DNA of 64,000 bases from Haloplanus salinus (GTDB lineage: Archaea; Halobacteriota; Halobacteria; Halobacteriales; Haloferacaceae): NCBI RefSeq assembly GCF_003336245.1, contig NZ_QPHM01000001.1, positions 1,988,113 to 2,052,112 of the forward strand, given 5' to 3'. The notes beneath the pieces were generated by a model. The model was not told where the DNA came from and searched no databases. It saw only the letters and a program-made list of their open reading frames with translations. Position numbers and translations under genes: made by a program. Every line of letters begins with the position of its first letter. Within the stretch, counting starts at the first letter, position 1. This document shows, in pieces, positions 1 through 64,000 of the stretch.

Positions 1-127
1 GGGTGGCGAAGGTGACGCCGTCGAGGTAGTCGTCGAACGGGTAGATGCGGACGATCTCGTCGCCGTTGCGCTCCCAGCCGTCGGGGAGTCGTCGGCCGAT
101 TTCGTCGTCGTCGAGGCGTTGTGGCAT
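1..127 (-). CDS. 4a-hydroxytetrahydrobiopterin (pterin-4a-carbinolamine) dehydratase, N-terminal part, cut by window edge
   Basis: Reading leftward from an ATG at 125-127, 42 codons run without a stop into the window edge. The peptide starts MPQRLDDDEIG and contains a GW(E)...I.R.Y.F.D Y.. G..FA pattern typical of the N-terminal half of pterin-4a-carbinolamine dehydratase (PCD/DCoH, normally 90-110 residues). The family dehydrates 4a-hydroxy-tetrahydropterins; its role in haloarchaea is not settled. The catalytic histidine region lies beyond the window, so activity cannot be judged. It sits 47 bases downstream of the hemA stop on the same strand, so co-transcription with hemA is possible. Confidence 0.7.
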   Translation of the reverse strand, partial: MPQRLDDDEIGRRLPDGWERNGDEIVRIYPFDDYLDGVTFAT

Positions 128-174
128 CGAAGAAACGTCGACCGCGCGGCGAATAACTGTTGGGGCCGGCCCGG

Positions 175-1512
175 TCACTCCTCGCCGATCCGGTCGAGAA
201 CGTGTTGTGGGATGTCGTCGGCGTCGAGCGACTCCCGCGGGCGCTCGGCCGTCGGGGGCGCCGCCTCCTCGCCACCGAACTCGGGGTCGAAGAGGCTGAG
301 GGCGGTCTGGATCGTGTTCCAGTCGTCCTCGGCGGCGGCATCGCGGAGGCTCTTGGTCGGCGCGGCGAGCAACTGGCCGACGAGCGCGTCGGCCAGCGAC
401 GCCACCGTCTCCCGCTGTTCGTCGGTCAACTCGCCCTGTGACTCCAGCCGCGAAACCGCCGTCCGGAGCTCCCGCTCCTTTACCATCTCGGCGCTCTCGT
501 ACATGGCCCCGATGGCCGCGTCGGCCTGCCGGCGCTTGAACGAGTCGAGCAGGCGGTCGAACTCCTCGTCGATCATCCGTTCGACCGTCTCGGCGGCCTC
601 GCGTCGCTGTGCCCGCGTCCGGTCGGTGATCGCCTCCAGGGAGTCGATGTCGTAGGCGTCCACGCCGTCGAGTTCACGGACTGCCGGGTCCACGTCCCGC
701 GGTTGGGCGAGGTCGATGACGAGCGTCCGCCCCGCACTCGCGAGCGCCGCCCGGTCGAGGATGGGGTCCGGGCTATCCGTGGCCGTCACGAGGACGTCAG
801 CCCGCGCGGCGGCGTCCGGCGTCACGTCGAGCGGGACGGCCCGGGCCGTCGTCGTCACCTCGTCGGCGAGGTGGGCGGCGTGTGGCACCGTCCGGTTGGC
901 GACGACGATGGTCGAGACGCCGGTGTCGTCGAACGCCTGTGCGGCGATGCGGCCCATCTCGCCCGCGCCGACGACGAGCGCCGTCGCGCCGTCGAGGTCG
1001 CGCTCGCGGTCGGCGAGTTCCACCGCGGCGCTCCCCAACGACACGACGCCCTCGTTGATCTCCGTCTCCGTCCGTGCGCGCTCGCCGACGTGTATCGCCT
1101 TCGTGAGCGCGGGATCGAGGACGGGACCGACCCCACCGACGCCGCGTGCCGTCTCGAACGCCTGGCGAAGCTGACCGATGACCTGATCCTCGCCGAGGAC
1201 GAGCGATTCTAGGCCCGTGGCGACGCGCATCAGATGCCGGAGGCTGGTTTCGTGGTCCATCTCGCGGACCGAGCCGTCCCGTACGTCGGGGGCGAAATCC
1301 GTGAGTGCGGCCCGGCCGTCGGCGGCCGACTCCGTGACGACGTACGCCTCCGCACGGTTACAGGTCTGGAGGGCGAACGCCTCGTCGACGCCGTCGCGCG
1401 CCAACAGATCGTGGACGGCCGTCTCCTCGTCTACCGCGGCAGCCGACTCGATTTCGTCGACGGTCGCCCGACCGTGGGCGACCGTCACACCCTGGATTAC
1501 ACCTGTCGTCAC
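175..1512 (-). CDS. hemA: Glutamyl-tRNA reductase
   Basis: First committed enzyme of the C5 pathway to tetrapyrroles: it reduces glutamyl-tRNA(Glu) with NADPH to glutamate-1-semialdehyde. The 445-residue product has the catalytic motif LQTCNRAEAYVV with Cys51, the ESLVLGEDQVIGQLRQA substrate-binding segment near residues 102-118, an NADPH-binding Rossmann core (ALVVGAGEMG) in the middle, and a C-terminal helical dimerisation domain. Length is normal for archaeal HemA. The start is a GTG that overlaps the stop of a ten-codon leader frame; no ATG in frame lies upstream near homologous sequence. No hemL or siroheme genes are adjacent. Confidence 0.95.
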   Translation of the reverse strand: MTTGVIQGVTVAHGRATVDEIESAAAVDEETAVHDLLARDGVDEAFALQTCNRAEAYVVTESAADGRAALTDFAPDVRDGSVREMDHETSLRHLMRVATGLESLVLGEDQVIGQLRQAFETARGVGGVGPVLDPALTKAIHVGERARTETEINEGVVSLGSAAVELADRERDLDGATALVVGAGEMGRIAAQAFDDTGVSTIVVANRTVPHAAHLADEVTTTARAVPLDVTPDAAARADVLVTATDSPDPILDRAALASAGRTLVIDLAQPRDVDPAVRELDGVDAYDIDSLEAITDRTRAQRREAAETVERMIDEEFDRLLDSFKRRQADAAIGAMYESAEMVKERELRTAVSRLESQGELTDEQRETVASLADALVGQLLAAPTKSLRDAAAEDDWNTIQTALSLFDPEFGGEEAAPPTAERPRESLDADDIPQHVLDRIGEE

Positions 1513-1541
1513 CGTCGATCACTCCGAGACGCGCCCGTCAT
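1509..1541 (-). CDS. Possible ten-codon leader peptide overlapping the hemA start
   Basis: An ATG at 1539-1541 opens a frame of ten codons (MTGASRSDRR) whose TGA (1509-1511) shares two bases with the GTG start of hemA (1510-1512), giving the string GTGA. This arrangement would allow termination-reinitiation coupling. The peptide is short and could be chance; nothing else supports translation. Confidence 0.25.
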   Translation of the reverse strand: MTGASRSDRR

Positions 1542-1800
1542 CCGCCTGGATTCGCTCCAATTTTTGTCCACGTCGCACCTAAACTCTTCCAAAGCCGCCG
1601 CGGCGTCGACCCCGTCCCCGCCCCCGTCGGGTGGGGTCGCACCGTCGACGCGAGGCCGGACGGTCCGCGGCGCCCGCTGATCCCGTACATACTCTCATCT
1701 CTTGGTTCGGGGGGCTTAAACGTCCCGTCGTCTACCGCCAACCGGCAACCGCCAGCCCAGAGCACTCCGGCCGTGTCGTGGGCGTCGCCTGCCACCGCCA
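1542..1800. other. Intergenic region upstream of hemA
   Basis: About 260 bases between the hemA leader and the stop of the DUF5778-like gene hold no convincing gene. On the minus strand there are TATA-like stretches (GTTTAAGCC near 1712-1720 and AGTTTAGG near 1580-1587), either of which could serve hemA. No conserved peptide is seen in any frame. Confidence 0.4.
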
Positions 1801-2232
1801 CTACTCCTCGACTTCCACCCGGTCGTCCTCGTCGAGGACGACGCTCGTCACTTCGTACCCCCGGTCACGGATCGCCGCGACCAGCGCATCCTGATCCAAG
1901 TCGGCTTCGTAGTAGAACACGATGTCGAACGTCCCGTTCCGGAGGAGCTGTTGACACTCCCAGACGAAGGCGTCGTCGTCGACCGTGAGGCCCTGGAACT
2001 GGTTCGAAGAGAAGCTCGGATCGTCGTTGCCGGCGTAGATGTACGCCTCGCCCTCGCCGGCGTGGGCGGCGATCACCTCGTTCAACTCGACCGTCAGTTC
2101 GTGCATCTCCAGGTCCTCCTGCCCCGAGAGGTCGGTATGGACGATGGCGCCCGCGAGGTCGATGTCGCCGGGTTCGAGGAGCGCCTTCGTCCGTTGGTAG
2201 AGGTCGGCGTCGAGTACGTCGGAGTCGCTCAT
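1801..2232 (-). CDS. DUF5778-like haloarchaeal protein
   Basis: A 143-residue acidic soluble protein starting MSDSDVLDADLYQ. It has no signal peptide or membrane segment. The block AYIYAGNDDPSFSSNQ followed by FVWECQQLLRNGTFDIVFYY is, from memory, the core of the haloarchaeal DUF5778 family, for which no function is established. An upstream in-frame extension to about 2313 exists, but it is arginine-rich and unlike the family, so the ATG at 2230-2232 is preferred. It is divergent from the small gene at 2322, with 89 bases between that probably hold both promoters. Confidence 0.75.
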   Translation of the reverse strand: MSDSDVLDADLYQRTKALLEPGDIDLAGAIVHTDLSGQEDLEMHELTVELNEVIAAHAGEGEAYIYAGNDDPSFSSNQFQGLTVDDDAFVWECQQLLRNGTFDIVFYYEADLDQDALVAAIRDRGYEVTSVVLDEDDRVEVEE

Positions 2233-2321
2233 ATCCCATCGTCGGTGGAGCGTCGGTTTACGAATGACGGTTTCGGCCGTCTCACCGAAACCGTTGAGCC
2301 GTCCGGGCGCCAACGTGTGAG

Positions 2322-2747
2322 ATGAGAGATATGTACCCCGAGACGAACATCAGCGAGGAGATGGCCGACAGCATCGTGAGCGCCGCCCGAACCGGCCTCG
2401 GGGACACGCTCCGGAGCGTGGTCCACTTTTCACCGTCGGCGTTCGGCGTGCTCTACACCCGCCAGGATCTCTACGACACCGCCGAGCGCGCCATCGAGGC
2501 GAAGTCGCGACTGGTCGAATTCGAGCGAACCGGCTTCGCAGAGGGTCCGGTTCGGACGGCCCTCGCGGGCGCGGCTGGCGGGTCGGACATCGGCGCCTAC
2601 GAGTTCACCGTTCGCTTTCACGACGACGGGTTCGTCGTCCGGATCATCCAGGGTGACGCCGGCGTCCTCCTCACCACCGACGACATGGACGTCGCCGCCT
2701 TCGAGGACGCAGCGACCGCCATCAGGCGCCTGCTGACCGGTGCGTGA
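2322..2747 (+). CDS. Uncharacterised haloarchaeal protein (possible DUF7522-like)
   Basis: 141 residues, acidic, no signal peptide. N-terminal helix (MADSIVSAARTGLGDTLRSV) followed by VVHFSPSAFGVLYTRQDLYD and an alpha/beta C-terminal half ending AATAIRRLLTGA. This resembles a set of small haloarchaeal proteins in which a 'DTLRSV..F....F..LY.R.DL' pattern recurs; the DUF number is recalled, not verified. It runs convergently toward the Lrp gene, separated by 8 bases. No function can be assigned. Confidence 0.6.
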   Translation: MRDMYPETNISEEMADSIVSAARTGLGDTLRSVVHFSPSAFGVLYTRQDLYDTAERAIEAKSRLVEFERTGFAEGPVRTALAGAAGGSDIGAYEFTVRFHDDGFVVRIIQGDAGVLLTTDDMDVAAFEDAATAIRRLLTGA

Positions 2748-2755
2748 CCCGCCGC

Positions 2756-3169
2756 TCACCCCAGTCGTTCGTCCAGAATCAGCCGCGTCTTCGTGTTCTG
2801 GACCTCGTCCAAGTCCCGCGCTTTCGTGATGAGGTCGTTCACCGCGCTCGTATCGGCGGCGTCGACGACCATGACGATGTCCGCCTCGCCGGACACTTGC
2901 CAGACGAAGTCCACCTCGCTCCACTCGGCCATGCGGGCGGAGACGTCGGTCGTATCGACGTCGACGGCGACGGAGACTTCGATCATCGCCTTCACGTTCC
3001 CGGTGCGCGTGGCCACGGTAAACCGCTCGATGATCCCTTCGTCGACCAGTCGCTCCACGCGGTTGCGGACCGTCCCTTCGGACGTGCCGACCCGGTCCGC
3101 GATTTCGGTGTACGGCGTGCGCGAATCCCGTCGGAGGATGCCCAGGATCCGCCGGTCTAAGTCGTCCAT
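2756..3169 (-). CDS. Lrp/AsnC-family transcriptional regulator
   Basis: 137 residues, the usual size for single-domain Lrp proteins. N-terminal winged helix-turn-helix (DLDRRILGILRRDSRTPYTE followed by IADRVGTSEGTVRNRVERL), then a RAM/AsnC ligand-binding domain (residues about 65-137, with VSGEADIVMVVDA). Such proteins are octameric or dimeric feast/famine regulators that sense amino acids. The gene is divergent from carA, and a perfect palindrome lies 32 bases upstream of its ATG, so autoregulation and control of carA (glutamine-dependent carbamoyl phosphate supply) are likely. The ligand is unknown. Confidence 0.9.
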   Translation of the reverse strand: MDDLDRRILGILRRDSRTPYTEIADRVGTSEGTVRNRVERLVDEGIIERFTVATRTGNVKAMIEVSVAVDVDTTDVSARMAEWSEVDFVWQVSGEADIVMVVDAADTSAVNDLITKARDLDEVQNTKTRLILDERLG

Positions 3170-3200
3170 ACCCCGCGTACCCGTGGAAGCGACTTACCCA

Positions 3201-3215
3201 TTACGAAATTCGTAA
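3201..3215. promoter_or_regulatory. Palindromic operator, probably for the adjacent Lrp protein
   Basis: TTACGAAATTCGTAA: two perfect 7-base arms (TTACGAA / TTCGTAA) around one central base. It lies between the divergent lrp (start 3169) and carA (start 3267). On the lrp side it falls where the TATA element should be; on the carA side it lies about 20 bases before a TATA-like CTTAAT at 3235-3240. Occupancy would be expected to block lrp and modulate carA. The assignment to this Lrp protein rests on location. Confidence 0.6.
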
Positions 3216-3266
3216 CCTCACTTCGAAAGAAAGGCTTAATGACCGCGGCTGACTGTGTATCTCGTA

Positions 3267-4334
3267 ATGTCGGACGCCTACCTTGCCCTGGAGGACGGCC
3301 GCGTCGTCGAGGCGCGCGGTCGTGTTTCGGGTCGGACACGCGGCGAACTGGTCTTTACGACCGCATACACCGGATACGAGGAGAGCCTGACCGACCCCTC
3401 CTACGAGGAGCAGGTGCTCACCTTCTCCTACCCGCTCATCGGCAACTACGGCGTTCGGGAGGAGCGGTTCGAATCGGACCGGATTCACCCGCGCGCGGCC
3501 ATCGCCCGCGAGTTCACCGAGGACATCGTCGAATGGCTCGACGACGAGGGGGTTCCCGCCATCGACCACCTGGATACGCGCGATCTCGTCACCGCCATCC
3601 GCGAGGAGGGGGCGATGAAGTGTGGCATCGCCGTCGGCCCCGATGTCACCCCCGAGGACGCGAAAGCCGAGCTCGCGAACTGCAAGGGCATGAGCGAGCA
3701 CACGGACATCGGCGCGCAGGTGAGCGTCGACGACCCCGAGGTGCACGAGGGTGGATCGGCCGCGACGGTCGCCCTGATCGACTGCGGCGCCAAAGGCTCC
3801 ATCGTGGAGTCGCTACTGGAGCGCGACGCGACGGTCCACGTGTTGCCGTACGACGCGACGCCCGACGACGTGGCGGCCGTCGACCCCGACGTGCTCTTCA
3901 TCTCGAACGGTCCCGGCGACCCCGAGAACTTCGCAGCCGCGGAGGGGCTGGTCGACGCGTACGTCGGCGACCTGCCCGTCGCCGGCATCTGCCTCGGCCA
4001 ACAGGTCGTCGCCAACGCCCTCGGCGGCAGCACGGAGAAGATGGCCTTCGGTCACCGCGGCGTCAACCAGCCCGTCCGCGACTTGGCGTCCGGGCGCGTC
4101 GTCATGACGACGCAGAACCACGGCTACACCGTCGGCGACCCCGGCGATCAGTTGACCGTGACGCAGGTGAACGTCAACGACGGCACCGCGGAGGGCCTCG
4201 AAAACGAGGACCTCGGCGTCATCACCCGTCAGTACCACCCCGAGGCAAACCCCGGCCCGCACGACTCCCTCGACTTCTTCGACGACGTACTCGATCTGGT
4301 GTCGACCGACACCGCCGTCGCCACGTCGGACTAA
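3267..4334 (+). CDS. carA: Carbamoyl-phosphate synthase small (glutaminase) subunit
   Basis: Hydrolyses glutamine and passes ammonia to CarB for carbamoyl phosphate synthesis (pyrimidines and arginine). 355 residues: N-terminal CPSase small-subunit domain (about 1-145, with AYTGYEESLTDPSYEEQV), then a class I glutamine amidotransferase domain with the nucleophile in GICLGQQ (Cys about 242) and the His/Glu pair in QYHPEANPGP. An in-frame GTG lies four codons upstream, but ATG at 3267 fits the family start MSDAYLAL. carB is not in the window, as is common in haloarchaea. The TATA-like CTTAAT at 3235-3240 would give a very short leader. Confidence 0.96.
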   Translation: MSDAYLALEDGRVVEARGRVSGRTRGELVFTTAYTGYEESLTDPSYEEQVLTFSYPLIGNYGVREERFESDRIHPRAAIAREFTEDIVEWLDDEGVPAIDHLDTRDLVTAIREEGAMKCGIAVGPDVTPEDAKAELANCKGMSEHTDIGAQVSVDDPEVHEGGSAATVALIDCGAKGSIVESLLERDATVHVLPYDATPDDVAAVDPDVLFISNGPGDPENFAAAEGLVDAYVGDLPVAGICLGQQVVANALGGSTEKMAFGHRGVNQPVRDLASGRVVMTTQNHGYTVGDPGDQLTVTQVNVNDGTAEGLENEDLGVITRQYHPEANPGPHDSLDFFDDVLDLVSTDTAVATSD

Positions 4335-5671
4335 CGGGGCTCCCCGCCCGCTTCCCCGCCGCGCACCACCCCGACTAGCAACGCGACCACCGGCAGGACG
4401 ACCAGCGCGCCGGCGACGAACGGCGACCAGTAGACGGCCGCGTACAGCGCCGCGGCGACCGGCGGGCCGACGGTGCGGCCGAGGCTCCCCGCGCCCTGCG
4501 TGACGCCGAAGGCGGTTCCCTGTCGGTCCGCGCCGGAACTCGCGGACACCAGCGCCGCCAGCGACGGGTTCAACAGCCCGTTACCGAACGAGAGCAGCGC
4601 GAGGACGGCCAACAACGCCACCAGTTCGCGGGTGACCCACGTCGGACCGTCGAGCGCGGGGACCACCCCACCCAGGGCCGGCGCGAACGGGAGCGCCGCG
4701 AGCGCGACGAACAGGATCGACGCGCCGACGACGGCGAGGCGGCCGGAGCCGACCCGATCGGCAAGCCGCCCGACGAGCAACCCCTGATTCACCGCGCCGA
4801 GGACGCCGACGTAGGTGAGCAGGAGCGCCGCGGCCGAGGCGTCGAATCCGTACGCGCTCGCGTCGGCGACGAAGGGAATGAACATGACCTGGACGCCCGC
4901 GAAGGCGACGGAGACGAGAAAGAACGCGACAACGAGGCTGCGGAGCGCGGGATCGCCGAGCGCCGCCCGGAAGTCCGCGACGAGTGTCGACCGCGCACCC
5001 GTCGCCCGGTGGCGCGGGGGTTCCTCGAGGACGGCGAGGGCGACGCCGAGGGCGACCAGGCTCATCGCCGCCGCGCCGAACGCGGGAAGTGAAAAGGGCG
5101 TCGCCGGGAGGGGAATCGGCAGCCTCGACGCCGCCCGCACGGCCGTCTCGCTCGCCAGCGCGCCGCCGAGCGCGGGGCCGAAGATGAACCCGAGGCTGAA
5201 CGAGGCGCCGACGAGGCCGAGGGCGCCCGCCCGTTCGTCCGGTGCCGTCACGTCCGCGACGTACGCCTGTGCGGCGGCGATGTTCCCACCCATGGCCCCG
5301 GCGAGCGCGCGCGCGAGAAAGAGGACGGCGACGCCGGCGACCGCTCCCGACGCGTCGCCCACCAGATCACCGAGGCCGAATATCGTCCACGCGACGGCGC
5401 TTCCGGCGAGCGAGAGGACGAGAACCGGACGGCGTCCCCACCGGTCCGAGGCGCGGCCGAGGGTCGGCACGGCGAGAAACTGCGTCAGCGAGTACGTCGC
5501 CGCCAGCAGGCCGATGAACACGTCGCCGACGCCGAAGCTCCGGACGTAATAGGGAAGAATGGGGATGACGATGCCGAAGCCGACGAGGTCGAGAAAGACG
5601 ACGAACACGACCGTCGCGACGGCACGACGGGGGCGTTCGACCGTCGCCGTCGCGCCGGTGGGGAGGGCCAT
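4331..5671 (-). CDS. Major facilitator superfamily transporter (TetA-like drug/proton antiporter type)
   Basis: 446 residues with about 12 hydrophobic segments. Motif A is clear (GRASDRWGRRPVL, after TM2), and the first helix VVFVVFLDLVGFGIVIPILP matches the TetA/Bcr type 12-TM efflux subgroup. The six-plus-six layout is visible, with a loop near residues 215-230. Substrate cannot be inferred. It converges on carA with a 4-base overlap of stop regions; no regulator gene is adjacent. Confidence 0.85.
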   Translation of the reverse strand: MALPTGATATVERPRRAVATVVFVVFLDLVGFGIVIPILPYYVRSFGVGDVFIGLLAATYSLTQFLAVPTLGRASDRWGRRPVLVLSLAGSAVAWTIFGLGDLVGDASGAVAGVAVLFLARALAGAMGGNIAAAQAYVADVTAPDERAGALGLVGASFSLGFIFGPALGGALASETAVRAASRLPIPLPATPFSLPAFGAAAMSLVALGVALAVLEEPPRHRATGARSTLVADFRAALGDPALRSLVVAFFLVSVAFAGVQVMFIPFVADASAYGFDASAAALLLTYVGVLGAVNQGLLVGRLADRVGSGRLAVVGASILFVALAALPFAPALGGVVPALDGPTWVTRELVALLAVLALLSFGNGLLNPSLAALVSASSGADRQGTAFGVTQGAGSLGRTVGPPVAAALYAAVYWSPFVAGALVVLPVVALLVGVVRGGEAGGEPR

Positions 5672-5774
5672 ACCCTCACCGACGGGGCCAGGGGCCTAAC
5701 GCTTGTGTCGCACGATCGATACGTCGTCCCGAACCTTCGGCAGGTTTTTGACCCGACTCGCGCAACTCCGGGGC

Positions 5775-6659
5775 ATGATTACGGTCAGGGCTCCGGCCAC
5801 CAGTGCGAACCTTGGCAGCGGGTTCGACGTGTTCGGCGCGGCCCTCGACCGGCCGGCGGACGTCGTCCGCGTCGAGAAGGCCCACCGGACGACCATCGAC
5901 GTCACGGGGTACGGCGCCGAGTTCATCCCCGAAGATCCCGACCGAAACACCGTCGGCGCCGTCGCCGAGGCGCTCGACGCCCCGGCACACATCCGCATCG
6001 ACAAGGGCATCCGTCCGTCGTCGGGGCTCGGCTCCTCCGGTGCGAGCGCCGCCGCCGCGGCCCTCGCGCTCAACGAACTCTACGATCGCGGCCTCTCGCG
6101 GCGGGACCTCGTCCCCATCGCCGGCAAGGGCGAAGCCACCGTCTCCGGCGACGTCCACCTCGACAACGTCGCGCCGGCTCTCCTGGGCGGGTTCACCGTC
6201 GCCACCGACCGGGACGTGACCGTCGTCGACGCCGACATCCCGCTCGTCGCCTGCCTGCCGGAAATCGCCGTCTCGACCCGCGACGCCCGTGACGTAGTGC
6301 CCGCGGGCGCGACCATGGAGCAGTTGATCTACACCGTCGGCCGCGCGGCCACGCTGACGACCGGGATGTGCCGCGACGACCCGCGACTCGTCGGCAAGGG
6401 CATGCACGACCGTCTCGTCACGCCCGCCCGCGCCGACCTCATCGCGGGCTACGACGGGGTGCGGGAGGCGGCGCTCTCGGCGGGCGCGACGGGCGTCACC
6501 GTCAGCGGCGCCGGACCGGGCGTCCTCGCCGCTTGCTATCCGGAGGACCGGCAGGACATCGCCGCCGCGATGGTCGACGGCTTCGAGGACGCCGGCGTCG
6601 ACGCCCGAGCCTACCAGACCGAGATCGGCCGCGGCGCGACGCTGTACCCCGACGAGTAG
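5775..6659 (+). CDS. thrB: Homoserine kinase
   Basis: GHMP-family kinase phosphorylating homoserine with ATP in threonine synthesis. 294 residues from MITVRAPATSANLGSGFDVF. The ATP-binding motif PSSGLGSSGA is at residues 81-90, and the C-terminal GHMP motif GATGVTVSGAGPGVLA near residue 240. Length fits the family (about 290-310). An in-frame extension to 5703 exists but does not match family N-termini. It is followed by a small membrane-protein gene on the same strand 53 bases downstream. Confidence 0.93.
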   Translation: MITVRAPATSANLGSGFDVFGAALDRPADVVRVEKAHRTTIDVTGYGAEFIPEDPDRNTVGAVAEALDAPAHIRIDKGIRPSSGLGSSGASAAAAALALNELYDRGLSRRDLVPIAGKGEATVSGDVHLDNVAPALLGGFTVATDRDVTVVDADIPLVACLPEIAVSTRDARDVVPAGATMEQLIYTVGRAATLTTGMCRDDPRLVGKGMHDRLVTPARADLIAGYDGVREAALSAGATGVTVSGAGPGVLAACYPEDRQDIAAAMVDGFEDAGVDARAYQTEIGRGATLYPDE

Positions 6660-6712
6660 ACCGACCGCCGCTCGTCACAAGACGTATTTTCGCCGACGGC
6701 CGTCACCGACGC

Positions 6713-7099
6713 GTGGACTCGAACAGCCTGCCGATGGTCTCCGACCTCCACGTCGTCTCCAGGCCGGTCCGGCACGCCATCCTCGGCGTCCTGGGCGTCG
6801 GCGTCTTCCTGCTTGTCGTCTCGATACTGTTCGACACGCTGAGTACCCCGACGGTCTCCTTGGAGGCGACGGTCGCCGATTCGGCGCCGCCGGGTGCGGA
6901 CGCGGACGTCTACTCGCTGTCGGGGTTCTCGACGGGGAGTCCGGTCCGGACGGCCGTCGCGGAGACCCTTCGGTCGGAGACGGGGTCCGCTTCGGCCGAG
7001 ACGACGACCGAACGGTACCGCGCGGAGAACCTGCCGACGACGGAGTTCTACGTGTGCCACGACGGTCGCGTGGTTCGGGTGGCGGCCGAATCCGGTTGA
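6713..7099 (+). CDS. Small membrane-anchored protein of unknown function
   Basis: 128 residues from a GTG, or 121 from the ATG at 6734. One N-terminal hydrophobic helix (HAILGVLGVGVFLLVVSILF) is followed by an extracytoplasmic-looking acidic/Thr-Ser-rich domain with no recognised fold, ending FYVCHDGRVVRVAAESG. Probably anchored with the bulk outside. It lies between thrB and the convergent pdxS, 18 bases from the pdxS stop. No family is recognised. Confidence 0.6.
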   Translation: MDSNSLPMVSDLHVVSRPVRHAILGVLGVGVFLLVVSILFDTLSTPTVSLEATVADSAPPGADADVYSLSGFSTGSPVRTAVAETLRSETGSASAETTTERYRAENLPTTEFYVCHDGRVVRVAAESG

Positions 7100-7117
7100 C
7101 CGCCCCGACGACCCGTC

Positions 7118-8017
7118 TCAGACCCCGCGGCCCTGCAGCTTCTCCTCTTCAGCCATGTCGGCGTTCGACTGCCCTTTCATGCCCTTGCCGGTGTTCGTCG
7201 CGATCTCCGCGAGGCGGTCGGGGTCGTCCCAGTTGTTGACCGCCTCGACGATGGCGGTACCCATCGCCTCCGGGTTCTCGGCGCCGAAGATGCCGGACCC
7301 GACGAAGATTCCGTCACAGCCGTGGTGCATCATGAGCGCCGCGTCCGCGGGCGTCGCGATGCCCCCGGCGGCGAAGTTGACGACGGGGAGCCGTCCCATC
7401 TCGGCCGTCTCGTGGACCAGGTCACGCGGGGCGCCGTGTTCGCGGGCCCACCGCTCGCGCTCCTCGTAGGCCATGCCGTCGAGTTGCCGGATCGCGCCCT
7501 TGATCGCGCGCTGGTGGGTCACCGCCTGGTTCACGTCGCCGGTGCCTGCCTCTCCCTTGGTGCGGATCATCGCCGCACCCTCGTCGATGCGGCGGAGCGC
7601 TTCCTCCAAATTCCGGGCGCCACAGACGAACGGCGCGGTGAACTCCCGCTTGTCGATGTGGTAGTCGTCGTCCGCGGGCGTGAGCACCTCGCTCTCGTCG
7701 ATCATGTCGGCGCCCTTGGCCTGCAAGATCTCCGCTTCCTTCCGGTGGCCGATGCGCGCCTTCCCCATCACGGGAATCGACACTTCGTCAAGGATCTCCG
7801 TCAGCGCTGCGGGGTCGGCCATCCGGGCGACACCGCCGCGCTTGCGGATGTCGGCCGGGACGGCTTCGAGGCTCATCACCGCCACCGCGCCGCTGTCCTC
7901 CGCGATGCGAGCCTGTTCGGCGTTGACCACGTCCATGATCACGCCGCCTTTCTGCATCCGCGCGAACCCGCGTTTCACCAGCTCCGTCCCGCGTCGAAGC
8001 TCTTCGAGGTCGGTCAT
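7118..8017 (-). CDS. pdxS: Pyridoxal 5'-phosphate synthase, lyase subunit PdxS
   Basis: Builds pyridoxal phosphate from ribose 5-phosphate, glyceraldehyde 3-phosphate and ammonia supplied by the PdxT glutaminase. 299 residues with near-invariant PdxS blocks: [20 protein letters not shown], the lysine-bearing VMGKARIGH (Lys86), and [12 protein letters not shown] around the second catalytic lysine region. The protein forms a dodecamer of TIM barrels in known members. pdxT is not in the window. Confidence 0.97.
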
Positions 8018-8121
8018 ATACTTCGTTACGGTGGGATCGACTTAAGCACGGCCTTTCGGTAGATGTTGCCGCCGTTCCGTCCATCGCCACCGATTTATCC
8101 ACCCGTTCCCTTCCCCCGGCA

Positions 8122-8847
8122 ATGAGTCCCGGGTCGGAGTCGGCCGTCGGTCGCGTCGCCACGCTCGTCGACGGCACTGGCCTCCCCGCCCCCGACTCGC
8201 TCCCGCGATGGCTCGCGCCGCTCCCACGCCCCGTCGAGAACCTCGGCCTCTCGCTCGCGTGGCTCATCGTCGGGGTCAACCTCGTCGGCACCGCCTTCGG
8301 CTTCTGGTACTACCGCTTCCAGTTCGCGGCCGAACCCGCCGCCATCTGGCCGCTCGTGCCCGACAGCCCCGTGGCGACTTTCTTCATCGCCGCCTCGCTC
8401 GCGCTCTGGAAACTCGGGCGGTCCAACGAGGTGGTGAACGCCCTCGCCTTCTTCGGCTGCTGGAAGCTCGGCCTCTGGACGCCCTTCGTCCTCGTCGCGT
8501 TCGCGGACGGCTTCCTCGCCACCACGCCCCTGCCCATGTACGCCTTCCTCCTCGGCAGCCACCTGCTGATGGCCGTCGAGGCGTTCGTGATCCACCGCTA
8601 CAGCGACTTCCCCGTCGGCGCCGTCGCCGTCGCCGTCGCGTGGTACGGCCTGAACGACCTGGTTGACTACTTCGTCCCGATTCTCGGCACGCCCCACCAC
8701 ACCCTGCTGCCGGGCCAACGCATCGTCGACGGGACGATCACTCACCTCTCGCCCACACACGAACTCGCCGCCGCCTTCGCCGTCTCCCTGACGCTCACCG
8801 CCACCTTCCTGACGCTGGCGACGCGGGTGAAGAAACTGGAGGGCTAG
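8122..8847 (+). CDS. DUF1405 integral membrane protein
   Basis: 241 residues. After a 40-residue N-terminal tail there are about 6-7 hydrophobic helices with conserved-looking WYYRFQ, LALWKLGR, FADGFLATTPLPMY and YGLNDLVDYFVPILGTPHHT stretches, characteristic of DUF1405 (COG4347), a family of euryarchaeal and Firmicute membrane proteins without known function. Divergent from pdxS, with 104 bases between holding the promoters. Charged residues inside helices (DGF, ND..D) suggest transport or enzymatic use. Confidence 0.85.
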   Translation: MSPGSESAVGRVATLVDGTGLPAPDSLPRWLAPLPRPVENLGLSLAWLIVGVNLVGTAFGFWYYRFQFAAEPAAIWPLVPDSPVATFFIAASLALWKLGRSNEVVNALAFFGCWKLGLWTPFVLVAFADGFLATTPLPMYAFLLGSHLLMAVEAFVIHRYSDFPVGAVAVAVAWYGLNDLVDYFVPILGTPHHTLLPGQRIVDGTITHLSPTHELAAAFAVSLTLTATFLTLATRVKKLEG

Positions 8848-8859
8848 GCCACCCGTCGT

Positions 8860-9317
8860 CGCCGGGTGGTCGTCACCGACCGGACCGTCGTCCGCACGGT
8901 GATTCACCCGTCTTCGCTCCCGACGGCCACGGCGTCGATCAGGGACAGTTCGCCCCGCCCGGCCGCCGTCTACGACTCGCCGGCGCCGGGGGCGCCGACC
9001 CGCCCGCCCCTCCCAGCGCACGTCCCCGTCGGTGCCGTTGCCGGCGTAGACGCGTGTAGACGGCCACGTCGCTCGCCGCCGCGCCGTCGCCGGTCAGCGT
9101 GCTCGTCACGACAGGTCCGGCTGCACTCCCCGATGCGGTCGACGGTGAACGCGAAAGTGTGTCCGGGGTCGGCCGTCGTCCCCGACGCCGCCCCCGTCGG
9201 GAACGACTCGGCGTCGTCGGTCGTCGTCGCCGCGACGACCGGTTCGAACGCCGCTACCGTCGTGATCGTCGGTTCGGTCGCGTTCGTCGGATCCGGCGCC
9301 ACACTCGCCGCCGGCAT
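8860..9317 (-). pseudogene. Decayed gene for a haloarchaeal secreted CARDB-like protein
   Basis: Meaningful peptide appears in three successive reading frames on the minus strand. Frame 1 from ATG 9317 gives ...DPTNATEPTITTVAAFEPVV... and then HTFAFTVDRIGECSRTCRD. The continuation DVAVYTRVYAGNGTDGDVRWEGRA is in another frame, followed by VGAPGAGES, a stop, then ELSLIDAVAV..EDG, another stop, then ITVRTTVRS. Joined, these match the order of a known haloarchaeal family of secreted beta-sandwich proteins. No signal peptide precedes the ATG. At the first break the DNA looks like loss of one copy of a GTGAC tandem. At least two frameshifts and two stops make function unlikely. Confidence 0.65.
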
Positions 9318-9436
9318 ACACCGGGGGCGCGCTAAACGCCGCCGTCGGCCGCGTTCACCCCGATCAAACCGGATGCAACGATCGACGGCCGGTTCAGGGT
9401 GCGCGTTCTTTTCACCCACGCCCCCCACTACGAACC

Positions 9437-10483
9437 GTGTCCCTCTACGACCGCCTCGCCGACTTGCCCCTGCGAGTCGGCGACGAGACGCGCACGCGAC
9501 ACGAACGCGACACTTCGAGCGGCTTCACCCGCGCGACGACGGTCTTCGAGCTCCACGGCGACGGGACGGTCGGCCGTGGCGAGGACGTGACCTACGACAC
9601 CGAAGACCACGACGCCTTAGCCGACGCCGACGCGCTCGTCCCCACCGGCGAGTTCACGTTCGACGAGTTCTCGACCGCGCTGGACGACGTCGATCTCTTT
9701 CCCACGACGGAGCCGGAACGGCCGTCAGCCCATCACTACCGCCGCTGGGGGATCGAGAGCGCGGCCCTCGATCTGGCCTTGCGACAGGCCGACACCGACT
9801 TCGCGTCCGCGCTGGGCCGGGAGCGCCGCCCGCTCCGCTTCGTCGTCAGCACCCGCCTCGGCGACCCGCCGACGACCGACCGGGTAGCGGCCATCCTCGA
9901 TCGCCACCCCGACCTCGGCCTGAAACTCGACCCGACGAGCGAGTGGGACGCCGCCCTCGTCGCCGCCCTCGCCGACACGGACGCCGTCCGCCTCCTCGAC
10001 TTGAAGGGCCACTACGTCGGGACGACCGTCGATCAGCCGCCCGATCCCGACCTCTACGAGCGGGTGATCGAGGGGTTCCCGGGCGCGGTGATCGAGGACC
10101 CGGCGCTCACCGACGAGACTCGGGCACTGGTCGACCCCGTCCGGGAGCGCGTCTCGTGGGATGCCCCGATCACCGGCGTCGAGAGCGTCCGCGACCTGCC
10201 GTTCGAACCGCAGTGGCTCAATGTCAAGCCCTCGCGGTTCGGCACCGTCGAGTCGCTGCTGGGGACCATCGAGTACGCCCGCGACCGCGACGTCACGCTG
10301 TACGGCGGCGGACAGTTCGAACTCGACGTGGGCCGGGGCCACATCCAGGCGCTCGCGGCGACGTTCTACCCCGACGCGCCGAACGACGTCGCGCCCGGCG
10401 GCTACAACCTGCCCGACCTGCCCGACGACCTGCCCGGGAGCCCGCTGACGCCGAGCGACGACGCGGCCGGGCTGGACTTCTAG
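9437..10483 (+). CDS. Enolase-superfamily enzyme (mandelate racemase / muconate lactonising type)
   Basis: 348 residues from a GTG. An N-terminal alpha/beta lid (about 1-110) precedes a barrel with LGLKLDPTSEWD (Lys in the position of the KxK strand), VIEDPALTDE (acidic metal ligand region) and YGGGQFELDVGRGHIQALAATFYP near the C terminus, the last like the closing region of enolase-superfamily barrels. The usual second and third acidic ligands are hard to place, so the reaction (epimerase, dehydratase or O-succinylbenzoate synthase type) is unknown. Its stop overlaps the stop of the HFX_2341-type regulator by 4 bases. Confidence 0.7.
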   Translation: MSLYDRLADLPLRVGDETRTRHERDTSSGFTRATTVFELHGDGTVGRGEDVTYDTEDHDALADADALVPTGEFTFDEFSTALDDVDLFPTTEPERPSAHHYRRWGIESAALDLALRQADTDFASALGRERRPLRFVVSTRLGDPPTTDRVAAILDRHPDLGLKLDPTSEWDAALVAALADTDAVRLLDLKGHYVGTTVDQPPDPDLYERVIEGFPGAVIEDPALTDETRALVDPVRERVSWDAPITGVESVRDLPFEPQWLNVKPSRFGTVESLLGTIEYARDRDVTLYGGGQFELDVGRGHIQALAATFYPDAPNDVAPGGYNLPDLPDDLPGSPLTPSDDAAGLDF

Positions 10484-11385
10484 TTCCCGTCCCGGTCGGC
10501 GTGCGCACGCACCCAGAGCTCGCCGATCCGCGAGAGCCGCGTCCGATAGGACTTCCCGTGTTCCTCCTGTTCGATGTACCCTTTCCCGCCGGGACCGAGC
10601 CGGTCGACGTTGTAGATGACCTTCGATCGGAAGCTGTCGGTGTACTCCTCGCCGAGTTCGGCCGCGAGCGCCTCCGCGAGTTCCGACACCGACTCGAACT
10701 CGCCCTGATCGCCGAGTTCGAACAGGATCACCTCCTCGAACGGTTTGACGTTCGAGAAGGAGGCGACGGGGAGTTCGACGATATGGTTGTCGCCGATTCG
10801 CTTGGCGCCGATGGTGGTGCCGCGTTCGTCGAACTCGTCGAGCAGTTCGGTCGTGCCGTCGAGCCGGTCACGGACGCGTTCGTCCGCCACCCCGTCGTCC
10901 AGCAGGTCGGTCAGGAGCTCCCGGTTCGCCCGTAGCTCCTCCGCCAGTTCCGTCTCCAGATACTTCTCCGGGGCGGTGTAGTAGGTGTGGATGCGGTCGC
11001 GGTCCGCCTGTCGCTCCAGCGTGATGGAGTGGGCGGCGGTGGCGAAGGCGAAACTCACCGGCCGGGGCATCGAACTCACGTTGACCCACACCTCGCCGTC
11101 CGGCGCGCCCGCGTCGAGCTGGTCGTTGATGAGGTCGTACGCGTCCTCGAAGGCGGCGTCGTAGTCGTAGACGTCCTCGATGACGACCCGACTCGTCTCC
11201 GCGCCCAGCAGGTTTCGGAAATCCTGCTCCAGTTTCGCGGAGATGTTCCGCGAGTACTCCACGTTGGCCTCGCTCCCCACGGCCCCCTCCAGCAGGATCA
11301 CGCGATCCACGTCGAACTGGTCGCGGATCAACGGCGCGATCAGCCGATCGTAGTCGAACCCGACCGGGACGATGTGGGTTTGCAT
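10480..11385 (-). CDS. HFX_2341-family regulator (DUF6293: CARF-like N-domain plus winged helix)
   Basis: 301 residues. N-terminal Rossmann-like domain begins MQTHIVPVGFDYDRLIAPL and contains VWVNVSSMPRPVSFAFATAA; this is the DUF6293 domain, related in fold to CARF ligand-sensing domains. Residues about 215-300 form a winged helix (FELGDQGEFESVSELAEAL...YNVDRLGPGGKGYIEQ). Many haloarchaeal genomes carry this as a putative transcription factor. No CRISPR or toxin gene is beside it, so the ligand and targets are unknown. It is transcribed away from the pilin-like gene across about 60 bases. Confidence 0.8.
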   Translation of the reverse strand: MQTHIVPVGFDYDRLIAPLIRDQFDVDRVILLEGAVGSEANVEYSRNISAKLEQDFRNLLGAETSRVVIEDVYDYDAAFEDAYDLINDQLDAGAPDGEVWVNVSSMPRPVSFAFATAAHSITLERQADRDRIHTYYTAPEKYLETELAEELRANRELLTDLLDDGVADERVRDRLDGTTELLDEFDERGTTIGAKRIGDNHIVELPVASFSNVKPFEEVILFELGDQGEFESVSELAEALAAELGEEYTDSFRSKVIYNVDRLGPGGKGYIEQEEHGKSYRTRLSRIGELWVRAHADRDGN

Positions 11386-11445
11386 ACGTGAAACGTGGGA
11401 CGGTGTTCATATAAACGGCCAGTCTCCGGAGCCGACGACCCGCGG

Positions 11446-12000
11446 TCAGGCGGTCAGCGTCCGCTCCACGACCACCGCGTTCGTCGGCGTGTGAACCACA
11501 CGGACGGTCACGCGTGCTCCGTCGTCGATCGAACAGTCGCGCTCGGGGATCCGAAAGCGTAGCCGTTCGTCGGACGTGTACGTGGACTGGCCGAGAGCAC
11601 CCGGATCGGGTCCCCCGAGATACGACGGCCGCTCGTCGAAGATGTCGTCGCCCTCGATGTTCGATGATCCGATTGCGTTCCCACCGAAGCCGTCGACGGG
11701 GAGGTCCACCAGCCGCCCCCGCTTCCCGCACGCGTCCGTGGCGTCGACGGCGACTTCGATGTCGGCGACGCGTAGCGTATCCCCGCCGCGATGCGTGATC
11801 CGCACGATTCCGCCATCGTTACCCGCCTGTGGAACGAGTTCGCCGGTCGACTGTGCGACCGTCGGCGCCGGATCGGGCGAGCCGTCGGTGACGCCGAACA
11901 CGTACGCCGACGCCGTGCCGGCGAGGACGACGACGACGGCGATCAACAGGACGTTGCCGATCACCGTCGACGACGCGCGCGACCGACCGCTACCGTCCAT
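11446..12000 (-). CDS. Type IV pilin-like (archaeal pilin N-terminal domain) protein
   Basis: 184 residues. The N terminus (RASSTVIGNVLLIAVVVVLA) has the charged-then-hydrophobic layout of archaeal prepilins (DUF1628/Pilin_N) that are cleaved by PibD-type peptidase. The rest is a secreted beta-rich domain with two cysteines (ACGKRG, ERDCSID) and a C-terminal hydrophobic strand VRVVHTPTNAVVVERTLTA. Likely a surface pilin subunit or pilin-like envelope protein. No pil assembly genes are adjacent. Confidence 0.8.
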   Translation of the reverse strand: MDGSGRSRASSTVIGNVLLIAVVVVLAGTASAYVFGVTDGSPDPAPTVAQSTGELVPQAGNDGGIVRITHRGGDTLRVADIEVAVDATDACGKRGRLVDLPVDGFGGNAIGSSNIEGDDIFDERPSYLGGPDPGALGQSTYTSDERLRFRIPERDCSIDDGARVTVRVVHTPTNAVVVERTLTA

Positions 12001-12061
12001 ACGCGTGGGTTCGGGAATGGCGGCACAAATATGCTCTCACTCGGAACGTCAGCCGGGCGTG

Positions 12062-12898
12062 TCAGCGCGCGTCCGGGTCGGACACGCGCACCTCGTCGCC
12101 GACGGCGACGGTCCGATCCCGGCTCCCCTCGGGCACCCGCGAGATGAGCATGACGGTGTAGAGGTGGTCGAACGCGTCACGGTCCGCCCACTCCGGGAAC
12201 GTCGCTTCCCGGCGCTCGACAAAGCGCTCCCGGAACTCTGGCAGCGGGTCGCCCGTCTCCGGGTCGCGGCTGGGGACGACGCATCGGGCGCAGGGTTCGG
12301 CGCCCTCGAATCGGACCGCGTCGTCGCCCGCGCCGACGGCGAAGGTGGGAGCGCCGTCGCCGACGAACCGGTCCTCCCAGAACGCGGGGACGCCGCCGAC
12401 TTCGACGTTGGCGCGGAGACGGCGGCGGGCGCCCTCGATGGTCGTGCCCTCGAACCACGAGGCGACTTCCGAAAGCGTAGCCGTGCTGATAACCGACGGG
12501 CCGGCGTCGGGCCGGTCGACGAACGCCGGAGGTTCGTGGCGACGGATCTCGACCGGGTCGCCGACGACGTCGCCGACCCACGCGCTCGCGGCGGCGCGAC
12601 CCGCCTCGGTCGAGAGGGTGAACGTCCGACGGCCCTCTCCCGCCTCCGGATCGACCCGCAGGGTAGCCGTTCCGGGATCGAACGTCGTCCGCAGGTCGTG
12701 GATGCGGTCGGTCTGCTTGCCGTTGTACGCGAGCGTCTGTATGTCGGACCCGGTTTCGATAGCGTCGGCGTCGGGGTCGCACATGGCGTACTCGCGGTCG
12801 CCGGCGAGCGTGCCGGCGTCGGTGACCCGGGCGGCGTCGACGTCGATGCCGTCGAGTCCCTTGACCGGATACAGCCGCAATCGCTCGATGTGGGCCAT
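12062..12898 (-). CDS. MOSC-domain protein (molybdenum cofactor/sulfur-handling, YcbX/mARC-like)
   Basis: 278 residues. N-terminal MOSC_N beta-barrel region (IERLRLYPVKGLDGI...AGTLAGDREYAM) followed by the MOSC domain with the conserved cysteine in EPCARCVVPSRDPETGDPL, as in YcbX and mitochondrial amidoxime-reducing component. These proteins bind Moco or transfer sulfur; no ferredoxin domain is fused here. Physiological substrate unknown. It stands alone between the pilin-like gene and dnaG. Confidence 0.88.
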   Translation of the reverse strand: MAHIERLRLYPVKGLDGIDVDAARVTDAGTLAGDREYAMCDPDADAIETGSDIQTLAYNGKQTDRIHDLRTTFDPGTATLRVDPEAGEGRRTFTLSTEAGRAAASAWVGDVVGDPVEIRRHEPPAFVDRPDAGPSVISTATLSEVASWFEGTTIEGARRRLRANVEVGGVPAFWEDRFVGDGAPTFAVGAGDDAVRFEGAEPCARCVVPSRDPETGDPLPEFRERFVERREATFPEWADRDAFDHLYTVMLISRVPEGSRDRTVAVGDEVRVSDPDAR

Positions 12899-12992
12899 CG
12901 AGGCGGCTGTACTCCTGGGCGCCGCATAACGTTGGCGTCGGTGCCGACGGGAGCCGAACTGCCAGTACGACAGGTATTTCCCGCCCGCCCGA

Positions 12993-13004
12993 AAAGTATA
13001 TAGG
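12993..13004 (+). promoter_or_regulatory. TATA-box promoter of dnaG
   Basis: AAAGTATATAGG is a strong archaeal TATA element standing out in GC-rich surroundings. Initiation about 25 bases downstream (near 13025) would give a leader of some 40 bases before the dnaG ATG at 13065; the leader contains a short ATCATCATCATC run (13033-13045). Confidence 0.6.
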
Positions 13005-13064
13005 CGTACATGGGTTCCCGAACGAACCCGTCATCATCATCATCACCCCACGAGGGGATCATCA

Positions 13065-14360
13065 ATGGACGACACAGCAAAATACCTCATTCACGCATCT
13101 ATCGCGGCCGACGGCGTCGTGGAGCGAAGCGACGTGGTCGGCGCCGTCTTCGGGCAGACGGAGGGGTTGCTCGGGGACGAACTCGACCTTCGGGACCTCC
13201 AGCAGTCCTCGAAGGTCGGCCGGATAGACGTACAGATCGACAGCGAAAACGGCCAGTCCTTCGGCCGCATCACCATCGCCAGCAGCCTCGACAAGGTCGA
13301 AACCGCCATCCTCGCGGCGTCGCTGGAGACCATCGACCGCGTCGGTCCCTGTCAGGCCTCCGTCGAGGTGACGGACATCGAGGACGTGCGCGAGGCCAAG
13401 CGCCGGCAGGTGATCGACCGCGCCAAGGAACTGCTCGCGGGGTCGTTCGACGAGAGCGTCATGGACTCCTCCAAGATCCTGGAGGAGGTCCGCGAGAGCG
13501 TCCGTATCGAGGACATCACGGAGTATCACGGCCTGCCCGCCGGGCCGCGGGTCGCCGACTCCGACGCCATCATCGTCGTCGAGGGGCGCGCGGACGTGCT
13601 GACGCTCCTCCAGTACGGCGTCAAAAACGCCATCGGCGTCGAGGGGACGAACGTCCCCGAACCGGTCGCGAAGCTCACCGAGGAGCGAACGGTCACGGCC
13701 TTCCTCGACGGCGACCGGGGCGGCGAACTCATTCTGCGTGAACTGGCACAGGTCGGCGACGTGGACTACGTCGTTTTCGCCCCCGAGGGCCGGTCGGTGG
13801 AGGACCTCGCCCGCCACGAGGTCATGTCCGCCCTCCGGGACAAGACGCCCTACGGCGACCTGTTCGAGGGCGACGGGCCGACGGTGGCCGAGCGTTCGAC
13901 CGAGGCCGTCGGCGTTCCCGTCGGCGAAGCGGGCGGCGCCGAGACGAGCGGTGAGTCGCCGGTGGACGCCGAACGGACGGCCGCCCCCGACGAACCGGAG
14001 GCGGACGCGGAGGCGGACGCGGACGCGGACACGGGCGACCCGGACCACGGCGACGCCCCGTCGACGCTCCGGGACCACGTTCGCGCCGTCGTCGACGGCG
14101 AGACGGGGGCGGCCCGCCTCCTCGACGACGACTTCGAGACCACCGAGACGGTGCCCGCGGACGAGGCGTTCGACGCGCTGAACGACGCCGAGACGGTCCC
14201 CTACGCGCTCGTCCTCGACGGCGAGTTGACCCAGCGCATCCTCGACGTGGCGGCCCAGCGTGGCGTCGAACAGGTCGTCGCCCGCTCGGCCGCCGAGATG
14301 GTGAAGACGCCCGTCGACGTTCGCGTCCGGACGGTCGATCAGTTGGCGGTCGCCGACTAG
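13065..14360 (+). CDS. dnaG: Archaeal DnaG-type primase / exosome-associated TOPRIM protein
   Basis: 431 residues. N-terminal archaeal DnaG domain ([18 protein letters not shown]), then a TOPRIM domain from about residue 165 with the catalytic glutamate in VVEGRADV (Glu173) and the acidic [11 protein letters not shown] motif. A low-complexity linker rich in Glu, Ala and Asp (about 300-340) leads to a C-terminal domain ([20 protein letters not shown] onward). In other archaea DnaG binds the RNA exosome and can prime DNA; the eukaryote-like PriSL is the main primase. Length and layout match haloarchaeal DnaG. It converges on a GNAT gene with a 4-base overlap. Confidence 0.95.
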
Positions 14361-14776
14361 TCGCGGCGGTACCGGATCGCCGCGCCGCCGTCGAAGAAGT
14401 CGGGGAGCCGCTCCCGCTTCTCGAAGCCACAGTCCCGGTAGAGCGCCCGTGCCGCCTCGTTGTCGGGGGCGACGGTGACGGTCAGCGCGTCGTCGGTTCG
14501 CTCCGCACACGCCGCGAGCAGCGCCCGCGCCCGCCCCTCGCGGCGACGGGCGGGTGCGACGACCAGTTCCGCGACGTAGGTCGTCCCGTCGCCGGCAACG
14601 GCGAGGAGGAAGGCGACGGGCGTCCCACCTTCGCCGTCGGCCGTCGAAACCAGCGCAGCCGGCGTCGGCGCCGCGTCGTCGAGGGCGGCGTCGAGCAGGT
14701 CCGGGCTCGGCTCCGGGAGCCGTGACTGGAGGCGGGTCAACGGCCCCCGATCCGCGGGGGTCGCCGGGCGGATCAC
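14357..14776 (-). CDS. GNAT-family N-acetyltransferase
   Basis: 139 residues, one GNAT domain. The acetyl-CoA pyrophosphate loop reads [19 protein letters not shown] (R/Q-x-x-G-x-A/G type), followed by [24 protein letters not shown] typical of motif B. The substrate is unknown. Its start overlaps the DUF92 stop by 4 bases (ATGA), so it is translated from the same transcript as the DUF92 gene, which may or may not mean a shared pathway. Confidence 0.88.
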
Positions 14777-16086
14777 AGCAGGACCACGGCGAGCGCCGCG
14801 CTCACGACGGCGCCGGCGAGCGTGCCGAGGAAGTTGACGGTCTGGTTGCCGACGCGGCCGCCTTCGAGCGTCGCGCCGAGGACGCTATCGACGGTCATGC
14901 CCGCGATGCCCCCACAGACGACGGTGAGGGCAGCGATCCCCGGCGCGTCGAACGTGAAAGTGGCGACGGCGACGACGGCGACGAGTCCGGCGCCGACGAC
15001 GCCGACGACGTAACCCTGCCACGTGATGCCGCCGTCGGTCCCGGGATCGACGCGTTCGAGCGTCGTGATGAGCCGCGGCCGGTCGAAGAGGACGCCGATC
15101 TCGCTGGAGAGCGTATCGCTCATCGCCGCGGCGAGCGACCCGGTGAAGGCGAACCGAAAGAGCGTGCTGTCGACCCCCAGCCCCGTGCTGGCGGCGAAGC
15201 CGATGACGGCCACGAGCGCGACGGCGGCGTTCCCGAGGACGTTCCCGCTCCCGCGGGCTCCCTCGTTGTCCTCGGCGACGCCGCGGTCGCTCTTCTCGCC
15301 GTACCGATACTTCGCGGAGAGGCCGCCGACACCGAAGAAGGCGATGAGGATCGCGAACCAGCCGACGCCGCCGAAGACGATGGTCAGGAGCCCGAGGAGG
15401 ACGCCGGTCACCATCCCCGGTACCGACGCGGTCCCGGTTCGGTACGAGACGTAGCCGAGGGCGACGGTCACGAGGAGGGCGGTCCCCACCGCCGCGAGTC
15501 CCGACTCGACGCCGATGGTGTCGAACAGCCAAAGCAGGAGGCCGGTCGAGAGCATCACGATGGGGTCGTCGCGTTCGTAGAGCATCGACCGCAGGAGCGC
15601 TGCCACGAGCGCACCGGCGGCGGCGAGGAAGATGGCCGACGCCGCCTCGGGGGGGCGTCCGAGGTTCCACCCGACGACGAACTGGCCGGCGAGAGCGGCG
15701 AGGAACGCGGCGAGGCTGAAACCGGCGACCGATCGGCCGGGGTCGCTCCACAGCCGTTCGACGGCCCGCGCACCGACGTTACCGTAGGCGACGACGAGGA
15801 CGGTCGCGGCGAAGACGGGCGTCGGCATCGACTCCCGGGGTGCGGTAGCGAGGACGGCGAGTCCCGTCGCCGCTAGGGCGAAGCCGGCGAGGCCGTTGAG
15901 TCGACCGTCGCGCCGATCCTGGGGCCGGGCGAAGAGTTCGAACACCGGCCCCTCGTCGACGACGAACGCGGCGAGGAGCGCGACCACGGCGAAGGGGGCG
16001 GCGGCTGCCCGCCCGAGTTCGGGAGCGGCGAGCGCCAGCGTCCCGACCGCCGCGAACCCTCCGGCCCGACGAAGGGTGGACGTCAC
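14773..16086 (-). CDS. DUF92 (VTE6-like) polytopic membrane protein, possible isoprenyl-phosphate kinase
   Basis: 437 residues, about 12 hydrophobic segments. The C-terminal half (from about 200) has the DUF92/TIGR00297 signature blocks SDTLSSEIGVL, TDGGITWQGYVVG and GMTVDSVLGATLEGG. The N-terminal half is a separate run of about five to six helices. The plant DUF92 protein VTE6 is a CTP-dependent phytyl-phosphate kinase; by analogy this protein may phosphorylate an isoprenyl phosphate. It is divergent (107 bases apart) from a cis-prenyltransferase-like gene and near a second one, which fits a polyprenyl-lipid role. That role is inferred. Confidence 0.8.
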   Translation of the reverse strand: MTSTLRRAGGFAAVGTLALAAPELGRAAAAPFAVVALLAAFVVDEGPVFELFARPQDRRDGRLNGLAGFALAATGLAVLATAPRESMPTPVFAATVLVVAYGNVGARAVERLWSDPGRSVAGFSLAAFLAALAGQFVVGWNLGRPPEAASAIFLAAAGALVAALLRSMLYERDDPIVMLSTGLLLWLFDTIGVESGLAAVGTALLVTVALGYVSYRTGTASVPGMVTGVLLGLLTIVFGGVGWFAILIAFFGVGGLSAKYRYGEKSDRGVAEDNEGARGSGNVLGNAAVALVAVIGFAASTGLGVDSTLFRFAFTGSLAAAMSDTLSSEIGVLFDRPRLITTLERVDPGTDGGITWQGYVVGVVGAGLVAVVAVATFTFDAPGIAALTVVCGGIAGMTVDSVLGATLEGGRVGNQTVNFLGTLAGAVVSAALAVVLL

Positions 16087-16193
16087 GTTGTCCGCTACCT
16101 CGGACGGCTACTTAACGGTCCCGACACGCCCCGCTCACGTCACCGAGTTCCCCGAATCCGTGCGTTTTTGCGCCCGCACTGCCTGGCCCCATC

Positions 16194-16802
16194 GTGGGCC
16201 TGTACGACCGCTATCTCGCGCTCAGACAGCGTTTCAACCCCGGTGACCCGCCGGCACACGTCGCGCTCGTCCTCACCGAGCGGGACCTGCTCGAACAGGG
16301 GGCGTACGACCGCCTCGAACGCGTCCTCGCGTGGGCCTTCGACTACGGCGCCGAGCGCGCCACCGTCTCGGTGAGCGTCCTCGACGAGGCGGTGGTGCCG
16401 ACGCTGGCACGCGAACTGCGGGACGTCGACGCCCCTCGCCCCGTCGCCGTCCGCGTCCCCGACGACACCGACCCCGTCACGGCACCCGTGCAGGTGAACG
16501 TCGGACTCGGCGGAAAAGGCGAGTTCGCCGCCGCCGTCCGCTCGCTCGCCGAGGAGGTGGACGCCGGCGAACTCGACCCGGCCGACCTCGATGAGACCGA
16601 CGTGGAGCGTCGCCTCGTCTTCCCCGACGAGCCCGACCTCCTCATCAAGACCGGCGCCGAACGCCTCTCGGATTTCATGATCTGGCAGTCCGTCTACTCC
16701 GAACTCTACTTCACCGACGTGAACTGGCGGGACGTGCGCAAGCGGGACTACCTGCGGGCGGTGCTGGATTACCAGAACCGGCAGCGGAGATTTGGCCGGT
16801 AG
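16194..16802 (+). CDS. Cis-prenyltransferase homologue lacking the DGN catalytic motif (NgBR/Nus1-like subunit)
   Basis: 202 residues from a GTG. Aligned by eye with UppS, PAHVALVLTERDLLEQG replaces the catalytic P.HVA.I.DGN.R segment, VQVNVGLGGKGEFAAAVRSL matches the L N.A..YGG...I..A...L block, and the C terminus DLLIKTGAERLSDFMIWQSV then YSELYFTDVNW matches the diphosphate-binding region of UppS, with Lys for the first Arg. The last residues, QRRFGR, carry the RxG motif that NgBR-type subunits supply to their catalytic partner. It is shorter than UppS (about 250). It probably pairs with the catalytic enzyme at 18882-19811 to make C55-C60 dolichol-type carrier lipid. Confidence 0.75.
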   Translation: MGLYDRYLALRQRFNPGDPPAHVALVLTERDLLEQGAYDRLERVLAWAFDYGAERATVSVSVLDEAVVPTLARELRDVDAPRPVAVRVPDDTDPVTAPVQVNVGLGGKGEFAAAVRSLAEEVDAGELDPADLDETDVERRLVFPDEPDLLIKTGAERLSDFMIWQSVYSELYFTDVNWRDVRKRDYLRAVLDYQNRQRRFGR

Positions 16803-16913
16803 GTCGACCCACGCCGCGACCGCTCACCTGCTCGCCGGGAACTCCCGCCCCCATTTGAACGGCTTATACTCATATCCGGCAAGTAGTTGTCCCCGGCGGC
16901 GCTCGGATCACGT

Positions 16914-17884
16914 ATGGGACGGGGGTACGACGGCGCCGGGTCAGCGGCGGGGACGGGCACCGGCACCGGCACCGGCACCGGCGTCGCCCTCGTCGTCGTC
17001 GGGGCGGCGCTTTCGGGACGCTCGGCATCTTCGGCAAACTCGCCCGCGCCGCCGAGCTATCGACGGCGACGCTCCTCGGCGCCCGCTTTCTCGCCGCCAG
17101 TGCGATCCTCTGGGCGTATCTCGTACGCCGCGGCGTGCCGATCCGACTCGACCGCCGGACGCTCGCCGCCGAACTCGGTCTCGGGCTGGTGTACGGCTTC
17201 ATGTCGGTCGCGTACTTCGAGAGTCTGGCGTGGCTCTCGGCGGGGGTCGCGACGCTCGTCCTCTTCACCTATCCGGTACAGGTGACGCTCGTCTCCGCGC
17301 TCGTCCTCGACGAACCGGTGACGGGATCGAAGGCACTCGCGCTGTGTACCGCCCTCGGCGGCGTCGCCCTCGTCGCGGGCGACGGGACGGCCTTCGGCCT
17401 CTCGGGGCTCGTCCTCGTCGCCGCCGCGTCGCTCGCGTACACCGTCTACTCGGTCGGTTCGCGCGTCATGGTCGAGACGGTGCCGGCACCGGTGCACGCG
17501 GCCTCCGTCTTCCTCGGCGTGACCGTCGCCGTCCTGCTGTACGGGGTCGTGGCCGGAACGCTCGCGGTGCCGACGACGCCGACCCACTGGCGGCTGATCG
17601 CCGGCATCAGCGTCGTCGGGACGCTCCTGCCGATGCTCCTGTTCACCGCCGGCCTGGCGCGCATCCCCGCGAGCACCGCCAGCATCGTCAGCACGAGCGA
17701 ACCGTTGACCACCGTCGCCCTCGGGGTGGTGCTTCTCGGCGAACCGGTTACGCCGGCCGTCGCCGTCGGCGGCGCGGCCATCCTCGCGAGCGTCGTCCTC
17801 GCGTCGCCGGCGGTCGAACGCGCCGTGGCCGACCGACTCGGCCGCGTCGACCCGCGACGGACGGAGCTGCCGCCGGATGACTGA
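16914..17884 (+). pseudogene. EamA-family (DMT) transporter, interrupted by a one-base frameshift
   Basis: From ATG 16914 the frame gives a Gly/Thr-rich tail and GVALVVVGAAL, then runs off into unrelated sequence. If one T is added to the TTT at 17011-17013, it continues FGTLGIFGKLARAAELSTAT, then LLGARFLAASAILWAYLVRRG and joins the open frame ending at 17884, restoring the first helices of a ten-TM drug/metabolite transporter (two EamA repeats, about 320 residues). Without repair only an N-truncated product from an internal GTG (17135) could form, lacking TM1-2. It may be a true inactivation, a phase switch in a short T run, or a sequencing error. Confidence 0.8.
16956..16979 (+). repeat. 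(GGCACC)x4 hexanucleotide repeat
   Basis: Four perfect tandem copies of GGCACC encode a Gly-Thr repeat at the N terminus of the frameshifted EamA gene. A change in copy number would not alter the frame; the frameshift itself lies about 30 bases downstream. A related Gly-Thr/Gly-Ala run ends the metal permease at 52769-53827. Confidence 0.85.
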
Positions 17885-18569
17885 GAGCGGAGGTGGGGGC
17901 GAGGGCGAGGGTGGGGGCGGAAGCGGGTTGACGGCCGTCCTCGCCGTCGAGCACCCCGACCTCGCGCTGACCGAGACGGCGGCGCGCGACCGGAGCGCGA
18001 CCATCCACCCCGTCCGCGAGGCGGGCACCGACGCCGAATCCGGCCACCACCACGTCGTCGTCCGGTCGGATTCGTTCGAGCGTTTCGACGCGGCGCTTTC
18101 CGCCGATCCGACCGTCGCCGACTTCGACCCCGTCACCGCCTTCGACGGGGGGCGACTCTATCGCGTCGCCTACACGGATCGGGCGATCCTGTTCTCGCCG
18201 GAGATCACGCGGGCGAACGGCCTCGCACTCGACATCGAGAACGACGGGACGGGCTGGACGATGACCGTCTGGGTCCCCGACCGCAACCGGCTGGCCCGCC
18301 TCTTTGCCTTCGCCGACGCCCACGGCGTCGACATCCGACTGCGACGCGTCAACGACTACGCCGGCCCGGTCGAGGGGGCGGTCGACCTCACCGCCGCCCA
18401 GCGCGAAGCGCTCCTGACCGCCTTAGAGGCGGGCTACTTCGAGGAGCCACGCGAGGCGACGCTCGCCGACGTCGCGACCGAACTCGACATCACACAGCCG
18501 GCGGCCGGCGGGCTGCTTCGGCGGGGAATCAAGCGACTCCTGATAGCGACGGTGGCCCGCGACGACTAG
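17877..18569 (+). CDS. Bat-like HTH_10 transcriptional regulator
   Basis: 230 residues. After a Gly-rich N-terminal tail comes a sensor-like domain (about 20-160) of the type found in haloarchaeal bacterioopsin-activator-related proteins. The C-terminal HTH_10 domain is clear: LTAAQREALLTALEAGYFEE, then ATLADVATELDITQPAAGGLLRRGIKRLL in two blocks. Such proteins regulate neighbouring or stress genes; no target is known. Its start overlaps the end of the EamA gene by 8 bases, so the pair was probably one transcript. The stop shares a CTAG with the opposing MscS remnant. Confidence 0.85.
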   Translation: MTESGGGGEGEGGGGSGLTAVLAVEHPDLALTETAARDRSATIHPVREAGTDAESGHHHVVVRSDSFERFDAALSADPTVADFDPVTAFDGGRLYRVAYTDRAILFSPEITRANGLALDIENDGTGWTMTVWVPDRNRLARLFAFADAHGVDIRLRRVNDYAGPVEGAVDLTAAQREALLTALEAGYFEEPREATLADVATELDITQPAAGGLLRRGIKRLLIATVARDD

Positions 18570-18835
18570 TCGGTCTCGCCGGGGCCGACGCCGTCGTCGA
18601 CGCCGATCCGACCCTGTAGCTCCCGGTTCGACGCCGGACTGATCGTGACCCCGGCCGCCTCCAGTCGTGCCTTGATCCTCCGGGCGTACGCCGACCGGAC
18701 GGCGAAGATGTCCCGCCGTCGCGGGTCCGCGATCCAGTAGTGAATCCGGAGCACCACCGCATCGGAGCCGAAGTCGTCGACGTACGCCTTCGGCGTCGGC
18801 GCCGATGTCGCGGCCTGCAGCACGATGTGGAGCAT
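18566..18835 (-). pseudogene. Remnant of an MscS-type mechanosensitive channel (C-terminal domain only)
   Basis: The 89-residue frame resembles only the cytoplasmic C-terminal domain of MscS: PTPKAYVDDFGSDAVVLRIH, then YWIADPRRRDIFAVRSAYAR and RIKARLEAAGVTISPASNRE. No transmembrane helices or pore segment precede it; the uppS stop lies only 47 bases upstream of its ATG, and no MscS-like peptide is seen in other frames there. Typical channels are 270-400 residues. It is most likely a deletion remnant, though a free-standing domain protein cannot be excluded. Confidence 0.7.
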
Positions 18836-18881
18836 ACGGGCGCCACGACCGGACGGTACAAAGCTCCTCGGCGGTGTCGGG

Positions 18882-19811
18882 CTACTCCGTCGTCCCGGCG
18901 TCCCCGCGGTCGAGTTCGGCCGTCAGTTCGTCGGTACCGCCGTTGGGAAGCTGATTGCGCAGGCGGCCGATCACCTCCCGCGTCTCGACGAGCGAGGACC
19001 CCGCGACGGCCCGGACCAGAGCCGCCGCCCGCTCCCGACGGGTGTGGCGCCACGACGCCTCGCGGGACTCGTAGGTACGGATCGCCCGCAGGAAGTCGAT
19101 CTTCGAGAACTCCGGCCAGTACGGCGCACAGAAGAAGACGGCGGCTTCGTTGCCGTTGGCGTGCCACGGGAGGAAGTTGCTCGTCCGCTCGTCCCCGCCC
19201 GTCCGGACGATGAGGTCCACGTCGCGGACGGGGCGGGCGTAGAGGCGACGCTCGATTTCGGCGGCGTCGACGTCCGCCGGATCGAGGTCGCCGGCCGCGA
19301 CCGACCGCAGCGTCTCGCGGGCGGCGCCCAGTAGCTCCGCCCGGCCGCCGTACGCCAGCGCGACGTTCAGGCGGAAGCGGTCGTAGTCCCCCGTCCGCTC
19401 CTCGGCGTACGCGACGGCGTCGCGGACACGCTCGGGAAGCCGGTGCACCTCGCCGAGCGCGCGGATGCACACCCCGTTCTCGTGGACTTCCTCCCTGTCC
19501 GCGAACGACCGCAGCTTCGATTCGATGAGGTCGAACAGGTGGGCGCGCTCAGCCGGCGGGCGTTCGAAGTTCTCGGTCGAGAAGGCATAGAGCGTGAGTT
19601 CCTCGACCCCGAGGTCCTGACACCAGCGGAGCACCCGCTCGGTGGTTCGGGCGCCCTCGCGGTGGCCGTCGGCGGCGCCGTCGCCGCGCTCGCGGGCGTA
19701 TCGACGGTTCCCGTCCTGAATGACGGCGACGTGGTCGGGAGCGCCGTCGATGTCACGCTGGAGGAGGCGCTCGTAGGCGCGCTCGACCAACCGGGGGACC
19801 CGCGTGTGCAT
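18882..19811 (-). CDS. uppS: Polyprenyl diphosphate synthase, catalytic cis-prenyltransferase subunit
   Basis: 309 residues. Condenses isopentenyl diphosphate in cis to make long polyprenyl diphosphates, the precursors of dolichol-type glycan carriers. The catalytic P-loop HVAVIQDGNRRYARERG carries Asp33; LTLYAFSTENFERP and LNVALAYGGRAELL follow, then LIVRTGGDERTSNFLPWHAN with the diphosphate-binding arginines and serine. It departs from bacterial UppS after this: FFCAPYWPEFSKIDFLRAI leads to a long tail and no C-terminal RxG motif is present, as in DHDDS-type subunits that need a partner. The 16194-16802 protein has that motif. Confidence 0.92.
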   Translation of the reverse strand: MHTRVPRLVERAYERLLQRDIDGAPDHVAVIQDGNRRYARERGDGAADGHREGARTTERVLRWCQDLGVEELTLYAFSTENFERPPAERAHLFDLIESKLRSFADREEVHENGVCIRALGEVHRLPERVRDAVAYAEERTGDYDRFRLNVALAYGGRAELLGAARETLRSVAAGDLDPADVDAAEIERRLYARPVRDVDLIVRTGGDERTSNFLPWHANGNEAAVFFCAPYWPEFSKIDFLRAIRTYESREASWRHTRRERAAALVRAVAGSSLVETREVIGRLRNQLPNGGTDELTAELDRGDAGTTE

Positions 19812-19903
19812 ACCCGTGGCGTCGACACCGATCGATATGGGTCTTTTGACACGCGACTCGGCGACGACAACCCATATTAGCTTCGGGCGTCTGTACGTTT
19901 ACG

Positions 19904-21280
19904 ATGAGTGACGCCGACGCGGCGGTCGGGGACCTCGATTTCGAATACGTCCCCGAAACCGACCAGCCGTTCGAGAATGCGCTCGCGAAGGCGCGTGACG
20001 GCCACCGCCTCACCGTCGACGACGCGGTCGAACTCCTGACGACCGGCACGGAGCGGGCGGGGATCGACCCCGTCCGGAAGGAACGGGTACTGGAGGCAGC
20101 CGACCACCGCCGTGCGGACGTCGTCGGCGACGACGTGACGTTCGTCGTCAACCTCAACAACAACGTCACGACCGCCTGCGACACGGGCTGTCTGTTCTGT
20201 AACTTCAAGGACCGCGCGTCGGCGTTCGAAGTCGACGCCCCCGACGACCACGGCGGGTTCACCAAGACGCCGGCCGAGTCGCGCCGAGCGGTCGCCGACG
20301 CCGTCGAACTGGGCATCTCCGAGGTGTGTTCGGTGAGCGGTCTCCACCCCGCGTTCGCCCTCGACGCCGACCACCGCGAACTGCTCGAATCGGCCGCCGA
20401 CCCCGGCCGCCTGAACTACCGTCCGCCCGACGCCTACGCCACCTCGCCGGGAACCTACGCCGAACAGATCCGCGCCATGTCCGTCGACGGCGTCCACGTC
20501 CACTCCGTGACGCCCGAGGAGGCCTACCACGCCCGCCGCGGCACCGACCGGTCTTACGAGGCGGTGTACCGACGCCTGCGGAAGGCGGGCCTCGACAGCG
20601 CGCCTGGCACCGCAGCGGAGATTCTGGTCGACGAGGTGCGCGACGTGATCTGTCCGGGGAAGATGGACACGGCGGAGTGGCTCGACGCCATGGAGGGGGC
20701 GATGGCCGCCGGCCTTCCCGTCACCGCGACGATCATGTACGGCCACGTCGAAAACGAGATGCACCGCGCCATGCACCTGAAGCGGGTGCGTGACCTGCAG
20801 GACCGGACCGGCGGGATCACGGAGTTCGTCCCCCTCTCTTTCGTCCACCAGCGGACGCCGCTCGCCGACCGTGGCCTCGTCTCCGGCGGCGCCACCGACG
20901 CCGAGGACGAACTCATGATCGCCGTCTCCCGGCTCTTCCTCGACAACATCGAGAATCTCCAGACTTCCTGGGTGAAGTTCGGCGACGAGAAGTCGCTGAA
21001 GACCCTCTCCTGTGGTGCCAACGATTTCATGGGGACGCTCCTCTCCGAGGAGATAACCAAACGCGCCGGCGGCGACTACGGCGAGTTCCGTTCGGTCGCC
21101 GACTACGTCGACATGGTGTCCGCTATCGGTCGCCGGCCGGTCGAGCGGTCGACGGACTACGAGCGTCGGCGACCGATCGATCCCGACGACGACCCGCACG
21201 GCCCACGGCTCGGTCCTCGTGCCGACGGGACGCCGATGCTCGATCGGTCGTGTCCCTCCTCCCCCGCCGCGGACGACTGA
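19904..21280 (+). CDS. cofH: 7,8-didemethyl-8-hydroxy-5-deazariboflavin (FO) synthase subunit 2
   Basis: Radical SAM enzyme joining tyrosine to 5-amino-6-ribitylaminouracil in coenzyme F420 synthesis. 458 residues; the [4Fe-4S] cluster motif is C92-xxx-C96-xx-C99 in ACDTGCLFCNF, preceded by LNNNVTT. A barrel with VCSVSGLHP, PGKMDTAEWLDAM and MYGHVE blocks follows, with the conserved FVPLSFVHQ. The family is about 360-460 residues; the C-terminal 60 residues are a haloarchaeal extension. Divergent from uppS (92 bases apart). cofG and cofC lie just beyond, on the other strand. Confidence 0.96.
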   Translation: MSDADAAVGDLDFEYVPETDQPFENALAKARDGHRLTVDDAVELLTTGTERAGIDPVRKERVLEAADHRRADVVGDDVTFVVNLNNNVTTACDTGCLFCNFKDRASAFEVDAPDDHGGFTKTPAESRRAVADAVELGISEVCSVSGLHPAFALDADHRELLESAADPGRLNYRPPDAYATSPGTYAEQIRAMSVDGVHVHSVTPEEAYHARRGTDRSYEAVYRRLRKAGLDSAPGTAAEILVDEVRDVICPGKMDTAEWLDAMEGAMAAGLPVTATIMYGHVENEMHRAMHLKRVRDLQDRTGGITEFVPLSFVHQRTPLADRGLVSGGATDAEDELMIAVSRLFLDNIENLQTSWVKFGDEKSLKTLSCGANDFMGTLLSEEITKRAGGDYGEFRSVADYVDMVSAIGRRPVERSTDYERRRPIDPDDDPHGPRLGPRADGTPMLDRSCPSSPAADD

Positions 21281-21282
21281 TC

Positions 21283-21837
21283 ATGATGGCGACCACCCAC
21301 GCGGCGGTCGGGCTCTTGCTCGCGGTGCCGCTAGCCGTCCTCGCCCCCGACTTGGCCGTCGCCGGTGCGCTCGCCGCCATCGCCGGCGGCGTCTTTCCGG
21401 ACCTCGACCTGTTCGCCGGCGTCCACCGCCGGACGCTTCACTTCCCTGACTACTACTGGCTAGGTGCGATCCCGGCCCTCGTCGCCGCCGCGCTCGCTCC
21501 CTCGGCTCCGACGGTCGCCGTCGCGTACTTCCTCCTTTCGGCCGCCATCCACTCCGTCAGCGACGCCTTCGGCGCCGGCACGGAACCCCGTCCGTGGGAG
21601 CGCACCTCCGTCGAGGCGGTCTACCTCCACTCCCGGAGTCGGTGGCTCCGCCCCCGCTACTGGGTGCGCTACGACGGCGCCCCCGAGGACTACCTGCTCA
21701 CCGTCCTTTTCATGTCGCCGGGGCTGGTCCTGTTCGATCCGCCCGTCGGCCGCGTCGCTCTCACCTTCATCGCCGTCGGCGGCGCCTACACGCTCGTCCG
21801 CAAGCGCCTGCCGGATCTCGAAGAACGGTTACTGTAA
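21283..21837 (+). CDS. Membrane-bound metal-dependent hydrolase (YdjM/DUF457 family)
   Basis: 184 residues starting MMATTHAAVGLLLAVPLAVL, with about five hydrophobic helices. The family metal-ligand pattern is visible: His in TTHAAVG, the acidic GGVFPDLDLF, and HSVSDAFGAGTEPRPWE later. Members resemble phospholipase C-type or LexA-induced inner-membrane hydrolases; no substrate is known here. The start follows the cofH stop by 2 bases, so it is read from the cofH transcript; an in-frame GTG start at 21250 is also possible. Its 3' end overlaps the convergent cofG by 9 bases. Confidence 0.8.
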   Translation: MMATTHAAVGLLLAVPLAVLAPDLAVAGALAAIAGGVFPDLDLFAGVHRRTLHFPDYYWLGAIPALVAAALAPSAPTVAVAYFLLSAAIHSVSDAFGAGTEPRPWERTSVEAVYLHSRSRWLRPRYWVRYDGAPEDYLLTVLFMSPGLVLFDPPVGRVALTFIAVGGAYTLVRKRLPDLEERLL

Positions 21838-22956
21838 CGCGCGATACCGCCGCCCCGCCTCGTCGTCGGCTCCGAGCGCCGCTCGGACCATCGGCCGGAG
21901 CCACGTCCCCGGGGCCCCCTCGACGCCCGCCCGCCGGAACGCGTCGGGGAGATACCGCTCGTGGGTCGGGAGCCGTTCCCGGAGGGGAACGCCCGCCTCG
22001 GACGCGATCGACTCCAGTTCGTCCAGCGCCGGCCACGCGTAGTCGGGGTTGATGTAGTCGTCCGTCACCGGCGAGACGCCCCCCAAGTCGTCGATGCCGC
22101 AGTCGAGCAACTCGCGGGTCGGCGAGAGGTTCGGCGGTACCTGTACCGACACCTCCGGCGGGAGGGCGGCCCGCGCCATCGCCGTCGTCTCGCGCATCGT
22201 CTCGACGCTCGGGCGCTCGAAGTCCGAGCGCTCGTTCGGGACGACGTTCTGGACGATCACCTCCTGAACGTGGTCGTAGCGGTCGTGGAGTTCGCGGATG
22301 GCCAACAGGCTCTCCGCGCGGTCACGGCGGGTCTCGCCGATACCCACCAGAATCCCGGTGGTGAAGGGGACGCCCGCCGCTCCCGCCGCCCGGATCGTTC
22401 CCAGTCGGCGCTCGGGCGTCTTCGTCCGGCTGCCCGAATGTGCGCTCACGTCCGCCGTCGTCTCCAGCATCACGCCCATGCTGGCGTTGACCTCGGCCAG
22501 CCGTTCCAGTTCCTCCCGCCGCAGGTCGCCGGGGTTGCTGTGTGGGAGCAACCCGACGTCGAGTGCCATCTCACAGGCGTCGTAGAGGTAGTCGAGCACG
22601 TCGTCGTACCCCCAGTCGGCGAGTTGGTCGTGGACGGCCGTGTAGCGCTCGTCCGGCGCGTCGCCGAAGGTGAACAGCACCTCGGTACAGCCGGCGTCGG
22701 CGCCGACCCGTAACTGCTCCCGGACCGTCTCGGGTGACATGAGCGTCGCCTCGCCCGGGACGTCGTAGAACGTACAGTAAGTGCAGGTGTACCGGCAGGC
22801 GGTCGTCAGCGGCAGGAAGACGTTCCGCGCGAACGTGAGTTCGGCGGCCGAACCCACGTCCGCGGGCGTCACGTCGAGGAGGGCGTCGGCCGCGTCGTCG
22901 TCGATCAGCGTCCCGGGGGCGACCCGTTCGTCGTCCGATTCCGGCGCCCGTGGCAT
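21829..22956 (-). CDS. cofG: 7,8-didemethyl-8-hydroxy-5-deazariboflavin (FO) synthase subunit 1
   Basis: Second radical SAM half of FO synthase, converting the CofH product to the deazaflavin FO. 375 residues from ATG 22954-22956; cluster cysteines C54, C58 and C61 in ACRYTCTYCTFYDV. Further CofG-like blocks are EVLFTFGDAPDERY, GVMLETTADVSAHSGSRTKT and IVQNVVPNERSDF. An in-frame extension to 23055 is arginine-rich and overlaps cofC, so it was not used. cofC lies 32 bases upstream on the same strand, forming a cofC-cofG operon. Confidence 0.95.
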   Translation of the reverse strand: MPRAPESDDERVAPGTLIDDDAADALLDVTPADVGSAAELTFARNVFLPLTTACRYTCTYCTFYDVPGEATLMSPETVREQLRVGADAGCTEVLFTFGDAPDERYTAVHDQLADWGYDDVLDYLYDACEMALDVGLLPHSNPGDLRREELERLAEVNASMGVMLETTADVSAHSGSRTKTPERRLGTIRAAGAAGVPFTTGILVGIGETRRDRAESLLAIRELHDRYDHVQEVIVQNVVPNERSDFERPSVETMRETTAMARAALPPEVSVQVPPNLSPTRELLDCGIDDLGGVSPVTDDYINPDYAWPALDELESIASEAGVPLRERLPTHERYLPDAFRRAGVEGAPGTWLRPMVRAALGADDEAGRRYRALQ

Positions 22957-22988
22957 GGCCCCGGCTCCGCACCGGAGGGGGAAAAACC

Positions 22989-23606
22989 TCACCCCACGCG
23001 GTCGATGCCGACCCGTCCCTCGCCGGTGTCGAGTTCGAACCGCTTCCCGAGCCACGCCGCCGCTTCGCCCTCGCCGTGGAGCAGAACCTCCGCCAGATCG
23101 GTCGGCTCGTCCACGTCGGTCGATAGCCGCATCGAGTCGACGACCGCCACGTCCGCACCGACCGCGCGCGCGGCGGCGACGTGGTCGCGGTAAGAGACCC
23201 CGTGGAAGTCGACGCGGAAGTCCCGGTGGTCGATCACCAGCCCGTTCGTCCCCCCGGCTCGCCCGGGTGCGACGGCGACGTCGGCGTCCGCCGCGGCGTC
23301 GACGAGGCGGTCGACGGCGCCAGCCGTCGCGAGCGCGAGGTCCGCGACGACGACGCCGAGCGGCGTCGTCCCGCCGAGGCGGGCGTTCACGGCTGCGGAG
23401 AGCGGTCGGTCGTCGACGGTCACCGGCGCGTCGGCCACCTCGACCGGCGCCGTCGCCACGACTTCCGGGTCGTGGCCGGCGTCGAGACAGGCGTCGATGA
23501 CGTCACGGAGCATCGCTCGCGCCACGTCGTCGCGTTCGTCGGCATCGAGTACCTCGCCGAGACGCGTCTTCGGATCGACCGCTTCGAACGGGACGAGAAT
23601 GCGCAT
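22989..23606 (-). CDS. cofC: 2-phospho-L-lactate guanylyltransferase
   Basis: Activates 2-phospholactate (or phosphoenolpyruvate) with GTP during F420 synthesis. 205 residues beginning MRILVPFEAVDPKTRLGEVL, the CofC version of the nucleotidyltransferase N-terminal motif, with APGRAGGTNGLVI and DVDEPTDLAEVLLHG, all typical. Length matches the family. It is upstream of cofG on the same strand. With cofH opposite, three F420 genes cluster here; cofD and cofE are absent. Confidence 0.93.
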   Translation of the reverse strand: MRILVPFEAVDPKTRLGEVLDADERDDVARAMLRDVIDACLDAGHDPEVVATAPVEVADAPVTVDDRPLSAAVNARLGGTTPLGVVVADLALATAGAVDRLVDAAADADVAVAPGRAGGTNGLVIDHRDFRVDFHGVSYRDHVAAARAVGADVAVVDSMRLSTDVDEPTDLAEVLLHGEGEAAAWLGKRFELDTGEGRVGIDRVG

Positions 23607-23677
23607 CTCTGTGGTGGTAGTCGGAGGCGCGTACAGATGTCTTTCGGGTCGTTCGGCCGACGGTGTCGGCCGGCGAC

Positions 23678-24478
23678 TTATCCGAGCGGATCCTCCGGCC
23701 CCTGCTGGGAACGCCAGTAGAGGACGCCACCGACGAGGAGCGCGAGGACGACCAGCCCGCCGACGGCGTAGACGACCGTCCGCCGGGTCCGACTGGACTG
23801 CCGGGCCTGCGTCGCCTGATCGGCCGCGCGGTTGGCGAGGTTGGTCGCCACGTCGAAGCTGCCGTCCTCGTACGCCGCGACGGCGTCGTCGTAGTTCGCC
23901 TGTGCGTCCGAGGGGTTCGCGCCGGCGGCGCGGGCCTCCTCGATGGCGGCGCCGGCGTCGTCGATGGCCTGCCGGGCCGAATCGCTCCGCGCGGTGTAGT
24001 GGTGGGCCTCCCAGCTGTCGATAGTGCTACTCGCGCCGCCGGACTGCCCGCGGGTGAGTTCCACCATGGTGAACGCCTGGGCCGGATCGTAGCTGTACGA
24101 CCCGACCTCGGGGACGGTCCCCGTCACCCGAACTTCGACCTCCGCGGTGCCGGTGCTCGCGGCGATGTCGACCCCCGAAAAGGACTGGCCGGTGGGTTCG
24201 ACCAGTTCGACCTGCGAGCCGGTCTGATCGTAGAAGACGACCGTCCAAGACACGTCGGTCAGTTCGGTCGTCCCCGAGAGCTGCCACTGCTCGCTCTGGG
24301 GATTCCGATACAACTCGTCTAGCGTCACCGACGCCGACACTTGCGTGCCGACCTGCCCCTCTTCGGGAACGTCCTCGCCAGTTACCGAGACTGCTGCCGC
24401 CGGAACGGCCGCGGCGAGCAGAACGACCACCGTGGCGAGAACGACCCTAGAAGAGCGATTCGAGTTCGTCCTCGTCAT
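23678..24478 (-). CDS. Secreted, C-terminally anchored protein co-encoded with cetZ1
   Basis: 266 residues: signal peptide (RVVLATVVVLLAAAVPAAAV), a beta-rich extracellular domain (about 35-150), a helical Ala/Asp-rich segment (about 165-225, ARQAIDDAGAAIEEARAAGA), and a C-terminal helix VVYAVGGLVVLALLVGGVLY with a short cytoplasmic tail. The predicted topology is mostly outside, with one membrane anchor. Its ATG lies inside the last codons of cetZ1 (32-base overlap in another frame), so translation is probably coupled. No family is recognised. Position suggests a link to cell shape or envelope, which is inference. Confidence 0.7.
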   Translation of the reverse strand: MTRTNSNRSSRVVLATVVVLLAAAVPAAAVSVTGEDVPEEGQVGTQVSASVTLDELYRNPQSEQWQLSGTTELTDVSWTVVFYDQTGSQVELVEPTGQSFSGVDIAASTGTAEVEVRVTGTVPEVGSYSYDPAQAFTMVELTRGQSGGASSTIDSWEAHHYTARSDSARQAIDDAGAAIEEARAAGANPSDAQANYDDAVAAYEDGSFDVATNLANRAADQATQARQSSRTRRTVVYAVGGLVVLALLVGGVLYWRSQQGPEDPLG

Positions 24479-25634
24479 CCTCGACTAGATTCTGGAGATT
24501 AGCTTCGCTCTCTTCGCGGATTTCGTTGATGTTGTCCTGTGCCTCGATAGCGACCTGCTGGAGCTCCTTGATACGGGGGACGTTCGTGACGCCGGACAGC
24601 AGGATGGCGGAGGCGACGAAGTCGCTGTTGTTGATGGGGTAGTCGCCGCCGCGGACCTCCATGCTGCCGGTCTGCTCCTCTAGCCACTTGCGGCCACGCT
24701 CGATGCCCTTCCGGTTCAGGTAGGCGGAGGGACCGGCCATCACGAGGAGGGCGCGCTCCGTCCCGTCGATTTCGCAGGGGAGAGTGAGGCGACCGAGAGC
24801 GGCCTTGCGGACGAGGCTGGTGATGCGGTTGGTGGTGTTCGCGGAGTCGAGTTGGTCCTCGATCGATTCGTCGCTGCCGGTGAGCTTCGAGAGCAGCCCG
24901 CCCGACTTCCCCTTGCGTTCGACCGTCTCGCGGGCGTAGCCGACGGTGGAGACGCCGCCGCCGGAGAGCGTGTTGATGATCTCGGAGCTGTCGACGACGG
25001 ATTCGGCTACCTCCTGCCCCTGCCGGACCTCGCCGGCGCCGAACAGGATGCCGAACCGCTTGACGATCTCCTCGTTGATCTCGTCGTAGCCGCTCTGGAC
25101 GGATTCGCCGGTCTGCCGCCAGGCGTCGTTGTCGAACACGAGGAGGTTGTCAACCTCGTTGACGAGCGTCTGGAACGAGCGGGCGGCGTTGAGCGTGTAG
25201 ATCCCACCCTCGTCGCTGCCGGGGAGGATGCCCAGTCCGTAGACAGGTTCGGTGTAGATGCGCTTGAGATATTTCGCGAGAACGGGTGCACCGCCGCTCC
25301 CGGTGCCGCCGCCGAGGCCGGCCACGATGAGAAACGCGTCGACTTCGTGGACGGGGATGCCGTCGATGGCGCCTTGCACTTCGCCGATGTCCTCCTCGGC
25401 GACTTCCGCGCCGAGTTCGTTGTCCGCGCCGACGCCGTGTCCCTTCACGCGTGACTGGCCGATGAGCACGCGCTGTTCCTGTGGGATCTGCTCCAGCCCC
25501 ATCAGGTCGGCTTTGGCCGTGTTGACGGCGACGGCGGCACGGACGATCTCGCTTCCCGTCCGCCGATCGTACTCCAGGAACTTGTCGACGATCTTCCCAC
25601 CGGCCTGTCCGAACCCGATCATGGCCAGTTTCAT
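24447..25634 (-). CDS. cetZ1: CetZ-type tubulin/FtsZ homologue
   Basis: 395 residues. GTP-binding tubulin-like cytoskeletal protein; in Haloferax CetZ1 is needed for rod shape and motility. The G-box GLGGGTGSG lies at residues 108-114, the N-terminal nucleotide loop is MIGFGQAGGKI, and the T7 loop region is near NSDFVASAILLSG. There is no FtsZ C-terminal peptide; instead an acidic tail LVEDDEDELESLF. High similarity to remembered CetZ1 and the neighbouring cof genes support CetZ1 rather than another CetZ paralogue. A TATA-like GGTTTATG lies about 50 bases upstream on the minus strand. Confidence 0.92.
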   Translation of the reverse strand: MKLAMIGFGQAGGKIVDKFLEYDRRTGSEIVRAAVAVNTAKADLMGLEQIPQEQRVLIGQSRVKGHGVGADNELGAEVAEEDIGEVQGAIDGIPVHEVDAFLIVAGLGGGTGSGGAPVLAKYLKRIYTEPVYGLGILPGSDEGGIYTLNAARSFQTLVNEVDNLLVFDNDAWRQTGESVQSGYDEINEEIVKRFGILFGAGEVRQGQEVAESVVDSSEIINTLSGGGVSTVGYARETVERKGKSGGLLSKLTGSDESIEDQLDSANTTNRITSLVRKAALGRLTLPCEIDGTERALLVMAGPSAYLNRKGIERGRKWLEEQTGSMEVRGGDYPINNSDFVASAILLSGVTNVPRIKELQQVAIEAQDNINEIREESEANLQNLVEDDEDELESLF

Positions 25635-25792
25635 AGTTTCAGACCCCTCTTCATTGGGAAGAACCCAGGCGCAAAACGGACATAAACCTTGTGGGCGATC
25701 CCCCGAACCGATGGCCGTGTCGCCGATACGATCGACGGACGGCAGCGGGATGCTCCTCGATCCGGTTCCGTCCGACGGGCGTCTGCCATCCG

Positions 25793-26680
25793 TCAGCGCT
25801 CGCCGAGGTAGTCACCGAGCGTCGTCAGGGACGCCTCGTCGACGCCGAAGGTCTCCACGTCGTTGTCGGCGGTCGTATTGTCGAACTGGAGCGACCGGTA
25901 CTGATCGGCACCCATCGGGGCGCCGGGGATCGATCCCAGTACCGACAGGCCGACCTTGGCGAGCGCCATCGGGACGGGAACGACCGTCGTCGGACGCCCC
26001 GCGCTCCCGTGAACGAGGCGCGCGATGTCCGCGAGCGAGCGCTTCTCCGGCCCGCCGAGTTCGTAGACCCCGCCGTCGTAGGCGTCGCCTTCGGTCGCGT
26101 CGGCGACCATCGGGACGAGATCACCGATCCAGATGGGCTGGAATCGGGTCTTGCCGCCGCCGGGGAGCGGGGAGAGATACGGCGGTGCGAGTTTCTTCGT
26201 GAACGGGACGAACTCGCCGCCGTCGCCGAAGACGACGGACGGGCGGAAGATGACGTAGCGAAGCGACGACGACCTGACGATCTCCTCGGCCTCCCCCTTC
26301 GCCCGGATGTACGCCGTCGCACCGTTCGGGTCGGCGCCCAACGCGCTCATCTGGACGATCTTCTCAACGCCCGTTTCCTCGGCGGCGTCGACGACGTTCT
26401 GGGTCCCCTGTCGGTGGACGACGTCGTGCATGCTATCGCCGCCGGAGGGTTTGAACAGCGGCGACAGTGCGACCAAGTTGACGACGACGTCCATCCCCCG
26501 CATCGGTTCGAGCAGCGAGTCGTACGCCGTCACGTCGCCCATCGCCTTCTCGACGCCCCCGGGAAGATCACCCTCGCTCGGCCGCCGCGAGAGCGCCGTC
26601 ACCGAGTGTCCACGCGATTTCAGTTCGCGACACAGATGTCCTCCGACGAACCCGCTGCCGCCGGTTACCAGAATCTTCAT
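25793..26680 (-). CDS. NAD(P)-binding NDUFA9-like short-chain dehydrogenase/epimerase-family protein
   Basis: 295 residues from MKILVTGGSGFVGGHLCREL, an extended-SDR Rossmann fold with the TGGxGFVG motif at residues 6-12. The atypical active site (YIRAKGEAEEIVR in place of YxxxK) and RFQPIWIGDLVPMVADA are characteristic of the complex I NDUFA9-like / atypical SDR group. These bind NADPH and may act structurally or on quinone-related metabolites. An in-frame extension to 26752 is not supported. Divergent from tmk, with 163 bases between that include AT-rich sequence. Confidence 0.85.
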   Translation of the reverse strand: MKILVTGGSGFVGGHLCRELKSRGHSVTALSRRPSEGDLPGGVEKAMGDVTAYDSLLEPMRGMDVVVNLVALSPLFKPSGGDSMHDVVHRQGTQNVVDAAEETGVEKIVQMSALGADPNGATAYIRAKGEAEEIVRSSSLRYVIFRPSVVFGDGGEFVPFTKKLAPPYLSPLPGGGKTRFQPIWIGDLVPMVADATEGDAYDGGVYELGGPEKRSLADIARLVHGSAGRPTTVVPVPMALAKVGLSVLGSIPGAPMGADQYRSLQFDNTTADNDVETFGVDEASLTTLGDYLGER

Positions 26681-26843
26681 AGCCTGTACATTTCGGTGTA
26701 CCGACCTAAAGCTAACGCGCTGTGAGCCGTTCCCACGGCGGTCGTCGGTCACTCACCATCGTTGCCGCGATCGTATCAAAAATAGAATATATCTGGGTAC
26801 CGACGACCCGGACCGTTAAGCGGCCGCCACCGTATGCTCCATC

Positions 26844-27422
26844 ATGCTCCTCACGCTGGAGGGTCTCGACGGCAGCGGCAAGACGACGGTGTGGCGAGCG
26901 CTCCGTGACCGCCATCCCGGCGCGGTCTTCACGCGCGAACCCACCGACTCGTGGTACGGCGAGGCCGTCGCCCGCTCCATCGCCGCCGACGACGCCGACC
27001 CGTTGGCCGAACTCTTCCTCTACACCGCCGACCACGCCGACCATCTCTCCCGCGTGATCCGCCCGGCGCTCGCCGAGGGGTCGTTCGTCGTCTCCGATCG
27101 CTACTCCGACTCCCGGATCGCCTACCAGGCGGCGACGCTCGCCGACCACCTCGACGATCCGTTCGCGTACGTTCGCGACCTCCACGAGCCGTTCTCCCGC
27201 CCACCCGACGCGACCCTGTATCTCGACGTCGACCCCGACACCGCCGCCGAGCGAAGCGGCGGCACCAACAAGTTCGAACGCGTCGACCACCTTCGGGCCG
27301 TCCGCGAACACTACGAGCGCCTCGTCTCCAGTGACCCCGAACGGTTCGTCCGTATCGACGCCACGCAGCCCGAAGCCACCGTCACGGCGGAGGCGCTGGC
27401 CGCCGTCGAGCGACTCCGTTAA
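26844..27422 (+). CDS. tmk: Thymidylate kinase
   Basis: Phosphorylates dTMP to dTDP with ATP. 192 residues; P-loop GLDGSGKT at residues 7-14, the DR(Y/H) motif [14 protein letters not shown] with catalytic residues, and a shortened lid ([20 protein letters not shown]). Length is slightly below the bacterial norm but typical for archaeal Tmk. The stop overlaps the stop of the opposing small membrane gene by 4 bases. AT-rich TATA-like sequence (AAAATAGAATATATC, near 26778-26792) lies upstream. Confidence 0.93.
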
Positions 27423-27739
27423 CGCCCCGTCGTCTCCGGCAACTCGTACTCGTCCGGTGCGGGGACGTACAACACGTCGATGGTCACGCCGAGTCCCATC
27501 GGGAGCCCGATCATCAGGCCGAGGACGGCCGCCGCGCTCCCGAGGTTGACGCCGACGCCGAGGCTGAACGCCACGATCGTCGTCACGACGAGGGCCACGG
27601 GCACCAACAACGCGGTGTAGACCACCGACCCCCACCGCGTCTTCAGCTGGAGGCGGAAAAAGCGAGTCATGACCGCGGCGATCCCCGTGTTGCCGACGAA
27701 GACGACCGCCATCAGGACGAAATCCAGTATCGTCGCCAT
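27419..27739 (-). CDS. Small integral membrane protein, unknown function
   Basis: 106 residues with about three hydrophobic helices: [20 protein letters not shown], the [20 protein letters not shown] region and [21 protein letters not shown] short basic loop ([11 protein letters not shown]) lies between the first two. The C-terminal tail [13 protein letters not shown] is cytoplasmic or external. No family is recognised with confidence; similar small proteins are common in haloarchaea. It lies 41 bases downstream of the DUF5813 gene's stop on the same strand start-wise, so the two may share a promoter. Confidence 0.6.
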
Positions 27740-27780
27740 AGTACGTGTACGGCCCCGACGGGCTTTGGCCTGTCGGCTCC

Positions 27781-28263
27781 CTACTGCTCGCCCGTCCCCC
27801 GCGCCCGGTCGACGAGCCCAGCCACCGGATCGACGTAGTCGTAGCCGGGGATGACCCCCTGGACGTACGTCCCCTCGACGTAGTTGACGACGGCGGCTGC
27901 GTCCTCGACGCCACGTCGTTCGTTGATGTCGGTGTACGCGAACTCGACGGTCACCTCCCCGGCCGTACGGTCGACGGTCGGCTCGAAGTCGTGATCACCA
28001 CGCACGACGCCGTCGGCGTCGGCCACGCGGAGTTCGAACGTCTCCAGCCACCCATCCTCGACCACCTGTGCCACGTCGCCGTCGACGGCCGCAGAGAGCG
28101 AGGGGACACGAACGCTGACCTCGTAGTCGACCCGTCCGTCCGACTCGTGCGCCGTTACCGCCGCGTCGAACGCCGTCGTCGTCGCCTCGAACCGCCCGTC
28201 GCCGCCGTCGAACCCGTCGTGATCGCGGAACGCTCGCGCGACCCGTCCGGATGACTCGGTCAT
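27781..28263 (-). CDS. DUF5813-family haloarchaeal protein
   Basis: 160 residues, acidic, soluble. N-terminal VARAFRDHDGFDGGDGRFEA followed by TTTAFDAAVTAHESDGRVDY, then a beta-rich middle and the C-terminal EFAYTDINERRGVEDAAAVV with YVEGTYVQGVIPGYDY, recalled as the conserved ends of DUF5813. No function is known for the family. A TATA-like TTAAG at about 28353-28358 could be its promoter, although it could equally fire rightward into the structured non-coding region. Confidence 0.75.
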   Translation of the reverse strand: MTESSGRVARAFRDHDGFDGGDGRFEATTTAFDAAVTAHESDGRVDYEVSVRVPSLSAAVDGDVAQVVEDGWLETFELRVADADGVVRGDHDFEPTVDRTAGEVTVEFAYTDINERRGVEDAAAVVNYVEGTYVQGVIPGYDYVDPVAGLVDRARGTGEQ

Positions 28264-28352
28264 ACCCGCATCAGGCGCCGCGCGCTCAAAAGCCCCTCGC
28301 GTCCCCCCGACGCGGCTTTGGGCACCCCCGCCATCCTGCCGACTGCGGCACG

Positions 28353-28510
28353 CTTAAGTTTCTCCCCCCACTCCGTTCACGTGACGCTTCGTCTGGAGGG
28401 CCGAAGCGTCAGCGGGGACCAATTCAGGGCGGCAAGCGATCGGACGGACCCTCTTTCCCCGTCCGATCGCTTCTCGCTTTCCGCTTTTACCGTTCGAGCC
28501 GACGGCTCGT
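28353..28510 (+). ncRNA. Candidate structured RNA: TATA-like element followed by three hairpins
   Basis: A TATA-like CTTAAGTT (28353-28360) is followed at the expected initiation distance by three inverted repeats: GACGCTTCG/CGAAGCGTC (28383-28391 with 28402-28410), AGCGATCGGACGG/CCGTCCGATCGCT (28435-28447 with 28459-28471, a perfect 13-bp stem), and CGAGCC/GGCTCG (28495-28500 with 28504-28509). No protein-like frame covers it. Such hairpin density suggests a small RNA or a strong transcription barrier. The strand is uncertain because the elements are symmetric. Confidence 0.35.
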
Positions 28511-28569
28511 CGATACTATCGTCCGCTTCACGCGCTCCCACTGCGAAGCGGGTGCGCGGAAGACACACC

Positions 28570-28925
28570 GCACGCTCCGCACGTTCGTTGGACGGGGTGC
28601 GAGGGAGGGGATTCGAACCACGGTCGTTCCACTACGCTCCACTCCCTGCTTCGAATCCCCTCGGCGCACTGCACGCTCCGCACGTTCGTTGGACGGGGTG
28701 CGAGGGAGGGGGATTCGAACCACGGTCGTTCCACTACGCTCCACTCCCTGCTTCGAATCCCCTCAGCGCACTGCACGCTCCGCACGTTCGTTGGACGGGG
28801 TGCGAGGGAGGGGGATTCGAACCACGGTCGTTCCACTACGCTCCACTCCCTGCTTCGAATCCCCTCAGCGCACTGCACGCTCCTCACCTTCGTTCGGAGC
28901 GGCAGTGCGAGGGAGGGGATTCGAA
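28570..28925. repeat. Tandem repeat (about 101-102 bp x3 plus partial) containing the tRNA-Leu 3' end
   Basis: Three near-identical units start at 28570, 28671 and 28773, and a diverged partial unit from 28875 runs into the tRNA-Leu gene. Each holds a 22-base copy of the tRNA acceptor/T-arm end (TGCGAGGGAGGGGATTCGAA plus CC on the plus strand; units 2 and 3 have an extra G), a conserved spacer, and an inverted TTCGAATCCCC that can pair with GGGGATTCGAA as an 11-bp stem (first unit 28607-28617 with 28650-28660). Repeated tRNA 3' ends are hallmarks of integrase attachment sites, but no integrase is nearby. Confidence 0.85.
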
Positions 28926-28990
28926 CCCCCGAACTCCTACGAGAGCGGGTCTTAAGCCCGCCGCCTTTGGCCTGGCTCGGCCACCCTCGC
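28907..28990 (-). tRNA. tRNA-Leu(TAA)
   Basis: An 84-base class II tRNA read leftward. Acceptor stem GCGAGGG/CCCTCGC closes at 28984-28990 and 28907-28913. The D arm begins TGGCCGAGCCAGGCC, the anticodon loop CTTAAGA within GGCGGG-CTTAAGA-CCCGC gives anticodon TAA, a variable arm follows (TCTCGTAGGAG), and the T arm is GGGGGTTCGAATCCCC. CCA is not encoded. The gene lies 66 bases beyond the stop of the upstream protein gene. The T arm and acceptor are re-used in the neighbouring tandem repeats. Confidence 0.95.
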
Positions 28991-29056
28991 GCGCTACACT
29001 GCCCGTTTCCCGTTGCGCCGCAAGTGGCTTTCGGTCGGCGGGCCGACGCCGGTCGG

Positions 29057-29560
29057 TTACGCGTCGTTCGCGTCGTCGTCCTCGTCGTCGAACGTCCGGA
29101 ACTCCACCGACGCGCCGAGGATGTCCGCCAGCGACGTGACGGTCGCTCGGAGCTCCTCGATCTGCCGTTCCTGTCGGCCGAGCTGTTCCACCAGCCCCTC
29201 GACCGACGCTTCCAGGTCCGTCAACTCGTCTTCCAACTCCTCTGGCACTCGCTCCGAGAGGGCCGCGACCGTCTCGCGCACGCCCTCGGCCTCGGACGCC
29301 GCGACGAGCCCGTGCTCCGACGGGTTGGTGAGCATCCGCCGGTGGGAGAGGATCGCCTCCGAGACGCTCTCGCTCCCGTCGGGCAGTCCGATGGTCAACG
29401 GTTCGGCCTCACCCGCGAGGGCGCTCTCGGGCGCCGAGTCGTCCGCGTCGTCGACGACCGTCGCGTCGGCCGTTCCGTCCGTCGCCGTGTCCGCGTCGTC
29501 GACGACCGTCGCGTCGGCCGCTTCGTCGGTCTCCGAACTCCCTGCCGGATCGATCTTCAT
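29057..29560 (-). CDS. Acidic coiled-coil protein, haloarchaeal, unknown function
   Basis: 167 residues, no signal peptide. The N-terminal part contains a duplicated ADATVVDDAD segment, encoded by a perfect 32-base direct repeat (29441-29472 and 29489-29520, period 48). After a short globular part (LTIGLPDGSESVSEAILSHR), residues about 95-150 form a strong coiled coil (ELEDELTDLEASVEGLVEQL then GRQERQIEELRATVTSLADI), ending with an acidic tail. Likely oligomeric. No family is recognised. The tRNA-Leu gene follows on the same strand. Confidence 0.65.
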   Translation of the reverse strand: MKIDPAGSSETDEAADATVVDDADTATDGTADATVVDDADDSAPESALAGEAEPLTIGLPDGSESVSEAILSHRRMLTNPSEHGLVAASEAEGVRETVAALSERVPEELEDELTDLEASVEGLVEQLGRQERQIEELRATVTSLADILGASVEFRTFDDEDDDANDA

Positions 29561-29641
29561 ACCCCGACCTTCGGACCGTCTCTTGATAAATGGTTGTCAG
29601 ACAATAGTAGGTTTCGAGACATGACGGCGGCCGGGGTCGCC

Positions 29642-30514
29642 CTACGATCGGTCGGCGTCCCCGTAGCACGCCTCGACCCGGCGGTCGAAGGCCGCCACGA
29701 GGGCGCTCGTGACCGGCCCGCCGCCGACGGCGACGCCGTCGACGGTCGCCACCGGCCGCACCTCCCAGGTCGTGTTCGTCAGGAACGCCTCGTCCGCCGC
29801 CCGAACCGCGTCCACGTCGTAAGTCCCCGTCTCGACCGGAACTCCGCGCTCCGCGGCCAGTTCGAGGGCGACGGCCCGCGTCACGCCCGGCAGGATCGCC
29901 CCCGCGAGCGAGGGTGTCTTGAGCGTCCCGTCGGCGACGAAGAAGACGTTGCTCGTCGCCCCCTCCGCGACGGCGCCGTCCACGTCGCGGACGAGACACT
30001 CCTCCGCACCCGTCCCGCGGAGTTCCAGGCGAGCGAGAATCCCGTCGAGATAGTTATGTGTCTTGGCGTCGGCGGGTATCGCCGCCTCCGGAACCCGGCG
30101 CCGCTCGACCGTCCGCACGTCGGCGGGACCGTCCCACACGTCCTCGCCGTCGACGCCACCGCGGGGGAGCGGCTTGACGATGATCACCACCGACGGCTCC
30201 ACGTCGTCCGCGGGCGTCAGCTTCCCCGGCTGAACGCCACGCGTGACCGAGGCACGGACGTACGCGTCCCCGAGGTCGTTCGCCGACAGCGTCGCGTCGA
30301 TCCGGTCGTGTAGGTCGTCGGGGACGGCGTCGGGCATCCCCAGCGTCTCGCAGGTCCGCTCCAACCGCGTCAGGTGGGCGTCCCACTCGAACACCTCGCC
30401 GCCGTAGGCCCGACACGTCTCGAACGCGGCGTCGCCGTAGAGGAAGCCGCGGTCCTCGACGCTCACCGTGGCCTCGCCCGCCTCGACCAGCCGCCCGTTC
30501 ACGTGGTACTGCAT
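29642..30514 (-). CDS. pabC: Aminotransferase class IV, probable aminodeoxychorismate lyase
   Basis: 290 residues, fold-type IV PLP enzyme. Lys151 in ADAKTHNYLDGIL is the PLP lysine; EDRGFLYGDAAFETCRAYGG and EGATSNVFFVADG, GAILPGVTRAVALELA are family blocks. The branched-chain and D-amino-acid enzymes share these motifs, so function is inferred from place: it is the third gene after pabB and pabA, starting 16 bases inside pabA. It would release pyruvate from 4-amino-4-deoxychorismate to give p-aminobenzoate. The ATG at 30512-30514 gives the family start [10 protein letters not shown]. Confidence 0.85.
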   Translation of the reverse strand: MQYHVNGRLVEAGEATVSVEDRGFLYGDAAFETCRAYGGEVFEWDAHLTRLERTCETLGMPDAVPDDLHDRIDATLSANDLGDAYVRASVTRGVQPGKLTPADDVEPSVVIIVKPLPRGGVDGEDVWDGPADVRTVERRRVPEAAIPADAKTHNYLDGILARLELRGTGAEECLVRDVDGAVAEGATSNVFFVADGTLKTPSLAGAILPGVTRAVALELAAERGVPVETGTYDVDAVRAADEAFLTNTTWEVRPVATVDGVAVGGGPVTSALVAAFDRRVEACYGDADRS

Positions 30515-31080
30515 CGGTCGAGGAAGTTGCGGACGAGCCCTTTCCCGTCGTCGGTCAGGATGCTCTCGGGGTGAAACTGGACACCGACGTGCGGTTTCTC
30601 GCGATGGCGAACGCCCATCACGACGCCGTTGCCGTCGTCGGTGTGTGCCGTCTCCACCAGCGCGTCGGGCACGTCGTCGCGGCCGACCGCCAGCGAGTGA
30701 TACCGCCCCACGTCGAAGCGCTCGGGCAGTCCGTCGAAGACGCCGTGGCCGTCGTGGGTGATCGTCGACCGCTTGCCGTGGACCACGTCCGGGGCGTGTC
30801 CCACCGTCGCGCCGTGGACCGCACACAGCGCCTGATGGCCGAGACAGACCCCGAGGGTCGGATAGTCGAGGTCGGCGAAGACGGGCATCGACACGCCAGC
30901 CTCCCGCGGCGTGCCCGGCCCCGGCGAGACGACGATGCCGTCCGGATCCAACTCCCGAATCCCCGCCACGTCCACCGCGTCGTTTCGGCGCACGAGCACC
31001 TCTTCGGCCGCCTCGCCGACGTACTGGACGAGGTTGTACGCGAAGGAGTCGTAGTTGTCGACGACCAGCACCGTCGTCAC
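30499..31080 (-). CDS. pabA: Aminodeoxychorismate/anthranilate synthase glutamine amidotransferase subunit
   Basis: 193 residues, class I glutamine amidotransferase. [15 protein letters not shown] and SPGPGTP are the classical N-terminal motifs; the nucleophile is Cys79 in GVCLGHQAL, and HPES near the C terminus completes the triad. It supplies ammonia to the chorismate-binding subunit encoded just upstream, with which it overlaps by 4 bases (ATGA), and overlaps the following pabC by 16. TrpG and PabA are hard to separate by sequence; the neighbouring pabC favours p-aminobenzoate. Confidence 0.9.
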
Positions 31081-32519
31081 TGACCCGTCACCTCCATCTC
31101 CATCTCGTCGCCGAGGGCGGCGTCGACGGCGGTGACCAGCGCCCGCGCTTTCGCGAGCGTCTCGTCGTACTCGCGGTCCGGCACCGAGTCGTGGACGACG
31201 CCGCCCCCGACGCGGAGGTGGTACTCGTCGCCGTGGCGCACCAGCGTCCGGATGATGATGTTGAGCGTCGCACGGCCGTCGAAGCCGATGGCCGCCATAC
31301 TTCCCGTGTACGGTCCGCGTAGGCGCTGCTCCACCTCGTCGATGATCTCCATCGTCCGTGGTTTCGGTGCCCCCGTGATGGTGCCGCCGGGGAACGTCGC
31401 CCCGATGGCGTCACCGAGGTCGTACCCCTCGGCCAGCCGCCCCGTCACCTCCGAGACGAGGTGGAACACCTCCGAGTAGCGGTCCACGCGACGGTACTCG
31501 TCGACGGTAACCGAGCCGTACTCGCTCACTTTCCCCAAGTCGTTGCGTTCGAGGTCGACGAGCATCGCGTGTTCCGCCCGCTCTTTCCCGTCGCTTCGCA
31601 GGTCCGCCTCCAGTCGCCGGTCCTCCGCGTCGGTGTCCCCGCGTGGCCGGGTGCCCGCGATGGGTTCCGTCCGCAGGCCGTCGCCGTTCCGTTCCAGGAG
31701 GAGTTCGGGACTCGCGCTCACCAGGTCGACGCCCGGGAACTCGATCAGCCCCGAGTACGGCGCCGGGTTCACCTCACGGAGCGCGGCGAACGCCTCGACC
31801 GGGTGGACCGCCGCCGGCGCCGTCAGCCGGTGGGAGATGTTCGCCTGGAAGGTGTCGCCGTCGCGAATGTACGCCTGTACCCGGCGCACCCGGTCGGCGT
31901 ACGCCGACCGATCACAGGAGCTGGTGAAGCTCACGGGCCCCGTCGTTGGTGGATCACCGACCGACGGATCGCCCGTCGTCGCCGCCGCGGCCAGTTCGAG
32001 GGCGCGTTCGACGCCGCGTTCGTAGGCCGCCTCGGGGTCGTCGTCGACGCGCGGCGTCGCGACGATCCGAAGCGTCGATTCGCCCGCCTGCCACGCCGCG
32101 AGACAGGTGTAGCGCGCGAGCTGGAGCCGCGGGAGCCCTCGGTCGTCGACGGCCGACGACGGCAGGTCCTCGATTTCGCGAACCGTGTCGTACGAGAGCC
32201 ACCCGAAGAACCCGCCGGGATACGGCACCTCGCAGCCGCCGCGCGCGAGCGACTCGCTCGCGACGAGGTCGGTGATGGCGTCGAGGACACCCTCGTCGGT
32301 AACCGCGTGAACCGCGTCGGGGCTGACCCCGAAATACCCCCAGCCGGACTGGCCGCCCGAGGTTTCGAAGAAGACGGACGGCTCGTCGCCCCGTGCGCGG
32401 CGGTAGGCCTCGAACGGCTCCGCGTCCAGCCGAACGACGACCGGCACGCGCGTTCCGCGCGCCGTCGCTGCGTCACGGAACGCGCCGAGCGACGTCTCGA
32501 CCGTCGCGTCGTCGCTCAC
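31077..32519 (-). CDS. pabB: Aminodeoxychorismate synthase component I (chorismate-binding), with TrpE-like motif
   Basis: 480 residues: N-terminal anthranilate-synthase-I-like domain ([20 protein letters not shown]) and a chorismate-binding domain with [52 protein letters not shown] and [20 protein letters not shown]. First gene of a tightly overlapping pabB-pabA-pabC operon, hence PabB. Yet residues 286-294 read PIAGTRPRG, with Ala288 where many PabB enzymes have the nucleophilic lysine of PIKGT and TrpE has alanine. It may be a PabB of the lysine-less type, or dual-function; motif and context disagree. Confidence 0.8.
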
Positions 32520-32582
32520 GCGCGCTCCACCCCCGCGCCACGGCGGTCACCGCTCGCCGCCCACGTCGCCGCCTCATCCGGT

Positions 32583-32651
32583 TTGTTGTAAGTCACCACC
32601 GGTGGCTCGTCGGGACCGTCCCGACGAACCACCGGCAAACAGTTACAACAA
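32583..32651. promoter_or_regulatory. Nested inverted repeat between the cyclophilin gene and the pab operon
   Basis: An inner 17-bp hairpin, CCGGTGGCTCGTCGGGA (32599-32615) with its complement at 32619-32635 (one G-T type mismatch, 3-base loop), is framed by a perfect 9-base pair TTGTTGTAA (32583-32591) and TTACAACAA (32643-32651). It starts 64 bases upstream of pabB and 7 bases past the cyclophilin stop. It could terminate transcription from the cyclophilin side, or act as an operator or attenuator of the pab operon. Confidence 0.5.
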
Positions 32652-32657
32652 TCCGTC

Positions 32658-33203
32658 TCAGCGGTCCACATCGACGTACTCAAGCCGGGCGTCGTCGAGC
32701 GGCTGGTCGTCCGGGTCCGTCTCCACCGACCCGAGTTCCTCGACGACGTCCATCCCGTCGATTACCTCGCCGAAGACGGCGTGCTTGTCGTCGAGGTGGG
32801 GCTGGGCGTCCAGGGTGATGAAGAACTGCGAGCCGTTGGTATTCGGGCCACGGTTGGCCATCGAGAGGACGCCCGGGCCGTCGTGTCGGAGTTCGGGGTG
32901 GAACTCGTCGTCGAAGGTGTAGCCCGGGCCGCCGCGGCCGGTGCCGGTCGGGTCGCCGCCCTGGATCATGAAGCCGTGGATGATACGGTGGAAGGGGATG
33001 TCGGCGTACAGGGCGTCGCCGCGCGTCTCGCCCGTCTCGGGGTCCTCCCACGTCGCCGTGTCGGGGGCGGGGTCGGCGTCCGCCGCCGGGTCGTGCTCGG
33101 CGAGGTTGACGAAGTTCTCGACGGTGTTCGGCGCCCGATCCGCGAACAGTTCGACCGTGATGTCGCCGTGTGTCGTCCGCAGCGTCGCAGTCGGATTGCT
33201 CAT
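32658..33203 (-). CDS. Peptidyl-prolyl cis-trans isomerase, cyclophilin type
   Basis: 181 residues, cytosolic cyclophilin that speeds proline isomerisation in protein folding. Typical blocks: [39 protein letters not shown] (catalytic Arg and Phe), [20 protein letters not shown] and [18 protein letters not shown]. An acidic insertion ([18 protein letters not shown], about residues 38-55) is usual for halophilic members. No signal peptide. Monocistronic between the pab operon hairpin and a 96-base gap. Confidence 0.95.
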
Positions 33204-33299
33204 GCGAACACCTTGGAGTCCGGCGGCATAACGTTGCTGTCCCGCGACGGGAGCGGACCGTCTGCCCCGTCCGTAACCGGGGGACCGGGCCGACCGTCG

Positions 33300-34304
33300 C
33301 TACGTCTCCGTCGCCACCGGTGCAGCCGTGGTGTTCGCCGACGGCGTGGCCCCGTCGTCGTCCACACCCGTCTCACCGTCCGCGCCGTCGTCCTCCGCGG
33401 GCGGCGCCTCGTAGTCGCCCTCGATCATGAACTCGGCGACGTACGCGATCAGCCGCTCGTTGTCGGCGACGCGGTACCGATCACCCCGCATGAACGTCTT
33501 GTCGCCGAGCAGGAGGACGTCGTTCCGTTTCACGGCGACCGGATACTCGCCGGTCACCTCGTCGCTCCCCGACTTGATCGTGTTCGGCGCACTCCGGAGG
33601 AGGACGGTTCCGTTCCGGGCGGTGACGGCCGCCGCCGTGTACATCGTCGTCTCGTCGACGCCGGCCAGTTCGCCGCCCGTCGGCCGGGCGAGGACGTGCT
33701 TGAAGGTCCCGTCGGCGTTCTCCTGGTTGTAGAGGTACTGGGTGTCGACGCTCATCCCGTACCGGGACGCGAGCGTCGTGAGCCGGCTCTCCTGTGTCGC
33801 GACGCTGGTCCCGAAGATGCTGGCGCTGATGGCCGTCCGGTCCGGCTCGCCGATCATCACCAGCCGACCGCCGTTGCCCGTGAACTGCCGAACGTCCTCG
33901 ACGTCGCCGGGCAGGTACTCCGTCCCTGGGTCGATCACGAGGAACGCGTCCGCATCCTCAAGTGCGGTCGCCAGGTCGCCGTCGGTGTAGAACTCGACGT
34001 GATACCCCTCGCGAACCAACGCGTCCACGAGCGGTTCGACGTCCGACCGGGTGAAGCGGTTGGCGTGCCCGCGGTCGATGACGACCGTCCCCGTGTCGTC
34101 GGCCTCGGGATCGGGGTCGGGATCGACCGTCCCGGTCGCCTCGATGGGATCGGGGACGACGGCGTCGGGTTCGTACTCGGGGTTCTGGAGCGTCGTCCGC
34201 TCGTCCTCGCTCTGGAGGAGCGTCGAACCCCCGGCAACGACCGCGAGGACGATGGCGACGGTCAGGACGAGGACGACCAGCCGCTTCCCCAGTTCACGCC
34301 ACAT
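33300..34304 (-). CDS. DUF4350-domain membrane-anchored protein
   Basis: 334 residues: N-terminal membrane anchor (LVVLVLTVAIVLAVVAGGST), linker, then a DUF4350-like alpha/beta domain (about 70-290) resembling GldG/ABC-auxiliary domains: VVIDRGHANRFTRSDVEPLV, FLVIDPGTEYLPGDV, NGGRLVMIGEPD. The C-terminal tail is Asp/Thr-rich. DUF4350 proteins often partner with MoxR, ABC or protease systems. Here the gene follows an S49 protease with an 11-base overlap, so both should act together at the membrane. Function unknown. Confidence 0.75.
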   Translation of the reverse strand: MWRELGKRLVVLVLTVAIVLAVVAGGSTLLQSEDERTTLQNPEYEPDAVVPDPIEATGTVDPDPDPEADDTGTVVIDRGHANRFTRSDVEPLVDALVREGYHVEFYTDGDLATALEDADAFLVIDPGTEYLPGDVEDVRQFTGNGGRLVMIGEPDRTAISASIFGTSVATQESRLTTLASRYGMSVDTQYLYNQENADGTFKHVLARPTGGELAGVDETTMYTAAAVTARNGTVLLRSAPNTIKSGSDEVTGEYPVAVKRNDVLLLGDKTFMRGDRYRVADNERLIAYVAEFMIEGDYEAPPAEDDGADGETGVDDDGATPSANTTAAPVATET

Positions 34305-35283
34305 GGGTGCCTCCTGCCGCCGCGGCGACGGTCGGAGACGGCGACAGGCGGGTCGCCGCAGTCGGTCGCGGCACCGCCCTCGCCGAGTCGTTGGCCGTGT
34401 TCAGATACGTCGCCGGCACCATCAGAAACACCGGTCCGGACGGCTCCTCGCCGTAGAGATACGTGGCCGACACCATCGTCTTGTTCGGGGCGGTCGACGC
34501 GACGTAGTTCGAACGCGAGAGGAAGCGCACGGTCCTGTCGGGGCGCATGACGCGCACGTCGTAGCTGTCGAGCCCCGCCTCGTCGGCGGCGTGCTCGACC
34601 GCGGCCTGTCGGCCACCGATGGAGTCGACGAGTCCGTTCCGGACCGCCTGCGTGCCGCTGTAGATGCGGGCCTGTTCGAGTTCGGTCCGGGAGAGTTGGA
34701 TCTCAGAGCCACGCTGCTCGAAGACGGCGCCGATGAAGGCGTTCCCCAGCGACTCCAGAACGTAGTTGAACTCGCGCTCGTCGCCGCCGGTCAGTTTGTT
34801 CGGCCCCGTCGTGGAGACGATAGTCGTCGGTTCCAGCGCCTGCGGTGTCGTCGCGAGCACGCCCACGCTCCCGACCGTCGAGGCCGGCTTTGCGTAGATG
34901 TGATCGCTCGGCGCGATGGTGTAGTACGCACCGGAGGCCGCCGCGGCGTCGACGCTCGTTATCACCGGCATCTCCCGGCTGGTCCGCTTCGTCTGGAGAT
35001 ACAACTCCTCGCTGGCGGCGGCACCACCACCCCCGCTGTTTACGAGCAACACAACCGCCTTCACGTCCGGGTCGGAGCGGGCCCGTTGCAGCATGGCCGA
35101 CACCCCAGCGGACGTCCCACCGTCGATGGTTCCCGCGACCGGAACGACCGCGACCGTCCCGTCGGACGACGTTGCGTTCCACGCGACGGGCGCCAACGCG
35201 AGGCCGACGACCACTCCGATGACGACGAACAGCACGTACGACCGTGCGATTCGCGTCAGAAGGGTTCCGATTCTGCTCGCCAT
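34294..35283 (-). CDS. S49-family (SppA-like) membrane serine peptidase
   Basis: 329 residues. N-terminal membrane helix (YVLFVVIGVVVGLALAPVAW), then a ClpP/crotonase-like S49 domain: VVPVAGTIDGGTSAGVS, VVLLVNSGGGGAAASEELYL (oxyanion region) and the nucleophile Ser117 in SVDAAAASGAYYTI; YAKPASTVGSVGVLAT follows. The general-base lysine is probably in the TGPNKLTGGDEREF stretch. S49 enzymes cleave signal peptides or membrane protein stubs. It is the first gene of a two-gene operon with the DUF4350 protein. Confidence 0.88.
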   Translation of the reverse strand: MASRIGTLLTRIARSYVLFVVIGVVVGLALAPVAWNATSSDGTVAVVPVAGTIDGGTSAGVSAMLQRARSDPDVKAVVLLVNSGGGGAAASEELYLQTKRTSREMPVITSVDAAAASGAYYTIAPSDHIYAKPASTVGSVGVLATTPQALEPTTIVSTTGPNKLTGGDEREFNYVLESLGNAFIGAVFEQRGSEIQLSRTELEQARIYSGTQAVRNGLVDSIGGRQAAVEHAADEAGLDSYDVRVMRPDRTVRFLSRSNYVASTAPNKTMVSATYLYGEEPSGPVFLMVPATYLNTANDSARAVPRPTAATRLSPSPTVAAAAGGTHVA

Positions 35284-35330
35284 GACGTAGGTGAAGGTGT
35301 ACCACTACAAAAAACGTCGGCCGTGCCCGA

Positions 35331-36098
35331 TCACAGGGGCGAGAGCTTCGCCAACAGCTGTGCCCCCCGAAGGGCGCCGGTTCTGGCCGCGGCCTGCCCC
35401 CTGAGCGCGCCCGCCTTCGCGTAGTAGCCGCTTTTGCGCGCCGACCCGACGGCGTAGTGCCGGGCCGAGGCCGGGATGGGCTGTCTGCGACCCCGCATCC
35501 GCGTCGCCCCGCCCCGAACGCCGTCGAGCACCGCGTCGCCGTCCAGGTCCGCCCGCGCCACGTCGTCGATGACGAGTTCGGTGAACGCCCGGCCGACGTG
35601 TGGGACGGAGTGGGCGTCGCTGGCGGCCAGCGCCGGATAGCCACGCTCGGTCGCGAACCGCCGCGCCCGCCGGTTTCGAAACCCCGTGAACAGCCACGAG
35701 TTGAACACTTCGACCGCATCACAGTCGACGAGGTGGCGCCGCGGAATCCCGTGGCGACTCCGCTGGAACGGGTGCGGCACCACCGCCACGCCGCCGTGCT
35801 CGCGCACCCACTCGACCGTCTCGTCGAGCGGCGCGCGCCGCGGCGGCATCTCGGGCACGCCGATAGCCAGCAGGTGCCCCACGCTCGTCGACACCTCGAC
35901 GCCCGGAATTCCGATCAGACCGTACTCGGGGGCGAGTTCGGCCGCCCGAAGCGACTCGTGGATCACGTCGTGGTCGGTGACGACGATGCCGTCCAGCCCG
36001 ATTTCGGCCGCCTGCTCCAACAGCAGCTCCACGGGGTCGTGCGCGTCGTACGAGCCCTCGGAGTGGACGTGTGGGTCGATTCGGAGCGTGGTCTGCAC
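35331..36098 (-). CDS. PHP-domain metal-dependent phosphoesterase
   Basis: 255 residues. The N terminus RIDPHVHSEGSYDAHDPVEL has the HxH metal motif (His10, His12), and IVVTDHDVIHESLRAAEL, GVEVSTSVGHLLAIG, VVPHPF and LAASDAHSVPHVG complete the PHP metal cluster. Members hydrolyse phosphoesters such as nucleotides or RNA ends; this single-domain form matches the haloarchaeal PHP type. The C terminus is basic (RKSGYYAKAGALRGQAAART), unusual in this acidic proteome, and could contact nucleic acid or membrane. Confidence 0.88.
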   Translation of the reverse strand: MQTTLRIDPHVHSEGSYDAHDPVELLLEQAAEIGLDGIVVTDHDVIHESLRAAELAPEYGLIGIPGVEVSTSVGHLLAIGVPEMPPRRAPLDETVEWVREHGGVAVVPHPFQRSRHGIPRRHLVDCDAVEVFNSWLFTGFRNRRARRFATERGYPALAASDAHSVPHVGRAFTELVIDDVARADLDGDAVLDGVRGGATRMRGRRQPIPASARHYAVGSARKSGYYAKAGALRGQAAARTGALRGAQLLAKLSPL

Positions 36099-36145
36099 AC
36101 CTCCCGTTCGCTCGGCGAAAAGATAAGCCTCGTGGCTCGGGGTCG

Positions 36146-37054
36146 CTACTCGGCGACGGCGAGCGTCTCGTCGAGGACGTCCCGCACCGTCGCGACCTGG
36201 TCGTCGTCGAGTTCGACCAGCGGCGGCCGCACCGCGTCGTCGTCGATGACGCCGCGCTCGGTCAGCGCCGCCTTCGTCGTGGGCGCGAACCCGAACTCCA
36301 GGGACGTGTTGAACAGGGGCGCGATGTGGTTCAACTGCAGATCACGGCCGCGCGCCACGTCGTTCGTAGCCGCCGCGTCGATGGCCTCGGCCATCAGCCC
36401 GGGCAGGTAGTTCGACACCGCGTTGATGCCGCCGGTGGCGCCGAGCGCGACGGCGGGGACGAGCTGGCTGTCCCACCCCTGGAACAGGTGGAAGTCGTCG
36501 CCAGTTCGCCGGATCACGTCGATGAGATGCGTCAGATCGCCGCTCGTGTCCTTCATGCCCGCGAGGGTGGGGTGGTCCGCCACCGCCTCGATCAGGTCGG
36601 CGTCGATTGACTGTCCGACACACGAGGGGATGTTGTAGAGGACGACCGGGAGCGACGCGTCGTCGAGGACGGCACGCAGGAACCGCTCGTTGCCGGCGGG
36701 GGCGTTCGCGCCGTGGAAGTAGGGCAGGACGATCAGGACGGCGTCGGCGCCGGCGTCGGCGGCGACGTCGATGCGTTCGAGGGTGCCGGCGACGCTCGTC
36801 GACGCCGCGCCGGGGAGGACCGGCGCGCCGTCCGCGGCGTCGACGCTCGTCGAGACGACCGTCTCGTACTCTTCGAGGGTGAGGCTGGCGAACTCGCCGG
36901 TCGTCCCACAGGGGACGAGGCCGTCGGCGCCGTTCGTGAGGACGAACTCCGCGATGTCCGCGACGCCGTCGGCGTCGACCGAACCGTTCGCGAAGGGCGT
37001 CACCGTCGGCACGAGAGCCGTACCGTACTCCGAGTCGGTGGGTGCTGTTGGCAT
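36146..37054 (-). CDS. Dihydrodipicolinate synthase/KDG aldolase family protein (DapA-like)
   Basis: 302 residues, class I TIM-barrel aldolase. The Schiff-base lysine is Lys168 in LAGMKDTSGD and the catalytic tyrosine Tyr140 in VLYNIPS; GLVPCGTTGEFASLTLEEY is the pyruvate-binding loop. This set is shared by 4-hydroxy-tetrahydrodipicolinate synthase, 2-keto-3-deoxy-(6-phospho)gluconate aldolase and others. No lysine or sugar genes flank it, so the aldehyde partner is undecided. The ATG at 37052-37054 gives MPTAPTDSEYGTALVP; the longer upstream frame runs through the RND gene in another frame and is spurious. Confidence 0.88.
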   Translation of the reverse strand: MPTAPTDSEYGTALVPTVTPFANGSVDADGVADIAEFVLTNGADGLVPCGTTGEFASLTLEEYETVVSTSVDAADGAPVLPGAASTSVAGTLERIDVAADAGADAVLIVLPYFHGANAPAGNERFLRAVLDDASLPVVLYNIPSCVGQSIDADLIEAVADHPTLAGMKDTSGDLTHLIDVIRRTGDDFHLFQGWDSQLVPAVALGATGGINAVSNYLPGLMAEAIDAAATNDVARGRDLQLNHIAPLFNTSLEFGFAPTTKAALTERGVIDDDAVRPPLVELDDDQVATVRDVLDETLAVAE

Positions 37055-37098
37055 AGTGATTGATATCTCGACGCGTGGATAGTTAGGCGTTCCCCTGC

Positions 37099-39447
37099 CT
37101 ACGGCGCCGGGTCGGCGCCCGCCCCGGACCGCCCGATTGCGGCGCGGACGCGGTCCTCGAGCGTATCGAGGACGACCAGCGTCGGCGGAAGGGTCGCCAG
37201 CGCCGCCACCAGCGTCAGGAAGATGACACCCACGGTCAGGAAGCCGAAGTCCGCGAGGATGGGGAACGGCGAGAGCGTCAGCGCCGAGAAGCCGAAGACG
37301 GTCGTCATCCCCGAGACGGAGATGGCTTTCCCCACGCGGGTCGCGGCCGTCTCCACGGCGTCGAGTTTGCTCACGCCCGCCCGGGCCTTCTCCTCGTAGT
37401 ACCGCTCCATGACGATGATGGTGTATTCGGCGCCGATACCGACGGTCAGCGCCCCCAGGCTGGCGCCGAGCGGCGACACCGGAATGTCGAGCGCCGCCAT
37501 GTAGAGGCTCTGCCAGCCGATGACGAAAAACATCGGCACCAGCGGCGCGACGGCCTTCACCAGCCGACGGTAGTACGCCAACAGCAAGCCGAAGATGAGG
37601 ACGACACCGAGCCCCGTCGTCACGTTTCGGCTCTCGATCTGGTCGACGATCGAAGGCGGCGAGATTGCGGCCGTACCGGTGAGCTCCGCCTGCACACCCG
37701 GCGGCGGGTTGCTGAACGTGATCGCGTCCTGGACGTTCGTGACGAACGAGAGGGTCTCGTCGGTCGTCATGTCCTGGGTCGCGATCACCGTGATGTGTGC
37801 GTAGCCGTCGCTGTAGTAGCGAGCGCGCTCCCGGGCGGGGACGCGGTCGAGAACGCGGTCGACGCCCGCCTCGGTCTCCGGAATCTCGCCGCCGTTGTAC
37901 TCCGCGACGAGCGTCGCCGGTGAGTCGACGCCGCTGACGAGCGGTGCCCCGACGGCGACTCGCTCGAAGTCCTCCATCCAGCGTAACACCGCCGGATGTC
38001 TGAGGTCGCTCCCGAGGACCATCACGTCGTACTGGACGGCCGTGCCGCCGCCGGTCTCGGCGCGGAACTGCTGGAGGTCGACGTAGGCGGGTAGATCCTG
38101 CGGAATGAACTCCTCGGTGTCGGCGAGGGTACCGAGTTCGGTCCCGGCCTGAAAGCCCGCGCCCATCAGCAGGACGGCGGCGAGCAGGACGACCGCCGGA
38201 TTGGCCGCCAGCACCCGCGAGGTCCGGCCGAGCGCGCGGCCGAACGTGCCGACCCGTTCGGAGTCGATGGGATCGTCGTCGCCGTCGCCGTCGCCGGCCG
38301 GGTCGGTGGGCGGCGTGTCGTCGTCGGTGTCGCCGTCCGGATCGGTCGAGCCTCCCGTCCACCCGCCGTCGGCGAGTTCGCGCACCCCGAGTTCGCCGAG
38401 GCCTCGCCGCCGGAAGCGTGCGTACAACGTCAGCACCGGCAGCAGGACGATCAGCCCCGCGAGGAAGGTCAGCAGGACGCCGAAGATAGAAGTCTGGGCG
38501 AACCAGACGAACGCGGGCGTCCCCTGGGTCGAAATCCAGGTGGCACCGAAGCCGAGCGCCGCGGCGAGCATCGCGACGAACACCGGCGGACCGATCCCCG
38601 CCAGCGCCCGCGGGAGCGCCTCCCGCGGCGGCGCCGTCTCCAACTCCTCCTCGTATCGCTCGTGGAACTGGACGGAGTAGTCGATGCCGAGGCCGATCAA
38701 GATGGGGAAGACGGCGCTCGTCAGCGTCGAGTTCGGGACTCCCGCGTAGCCGATGGCGCCGAACGTGTAGAGGACGCCCATGAAGACGGCGACGATGGGG
38801 AGGAGGCGCAGGCGAACCCCCCGGAAGAGGAAAAAGAGCGCGACGATCATCAGCCCGACCGCGAGGCCGAGCAGCCGGTTCGTGCTCTGCTGGATGAGCA
38901 CGGACAGCTGTGCCGAGAAGGCGGCCGAGCCGGTGACGATGACGCCCACGCCGGCGGGGAACCGTGCCCACTCCTCGGCGTCCAGCGCCTCGACGTAGAT
39001 GGGCCGTTCCTCCGGCTGGGTGAGTCCCGGGTCGAACACCACCCGGACGAACGCCAGATCCGAGCGCCCGAGCACGCGCTCGATTTTCGCCTGCGAGTTC
39101 GGAATCCGGCCGTACTCCGCGCGCACCCGGTCGGCCGGGCTGGAGACGTACGCGACGTCCTCCACCGACGACATCCGGTCGTCGAACCGGGCCATGGCCC
39201 TGAGCGTCGCCGGATCGGTCACCTCGCCCCTGACGAGGACGGATATCGACCCGCGGTCGAACGTGTCGTCGAACCTCTCGAGGGTCGGGTTCTCGGCGGT
39301 GAAGGCCTGATCGCCCGTGACGCTCGTGATCTGTGCCGCCCCACCGAGCGCCGTGACGAGGAGGAGCGCGGCGACCAGAAGCGTCGCGACCGGGTGGGCC
39401 TGAATCTCGTGACCGACGGTCCGGAACAGCTGTCGGAGCGCGGACAT
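37099..39447 (-). CDS. RND-superfamily exporter (MMPL/HpnN-like permease)
   Basis: 782 residues. Two repeats, each with one helix, a large extracytoplasmic domain and five more helices: first helix ATLLVAALLLVTALGGAAQI, a sterol-sensing-domain-like cluster around LLGLAVGLMIVALFFLFRGV, and its repeat TTGLGVVLIFGLLLAYYRRL. Motifs IGLGIDYSVQFHERY and VGIGAEYTIIVMERYYEEKA are the proton-relay-type D/E motifs of archaeal RND/MMPL proteins. A cytoplasmic acidic loop (about 365-400) separates the halves. It probably exports lipids or hydrophobic compounds. The upstream COG1361 gene (48 bases away) is likely its partner. Confidence 0.88.
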   Translation of the reverse strand: MSALRQLFRTVGHEIQAHPVATLLVAALLLVTALGGAAQITSVTGDQAFTAENPTLERFDDTFDRGSISVLVRGEVTDPATLRAMARFDDRMSSVEDVAYVSSPADRVRAEYGRIPNSQAKIERVLGRSDLAFVRVVFDPGLTQPEERPIYVEALDAEEWARFPAGVGVIVTGSAAFSAQLSVLIQQSTNRLLGLAVGLMIVALFFLFRGVRLRLLPIVAVFMGVLYTFGAIGYAGVPNSTLTSAVFPILIGLGIDYSVQFHERYEEELETAPPREALPRALAGIGPPVFVAMLAAALGFGATWISTQGTPAFVWFAQTSIFGVLLTFLAGLIVLLPVLTLYARFRRRGLGELGVRELADGGWTGGSTDPDGDTDDDTPPTDPAGDGDGDDDPIDSERVGTFGRALGRTSRVLAANPAVVLLAAVLLMGAGFQAGTELGTLADTEEFIPQDLPAYVDLQQFRAETGGGTAVQYDVMVLGSDLRHPAVLRWMEDFERVAVGAPLVSGVDSPATLVAEYNGGEIPETEAGVDRVLDRVPARERARYYSDGYAHITVIATQDMTTDETLSFVTNVQDAITFSNPPPGVQAELTGTAAISPPSIVDQIESRNVTTGLGVVLIFGLLLAYYRRLVKAVAPLVPMFFVIGWQSLYMAALDIPVSPLGASLGALTVGIGAEYTIIVMERYYEEKARAGVSKLDAVETAATRVGKAISVSGMTTVFGFSALTLSPFPILADFGFLTVGVIFLTLVAALATLPPTLVVLDTLEDRVRAAIGRSGAGADPAP

Positions 39448-39495
39448 CTCAGCCCACCCCCAGCAGGGACCCGGCGCTCGTTCCGTGTCCGTCGA

Positions 39496-41127
39496 TCATC
39501 GTCGGCGGTACCAGACGACGCCACCGATCACGGCCAGCACGACGACGACGCCGACGACGACCGGCGGGACGGGCGGGCCGCCCGACGGCTCGTCGACCGG
39601 CACGCCGATGGGCATGCCGTCCGTGAACTCCGTGTCACCGTCGGCTTCGTCGTACCGCACTTCGATGGAGGAGGCGTACTCCTTGGGGAGGGCGTCGCTC
39701 GTGGCGCTGATCCGGAACGTGGCCGTCGACGTCTCGCCCGGCTCCATCCGCCCGAGGAACGCGCCGTCGTCGGACGTCGAGAGCGGATCGCTGGCGAACA
39801 GGCGAGCGTTGGCCGCCGAAATCGGCTCGGCGCCGACGTAGCGAACGTCGGCGGAGAGCTGTGCCGTCCCGCCCGGCGTCACCGCCGTCGAGACGTTCGA
39901 CACCTCGAACCGGTCGCGCTCGGCCTCGATCACCGCCGTCTTTCGGAGCGGGTTCGACGCCGTGAGCACGTCGCCGTCGGCGTTCTCGTACTCCACGTCG
40001 AAGGTGAAGGAGTTCGCTCCCGGTTCCGCGTCGCTCGCGATGGCGGCGGTGAAGGAAACGTCGGCGGACTCGCCGGGAGCGAGCGTCCCGACTGCCGCTT
40101 CGCCGTTCGTCGGCGTCACCGTCCCGTGTTCGCGCATCCGAACCACGACGTTCCGAGCGGGGGCCGGGCCGGTGTTCGTGACCTGCCCCGAGACGGTCGC
40201 TTCGTTCTCGTCGACGCGGAAGTTCGACGTGTCGAGATCGGACAGGGTGAACGTGCGCTCCGCCCGGACCGTCACGCCCGTCGTCAGTGTGTCCGATCGC
40301 TGGCCGATGTCGTTCCCGTCGCGATAGGAGACGACGGCGTCGACGGGGTACGTGCCCGGCGTGACGTCGTCGGTGGCGCCGACCTGCACCGACACCCGCC
40401 GCGTCTCGTCCGGCTCCAGGGACTGCACGAACACGCCCGTCTCCGCCGCTGGCGTCGCCGGACTGCCGAAAAAGAGCCCCGACGCGCCCGAGGACAGGCG
40501 CACCGACGCGTTCCGTGCCGGCTGTGTTCCGGTGTTCTTGATCGTGAAGGCCAGCGACCCCGTGTCGCCGGCGAATAGCCGGTTCGTGCCTTCGGAGACG
40601 ATGTCGAAGGACGCCTGCTCCTCGATGCGGATCGTCAGATCGACCGTCCGCTCCTTGTCGAGCCAGACGTACTCGATCTCCGAGGGACCCGACGCCGTTT
40701 CGTCGTAGATTACCGCGCGGGCGTGGCGGTAGGTGACCTCGACCGGTACGGTGTAGGTTCCGGGGTCGGCGTCGCCGATTTCGAGGGCGAACGTGAACTC
40801 CTCGACGCCGCCGGGGCCGATACTCCCCGCCGTCACCGTCCCCGTCTTCACGTCGATGGGCGCGCCGATCCGCCCTTCGCGTACGTCCATCTGGACGCTC
40901 CGTGCCGTCTGTACTTGCTCCTGGAACCGCCCGATACCGCCGTCTTCGATGTTGCCGTCGTTGGTCGTGACGACGGTCAGCTGTGCCCGTTGGTTCGGCT
41001 GGAACGTGTCGTCGGCGACGCTGTGACTCAACTCGGGGTTCCCGGTGACGACGCTCGACGCCACGGCGGGAACGACCGGCGCCAGCAGCAGACAGCCGAC
41101 GACCGCGAAAATCGTGACCTGCCTCAT
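39496..41127 (-). CDS. COG1361 S-layer-like secreted protein with C-terminal membrane anchor
   Basis: 543 residues from ATG 41125-41127: signal peptide (VTIFAVVGCLLLAPVVPAVA), then about four immunoglobulin-like/CARDB (NEW3-type) repeats, each with an N.GT.PA.N..VRL or T..GPAPARN..V pattern and an 'LAPGES/LEPDET' turn, and a C-terminal helix PVVVGVVVVLAVIGGVVWYR with an RRR tail. COG1361 proteins accompany RND exporters in haloarchaea, perhaps as extracytoplasmic adaptors. It is the first gene of a two-gene operon with the RND permease. Confidence 0.85.
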   Translation of the reverse strand: MRQVTIFAVVGCLLLAPVVPAVASSVVTGNPELSHSVADDTFQPNQRAQLTVVTTNDGNIEDGGIGRFQEQVQTARSVQMDVREGRIGAPIDVKTGTVTAGSIGPGGVEEFTFALEIGDADPGTYTVPVEVTYRHARAVIYDETASGPSEIEYVWLDKERTVDLTIRIEEQASFDIVSEGTNRLFAGDTGSLAFTIKNTGTQPARNASVRLSSGASGLFFGSPATPAAETGVFVQSLEPDETRRVSVQVGATDDVTPGTYPVDAVVSYRDGNDIGQRSDTLTTGVTVRAERTFTLSDLDTSNFRVDENEATVSGQVTNTGPAPARNVVVRMREHGTVTPTNGEAAVGTLAPGESADVSFTAAIASDAEPGANSFTFDVEYENADGDVLTASNPLRKTAVIEAERDRFEVSNVSTAVTPGGTAQLSADVRYVGAEPISAANARLFASDPLSTSDDGAFLGRMEPGETSTATFRISATSDALPKEYASSIEVRYDEADGDTEFTDGMPIGVPVDEPSGGPPVPPVVVGVVVVLAVIGGVVWYRRR

Positions 41128-41254
41128 GATGGCATCTTCGGTGCGCCGGGGATAACGATGACGATTACGCCGGTGGAACGACAACGGCGTTCAACCGTAT
41201 TCGAGTTGCTTTCGGGACGGTGCGCGTGGTCGTCGCCGATCCGGGCATTCGCGG

Positions 41255-42280
41255 TCAGTACGACAGCCGGACCACGCGGTCCGTCTCACCGTCGACGAGT
41301 TTCAACGTCTCGTGATCGTTGTCGAGGACGGGTGCGGAGGCGCTCCAGTAGACGTGCCCCTCCCGGTTCCGGCCCTCGCCGACGTGGACGACGAGTTCCT
41401 CACCCGGCCGGAGTGTCCGTCCGTCGAAGAAGAAGTAGCTCTTGCCGTCGCCCTCGATGAGATACCAGTCCGAGAGGTCGACGCTCTCCCGGCCCGCGTT
41501 CTCGACGACGACGTACTCGTCGGCCAACGCCGCTCCGTCGTCACCCGGTGGGTTGGGGTGGACGGCGGCGATGCGGAGGGCCGGCGCGGCCGATTCGCGG
41601 CGCGGCGGCGTCGGCTCGACGGTCGCACACGACCAGACGCCTCGCCCGGCGCTCCGGGCCGCCCGTTCCGCGTCGGCGTACCGGCCGTCCGTGGCACGGG
41701 CGTGGCCGCGGGCGACGAACCGACGGTTGAGCGAGCGCCCGTCGACCGCCAGGACGGCGGTCGGCGCGCCGGCACCGCCGGTCACCGACCGGACCGTGAC
41801 CGACTCGCCGACCAGCGCCGTCCGCGTATCGGCCAGCGCCCGACGGCCCGCCTCGGCGAGACACGTCCGCCCGTAACTCCCGGTTACGACCCCGTCGAAC
41901 CGACCGGGATCGCCCCCGTCGACTCCGGGGGCGTCGATGCCCGCGAGTCGGACCGTCCGCCGCTCGCCCGCCGCGGTCCGATAGGTGATCCGGTCGCCGC
42001 CGGGGACGCCGAGAACCGTCGCCGACGCGCTCGTGGCCGCGACGGCCGCCCTCGTTCCGAGGCGTTCGGCGGCCGTCGACCGGCCGTCGCTCGCGGCGGG
42101 CGTCGTCGCCCCGGTGGGCGCGGGCGGCGCGGACTGCGCGGCGACCCCACCGACTGCCAGTCCCACCACGGCGACGACGAGCAGGGCACGGTGGTCCAAC
42201 GCGTCGACCCGGGTGACGGCGTACGCACCGACGCCGAGAACGACGGCGAGAGCGAGCGCGAACGAGGCGAGCGGGAGCAT
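41255..42280 (-). CDS. Membrane-anchored nuclease-like protein with lamin-tail domain
   Basis: 341 residues. Two N-terminal helices (SFALALAVVLGVGAYAV and LLVVAVVGLAVGGVAAQ), then a staphylococcal-nuclease-like OB-fold domain (about 85-215: VRLAGIDAPGVDGGDPGRFD, LNRRFVARGHARATDGRYAD with SNase-like order), and a C-terminal lamin-tail domain (about 235-341: EYVVVENAGRESVDLSDWYL, WSASAPVLDNDHETLKLVDG). Likely displayed on the cell surface, possibly for extracellular DNA use. The SNase catalytic Arg/Asp/Glu set is only partly evident, so activity is uncertain. Confidence 0.8.
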   Translation of the reverse strand: MLPLASFALALAVVLGVGAYAVTRVDALDHRALLVVAVVGLAVGGVAAQSAPPAPTGATTPAASDGRSTAAERLGTRAAVAATSASATVLGVPGGDRITYRTAAGERRTVRLAGIDAPGVDGGDPGRFDGVVTGSYGRTCLAEAGRRALADTRTALVGESVTVRSVTGGAGAPTAVLAVDGRSLNRRFVARGHARATDGRYADAERAARSAGRGVWSCATVEPTPPRRESAAPALRIAAVHPNPPGDDGAALADEYVVVENAGRESVDLSDWYLIEGDGKSYFFFDGRTLRPGEELVVHVGEGRNREGHVYWSASAPVLDNDHETLKLVDGETDRVVRLSY

Positions 42281-42402
42281 GATGAACAGGCGGCGTTGCT
42301 TCCGGTCAGTCGTCGACCGACTTAGTTATTCGCCCGCGCTCTCACTCCCGATAACGCCCCTGCGGGGCCACGTATCCCGCAGCAACTCGAGGGGTCGGCG
42401 GT

Positions 42403-42975
42403 TCACAGGTGGCGTATTCGACGGATCGAGAGTTCGACGTCGAACCGGTCCAAGGCGGTCGATTCTTGGGCCCGTCCGTCGCGCTCGAACCGCACCCGTT
42501 CGACCACCGTCGCGGTGTCGCCGGGGTCGAGGCCGTCGTCCTCGTCGTCGTCCCGGCCGAACCGGAACCGGGGGTAGTCGGTGGCGACGATCCGGAAAAC
42601 CTCCGCGTGTTCGTACCGGACGCGCACCCGAAACTCGACGTCGCGGATCGGCCGTTCGCCCGTGTTCTCGACGTCGAACTGGTAGCGAACGAACGCGAAC
42701 TTCTCCAGTTCGGTTCGACGGACGGCGAGTTGACGGTTCCGCACCTCGACGTCCTCGCTCGGGAGCGACGCTGGCGTCGCCGTCGGCGGGGGGGTTCGCG
42801 CGGGCGGCGTCGGCGTTCGCGTCGGCGTTCGCGTCGGCGCCGCCCCTCCGTCCCCGGAACCGGGCGTGCCCGTCGTCTCGGGTTCGATGAACAGGCCGCT
42901 ACAGCCGGCCAGCGACGCGAGGAGGCCCGCCCCGGCGCCGAGGATCGCCCGCCGCCCGGTACGGTCGTCACCCAT
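42403..42975 (-). CDS. Tat-type lipoprotein, haloarchaeal, unknown function
   Basis: 190 residues. The N terminus has a twin-arginine motif (TGRRAILGAGAGLLA) and lipobox LAGC with Cys25. A Thr/Pro-rich stalk (TPTRTPTRTPTPPARTPPPT) spaces a beta-sandwich domain of the FxxC/NEW3 sort: VRYQFDVENTGERPIRDVEF, RVRVRYEHAEVFRIVATDYP. A surface lipoprotein of unknown role. An in-frame start at 43047 lies upstream but would put 24 extra residues before the signal, so the later ATG is chosen. Confidence 0.75.
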   Translation of the reverse strand: MGDDRTGRRAILGAGAGLLASLAGCSGLFIEPETTGTPGSGDGGAAPTRTPTRTPTPPARTPPPTATPASLPSEDVEVRNRQLAVRRTELEKFAFVRYQFDVENTGERPIRDVEFRVRVRYEHAEVFRIVATDYPRFRFGRDDDEDDGLDPGDTATVVERVRFERDGRAQESTALDRFDVELSIRRIRHL

Positions 42976-43176
42976 CGACGCGGACAACGTGGTCGGGGGG
43001 ATTAAAACTCGCCCTTCGATTCTCAGTATCGAGAGCGGCGGGGCCACGGGGACCCCCAGTCCCTCGGGTCGCGAGCGATCCCCGACCTCCGGGCAACCGG
43101 TCGTGTGCCGGTTACGGCCGACGCGAAGCGCCGGCGACGGCGCGACCCTTTTGCTCGCTCACCACTACTGCCGGGT

Positions 43177-43851
43177 ATGAGCTACGAGGCGGTCCTCTTC
43201 GACAACGACGGCGTCCTCGTCGAACCGATCGACCGGTCGGTCCTCCGCGGGGCGACCTGGGAAGCCTTCGACGCCCTCGGCGTCCCCGACCCCGACCCCG
43301 ACGACGTCGACCGCGTCTCGATCGGCGTCACCCCCGACCTGCTCTCGACGGTCTGTGCGACCTATGACCTCGATCCCGCGCGCTTCTGGCGCGCCCGCGA
43401 CTACCACTCCTCGCACGCCCAGCGCGCCGAACTCCGCGCCGGCCGGGCCGCCCTCTACGACGACTTCGACGCGGTCCGTGCGATCGACGCCCCACGCGGT
43501 ATCGTCAGTTCGAACCAGCAGGGAACCGTCGAGTTCATGCACGACTTCTTCGCGACTCGCGACCTTTTTGCCACCGCCTACGGGCGCGAGCCGACGGTCC
43601 GGAGCCTGTCACGGAAGAAACCGGACCCCTACTACCTCCACCGTGCGCTCGCCGACATCGACGCCGACGCCGCGCTGTTCGTCGGCGACAGCGAATCCGA
43701 CGTGCGAGCGGCCCGGAACGCGGGCCTCGACGCCGCGTTCGTCCGCCGCCCTCACCGCGAGTCCTACGACCTCTCGGTCGATCCCACCTACGAACTCGAC
43801 GGGCTGGCCGCCCTCCTCGACGTCGACGGCGTGCCGGTCCGCGGGCGGTAG
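43177..43851 (+). CDS. HAD-family hydrolase (phosphoglycolate phosphatase-like)
   Basis: 224 residues. Motif I is [11 protein letters not shown] (DxD-type nucleophile pair), motif II SSNQQG, motif III lysine in RKKPDPYYL and motif [16 protein letters not shown], with an alpha-helical C1 cap between motifs I and II. It fits the beta-phosphoglucomutase/phosphoglycolate phosphatase subgroup, but substrate is not determinable. The ATG at 43177 gives the family start; an in-frame start at 43105 is not supported. Confidence 0.9.
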
Positions 43852-43888
43852 GCGCCGGGGCTATACCCCTCCAGTCCCTACACGGTGT

Positions 43889-44296
43889 ATGAGCGAGAAC
43901 GAACGCTCCCTCGCGGACCTGTCGGACGAGGAGTGGCGCGACCGACTCACGGACGACGAGTATCACATCCTGCGAGAACGCGGCACCGAACCCAAGTTCA
44001 GCGGCGACTACCTCGATCAGAAGGCGGACGGTACCTACGCCTGTGCGGGGTGTGGGACCGCGCTCTTCGACGCCGACACCAAGTTCGACTCCGGGAGCGG
44101 CTGGCCGAGCTTCTACGATATCGTCGACGGGGCCGTCGAACTGGAGACCGACACCCGACACGGGATGCGCCGGACGGAGGTGCTGTGTGCGACGTGTGGC
44201 GGCCACCTCGGCCACGTCTTCGAGGACGGTCCCGAGCCGACTGGCAAGCGGTACTGTATCAACTCCGTCGCGCTCGATTTCGACGCCGACGCCTAA
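43889..44296 (+). CDS. msrB: Peptide-methionine (R)-S-oxide reductase
   Basis: 135 residues. Repairs oxidised methionine (R-sulfoxide) in proteins. Zinc-site cysteines C52/C55 (CAGC) and C100/C103 (CATC), the GWPSFYD and [11 protein letters not shown] blocks, and catalytic Cys123 in RYCINSVAL are all present. A TATA-like CTATACC (43861-43867) lies about 25 bases before the ATG, suggesting a leaderless transcript. It converges on the Usp gene with a 4-base overlap; both fit stress defence. Confidence 0.96.
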
Positions 44297-44724
44297 TCGC
44301 CGCCGATATTGACCGTCAACACCGGCACGTCGGACATCGTGACGACCTTCTGTGAGACGCTCCCGAGCATGTTCCGCTCGTAGTCGGCGCCGTGGGTGCC
44401 CATGACGACGAGGTCGATCCCCGCCTCGTCGGCGTAGGCGAGCACCTCGTCGGCGGGATTGCCCTGCCTGATCGCCGTCCGGACCGTGACGCCCTCGGCT
44501 TCGAGTCGGCTCGCCACCCCGGTGGTCGCCGTCTCCCCCTCGGCCCGGAGGCCGTCGACCACGTCGCCTTGCATCTCCTCTTGGAGCGTCAGGAACGAGC
44601 GGTCGTCGATCACGTACAGGGCGTGGACGGTGGCCGACCGGCGCGCGGCGATGTCGGCCGCGTGCTCCATCACCGCGTCCATCGACTCGCTCCCGTCCGT
44701 CGGGAGCAGGATGTCCTCGTACAT
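44293..44724 (-). CDS. Universal stress protein (UspA family)
   Basis: 143 residues, single Usp domain beginning [20 protein letters not shown]. The ATP-binding G2xG9xG(S/T) motif is seen as [20 protein letters not shown] near the C terminus, so this is probably the nucleotide-binding Usp type. Haloarchaea carry many copies with unknown specific roles. The gene lies 31 bases from the next upstream gene stop on the same strand. Confidence 0.92.
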
Positions 44725-44755
44725 CGTGTACGTCGTCGGTTCGACGCGCGGGTTC

Positions 44756-45019
44756 TCACCCTTTTCGGTTCTCGTGTGTCAGGAGGAGCAGCCGCTCCGC
44801 CGTCCGCGCGAGACAGAACGGCGCGTCGGGCGGGTTGCCGAACGTCACCCGATCGTCGGACGAGACGAACAGGCGAGCGAACGGCCGCCCGCAGGCGGGA
44901 CACTCGTACCCCTCCCGGTTCTCCAGATACATCGACGCGCCGTCCTGTGTGTGGAGTTTCAGCCCCGCGCGGTAGTCGTGGACGTCGAAGCCCTCCGAGA
45001 GATCGAGACGCTCGGCCAT
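44756..45019 (-). CDS. Small zinc-ribbon haloarchaeal protein ('flagella cluster protein'-like)
   Basis: 87 residues from ATG 45017-45019 (MAERLDLSEGFDVHDYRAGL). One CPACGRPF zinc knuckle at about residues 40-47 and a lone later cysteine (PDAPFCLAR); the sequence LYLENREGYECPACGRPF resembles proteins annotated as flagella cluster protein/DUF7385 in haloarchaea (from memory). No archaellum genes are near, so that name should not be read as function. Confidence 0.65.
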   Translation of the reverse strand: MAERLDLSEGFDVHDYRAGLKLHTQDGASMYLENREGYECPACGRPFARLFVSSDDRVTFGNPPDAPFCLARTAERLLLLTHENRKG

Positions 45020-45043
45020 GTTCGGGAGCCACACGCGACGGCG

Positions 45044-45778
45044 TTAGGCGTTGTGGCCGGCGACGACCTCGTTTCGCAGGGTGCCGACGCCCTCGTAGGT
45101 TATCTCGATCGTGTCGCCGGGTTCGAGCAGCCCGGGGTTCGCCGGGCTGCCGAAGGAGATCACGTCGCCCGGGCGGAACGTGTACCGCTCCGAGAGGAAG
45201 GCGACGATCTCCTCGGGGCCGAAGAGCATCTCGTCGGTCGTCGCCGACTGCCGCCGCTCACCCGAGACGACCGTCTCCATCGCCATCCCGTCGAGGTCGA
45301 CGTCGGTCTCGATCCACGGCCCCAGCGGCGCCGACCCGTCGAACGCTTTCCGCGCCGTCCGGCGGTCCTGCTCGTAGGCGTCGAGGTCGTCGAGGATCGT
45401 GTAGCCGAGGAGGGCGTCCTCGACCTCGTCCGCGGCGAGGTCGTGGCACCGCCTGCCGATCACGGCGGCGAGTTCGCCCGCGTAGGTGAACGACTCCACC
45501 CACCCGGGGTACTCGATCGGTGCCTCCGGCGGGTGGAGGGCGTGGGGCGGCTTGACGAACCAGTCCGGTCGGTCCGGCCGGTCGCCCTCGCCCATCTGCT
45601 CGATCTTCGCGCCGAAGTTGCGGCCGGTACAGAAGATCGCCGTGGGATCACACGGCGCCATCAGTTCGGCGTCCTCGCCGACGACGTACGTCCCGTCGTC
45701 GCCGTCGGTCGTGACGACGCCGTCCTCGTACTCGCCGGTAAAGACCCCTTTCGCCGTGCAGATGCGGGCCAGTCGCAT
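45044..45778 (-). CDS. Fumarylacetoacetate hydrolase-family protein
   Basis: 244 residues, FAH/HpcE-type fold. FCTGRNFGAKIEQMGEG, FVKPPHALHPPEAPIEYPG, AGELAAVIGRRCHDLAADEV, GYTILDDLDAYEQDRR and LRPGD-like FRPGDVISFGSPA blocks match FAHD1-like acylpyruvate hydrolase/oxaloacetate decarboxylases. The exact substrate is unknown. Metal ligands (E in AGEL, D in LDDLDA) are visible. Stands 25 bases upstream of the zinc-ribbon gene on the same strand. Confidence 0.88.
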   Translation of the reverse strand: MRLARICTAKGVFTGEYEDGVVTTDGDDGTYVVGEDAELMAPCDPTAIFCTGRNFGAKIEQMGEGDRPDRPDWFVKPPHALHPPEAPIEYPGWVESFTYAGELAAVIGRRCHDLAADEVEDALLGYTILDDLDAYEQDRRTARKAFDGSAPLGPWIETDVDLDGMAMETVVSGERRQSATTDEMLFGPEEIVAFLSERYTFRPGDVISFGSPANPGLLEPGDTIEITYEGVGTLRNEVVAGHNA

Positions 45779-45821
45779 GGGTCGACGACGACCGCCGGCC
45801 GGCTATCGGTTTCGGTTTCGA

Positions 45822-46433
45822 CTACGCCAGCTGCGCGAACGCGAGCGTCCCGCTGATGTTGTCGATGTACGCCTCCACGGTCTGTCCCTCCTTGGCGCCG
45901 GGGACGAAGATGGTGTACTTACCTCGCTCGGCGACGCCGTCGCCCTTGCGGCCGGTCCCCGTGATCTGTAGCTGGTAGGTCTTGCCCTCCTCCAGCGTCG
46001 GCGTTCCCGACGACGAGGTCTGTTTCGGCCGCTTCTGAACGGGGCGGAACGCCCCACACGCCGTACAGCGGAGCATGTCGACGCCGTCCTCGCGGACGAG
46101 GTTGGTGTCCGGCAGCCCACACTCCGAACAGGTGACGTACTCGGTGACGTAGGCGTCGATGGCGGCGTCGAAGTCGCCCACGGTAAAGGAGCCGTTGTAG
46201 CGCGCTCGGTCGCCGTCGAACTGGCCGTTCGTCCCGAGTTCGCGCTGGATCGAGCGGTGGAGATGTTCGGGCTTGCGTCCCAGCGCGTCCGCGATGTCGC
46301 CGAGGTTCGTCAGTCGGGTGAACGCGCCGTCGGTTTCGCCGACCGGGTCGGGAACCTGCAGGCGGTCGCCCGCCTCCCGCGTTCGCTCGGGGAGCGTGTC
46401 GTAGGCACGGTCGAGCGCGGAATCGTAGTTCAT
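45822..46433 (-). CDS. eif2b: Translation initiation factor aIF2 subunit beta with C-terminal TRAM domain
   Basis: 203 residues. N-terminal aIF2-beta region (MNYDSALDRAYDTLPE; GRKPEHLHRSIQRELGTNGQ) and a C2C2 zinc ribbon with C102/C105 and C123/C126 (TCSECGLPDT, LRCTACGAF). Residues about 145-203 are a TRAM RNA-binding domain (EEGKTYQLQITGTGRKGDGV, FVPGAKEGQTVEAYIDNI). The core is the beta subunit of the heterotrimer that brings initiator tRNA to the ribosome. The TRAM extension occurs in haloarchaea but not in most other archaeal members. An upstream in-frame extension to 46820 is spurious. Confidence 0.92.
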   Translation of the reverse strand: MNYDSALDRAYDTLPERTREAGDRLQVPDPVGETDGAFTRLTNLGDIADALGRKPEHLHRSIQRELGTNGQFDGDRARYNGSFTVGDFDAAIDAYVTEYVTCSECGLPDTNLVREDGVDMLRCTACGAFRPVQKRPKQTSSSGTPTLEEGKTYQLQITGTGRKGDGVAERGKYTIFVPGAKEGQTVEAYIDNISGTLAFAQLA

Positions 46434-46489
46434 ACGTTCGGGACGGCTCCGAATCGTAAATCGGTTCCGTGAGGCACGCTGGCACGCCC

Positions 46490-47596
46490 CTAGAACTCCG
46501 CGTCGACCAGCGCCGACGCCTCGCGCTCGTCCATCGGCCCCCGCTCGGCCAGCAGGTCGAGCAGCCGCGTCACTCGGCGGTCGGTCGGCTCGACGCCGGC
46601 CCGCTCCAGCAGGACGCGAGCGCTCCCGCGGCCGCTCCCGGCGCCGAAGACGAGGCGGCGGTTCCCGCCGAACTCGGCGGGGTCGAACGGCTCGAACGTC
46701 CCCGGATCGCGGAGCATCGCGGCGGTGTGGATGCCCGACTCGTGGGTCGTCACGTCCGCGCCGAGCACCGGCGTCCGCGGATCGACCGACTCGCCGAGGG
46801 CGTCGAGCGCCGCCTCGCACGCGGGGACGAGTGCGGCGCGGTCGAGGGCCGCCGCGCAGTCGCCGGGACCGTCGACCCCGTCCGCGACGACCACCCGTTC
46901 CAGCGCCGCGTTGCCCGCGCGCTCCCCGAGCGACGCGACGCTCACGTCCGCCGTCGCCGCCCCGGCGTCCACCGCAGCCAGCGTGTTCGCGACGGCGACG
47001 CCCATGTCGTCGTGGAAGTGGACGCCCAGTCGGTCGCCGTCGACGCCGCGGTCGACGAGGTGGGCGACGAGGTCCCGCACGCCGTCGGGGGTCCGCGCCC
47101 CCACGGTGTCCGCGACGGTGATCGTCGGCACCGACGGGAACCGCTCGTAGACGGCCACGAGGTCGGCCGGCTCGGTTCGGAACCCGTCGACGAGGGTGAG
47201 GTGGACCGCCGCGCCGCCGTCGCGGGCGCGACCGAGCGCCGCGGCCGCCATCTGCATGGCTTCGTCCCGTGACGCTCCGAGGACGTGATCGAGCTGCCGC
47301 TCGGAGGTGGGGACGAACACCTCGACGACGTCCGCCTCGGCGTCGAGGGCGGCTTCGACGTCCCCGGTCGTCGCACGGGCGATGCCGACCACGTCGGCGG
47401 TCACGTCGTCGTCGCCCGCGAGCCGTCGGATCGCCTCGCGGTCCGTCCCGCCGACGGCGGGAAACCCCGCCTGGATCGCGTCGAGGCCGAGGCTGTCGAG
47501 CGCCCGCGCGGCCGACAGCCGGTCCGCGACGGCGTACTCCCGGCCGGGCATCTGTGCCCCTTCCCGGATCGTCACGTCGCGGAGCGATACGGACAT
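46490..47596 (-). CDS. DRE-TIM metallolyase (isopropylmalate/citramalate/homocitrate synthase-like)
   Basis: 368 residues, alpha/beta-barrel. The signature reads LRDVTIREGAQMPG, where the usual LRDG(E)Q has a Glu for the metal-binding Asp and Ala before the Gln. HxH-type GVHFHDDMGVAVANTLAAVD, GERAGNAALERVV and THESGIHTAAMLRDP follow, as in condensing enzymes of the LeuA/homocitrate group. The LeuA allosteric domain is missing, so it is not a regulated isopropylmalate synthase. Its ATG overlaps the stop of the upstream CoA-transferase by one base, which points to a joint pathway such as citramalate or methylmalate metabolism. Substrate unknown. Confidence 0.8.
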   Translation of the reverse strand: MSVSLRDVTIREGAQMPGREYAVADRLSAARALDSLGLDAIQAGFPAVGGTDREAIRRLAGDDDVTADVVGIARATTGDVEAALDAEADVVEVFVPTSERQLDHVLGASRDEAMQMAAAALGRARDGGAAVHLTLVDGFRTEPADLVAVYERFPSVPTITVADTVGARTPDGVRDLVAHLVDRGVDGDRLGVHFHDDMGVAVANTLAAVDAGAATADVSVASLGERAGNAALERVVVADGVDGPGDCAAALDRAALVPACEAALDALGESVDPRTPVLGADVTTHESGIHTAAMLRDPGTFEPFDPAEFGGNRRLVFGAGSGRGSARVLLERAGVEPTDRRVTRLLDLLAERGPMDEREASALVDAEF

Positions 47597-48813
47597 CAGA
47601 TCACGCCCTCCTCGCGGAGGCGGTCGTACTCCGCCTCGTCGAGGCCGAGTTCCGAGCGGTACACCTCGTCGTTGTGCTGGCCGTGCCCCGGCCCGGCGTG
47701 CTCGACGGCACCCGGCGTGCGTGTGAGCCGCGGTACCGGTGCGGCCGTCTTCAGGCTGCCGAGGTCCGCGTCCGGCATCTCCACGATGTCGTTCCGGGCC
47801 GCGTACTGCTCGTCCTCGAAGATGTCGGCCATGTCGTGGACGGGGCCGACGATGGCGTCGGCGGCTTCCATCGCCGCGATGGCCTCGTCGGTCGAGCGTT
47901 CGCGGGTCCACGCCCCGATGATCTCGTCGAGTTCGTCCGCGTGGTCGACGCGGGCCTCGTTGGTGGCGAAGCGGGGGTCCTCGACGATGTCGGGGCGGCC
48001 GATGGCCTCGGCGACGTTCTCGAAGATGGACTGCGCCGACGCCGAGAGCGTCATGTAGCCGTCCTCCGTCTCGTAGACGTTGCGCGGCGCCGCGCTCTCG
48101 TGGTGGTTGCCGATCCGCTCGCGCACCTCGCCGAGGCGGTCGTACGCCTCGACTTCGGAGACGAACAGGCGAAAGAGGGGTTCGTAGAGGCTCATGTCGA
48201 TCACCTGCCCCTCGCCACTCCCCCCGCCACGACCCACGTCGCGCTCGAAGAGGGCGAACATGATCCCTTGGACGGCGAAGGTCGCGGCGGTGAGGTCGCC
48301 GAGGCTGATGGGTGGTAGCAGGGGTTTGCTGTCGGGAAAGCCGTTGACGTGTGCCCAGTTCGAGATGCCCTCGGCGACGGTGCCGAAGCCCGGCTTGTCG
48401 GAGCGAGGGCCGGTCTGTCCGTACCCCGACTGCCGGACGACGATCAGGCCCGGGTTCTCCTCGTGCAGCCGGTCGGGGGCGAGTCCCCACTTCTCCATCG
48501 TCCCCGGCCGGAAGTTCTCGACGAGGACGTCGGCGTCGTCGATCAGATCGAGGAGGAGGGCGCTCCCCGCCGGCGTGCTCAGATCGAGCGTCACACAGCG
48601 CTTGTTGCGAGCGATTGATTTCCACCAGAGCGAAACCCCATCGTCGTACGGCGGCCACTCGCGGAGTGGGTCGGTCCCTTCGGGGTGTTCGATCTTGATC
48701 ACGTCGGCGCCGAAGTCGGCCAACTGCGTCGTGGCGAACCCGCCGGCGATCATCCCGGTGCAGTCGACGACGCGCAGGCCGTCGAGCGGTCCCTGCCGCT
48801 TGCGTGCGGTCAT
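47596..48813 (-). CDS. CaiB/BaiF family III CoA-transferase
   Basis: 405 residues. GLRVVDCTGMIAGGFATTQL, LADFGADVIKIEHPEGTDPL and NKRCVTLDLSTPAGSALLLD are class III CoA-transferase blocks; VLVENFRPGTMEKWGL and GYGQTGPRSDKPGFGTVAEG follow. The catalytic aspartate is expected near residue 170-185 (ISLGDLTAATFAVQG). Class III enzymes move CoA between carboxylates such as succinate, mesaconate, citramalate, formate/oxalate or carnitine. Coupled translationally to the DRE-TIM gene below. In haloarchaea relatives serve the methylaspartate cycle, but no mesaconase or glutamate mutase gene is present here. Confidence 0.88.
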   Translation of the reverse strand: MTARKRQGPLDGLRVVDCTGMIAGGFATTQLADFGADVIKIEHPEGTDPLREWPPYDDGVSLWWKSIARNKRCVTLDLSTPAGSALLLDLIDDADVLVENFRPGTMEKWGLAPDRLHEENPGLIVVRQSGYGQTGPRSDKPGFGTVAEGISNWAHVNGFPDSKPLLPPISLGDLTAATFAVQGIMFALFERDVGRGGGSGEGQVIDMSLYEPLFRLFVSEVEAYDRLGEVRERIGNHHESAAPRNVYETEDGYMTLSASAQSIFENVAEAIGRPDIVEDPRFATNEARVDHADELDEIIGAWTRERSTDEAIAAMEAADAIVGPVHDMADIFEDEQYAARNDIVEMPDADLGSLKTAAPVPRLTRTPGAVEHAGPGHGQHNDEVYRSELGLDEAEYDRLREEGVI

Positions 48814-48865
48814 GAGCGACCGCTACGGCGGGGGATGCGATAAGCTGTCGGGATGGGCGGGGGCT

Positions 48866-49216
48866 TCAGACGGCTTCGCGTCGCCCGTCGTCGTAGCCGG
48901 CGTATCGGAGGAGTTCCGCGGCGCGGTCGGGTTTGGCGAGAAACACCTCGCGCCGGTCGGGGAGATTCGACTCGGCGACTTCCGGAGGAAGCCCGAGCGT
49001 TCCGGAGGGGACGCCCTCCTCGCCGAGGACGGGAAAGTGACGCCCGTCGAGTTTCATGACGAGCGGTGCGTCGAGGCGTTCGACGCCCTCGCCGGCGGCG
49101 TAGAGGCGCCGATTCATCCGCTCGTGGTCCGTGCGGTGGATGACGGCGTGGCCGCCGTCGTGGGGTTCGACGTACAGTCGCCCGAGGTAGTACCCCGATG
49201 AGAACGCTTCGAACAT
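48866..49216 (-). CDS. DUF5802-family haloarchaeal protein
   Basis: 116 residues from ATG 49214-49216, MFEAFSSGYYLGRLYVEPHD. Soluble, with GEGVERLDAPLVMKLDGRHF and EVFLAKPDRAAELLRY, recalled as conserved in DUF5802. No function is known. A TATA-like CGGTATAAGTC at 49243-49253, read on either strand, lies just upstream and could drive it with a short leader. Confidence 0.8.
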   Translation of the reverse strand: MFEAFSSGYYLGRLYVEPHDGGHAVIHRTDHERMNRRLYAAGEGVERLDAPLVMKLDGRHFPVLGEEGVPSGTLGLPPEVAESNLPDRREVFLAKPDRAAELLRYAGYDDGRREAV

Positions 49217-49317
49217 ACGGTTCGATAAACGGTACCACACCACACGGTATAAGTCTTGTCGGCAGCGCTTATGTCGAACCGCAACCCGACCAGTGCGGCC
49301 CGTCGCGACGGGTCCGG

Positions 49318-49620
49318 TCAGCCGCGACGGTCACGCATCGACCAGACGGCGATCAGACCGAGGATGACGGCCGGAATCATCGGGAGGACGAGCAGCGCCG
49401 TGCGGTAAGTGGCGCCGAAGACGCGGCCGCCGGCGGGCCAGAGGTAGACCAGCCCGGGAATCACGAGAACGGCGACGACGACGGCGGCGACCAACACCCA
49501 CCCGGAGCGGCCGAGTCCCTCCTCCGGCGGTTCGACCTCCGCCTCGGCGTCGGTCGGAGTCTCGCCGGTGGTGACCGTCACCGTCGGCCCGTCCCCGTCG
49601 CCCGCGTCGTCACTGCTCAC
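49318..49620 (-). CDS. Small membrane protein with two helices, unknown function
   Basis: 100 residues from a GTG. An acidic N-terminal cytosolic half (DAGDGDGPTVTVTTGE...) is followed by two hydrophobic helices, VLVAAVVVAVLVIPGLVYLW and TALLVLPMIPAVILGLIAVW, and a short MRDRRG tail. Its start lies inside the end of the quinone-reductase remnant (11-base overlap). No family recognised. Confidence 0.55.
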   Translation of the reverse strand: MSSDDAGDGDGPTVTVTTGETPTDAEAEVEPPEEGLGRSGWVLVAAVVVAVLVIPGLVYLWPAGGRVFGATYRTALLVLPMIPAVILGLIAVWSMRDRRG

Positions 49621-49843
49621 TGTCGGGCACGACGACCGTTCCGAACCCCTCGCGGTTCTCCAGCCGTTCGTGTGCGCGGGCCGTCTCGTCTCCCGGTAGG
49701 GTGTCCCGACTGCGGGGCCCGAGGGTGCCGTCCCGAACGTGGCCTAAGCCGTCGGTCGGGCTCCCCACCCCGTCGGCGACGTCGACGGCCGTGTACCCGA
49801 TGGCTTCCGGCCCCTCGTGCTCCGCGAACTGAACCGCCTTCAT
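49610..49843 (-). pseudogene. Remnant of an NADPH:quinone reductase / MDR-family oxidoreductase with internal deletion
   Basis: The 77-residue frame starts MKAVQFAEHEGPEAIGYTAV, the N terminus of zinc-independent quinone oxidoreductases, and ends TARAHERLENREGFGTVVVP, the C-terminal strand of the same family. Everything between (about 240-260 residues with the NADPH-binding domain) is missing. A single in-frame-sized deletion joined both ends. The product cannot be a functional reductase, though the frame remains open and small. Confidence 0.75.
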
Positions 49844-49911
49844 ACCACGGCAAACCGTCGGCAGCGACAAAACGCTGTGGTTCGGTTCGTGGCGGCTGCG
49901 GGCGTCCCGGC

Positions 49912-50070
49912 CTACCGACTCGTCGTGTTCGTGCTCCCACACTCGGGACACTGGGTGAGGGCGCCGAGCGACGGGTGGTCGGCCGTCGCCCACGCGTCGC
50001 TTCCCGCCGGCGTCTCGTACCCACAGTTCAGACAGACGATTCGACTCGCGGTGGTAGATCCGTCGACCAT
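49912..50070 (-). CDS. Small zinc-ribbon protein (52 residues)
   Basis: From ATG 50068-50070 the product is MVDGSTTASRIVCLNCGYET..., with C13/C16 in CLNCG and a second pair in LTQCPECGST, a rubredoxin-like four-cysteine zinc ribbon. Longer in-frame extensions are arginine-rich and unlike protein. Many such mini-proteins exist in haloarchaea and may aid RNA or protein interactions; function unknown. Confidence 0.7.
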   Translation of the reverse strand: MVDGSTTASRIVCLNCGYETPAGSDAWATADHPSLGALTQCPECGSTNTTSR

Positions 50071-50235
50071 GTCCGCGGATACGGGGCGACGTGTCAAAGA
50101 GTTTTCTCGTCCGCGGCGGGCGGGGACGCGGGGGCGTCGGTGAGGGTGGCCCCGCGTCCGGGCGGGTCGCCGACGCACGGACGCCGACACCGACGTACGG
50201 CTACATTATAGTGGGCGGCGGCCGAACTGCGGGAC
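50071..50235. other. Promoter-containing gap upstream of moaB
   Basis: The 165 bases between the zinc-ribbon start and moaB contain CTACATTATAGTGG (50200-50213), whose CATTATAG resembles a TATA element placed about 30 bases before the moaB ATG, which would give a nearly leaderless transcript. No gene is seen. Confidence 0.5.
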
Positions 50236-50856
50236 ATGAGCGACCACGACCACGACGAGGGACACGACCACGACGAGGGACACGACCACGACGAGGGACA
50301 CGACCACGACGAGGGACACGACCACGACCACGACGAGGGACACGACCACGACGAGGGGCACCACCACCATCACGACGTCGACACCCTCGCCGCCGGCATC
50401 GTCACGGTGTCGTCCTCACGGACGCTCGACGACGACCCCGCCGGCGACGCCATCGCCGCGGCGTTCGAGGCCGAGGGCCACGAGGTGACGACGCGGGAAC
50501 TCGTCCCCGACGACTACGACCGCGTGCAGGCGACGCTCCGGAACGTCGCGCGGCGGGGAGACGTGGACGCCGTCGTCAGCACCGGCGGGACGGGCGTGAC
50601 GCCGGACGACGTGACCGTCGAGGCGGCCGATCCGCTGTTCGAGAAGACGCTGCCCGGCTTCGGCGAACTGTTCCGCCGGCTCTCGTACGACGAAATCGGG
50701 ACGCGTGTCGTGGGGACGCGGGCCGTCGCGGGTATCGTCGAGGGGACGCCCGTCTTCTGTCTGCCCGGGAGCGAGAACGCCGCCCGACTCGGCGCGACGG
50801 CGGTGATCGTCCCCGAAGCGGGTCATCTGTCGGGGTTAGCGACGCGGGACGCGTGA
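50236..50856 (+). CDS. moaB: MoaB/MogA-type molybdopterin protein with His-rich N-terminal extension
   Basis: 206 residues. From about residue 50 a MoCF-biosynthesis domain: [33 protein letters not shown] (the molybdopterin-binding loop) and [12 protein letters not shown]. Family members adenylylate molybdopterin or act in tungsten/molybdenum cofactor maturation. The first 47 residues are a metal-binding-like tail: six HDHDEG repeats (the fifth with an extra HD), encoded at 50245-50358 by an 18-base unit, then HHHHH, 18 histidines in all. Such a tail could store or deliver metal ions. A TATA-like element lies just upstream. Confidence 0.92.
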
Positions 50857-50899
50857 CGGTCGGCAGGATTTTAATCACCCGAGCGAGTAGGGATAACAC

Positions 50900-52642
50900 A
50901 TGAGCCAACAACGAGAGCCCGACCGGGAGGAGCCGTACGCCGGGAGCAAGGACCCGGAACTCCGGAGCAACGAGGTGACCGCGGGCCGCGACCGCGCCCC
51001 CCACCGATCCATGTTCCGCGCCATGGGCTTCGACGACGAGGACCTCGAATCGCCGATGGTCGGCGTCGCCAACCCCGCCGCGGACATCACGCCGTGTAAC
51101 GTCCACCTCGACGACGTGGCCGACTCGGCTCTCGACGGCATCGACGATGCGGGCGGCATGCCCATCGAGTTCGGCACCATCACCATCTCCGACGCCATCT
51201 CGATGGGGACCGAGGGGATGAAGTCCTCGCTCATCTCCCGCGAGGTCATCGCCGACTCAGTGGAACTCGTCGCGTTCGGCGAGCGTATGGACGCCCTCGT
51301 CACCGTCGGCGGCTGCGACAAGAACATGCCCGGCATGATGATGGCGGCCATCCGAACCGATCTGCCCTCGGTCTTCCTCTACGGCGGGTCGATCATGCCC
51401 GGCGAACACGGGGGTCGCGAGGTGACCATCCAGAACGTCTTCGAGGGCGTCGGCGCCGTCGCCTCCGGCGACATGACCGACGACGAACTCGACACGCTCG
51501 AACGGAACGCTTGCCCCGGCGCCGGCTCCTGTGGCGGGATGTTCACCGCCAACACCATGGCGTCGATCAGCGAGGCCATCGGCTTCGCGCCGCTCGGCTC
51601 CGCCTCCCCGCCCGCGGAGGAGGAGGGGCGCTACGACGTGGCCCGCGACACCGGCGAACTCGTCCTCGACGTGGTGGACGCGGGACGGAGACCCTCCGAC
51701 TTCCTCTCCGTCGAATCCTTCGAGAACGCCATCGCCCTGCAGGTGGCGGTCGGCGGCTCGACCAACGCCGTCCTCCACCTGCTGGCGATGGCGGCCGAGG
51801 CCGGCGTCGACCTCGACATCGAGGACTTCAACCGTATCAGCGCTCGGACGCCCAAGATCGCCAACCTCCAGCCCGGCGGCGAGCGGGTGATGAACGACCT
51901 CCACGAGGTGGGCGGCGTGCCCGTCGTTCTGCGCGAACTGCTCGACGCCGACCTGCTCCACGGCGACGCCCGCACCGTGACCGGCGAGACGATGGCCGAA
52001 GCCATCGACCGGTACGATCCGCCCGCCATCGACGACCTGGACGTGGACTTCCTCCACACCGTCGACGACCCGATCCACGAGCGTGGCGCCATCCGCATCC
52101 TCACCGGCAACCTCGCTCCCGAGGGCGCGGTCATCAAGATCACCGGCGAGGACCACCTCCACCACGAGGGGCCGGTCCGCATCTTCGACGACGAGGAGAA
52201 CGCCATGGAGTACGTCCAGGAGGGACACGTCGAGTCCGGCGACGTGATCGGCATCCGCAACGAGGGGCCACGCGGCGGCCCCGGCATGCGCGAGATGCTC
52301 GGCGTCACCTCCGCCGTCGCGGGGCAGGGTCACGCCGAGGACGTGGCACTCTTTACCGACGGTCGGTTCTCGGGCGCGACCCGTGGCTTCTCCATCGGCC
52401 ACGTCGCCCCCGAGGCGTTCGTCGGCGGTCCCATCGCCGCGCTCGAAGACGGCGACGTGATCACCATCGACATCGACGCACTCGAACTCTCGGTCGACCT
52501 CTCGGACGCGGAGATAGAGGAGCGATTGGAGGGGTACGAGGCCGACCCGAACTACACCTCGGGCGTCCTCGCGAAGTACGGCCAGTTGTTCGACTCCGCG
52601 GCCAACGGCGCGGTGACGGATCCGGGCGCGAAGCGGGAGTGA
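50900..52642 (+). CDS. ilvD: Dihydroxy-acid dehydratase
   Basis: Dehydrates 2,3-dihydroxy-isovalerate and -methylvalerate in valine/isoleucine synthesis with an Fe-S cluster. 580 residues. Cluster cysteines are Cys66 (ITPCNVHL), Cys139 ([10 protein letters not shown]) and Cys211 ([14 protein letters not shown]). [17 protein letters not shown] and the C-terminal [20 protein letters not shown] match the IlvD/Edd family, and the length fits. Other ilv genes are not in the window. The start is 44 bases after the moaB stop. Confidence 0.97.
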
Positions 52643-52768
52643 TACGGGCGGGCTGTCGCCGTCCTCGGGGCGACCACGCGTTCCGTACTCACCGACAACC
52701 GTCCGTAGACTGGTGGCGAGCGAGGCGAGTCACGGGAGGGTCTTCCGGTCGCTCGTCCGAAGCGGCCG

Positions 52769-53827
52769 TCAGTCGTCGTCACCGGCACCGGCACCGGTAC
52801 CGGTACCTGCCTCGATGCTCCCCATCTCGGGCGTGGTCCGTCCGCCGCGGGCCGACTGCAGTTTGCCGAGCACGACGGTACAGACGTAGATGGCCACGGC
52901 GAAGAGGACGATGATCCCGCCGGCCGTGACGCCGCCGTAGTAAGCGGCGGCGATACCGAGCAACACCGCCAGCTCCGCGAGGACGACCGAGACGACGAGC
53001 GACTCGGAGAAGCTCCGGGACACCTGCGTCGCGCCCGCGACCGGAACGACGAGCATCGCCGCGACGAGGATGACGCCCATGATCTGCATCGCGCCGACGA
53101 CGACCATCGCCGTCAGCATCACCATCACCCGATTGTACCAGTCGACGGGGATGCCCGAGACGGCGGCCGCCGTCTCGTCGAAGGTGACGTACAGCAGTTG
53201 GTTGCGCGTGATGGCTACCGTGCCGACGATGACGGCAAAGAGCACCAGGAGGATGGCCGCGCTCGCCGGCGACACGGTCGAGAGGTTACCGAAGAGGAAC
53301 TGGTTGACTCCCACCGCGAGTCCGCCCGCGTTGAGGCTGATGAGCGTCGTCCCGAGCGCGAACCCAGTCGACAGGACGATGGCCATCGACACGTCGTTGT
53401 AGGCGTCGGTCACCTCGGAGATGAGCTCGATGCAGAGCGCGGCGACCATCGCCACGACGACGGCGGTGAGATACGGCGAGACGCCGAGGTCGATGACGGC
53501 GTTCAGAAACAGTCCGACGGCCACCCCGGCGAAGCCGGTGTGGGCCAGCGCGTCGCCGATGAGCGCGAGCTGTCGGTGGACGAGGAAGGTGCCGATGAGC
53601 GGCGCCATCACGCCGACACAGAGCCCGACGAGGATCGCTCGGTGCATGAACCGGTAGCGCGGGTTCAGCATCTCCAGGCCGGTGAGGTAGTAGGTCCAGT
53701 CCATCAGCCAGTACCACTGCTCCAGCACCCACAGGAGGACGCCGAAGACGGCGTCGCCGACGGCGTCCAGGCCACCCTGTAACAGCAGTATCGACGGGTC
53801 CACGGCCGCGAGGGCACCGGCGCTCAT
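52769..53827 (-). CDS. znuB: Metal ABC transporter permease (ZnuB/MntB/TroC type)
   Basis: 352 residues, about 9-10 helices of the ABC-3 permease family: HRAILVGLCVGVMAPLIGTF, the conserved LALIGDALAHTGFAGVAVGL (cytoplasmic coupling region) and MQIMGVILVAAMLVVPVAGA. An extra N-terminal amphipathic segment (VFGVLLWVLEQWYWLMDWTY) precedes the core, and the tail is Gly-Thr/Gly-Ala-rich, ending DDD. Third gene of the operon with the ATPase (4-base overlap) and binding protein. Zinc versus manganese cannot be read from sequence. Confidence 0.92.
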   Translation of the reverse strand: MSAGALAAVDPSILLLQGGLDAVGDAVFGVLLWVLEQWYWLMDWTYYLTGLEMLNPRYRFMHRAILVGLCVGVMAPLIGTFLVHRQLALIGDALAHTGFAGVAVGLFLNAVIDLGVSPYLTAVVVAMVAALCIELISEVTDAYNDVSMAIVLSTGFALGTTLISLNAGGLAVGVNQFLFGNLSTVSPASAAILLVLFAVIVGTVAITRNQLLYVTFDETAAAVSGIPVDWYNRVMVMLTAMVVVGAMQIMGVILVAAMLVVPVAGATQVSRSFSESLVVSVVLAELAVLLGIAAAYYGGVTAGGIIVLFAVAIYVCTVVLGKLQSARGGRTTPEMGSIEAGTGTGAGAGDDD

Positions 53828-54588
53828 CCGTCCACCCCCGTGTCCGTGAGAAATCGCGCTTCGGTCCCGAACGCCCGGGCCAGCGCGTCGCTCTCGACGA
53901 ACGCGTCGGTCGGTCCGTCGAAGTGGACGTCGCGGTTCAGGCAGACGACGCGGTCGGCGTGTTCGACGACCGCGCCGAGGTCGTGTTCGATGAGGAGGAC
54001 GGTGATGCCCCGCGCGTTGAGCGCCGCCAACAGGTCGTAGAAGGCGTCGACCGATTCGGCGTCGACGCCGACGGTCGGCTCGTCGAGGACGAGCAGGTCG
54101 GCCTCGCTCGCCAGCGCCCGCGCGATGAACGCGCGCTGGCGCTGTCCACCCGAGAGCTGTGTGACGCGTCGGTCCGCGAAGGCGCTCATGCCGACGGTCG
54201 CGAGCGCGTCGTCGACGATGGTCCAGTCATCGCTCGACAGGCGGCCGATCCCGACGTGTGGGAAGCGACCCATCTTCACCACCTCGCGGACGGTGATGGG
54301 CATCCCCTTCGCGGCGCTGGCTCCCTGGGCGACGTAGCCGATCCGCTCGCCGTCGTCGAAACGGTCGGCCCGCTCGCCGAACAGGCGGGCCGTGCCCGCA
54401 TCGGGGTCGAGCAGCCCGAGCAGCAGCCGCATCAGCGTCGACTTCCCCGAGCCGTTCGGCCCCACGACGGCGACGTACTCGCCCGGGTCGACGGTCAGCG
54501 ACACGTCCTCGATTACGGGCGTCGCCGCGTAGCCGAAGCTGACGCCCGTGAGGTCGACGACCGGCGTGGAGTCGGCGTTCCGCGTCAT
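53824..54588 (-). CDS. znuC: Metal ABC transporter ATP-binding protein (ZnuC/MntA type)
   Basis: 254 residues from ATG 54586-54588. Walker A GPNGSGKST, Q-loop GYVAQGA, signature LSGGQRQRAFIARALA, Walker B LLVLDEPTVGVD and switch His in LIEHDLG are all present, with the order of the Zn/Mn importer ATPases. It overlaps the substrate-binding gene start side by 4 bases and the permease by 4, so the three are translationally coupled. An upstream in-frame extension to 54732 lies inside the binding-protein gene and is spurious. Confidence 0.93.
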   Translation of the reverse strand: MTRNADSTPVVDLTGVSFGYAATPVIEDVSLTVDPGEYVAVVGPNGSGKSTLMRLLLGLLDPDAGTARLFGERADRFDDGERIGYVAQGASAAKGMPITVREVVKMGRFPHVGIGRLSSDDWTIVDDALATVGMSAFADRRVTQLSGGQRQRAFIARALASEADLLVLDEPTVGVDAESVDAFYDLLAALNARGITVLLIEHDLGAVVEHADRVVCLNRDVHFDGPTDAFVESDALARAFGTEARFLTDTGVDG

Positions 54589-55658
54589 ACGGGCTCGAAG
54601 TTCCGCCACCGTTCGACCCAGCCCTCGGACGGGGCCGCGTTCTCGGGACTCCGATTGCCGAGGACGATTTCGAACGTGGGCATGTTGATGTTGTACGCGA
54701 TCTCCTCGTACCCCCAGTTCTCCGCGACCCACTCCTCGCGGACGCCGGCGTAGGGCGTCACGGGGAAGTACGCGTCCACGGCCGTCTCGCGGACGAGCTG
54801 TTGGGCCGGGCGCTGGGACTCGAAGACGCCGTTGGCGACGTAGCGGATGTCGTTCTCGCGGATGACTCGCGTCGCCTCGCGGATGTCGGCGGGCTTGACG
54901 TCGCCGCTCGCCGCGAGGTTCGTCACGAGCGGCCGCATTCGCACGCCGTAGCGGACGCCGATGTACTGGAAGGCGTTGTGCGCGGCTAGCTGGACGATAT
55001 CACGGTCGGCGCGGTCGAAGATGGTCTCGTAGTCCGCGTCGATGCGGTCGAGCACCCCGGCGGCGTACGTCTCGGCGTTGTCGCGGAAGGTGTCGGCGTA
55101 CTCCGGCAACAGTTCGGCGAACCCCTCGGCGATGTTGTGGACGGACCGCTTCGCGCGCTGGGGGTCCAGCCAGAAGTGGGGGTCCTTCCCCCGCTGGGCG
55201 CCGACGCCCTCCTCGTCCCGGTCGAGCGTCGCGGCGAGGTCGACCAGGTCGACGCCCTCCCTGGCGTTGATGAGTGCCGTGTCGACGCCGTCGCCCTGGA
55301 TCGTTTCGATGGCGCGGTCGGCCCACGGCTGGAAGTCGGCGCCGACGTGGACGAACGCGTCGGCCTCGACGATCCGCTGGGTGATACTGGCGTTCGGCTC
55401 CCAGCCGTGGCCGTGTAGCCCCGTGGGGACGAGGTTCTCCACCGTCAACGGGGTCCCGTCGGCGACCTGCCGGCCGAAATCGAAGAAGGTAAAAAACGAG
55501 GCTACCGCGACCGGCCCGTCGCCATCGCCGTCGCCGCCGGTCTGTCCCGGCGCGCTCGGCAACGACGTACATCCGGCTACTCCTGCCAGTGCTGCCGCCC
55601 CGCCGACGCGTAGCACGTTCCGTCGCGTCGTCGCTCGCTCGGCCAGTTCACGTGTCAT
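54585..55658 (-). CDS. znuA: Metal ABC transporter substrate-binding lipoprotein (ZnuA/TroA cluster 9)
   Basis: 357 residues. Twin-arginine signal (TTRRNVLRVGGAAALAG) and lipobox VAGC with Cys30. The mature part is a cluster-9 binding protein: PTGLHGHGWEPNASITQRIV carries metal-ligand histidines, KDPHFWLDPQRAKRSVHNIA the next ligand region, and DRDIVQLAAHNAFQYIGVRY a third His. There is no long His-rich loop, which leaves Mn or Zn both open. The first gene of the operon, with a DtxR-like operator directly upstream at 55679-55694. Confidence 0.92.
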   Translation of the reverse strand: MTRELAERATTRRNVLRVGGAAALAGVAGCTSLPSAPGQTGGDGDGDGPVAVASFFTFFDFGRQVADGTPLTVENLVPTGLHGHGWEPNASITQRIVEADAFVHVGADFQPWADRAIETIQGDGVDTALINAREGVDLVDLAATLDRDEEGVGAQRGKDPHFWLDPQRAKRSVHNIAEGFAELLPEYADTFRDNAETYAAGVLDRIDADYETIFDRADRDIVQLAAHNAFQYIGVRYGVRMRPLVTNLAASGDVKPADIREATRVIRENDIRYVANGVFESQRPAQQLVRETAVDAYFPVTPYAGVREEWVAENWGYEEIAYNINMPTFEIVLGNRSPENAAPSEGWVERWRNFEPV

Positions 55659-55678
55659 GCTATATCACGAAACCCTAG

Positions 55679-55701
55679 ATTAGATCTGTCTAATTTTATG
55701 T
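55679..55701 (-). promoter_or_regulatory. Metal-responsive operator and TATA box of the znuACB-type operon
   Basis: ATTAGATCTGTCTAAT at 55679-55694 is a perfect 6+4+6 inverted repeat. On the minus strand it follows immediately after the TATA-like CATAAAA (55695-55701) and precedes the expected transcription start near 55672. The layout matches that of the iron-transporter operator at 63911-63926, pointing to a DtxR/MntR/SirR-type repressor. The repressor gene is not in the window. Confidence 0.65.
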
Positions 55702-55791
55702 TGTGATGCACGCATTTGTAGGTTGTGGTCCGGCATCGGGCGCCGCTCGGCGTCGTGCGCCGTCGCTGCAGTCACGAACGCCCCGGTCGGC

Positions 55792-56955
55792 TCAGTCGTC
55801 GAACGCGTCCACGAGGGTCTCGTGGACGCCGACGACCATCGCCGGCACGACCAGCATGAACAGGTGTTCTTCGAGTGGGATCCCCAGCAGTTCGATCCCC
55901 GTCCGCATCGGGATGGCGAAGACGCCCACTTCGAGCGTGTACCAGTCCCACACGTAGGCGAAGGGGTAGAGGACGGCCGTCGTCCGGAGGGCGGCCCGCA
56001 CGGCGCCGGCGTGGACGACGAGCGCGACGGCGATCGTCCCCCACAACACCTCGGTCGCGAGGTACGTGTACGGTCCGAGGACGGTGATGTCGGGGAGCGC
56101 GACCCCCGCGAGCGGCCGGAGCCACACGGCGACGACGAGGAGCGCCAAAAAGAGGTAGGAGGCGCGGACCAGGAGCATCGTCGCCAGTTCGGCGTCGGCG
56201 CGGCGGGCCACGACGGCGACGGCGGCGAAGGGGACGACGGCGAGCGCCGATCCGCGGGGGACGACGCCGGTCACGGACAGGGCGACGACGGCGACCATCC
56301 CCGCCGTCATCAGGCCGGTCGCGAGACGCCGCGCCGCCGCCGGTCCGAGGACGACGGCGACGGTGCGTTTCTCCACCGAGCGGTCGTAGTCGTAGTCGGT
56401 CGTGTCGTCGATCACCTTGATCCCCGCGAGGACGACGACGAAGACGACGGCGAAGGCGACGGCGGCGGTCGAGAGTCCCCGCGCCTGGACGTAGTAGCCC
56501 CCGAGGAGGGCGAACCCGATGCCGACGGGGTAGCCGAGCGTCGCGCCGAAGGGGTTGGTGTCCAACTGCGGCGCGTGGAGGACGGCCACCAGCCACCCCG
56601 GCAGGGTCAGGAGGACGGCCACGGGGTCGACGAGGACGCCGAGCGCCGCGGCGCCGACGAAAAACAGCGCCGTCGACCCGGCCAGCGCGAGGTGACAGCC
56701 CCGGCGCGTGAGCGGGTGGTCGTCGTCCTCGCCACGGTGGTGGAAGTCGACGAGGCCGTCCTTGACGTGGGCGGTGTAGAGCGCGAAGAAGGCGACGCCC
56801 ATGTGGAAGCCGGCCAGACTCGGGTCTCGAAGACCACCGAGGACGGCGCCGAAGCCCGAGGCGGCGAGCGGCGGCGTCATGAAGACGGGGTGGATCTGCG
56901 AGGCGACGGCGCCGAGGGTCGCACGAGCGCCGGTTCCGTGCCGGGCGATAGCCAT
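55792..56955 (-). CDS. UbiA prenyltransferase fused to a lycopene cyclase-type domain
   Basis: 387 residues from ATG 56953-56955, nearly leaderless given a TATA-like AGTATATG at 56983-56990. Residues about 20-300 are a UbiA intramembrane prenyltransferase with first motif HVKDGLVDFHHRGED and second motif DDTTDYDYDRSVEKRTV. Residues about 295-387 match one lycopene-cyclase (CrtYcd-like) repeat: YLATEVLWGTIAVAL, AYVWDWYTLEVGVF and GIPLEEHLFMLVVP. In haloarchaea lycopene elongases are UbiA proteins and CrtY holds two cyclase repeats; a single protein with both folds probably modifies C40/C50 carotenoids. The exact reaction is unknown. Confidence 0.8.
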   Translation of the reverse strand: MAIARHGTGARATLGAVASQIHPVFMTPPLAASGFGAVLGGLRDPSLAGFHMGVAFFALYTAHVKDGLVDFHHRGEDDDHPLTRRGCHLALAGSTALFFVGAAALGVLVDPVAVLLTLPGWLVAVLHAPQLDTNPFGATLGYPVGIGFALLGGYYVQARGLSTAAVAFAVVFVVVLAGIKVIDDTTDYDYDRSVEKRTVAVVLGPAAARRLATGLMTAGMVAVVALSVTGVVPRGSALAVVPFAAVAVVARRADAELATMLLVRASYLFLALLVVAVWLRPLAGVALPDITVLGPYTYLATEVLWGTIAVALVVHAGAVRAALRTTAVLYPFAYVWDWYTLEVGVFAIPMRTGIELLGIPLEEHLFMLVVPAMVVGVHETLVDAFDD

Positions 56956-57032
56956 GTGAACGTGGGTACGTGTTACACTCACATATACTGCCGGCCGCAG
57001 GGTAGAAGACGCCGGGGGTCGGTCGTACGTCT

Positions 57033-57917
57033 ATGCTCGACTCGTTGCTCGGCCGCGCCGAACTCAAGGCACGGATCGAGGAACTCGAAGAGGAGAAGCG
57101 GCATCTCGAGCGCCGCCTCGACGCGGAAAGCGAGCGCCGCGCCGACGCGGTGACCGCCAGACAGGACGCCGAAGAGCGGGTCAACCGACTCGAGGATCGC
57201 ATCGCCGACTTGGAGGGGCAGGTCGACGCGGAACCCGAGGCGGCCGACCTCGCTCCCCGCGGTACGGAGTCGCTCCGTGGCGACCGGCTCGACGCCGTCC
57301 TCGACCGCCTCCGGAGCGTCGAGGCGGGCGCGGAAGGAGCGCTGACTGCGCTCGTGACCGACGGCGTGCCCGACGCGCTCTCGGCGCTCCTCGGCGACCG
57401 TGCCCCCCTCGTCGCCCGCGCCGCGCCCTGTCTGGTCTGTGTCGACGACGCTCGCCTCGTGAGCGTCGCCCTCGACCCGCCGCTCGCGCCCGACCCGTTC
57501 GTCGAGTGGGGCGCGACGTTTCGCCTCGACGACGACTGGTTCCACCCGACCGACGGCCTCACGGTCGCGTTGGTGCGCTCGGACCGCTTCGCCGTCGGCA
57601 CCTACGACGGCGGCGCGCTGACGGAGGTCGAGACGGTCGAGACGGACGTGAAGTCCGCCCACTCGAAGGGCGGGTTCTCGCAGTCGCGGTTCGAGCGCCG
57701 ACGCGACGAACAGGTCGCGACCCACATCGACGACTGTTCGGCGGTTCTCGACCGGCGCGATCCGGATCGGCTCGTCTTGCTGGGCGAGCGAACCGTCCTC
57801 GACGACGTGGACCGGGACGCCGTCGCCGTCGAACCGGTGGACGCGAGCGGCGATCCGGCCGCGGCCCTCGAAGACGCCGCGCACACCTTCTTCACGACGC
57901 GGTTGACGCTGCTGTGA
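57033..57917 (+). CDS. Vms1/Ankzf1-family peptidyl-tRNA hydrolase
   Basis: 294 residues. An N-terminal coiled coil (about 8-66, LKARIEELEEEKRHLERRLD) precedes an eRF1-like fold with the release-loop motif GGFSQSRFERRRDEQV, in which Gln217 matches the catalytic glutamine of Vms1 homologues, and a C-terminal LERTVLDDVD-like cap. These enzymes free nascent chains from tRNA on stalled 60S/50S subunits in ribosome quality control. A typical Vms1 partner (RqcH/NEMF) is not in the window. Its 3' end overlaps the convergent glycosyltransferase gene by 26 bases. Confidence 0.87.
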   Translation: MLDSLLGRAELKARIEELEEEKRHLERRLDAESERRADAVTARQDAEERVNRLEDRIADLEGQVDAEPEAADLAPRGTESLRGDRLDAVLDRLRSVEAGAEGALTALVTDGVPDALSALLGDRAPLVARAAPCLVCVDDARLVSVALDPPLAPDPFVEWGATFRLDDDWFHPTDGLTVALVRSDRFAVGTYDGGALTEVETVETDVKSAHSKGGFSQSRFERRRDEQVATHIDDCSAVLDRRDPDRLVLLGERTVLDDVDRDAVAVEPVDASGDPAAALEDAAHTFFTTRLTLL

Positions 57918-59988
57918 CGTTCGACGCCCGTGCGCTCGTCGTTATCGACACCCCGGAGACGTAGTCGCCGTTCGCCCCGACGTACACCCCGTCGCGCCCG
58001 CAGTCGGTGGTGAGAGAGCACACTTTCATCTCGGGCGGCCAGATGACGCGGACGCCCCGAACCGTCCGCTCGACGCTCGCGGTCTGTCGATACGTGACCG
58101 TCGTCCCCTGCGGTTCGACGAAGGTGACGAGCAGCGTCACCCGACTGACGCCGGCGGGGAGCGGCGCCGTCGCCGCCGCGGTGCCGTTCGAGGCGAGGAC
58201 GCTGGCGTTCCCGTCCGTGGCGTTCACCGCCCAGTCGACGGTGACGGGGCCGCCGACCGCCCCGATCGCGTACCGTGCGCTTCCGGCTTCGGTGACGATG
58301 CGGGCGCGGGCGCGGGTGGCCCGTGCCGGAACCCCGACGGTCGTCGTCGCGCGCAGGCGGTCCCCACGCTTCACGTCGAGGGGCGTCAGCGCCGGTTCCG
58401 TCGGCGTCACCGCCCCCGTCCACGAGCCCCGGTAGGTGAAGCGGTACGGACGGCGGCCGTCGGTCGCGTCGATGGCCTCGAACCGCTCCACGTCGCCGTC
58501 GTTGATGACGTAGAGGGCGTCGCCGTCGAAGCCGGGGTCGTTGCGGAGATGCTGGAACGGGTGGTGGAGCCAGTCGCCGTAGGGATCGGGGACGAACACG
58601 AGGGCGCGGTCGGGCGACCACGACTCGAAGGGTTCGTACGTCTCGGCCAGATGCGACGTGCGCAGGCGGTTCTCGTCGTACGGCTCCGCGACGGCCTCGA
58701 CGCCCGCGACGCCTCCAACGGCCGCGGACAGCAGGAGCGTCACGGCGAGGACGGCCCCCTGCGTCGGCGCGTCGAGGTCGGCCGTCGCCCGCCGCAGGCG
58801 GCCCCAGCAGACGAACGCCCCCGCGGCGCCGAACGCCGAGAGCGGCAGGAGGAGGTCGAAGTGGTAGTACGGACCGAGTAGGCCGATCAGGCCGTTCTCT
58901 AACCCGTTGAGCGTCCCCCAGAAGTAGGCGTTGCCGAGGACGACGGCGGGGACGAGACCGAGGAAGACCACCCGGAGCGCGGGCGCGGCGAGCGTCGGGT
59001 CCGCGAGCGCCTCCCGGTCGGTCGGGAGTTTCGCGAGGCCGACGAGCGCGAGGAGGGTGCCGACGGGACCGGCGACGGTCCACTCCGTCGTCAGGAGTCC
59101 GAGGAGGCGGCCGGTCGTCTCGGCGGCGAGCGCCGGGGAGTAGACGCGGTCGTAGCCCAGAAGTTCGTGGCGCCCGAAGCCGATGCCGTCGTTCGGGCCG
59201 AACGCTTTGTACGGGAAGACAAGGAGGTCGCCGGTCGTCACGAGGTTGTACGCGAGCGTGACGACGACGCCCGCGACCCCGAGACCGGCGACGGCGAGGA
59301 GGCGCGTGAGCGTCGGGCGGAACTCGTCGGTGCCCCACGTCCACCACAGCGAGCCGACGGCGTGGACGATGAACGGCGACGCGAAGAGAACGGCCGTGTA
59401 GGGCCTGGCGAAGAAGGCGAGGCCGACGGCGGCGCCGGCGACGAGGCCCCACCGCGGCGAGTCGCGGCGCATCGTCCGCACGTACGCGACCGCGAACGCG
59501 AGATTCAGGAGCGTCGTCGGGGCGTAGGGGAGGAAGACGGCGGAGGTAAAGAGAAAGAGTGGGGCGCCGAGAAGCAGGACGACGGCGAGACGGCCGATCC
59601 GGCGGTCGAAGGCGTCGGCCGCGAGCGCGTAGATCAGCGCGGCGTTGCCGGCGGCGATCAGGCCGAGCGAGAGGTTCCAGTCGCCCAGCAGCTTGCCGAC
59701 GGCGAAGGCGCCGGCGGCGACCGGCGAGTACTTTGAGTAGTAGCGGGGGTCACCGCCCGCGGCGTCGGCGACGAAGAACCACGGCCGCACCAGATAGCCC
59801 AAGTCGCCGGGCCGGAGGAACAGTCGCCCCTCCAGCAACATCGCGGCTTGGGTGAGGTAGACGCCCTCGTCGTCGTTGACGGAGTGGTACGGAAAGAGGT
59901 CGACCGCGAGCCAGTAGACGACGACGCCGGCGAGGAGCGCGAGGGCGGCGGCGACGAGTCGGTCGCGCCCGGGCCGCAGGGCGGACAC
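57892..59988 (-). CDS. Glycosyltransferase family 39-like (ArnT/PMT-type) membrane protein
   Basis: 698 residues from a GTG. N-terminal helix, then NDDEGVYLTQAAMLLEGRL with the acidic pair typical of lipid-linked GT-C enzymes, about 11-13 helices, and a large extracellular C-terminal beta domain (about 460-698) with C600s-region cysteines (KVCSLTTDCGRDG). It probably transfers sugar from a polyprenyl carrier to protein or lipid, which would connect with the polyprenyl genes at 14.8-19.8 kb. The start overlaps the stop of the Fe ABC ATPase by one base, so it reads from the iron operon. Confidence 0.8.
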   Translation of the reverse strand: MSALRPGRDRLVAAALALLAGVVVYWLAVDLFPYHSVNDDEGVYLTQAAMLLEGRLFLRPGDLGYLVRPWFFVADAAGGDPRYYSKYSPVAAGAFAVGKLLGDWNLSLGLIAAGNAALIYALAADAFDRRIGRLAVVLLLGAPLFLFTSAVFLPYAPTTLLNLAFAVAYVRTMRRDSPRWGLVAGAAVGLAFFARPYTAVLFASPFIVHAVGSLWWTWGTDEFRPTLTRLLAVAGLGVAGVVVTLAYNLVTTGDLLVFPYKAFGPNDGIGFGRHELLGYDRVYSPALAAETTGRLLGLLTTEWTVAGPVGTLLALVGLAKLPTDREALADPTLAAPALRVVFLGLVPAVVLGNAYFWGTLNGLENGLIGLLGPYYHFDLLLPLSAFGAAGAFVCWGRLRRATADLDAPTQGAVLAVTLLLSAAVGGVAGVEAVAEPYDENRLRTSHLAETYEPFESWSPDRALVFVPDPYGDWLHHPFQHLRNDPGFDGDALYVINDGDVERFEAIDATDGRRPYRFTYRGSWTGAVTPTEPALTPLDVKRGDRLRATTTVGVPARATRARARIVTEAGSARYAIGAVGGPVTVDWAVNATDGNASVLASNGTAAATAPLPAGVSRVTLLVTFVEPQGTTVTYRQTASVERTVRGVRVIWPPEMKVCSLTTDCGRDGVYVGANGDYVSGVSITTSARASNVTAASTAS

Positions 59989-61124
59989 TATTCGTCGTCG
60001 AGTGGCCGCTGATCGGTCGGGAACCAGGCGAGTTCGTGATCCGCGTCGAGTTCGATCCGGACCGTCGTGTCGAGCGGGAGGGACTCGTCGTGATTGTGCA
60101 TACACTGGACGGCGGTGTCGTCGTCCAGGTGGACCTCGTAGAGGACCGTCGGCCCGAGGTAGCGCCGGGAGACGACCCGACCGTCGGCCTCGCCGTCGAC
60201 GGGGATGGCCCGGATGTCGTCCGGGCGGACGAGTACGTCGATCCTCGTGCGGTCGTACGTCCCGGCGAGCCCGTTGATCTGGTCGCGCGGGACGGGACCG
60301 AGACCGGTCGTCACCTCGCCGCCGTGGACGTAGCCGGGGAGGAAGCTGGCGTGGCCGAGGAAGCCGGCGACGAAGCGGGATTCGGGCTGCTGGAACACCT
60401 GTTCGGGGTTCCCCACCTGCTCTATCCGACCGTCGTTCATGACGGCCACGCGGTCGGAGATGGACATGGCCTCTTCCTGATCGTGGGTGACGGAGATCGC
60501 GGTCACGCCCGTCTCCTTGAGGATGCGCCGCACCTCCTCGCGCATCTTCACGCGGAGGTCGACGTCGAGGTTGGAGAAGGGTTCGTCGAGCAACAGCACC
60601 TCGGGTTCGGGCGCGAGCGACCGCGCCAGCGCCACCCGCTGTTGTTGGCCCCCGGAGAGTTCGTCGGGGTAGGAGTCGCCCTGGGCTTCCAGACCCACCA
60701 GGTCGAGGAGTTCCTCGACCCGCTCCTCGCGGTCGTCGGCGTTCCACGCCTCCAGCCCGAACGCGACGTTCTCGGCGGCGGTAAGATGGGGAAAGAGCGC
60801 GAACTCCTGGAAGACGACGCCGATGCCGCGGTCCTCGGGTTCGACGAAGCGGCCGGGGCCGGAGACGGCCGCGCCGTTCAGCGCGATCCTGCCCCCGTTC
60901 GGGCGTTCGAGCCCCGCGATGAGGCGGAGCGTCGTCGTCTTGCCACAGCCCGACGGGCCGAGGAGCGTGAGGATTTCGCCCTCGGTGACCGTGAGCGAGA
61001 GGTCCTCGATGACCCGTTCGGCGCCGTACGACTTCGAGACGTCGGTCAGTTCGAGAACCGGCGCGCTGCCGGCGGTCGGTTCGTCGGTCCGTGCTTCCGT
61101 CGCGTGAATCGTGCTATTTGACAT
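59988..61124 (-). CDS. fbpC: Fe(III)-type ABC transporter ATP-binding protein (FbpC-like)
   Basis: 378 residues. ABC ATPase with Walker A GPSGCGKTT, Q-loop FQEFALFPHLTAAENVAFGL, signature LSGGQQQRVALARSLA, Walker B VLLLDEPFSNLD, His-loop THDQEEAMSISD, and a TOBE-type C-terminal domain (about 290-378, VRPDDIRAIPVDGEADGRVV). Typical for FbpC/PotA/UgpC importers; with the permease and binding protein it fits ferric iron. Overlaps the permease gene by 11 bases. Confidence 0.92.
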   Translation of the reverse strand: MSNSTIHATEARTDEPTAGSAPVLELTDVSKSYGAERVIEDLSLTVTEGEILTLLGPSGCGKTTTLRLIAGLERPNGGRIALNGAAVSGPGRFVEPEDRGIGVVFQEFALFPHLTAAENVAFGLEAWNADDREERVEELLDLVGLEAQGDSYPDELSGGQQQRVALARSLAPEPEVLLLDEPFSNLDVDLRVKMREEVRRILKETGVTAISVTHDQEEAMSISDRVAVMNDGRIEQVGNPEQVFQQPESRFVAGFLGHASFLPGYVHGGEVTTGLGPVPRDQINGLAGTYDRTRIDVLVRPDDIRAIPVDGEADGRVVSRRYLGPTVLYEVHLDDDTAVQCMHNHDESLPLDTTVRIELDADHELAWFPTDQRPLDDE

Positions 61125-62715
61125 CGTATCCCTCCTGTGACAGGATGACCAGCATCGAGAGCGCCGAGACGCCGAGGAGAATCAACGCGGGGACCGCGGC
61201 GTGGCCGTAGTACCCCGAGGCCGTCGCCGACCAGATGTGGGTGACGAGCGTCTTGAACCCCGACGGCCGGAGCAGGAGCGTCGCCGGCAGTTCCTTCATC
61301 GTGGTGAGGAAGACGAGCGCCGCGCCGCCGAAGAGGCCGGGCGCGATGAGCGGGAGCGTCACCGCGCGGAAGGCGCCGAAGGAGGAGCGCCCGAGGGTCC
61401 GCGCCGCCTCGGGGAGCGCGGGGTTGACCCGCAGAAACGACGCCCGCATCGATCCGACCGCCTGCGGGAGAAAGCGGACGACGTACGCCGCCACCAGCAG
61501 GTAGAGGGTCTGGTAGATGGGCCGTGCGTACGACGTGCCCAGATACACCAGGGCGAGGCCGAGCACCACGCCGGGGACGGCGTAGCCGACGTACGTCGCC
61601 CGTTCGAACGCCTCGGTCAGGCGCGAGCGGTGGCTGGCGGCGAGGTAGGCGATCGGCAGGCCGGCGACGGTAGCGACGAGCGCCGCCCCCGCCGAGACGC
61701 CGACGGAGTTGAGGGCGTAGGCGGGCTGGAAGGCGAGCGCGTTTCCGACCTCGGCGCCCCCCTGTGCCAGCCAGGTCAGCAGGATGCCGAGCGGGACGAA
61801 CAGCGCCAGTCCGGAGACGGCGAGACACGCCGCCATCGCGACGTACTTCCACTTGCCGAGCCGGACCGTACCGCTCGTGCGGCCGCCCTGCCGGCCGGCG
61901 TACAGCGGTTCGTTGCCCCGGACGTGCGACTCCAGCCCGAGGATCAGCAGGGTGACCGCGACCAGTTGCAGCGAGAGCAGCGAGGCCACGTCGCGGCCGA
62001 AGGTGGTGAACTCGACGTAGATGACGCGCGTGAACGCGTCGAACTGCATGATCGCGGGGGTACCGAAATCCGAGAGGGCGTAGAGGGCAACGAGGAGGGA
62101 GCCGGCGCCGACCGCCGGCTTGATCTGCGGGACGGTCACGCGGCGGAACGCCTCCCACTGGCTGTGTTCGAGCGTCCGGGCGGCGTCGATGAGCGTCGTA
62201 TCGAGCGACTTCAACGCCGCCCGGGTCGTGATGAACACGTAGGGGTAGGTGTAGAGCGTGATGACGAGCGAGGCGCCGACGAAGCCGTAGATTTCGGGGA
62301 GGCGCTCGACGCCGAGCGGCGCGAGCAGGCGCTGGAACGCACCCTGTGGACCAAAGGCCGAGACGAAGGCGAAGGCGCCGATGTAGCTCGGGATCACCAA
62401 GGGCAGCGAGACGGCGACGGTGAACCCGCGGCGGAAGGGGAGGTCCGTCCGGACCGTCAGGTAGGCGAGGGGGACGCCGATGAGCACCGAGGCGACGGTG
62501 ACGACGACGACGAGGGCAGCGCTGTTGACGAACACCTGCACCGTCGACGGTCGCGTCGAGATGTCGATGGCCTCCGCCAGTCCCACGTCGAGTGCGGTTC
62601 GGACCAACCACACCAGCGGAAGCAGAACGGCTGCGGCGACGGCCCCGCTCGCTACCGTCGTCGGCAGTGGCAGGCCGTCGCTCGCGTCGTCGACTGTGGG
62701 GTAGTCCGTGGCCAT
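61114..62715 (-). CDS. fbpB: Fe(III)-type ABC transporter permease (FbpB-like)
   Basis: 533 residues with about 12 helices in two fused binding-protein-dependent transport domains, as in FbpB/SfuB. Each half has an EAA-like loop: TLIDAARTLEHSQWEAFRRVTVP in the first half and ALPEAARTLGRSSFGAFRAVTLP in the second half (given here as successive blocks). The first helix is preceded by an acidic N-terminal tail. Lies between the binding protein (9 bases downstream of its stop) and the ATPase. Confidence 0.93.
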   Translation of the reverse strand: MATDYPTVDDASDGLPLPTTVASGAVAAAVLLPLVWLVRTALDVGLAEAIDISTRPSTVQVFVNSAALVVVVTVASVLIGVPLAYLTVRTDLPFRRGFTVAVSLPLVIPSYIGAFAFVSAFGPQGAFQRLLAPLGVERLPEIYGFVGASLVITLYTYPYVFITTRAALKSLDTTLIDAARTLEHSQWEAFRRVTVPQIKPAVGAGSLLVALYALSDFGTPAIMQFDAFTRVIYVEFTTFGRDVASLLSLQLVAVTLLILGLESHVRGNEPLYAGRQGGRTSGTVRLGKWKYVAMAACLAVSGLALFVPLGILLTWLAQGGAEVGNALAFQPAYALNSVGVSAGAALVATVAGLPIAYLAASHRSRLTEAFERATYVGYAVPGVVLGLALVYLGTSYARPIYQTLYLLVAAYVVRFLPQAVGSMRASFLRVNPALPEAARTLGRSSFGAFRAVTLPLIAPGLFGGAALVFLTTMKELPATLLLRPSGFKTLVTHIWSATASGYYGHAAVPALILLGVSALSMLVILSQEGYDVK

Positions 62716-62724
62716 AGGGCTGTG

Positions 62725-63903
62725 TCAGAGTATTCCGACGTCCCGGAGGAGGTTGACCGTCCCCTCCAAGTCGGACAGCTGAGTCAGGTCTAAATCCTCG
62801 GGTGGGTTCAATTCGTCGATTGTCGGCAGCCGGCCGATGGGTTCGACGCCGGGCACCAGCGGGTATTCGAACGTCTCCCGCGCGAAGTAGTCCTGCGCTT
62901 CCGCCGATAGCAGGTGCCGGACGAAGTTGGCGGCGAGGTCGGTGTCGGCGGCGGTATCGAGGACGCAGGCGCCGGCGACGTTGAAGATGGCGCCCGCGTC
63001 GCCGTCGGTGAACGCGGTGGAGATGGGGGCGTTGGGCCGCCCGGCGAGCACCCGCTGGATGTAGTAGTGGTTGGCGAAGCCGGCGCGGAGTTCGCCGTCG
63101 GCGACGGCCTGACTCACGAGGAACTCGTCGGGGTAGTTGGCGTCGAGCCCCAGTTCCTGCATTCCGTTGAGCCACTGGCGGGTCTCCTCCTCGCCGTTGA
63201 GTGCGCGCATCGCCGTGATGAACGCCTGGAACGAACTGTACGTGGGGGCACAGCCGATGGCGTCGCGGAACGCCTCCGTCTCCGGGAACGCGAAGATGTC
63301 GTCGGGGATGTCGGAGTCGGAGAGTTCGTTCGTGTTGTACGGGATGGTTCGGGCGCGTCCGGACGTGCCGATCCACGTCCCGTCGGGGTCGTGGAACTGG
63401 TCGGGCACCATGTCCAGCACCTCGGTCGGGAGTTCGGCCGTCCGCCCGCGGTCCTTGAGCGCGCCGAGCGAGCCGGCGTTGACCGAGAAGAACACGTCGG
63501 CCGGGCTACCCGACCCCTCGGTTTCGATCTGATTCACCAGCTCGGCAGCCGAGTTGTACCGGGGCCGGATCGTCAGGTCCGGGTAGAGATCCTGGATGTA
63601 CGTGATGAGTTGCCCGACGAGCGGTTCGCCGCGGCCGGAGTAGAGGGTCAACTCGCCGCTCAGGTCGGGCATCGCCGCCATCGAGACGCCGCCGGAGATG
63701 TCCCGCGCGCCGAACGGGGAGCGCCCGGACCCGATCTGTCCGACGACGTTCTCGCCGCCGGTGCCGCCACCGTCACCGTCACCGTCGCCGCCGCCGTTCG
63801 CCCCACCATTACCGAGCAGTCCGCTACAGCCCGCGATCGATGCCAACCCGGCGGCACCCCCGAGTCGGAGAACCCGACGCCGGGTGCTACGGTTATCCTT
63901 CAT
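62725..63903 (-). CDS. fbpA: Fe(III)-type ABC transporter substrate-binding lipoprotein (FbpA-like)
   Basis: 392 residues. Twin-arginine signal (STRRRVLRLGGAAGLA) and lipobox IAGC with Cys26; a Gly/Asp-rich stalk; then a periplasmic-binding-protein class II fold: LTLYSGRGEPLVGQLITYIQ, PADVFFSVNAGSLGALKDRG, ARTIPYNTN and FANHYYIQRVLAGRPNAPIS. The paired tyrosines near residue 265-270 (NHYYIQ) occupy the position of iron-binding tyrosines in FbpA. Start of the three-gene operon plus glycosyltransferase, under a DtxR-type operator directly upstream. Confidence 0.92.
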   Translation of the reverse strand: MKDNRSTRRRVLRLGGAAGLASIAGCSGLLGNGGANGGGDGDGDGGGTGGENVVGQIGSGRSPFGARDISGGVSMAAMPDLSGELTLYSGRGEPLVGQLITYIQDLYPDLTIRPRYNSAAELVNQIETEGSGSPADVFFSVNAGSLGALKDRGRTAELPTEVLDMVPDQFHDPDGTWIGTSGRARTIPYNTNELSDSDIPDDIFAFPETEAFRDAIGCAPTYSSFQAFITAMRALNGEEETRQWLNGMQELGLDANYPDEFLVSQAVADGELRAGFANHYYIQRVLAGRPNAPISTAFTDGDAGAIFNVAGACVLDTAADTDLAANFVRHLLSAEAQDYFARETFEYPLVPGVEPIGRLPTIDELNPPEDLDLTQLSDLEGTVNLLRDVGIL

Positions 63904-63910
63904 AGTTTGA

Positions 63911-63938
63911 TTTAGGCTACCCTAAAACACTTATATTT
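63911..63938 (-). promoter_or_regulatory. Iron-responsive (DtxR-type) operator and TATA box of the Fe ABC operon
   Basis: TTTAGGCTACCCTAAA at 63911-63926 is a perfect 6+4+6 inverted repeat resembling DtxR/IdeR/MntR-type sites (TTAGG...CCTAA) known from haloarchaeal iron regulation. On the minus strand the TATA box (AAATATAA, 63931-63938) lies upstream and the fbpA ATG (63901-63903) 8 bases downstream of the repeat, so a bound repressor would cover the transcription start of a nearly leaderless message. Confidence 0.75.
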
Positions 63939-64000
63939 GCCGGTTCGGAAACTCTCCGGGGAGTTCGTGGGATTCACCGTTCAACGCGAGACATTTCCGG
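63939..64000. other. Right edge of window, upstream of fbpA promoter
   Basis: Sixty bases with no gene visible. The AT content falls again past the TATA box; no second operator is seen. Confidence 0.4.

Follow-up and report, generated by a model that had tools for sequence, protein, structure and literature searches.

Two genes of the haloarchaeon Haloplanus salinus, located in a stretch of 64,000 nucleotides (the window), very likely encode the two subunits of a single heteromeric cis-prenyltransferase, whose polyprenyl diphosphate product would be the precursor of dolichyl phosphate, the glycan carrier, a reading to which we assign a probability of roughly 0.88. The larger of the two proteins would carry the active site, in which Asp33 is predicted to bind Mg2+ and arginines to hold the allylic diphosphate. 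The smaller one resembles a degenerate copy without a working active site, whose C-terminal RRFGR tail may cross the dimer interface into the active site of the large subunit and thus complete the acceptor (IPP) diphosphate/Mg2+ site. Either subunit by itself would be expected to be inactive or weak. By analogy with the human and Methanosarcina mazei enzymes, the two proteins would form a complex with an active site completed in trans and a product of about C50-C60. A division of labour of the kind found in DHDDS/NgBR and in methanogens had been proposed in a first-pass annotation of the window; the residue partition, the co-occurrence of both genes and the orthology to the M. mazei enzyme make it very likely right.

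The two proteins and their predicted folds

The putative catalytic subunit (18882..19811, minus strand, 309 aa) consists of a full cis-prenyltransferase domain, which matches PF01255 with 228.7 bits over profile positions 1-216, i.e. all but the final three model positions, and a C-terminal helical extension (residues about 252-305). It contains the motif HVAVIQDGNRR with Asp33, which is invariant among 81 homologues, and it lacks the C-terminal RxG motif. The position of this reading frame, its catalytic aspartate and the missing RxG had all been noted in the first-pass annotation and were recovered in the translation. Among the sequences from about 100 genomes, every large protein with a complete N-terminus carries DGN. 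Human DHDDS is the top match in the PDB both by sequence and by Foldseek, and it is the closest solved structure in a profile search (5e-73). The AlphaFold2 model (mean pLDDT 87.8) aligns to DHDDS residues 9-300 with an rmsd of about 5. In a manner reminiscent of DHDDS, whose C-terminal helix-turn-helix makes the dimer of heterodimers, the modelled C-terminal helix runs beyond the point at which chains with RxG end and is followed by a second helix; these helices (237-270 and 274-287) are modelled with a pLDDT of 71-86, and homologues from Archaeoglobaceae are devoid of the extension. A stretch of low confidence (211-220) coincides with the expected position of the partner. Residues 217-226 of the window protein read HANGNEAAVF and contain a two-residue insertion at the dimer-interface segment, which only 13 of the sampled large subunits lack; almost all of these 13 are of the Archaeoglobaceae type without long C-terminal extension.

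The putative non-catalytic subunit (16194..16802, plus strand, 202 aa) displays a pseudo-cis-prenyltransferase fold that has lost the catalytic residue set while retaining a YSELYF segment and the RRFGR tail. PF01255 matches merely its C-terminal half (86.5 bits, profile 115-219). In place of DGN, the protein reads HVALVLTERDL, it also carries WQSVYSELYFTD, and it terminates in YQNRQRRFGR. Position, missing DGN, SELYF block and QRRFGR end with RxG therefore all agree with what had been described earlier. A comparison of the small with the large profile by hhalign revealed homology over the whole length (probability 100). The small profile also matches bacterial UppS (8e-34) and, over full length, NgBR (3e-11). 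Its AlphaFold2 model (mean pLDDT 87.8) was compared with known structures using VIA-align, which placed human NgBR among the top rows: residues 1-202 align to NgBR 80-291 (Z 15.2, rmsd 3.8, 177 residues), a score with which many catalytic homologues tie. Confidence is low for residues 151-170 and the tail, which is where the partner would sit. An N-terminal membrane anchor is absent from the 202 residues, as the protein starts at the domain, with the first helix (2-14) directly preceding the first strand. The label "NgBR-like" given to it at the outset hence fits the role of the protein and not membership of the NgBR/NUS1 family.

Partition of active-site residues between two families

The homologues collected from about 100 genomes separate cleanly into two families, of which the small one comprises 98 sequences without DGN. 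Using E. coli UppS as ruler, residues acting in the chain's own site (D26, G27, N28, R30, S71, N74 and R77) were scored in 120 large, 97 small and 58 single-gene archaeal proteins. All seven are kept in every large and every single-gene protein (120/120 and 58/58), while 82 of the 97 small proteins have none and the remainder never more than three; DGN occurs in 0/97. The RxG motif shows the reverse distribution, with presence in 96/97 small and 0/120 large proteins. The homodimeric archaeal and bacterial UppS enzymes share the same fold and motifs, which in the haloarchaeal pair are divided over two proteins: in the single-gene archaeal enzymes, own-site set, interface Glu and RxG all reside on one chain (58/58, 58/58 and 57/58, respectively). 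With 97 small and 120 large homologues displaying it as a fixed pattern, this partition is not a product of chance.

In solved homodimers, the RxG arginine reaches Mg2+ via a water molecule and the main chain of the glycine contacts the acceptor phosphate (PMC8131916). In the human cis-prenyltransferase, the NgBR tail crosses the interface into the active site of DHDDS, and the tail mutant R290H loses activity (PMC7573591).

The segment around E. coli E213 was considered as a second clean element provided in trans. It harbors Glu in 97/97 small proteins, as in the single-gene enzymes, and is remodelled in all large proteins, where Glu is absent from the 13 without insertion and a two-residue insertion is found in 107. 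An initial count of its absence in 120/120 large proteins was withdrawn, because 106 of the 107 proteins with the insertion have a Glu at position W+6, which renders the loss of the interface Glu dependent on the alignment.

Distribution and gene neighborhood

The genome of H. salinus contains exactly two PF01255 matches, which are the two genes described here. Co-occurrence of both genes across Halobacteria had been set beforehand as a test, and its outcome speaks for the proposed two-subunit enzyme. In a sample of 194 near-complete genomes of this class, the small gene was found in 194/194 and an intact-looking large gene in 193/194. The number of PF01255 matches per genome is two in 186, three in seven and one in a single case. 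In the latter haloarchaeon, the large gene is represented by a fragment that scores 72 bits and contains an in-frame TGA stop (G072:C24:42666-42995), due to either decay or an assembly error. The first-pass annotation had regarded the pair as a haloarchaeal locus, which holds for its presence in Halobacteria and not for any restriction to them: it occurs throughout Halobacteriota, with both genes in 68/70 genomes of the phylum. The other two (G200 and G208) belong to one genus, have a completeness of about 91% and yielded neither subunit with the Pfam model or by profile, which may reflect gene loss or assembly gaps.

In the window, the two genes converge tail to tail, an orientation that is conserved phylum-wide. 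The positions of both genes were available for 109 haloarchaeal genomes; the pair lies within 10 kb in 82 of them, and in the other 27 both genes are present without being adjacent. All close pairs are arranged tail to tail, in Halobacteria (82/82) as in other Halobacteriota classes (18/18); these counts come from related genomes and are thus not independent, and the arrangement spans the phylum. Between the subunit genes of the window (17135-18569), genes for an EamA transporter and a BAT/HTH_10 regulator overlap by a few bases. They are a local insertion, as other genera lack them.

Upstream of the small gene, separated by about 107 bp, a DUF92 (PF01940) integral membrane protein is encoded on the minus strand (14773-16086; Pfam 180 bits). 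Its divergent orientation, already pointed out in the first-pass annotation, was found here as well as in 36 of the 38 loci from haloarchaea and 14 of the 33 from other Halobacteriota; among these 38 and 33 loci, no DUF92 gene was encountered in any other orientation relative to the small gene. The linkage of DUF92 with uppS had been pointed out by Makarova et al., who named HVO_2318 (PMC5898192). The DUF92 protein is a candidate for a later step of this lipid pathway. Haloferax gibbonsii shares the gene order of the window, i.e. dnaG, GNAT, DUF92, the small gene and then the large gene. The large subunit gene of the window is adjoined by the F420 cofactor genes cofH, cofG and cofC (19904-23606); these were dismissed as functional partners, as just 3-4 of 38 haloarchaeal loci have them in the vicinity of the pair.

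Comparison with known enzymes and alternative explanations

The closest characterized system is that of M. mazei, a member of the same phylum, in which MM_0618 and MM_1083 form a heteromeric cis-prenyltransferase with C45-50 products, according to the account of Emi et al. 2019 in PMC8131916. One Methanosarcina genome was found to contain three paralogues. One of them is of the MM_0014 type and orthologous to MA1831/MM_0014 (439 bits to 7vq9, 400 bits to MM_0014 in 7caq), while the other two belong to the large and the small family; with the MM_0014 paralogue accounted for, these families are assigned to MM_0618/MM_1083 by elimination. In phylogenetic trees, the small and the large proteins each constitute one group that includes Methanosarcinaceae, with a support of 100/100 for the small group and of 82/57 (full set) or 99/93 (reduced set) for the large group. 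Both haloarchaeal subunits have their orthologues in the M. mazei heteromer, and the residue partition is identical. The systems differ in gene arrangement, with the two genes lying apart in the sampled Methanosarcina genome, in the additional MM_0014 paralogue of M. mazei, and in chain length, as the C45-50 products of the methanogen compare with a C55/C60 dolichyl phosphate that serves as glycan carrier in the halophile Haloferax (PMC3827465).

Both families are also present in the Archaeoglobaceae genomes sampled, and a heteromeric cis-prenyltransferase of Archaeoglobus fulgidus was reportedly described by Sompiyachoke et al. in 2022. In contrast to the haloarchaeal proteins, the large proteins of this family mostly stop shortly behind the domain (at about 250-253 aa) and have neither the long C-terminal extension nor the NGNE insertion. 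Human DHDDS/NgBR (NUS1) likewise combines a catalytic subunit without RxG and an inactive subunit with RxG. NgBR, however, possesses an N-terminal membrane anchor and is distant from the haloarchaeal small protein in sequence, and the eukaryotic products are longer (C85-100). In the literature searched, no description of the haloarchaeal pair as a heteromer was found. The pair represents a type of archaeal enzyme that has been described before, and it is ordinary for its phylum, in which it is nearly universal.

MM_0014 of M. mazei illustrates that the lack of RxG, real as it is in the large protein, is by itself no proof of the need for a partner, in correction of the first-pass annotation: this enzyme is devoid of RxG and is an active homodimer with C25-40 products (PMC8131916). 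Conceivably, the large subunit could therefore be a self-sufficient homodimer of this kind, with the small protein serving another role, e.g. as regulator or scaffold, and the Glu near the interface position of the large proteins with insertion would fit such an arrangement. We consider it unlikely, as the small proteins have lost precisely the own-site set and kept precisely the trans element, and as both genes co-occur in a near-perfect manner. In addition, the large family is distant from MM_0014 (52-101 bits compared with 163-249 bits for DHDDS), RxG is retained in all but one of the other archaeal single-gene enzymes, and the M. mazei orthologues function as a heteromer (PMC8131916).

Still less probable, and in our estimate very improbable, is a heteromer in which the small subunit merely stabilizes or tethers the large one and the RxG tail is dispensable. 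This idea draws on the yeast NgBR homologue Nus1, in which Asn replaces the RxG arginine (PMC7573591). The haloarchaeal type of small protein, on the contrary, retains RRxG in 96/97 cases while the remaining sequence drops to 31-43% identity outside Halobacteria, and the inactivity of the human R290H variant speaks against a dispensable tail as well. Hence, a heteromer in which the tail of the small subunit completes the active site of the large one is the preferred reading.

Origin of the split

Other archaeal phyla mostly encode one complete gene, as seen in 81/81 Thermoproteota with a match, 27/27 members of the phylum of the Methanococci, 59/61 Thermoplasmatota and 64/69 Asgard archaea. 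Among the other archaea sampled, no split pair was found outside Halobacteriota, with one possible exception. This concerns a Thermoproteota genome (G378) with a split-looking pair of its own, composed of a protein with DGN and no RxG (L367:1355-2170, minus strand) and one with DEN and RRFGR (L368:1348-2109, minus strand). Its degenerate member groups among Bathyarchaeota enzymes in the tree, and no second such split was detected in the sample of the same order; the pair apparently arose independently of that in Halobacteriota, in one genome. In addition, four Thermoplasmatota (G488, G491, G475 and G266) encode a complete cis-prenyltransferase along with a second copy (L370, L372, L374 and L316) that lacks RxG and the interface Glu.

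Since the tree unites the small proteins in one group and the large proteins in another, the data are consistent with a single split on the Halobacteriota stem. Tree tests rejected none of three placements, namely large and small proteins as one clade (p-AU 0.36), DHDDS with the large proteins (0.19) and DHDDS with Asgard (0.14). Support for convergence with eukaryotes thus comes from the distribution and not from the tree: because a complete single gene is retained by the Asgard archaea, to which eukaryotes are most closely related, the eukaryotic heteromer probably represents an event separate from the split in Halobacteriota. Overall, we lean towards a scenario in which a homodimer was split into catalytic and tail-donating subunits on the Halobacteriota stem, independently of eukaryotes, and in which the same asymmetric loss is restarting in other archaea.

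Biological significance

Taken together, the two haloarchaeal "UppS" genes can be explained as the halves of one enzyme that would supply the lipid carrier of N-glycosylation, and their annotation as two synthases is misleading for this reason. With MM_0618/MM_1083 described before, what the pair adds concerns evolution. Its two-gene layout appears to be confined to one archaeal phylum, and it therefore probably arose apart from that of eukaryotes. As most archaea outside Halobacteriota, Asgard included, make do with a single complete gene, the fixed pair of this phylum constitutes another instance of the DHDDS/NgBR design, and probably an independent one. The C55/C60 carriers of haloarchaea are no longer than bacterial products, which argues against chain length as the reason for a second subunit. 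The pair hence opens an experimental route to the question of why homodimers turn into obligate heterodimers.
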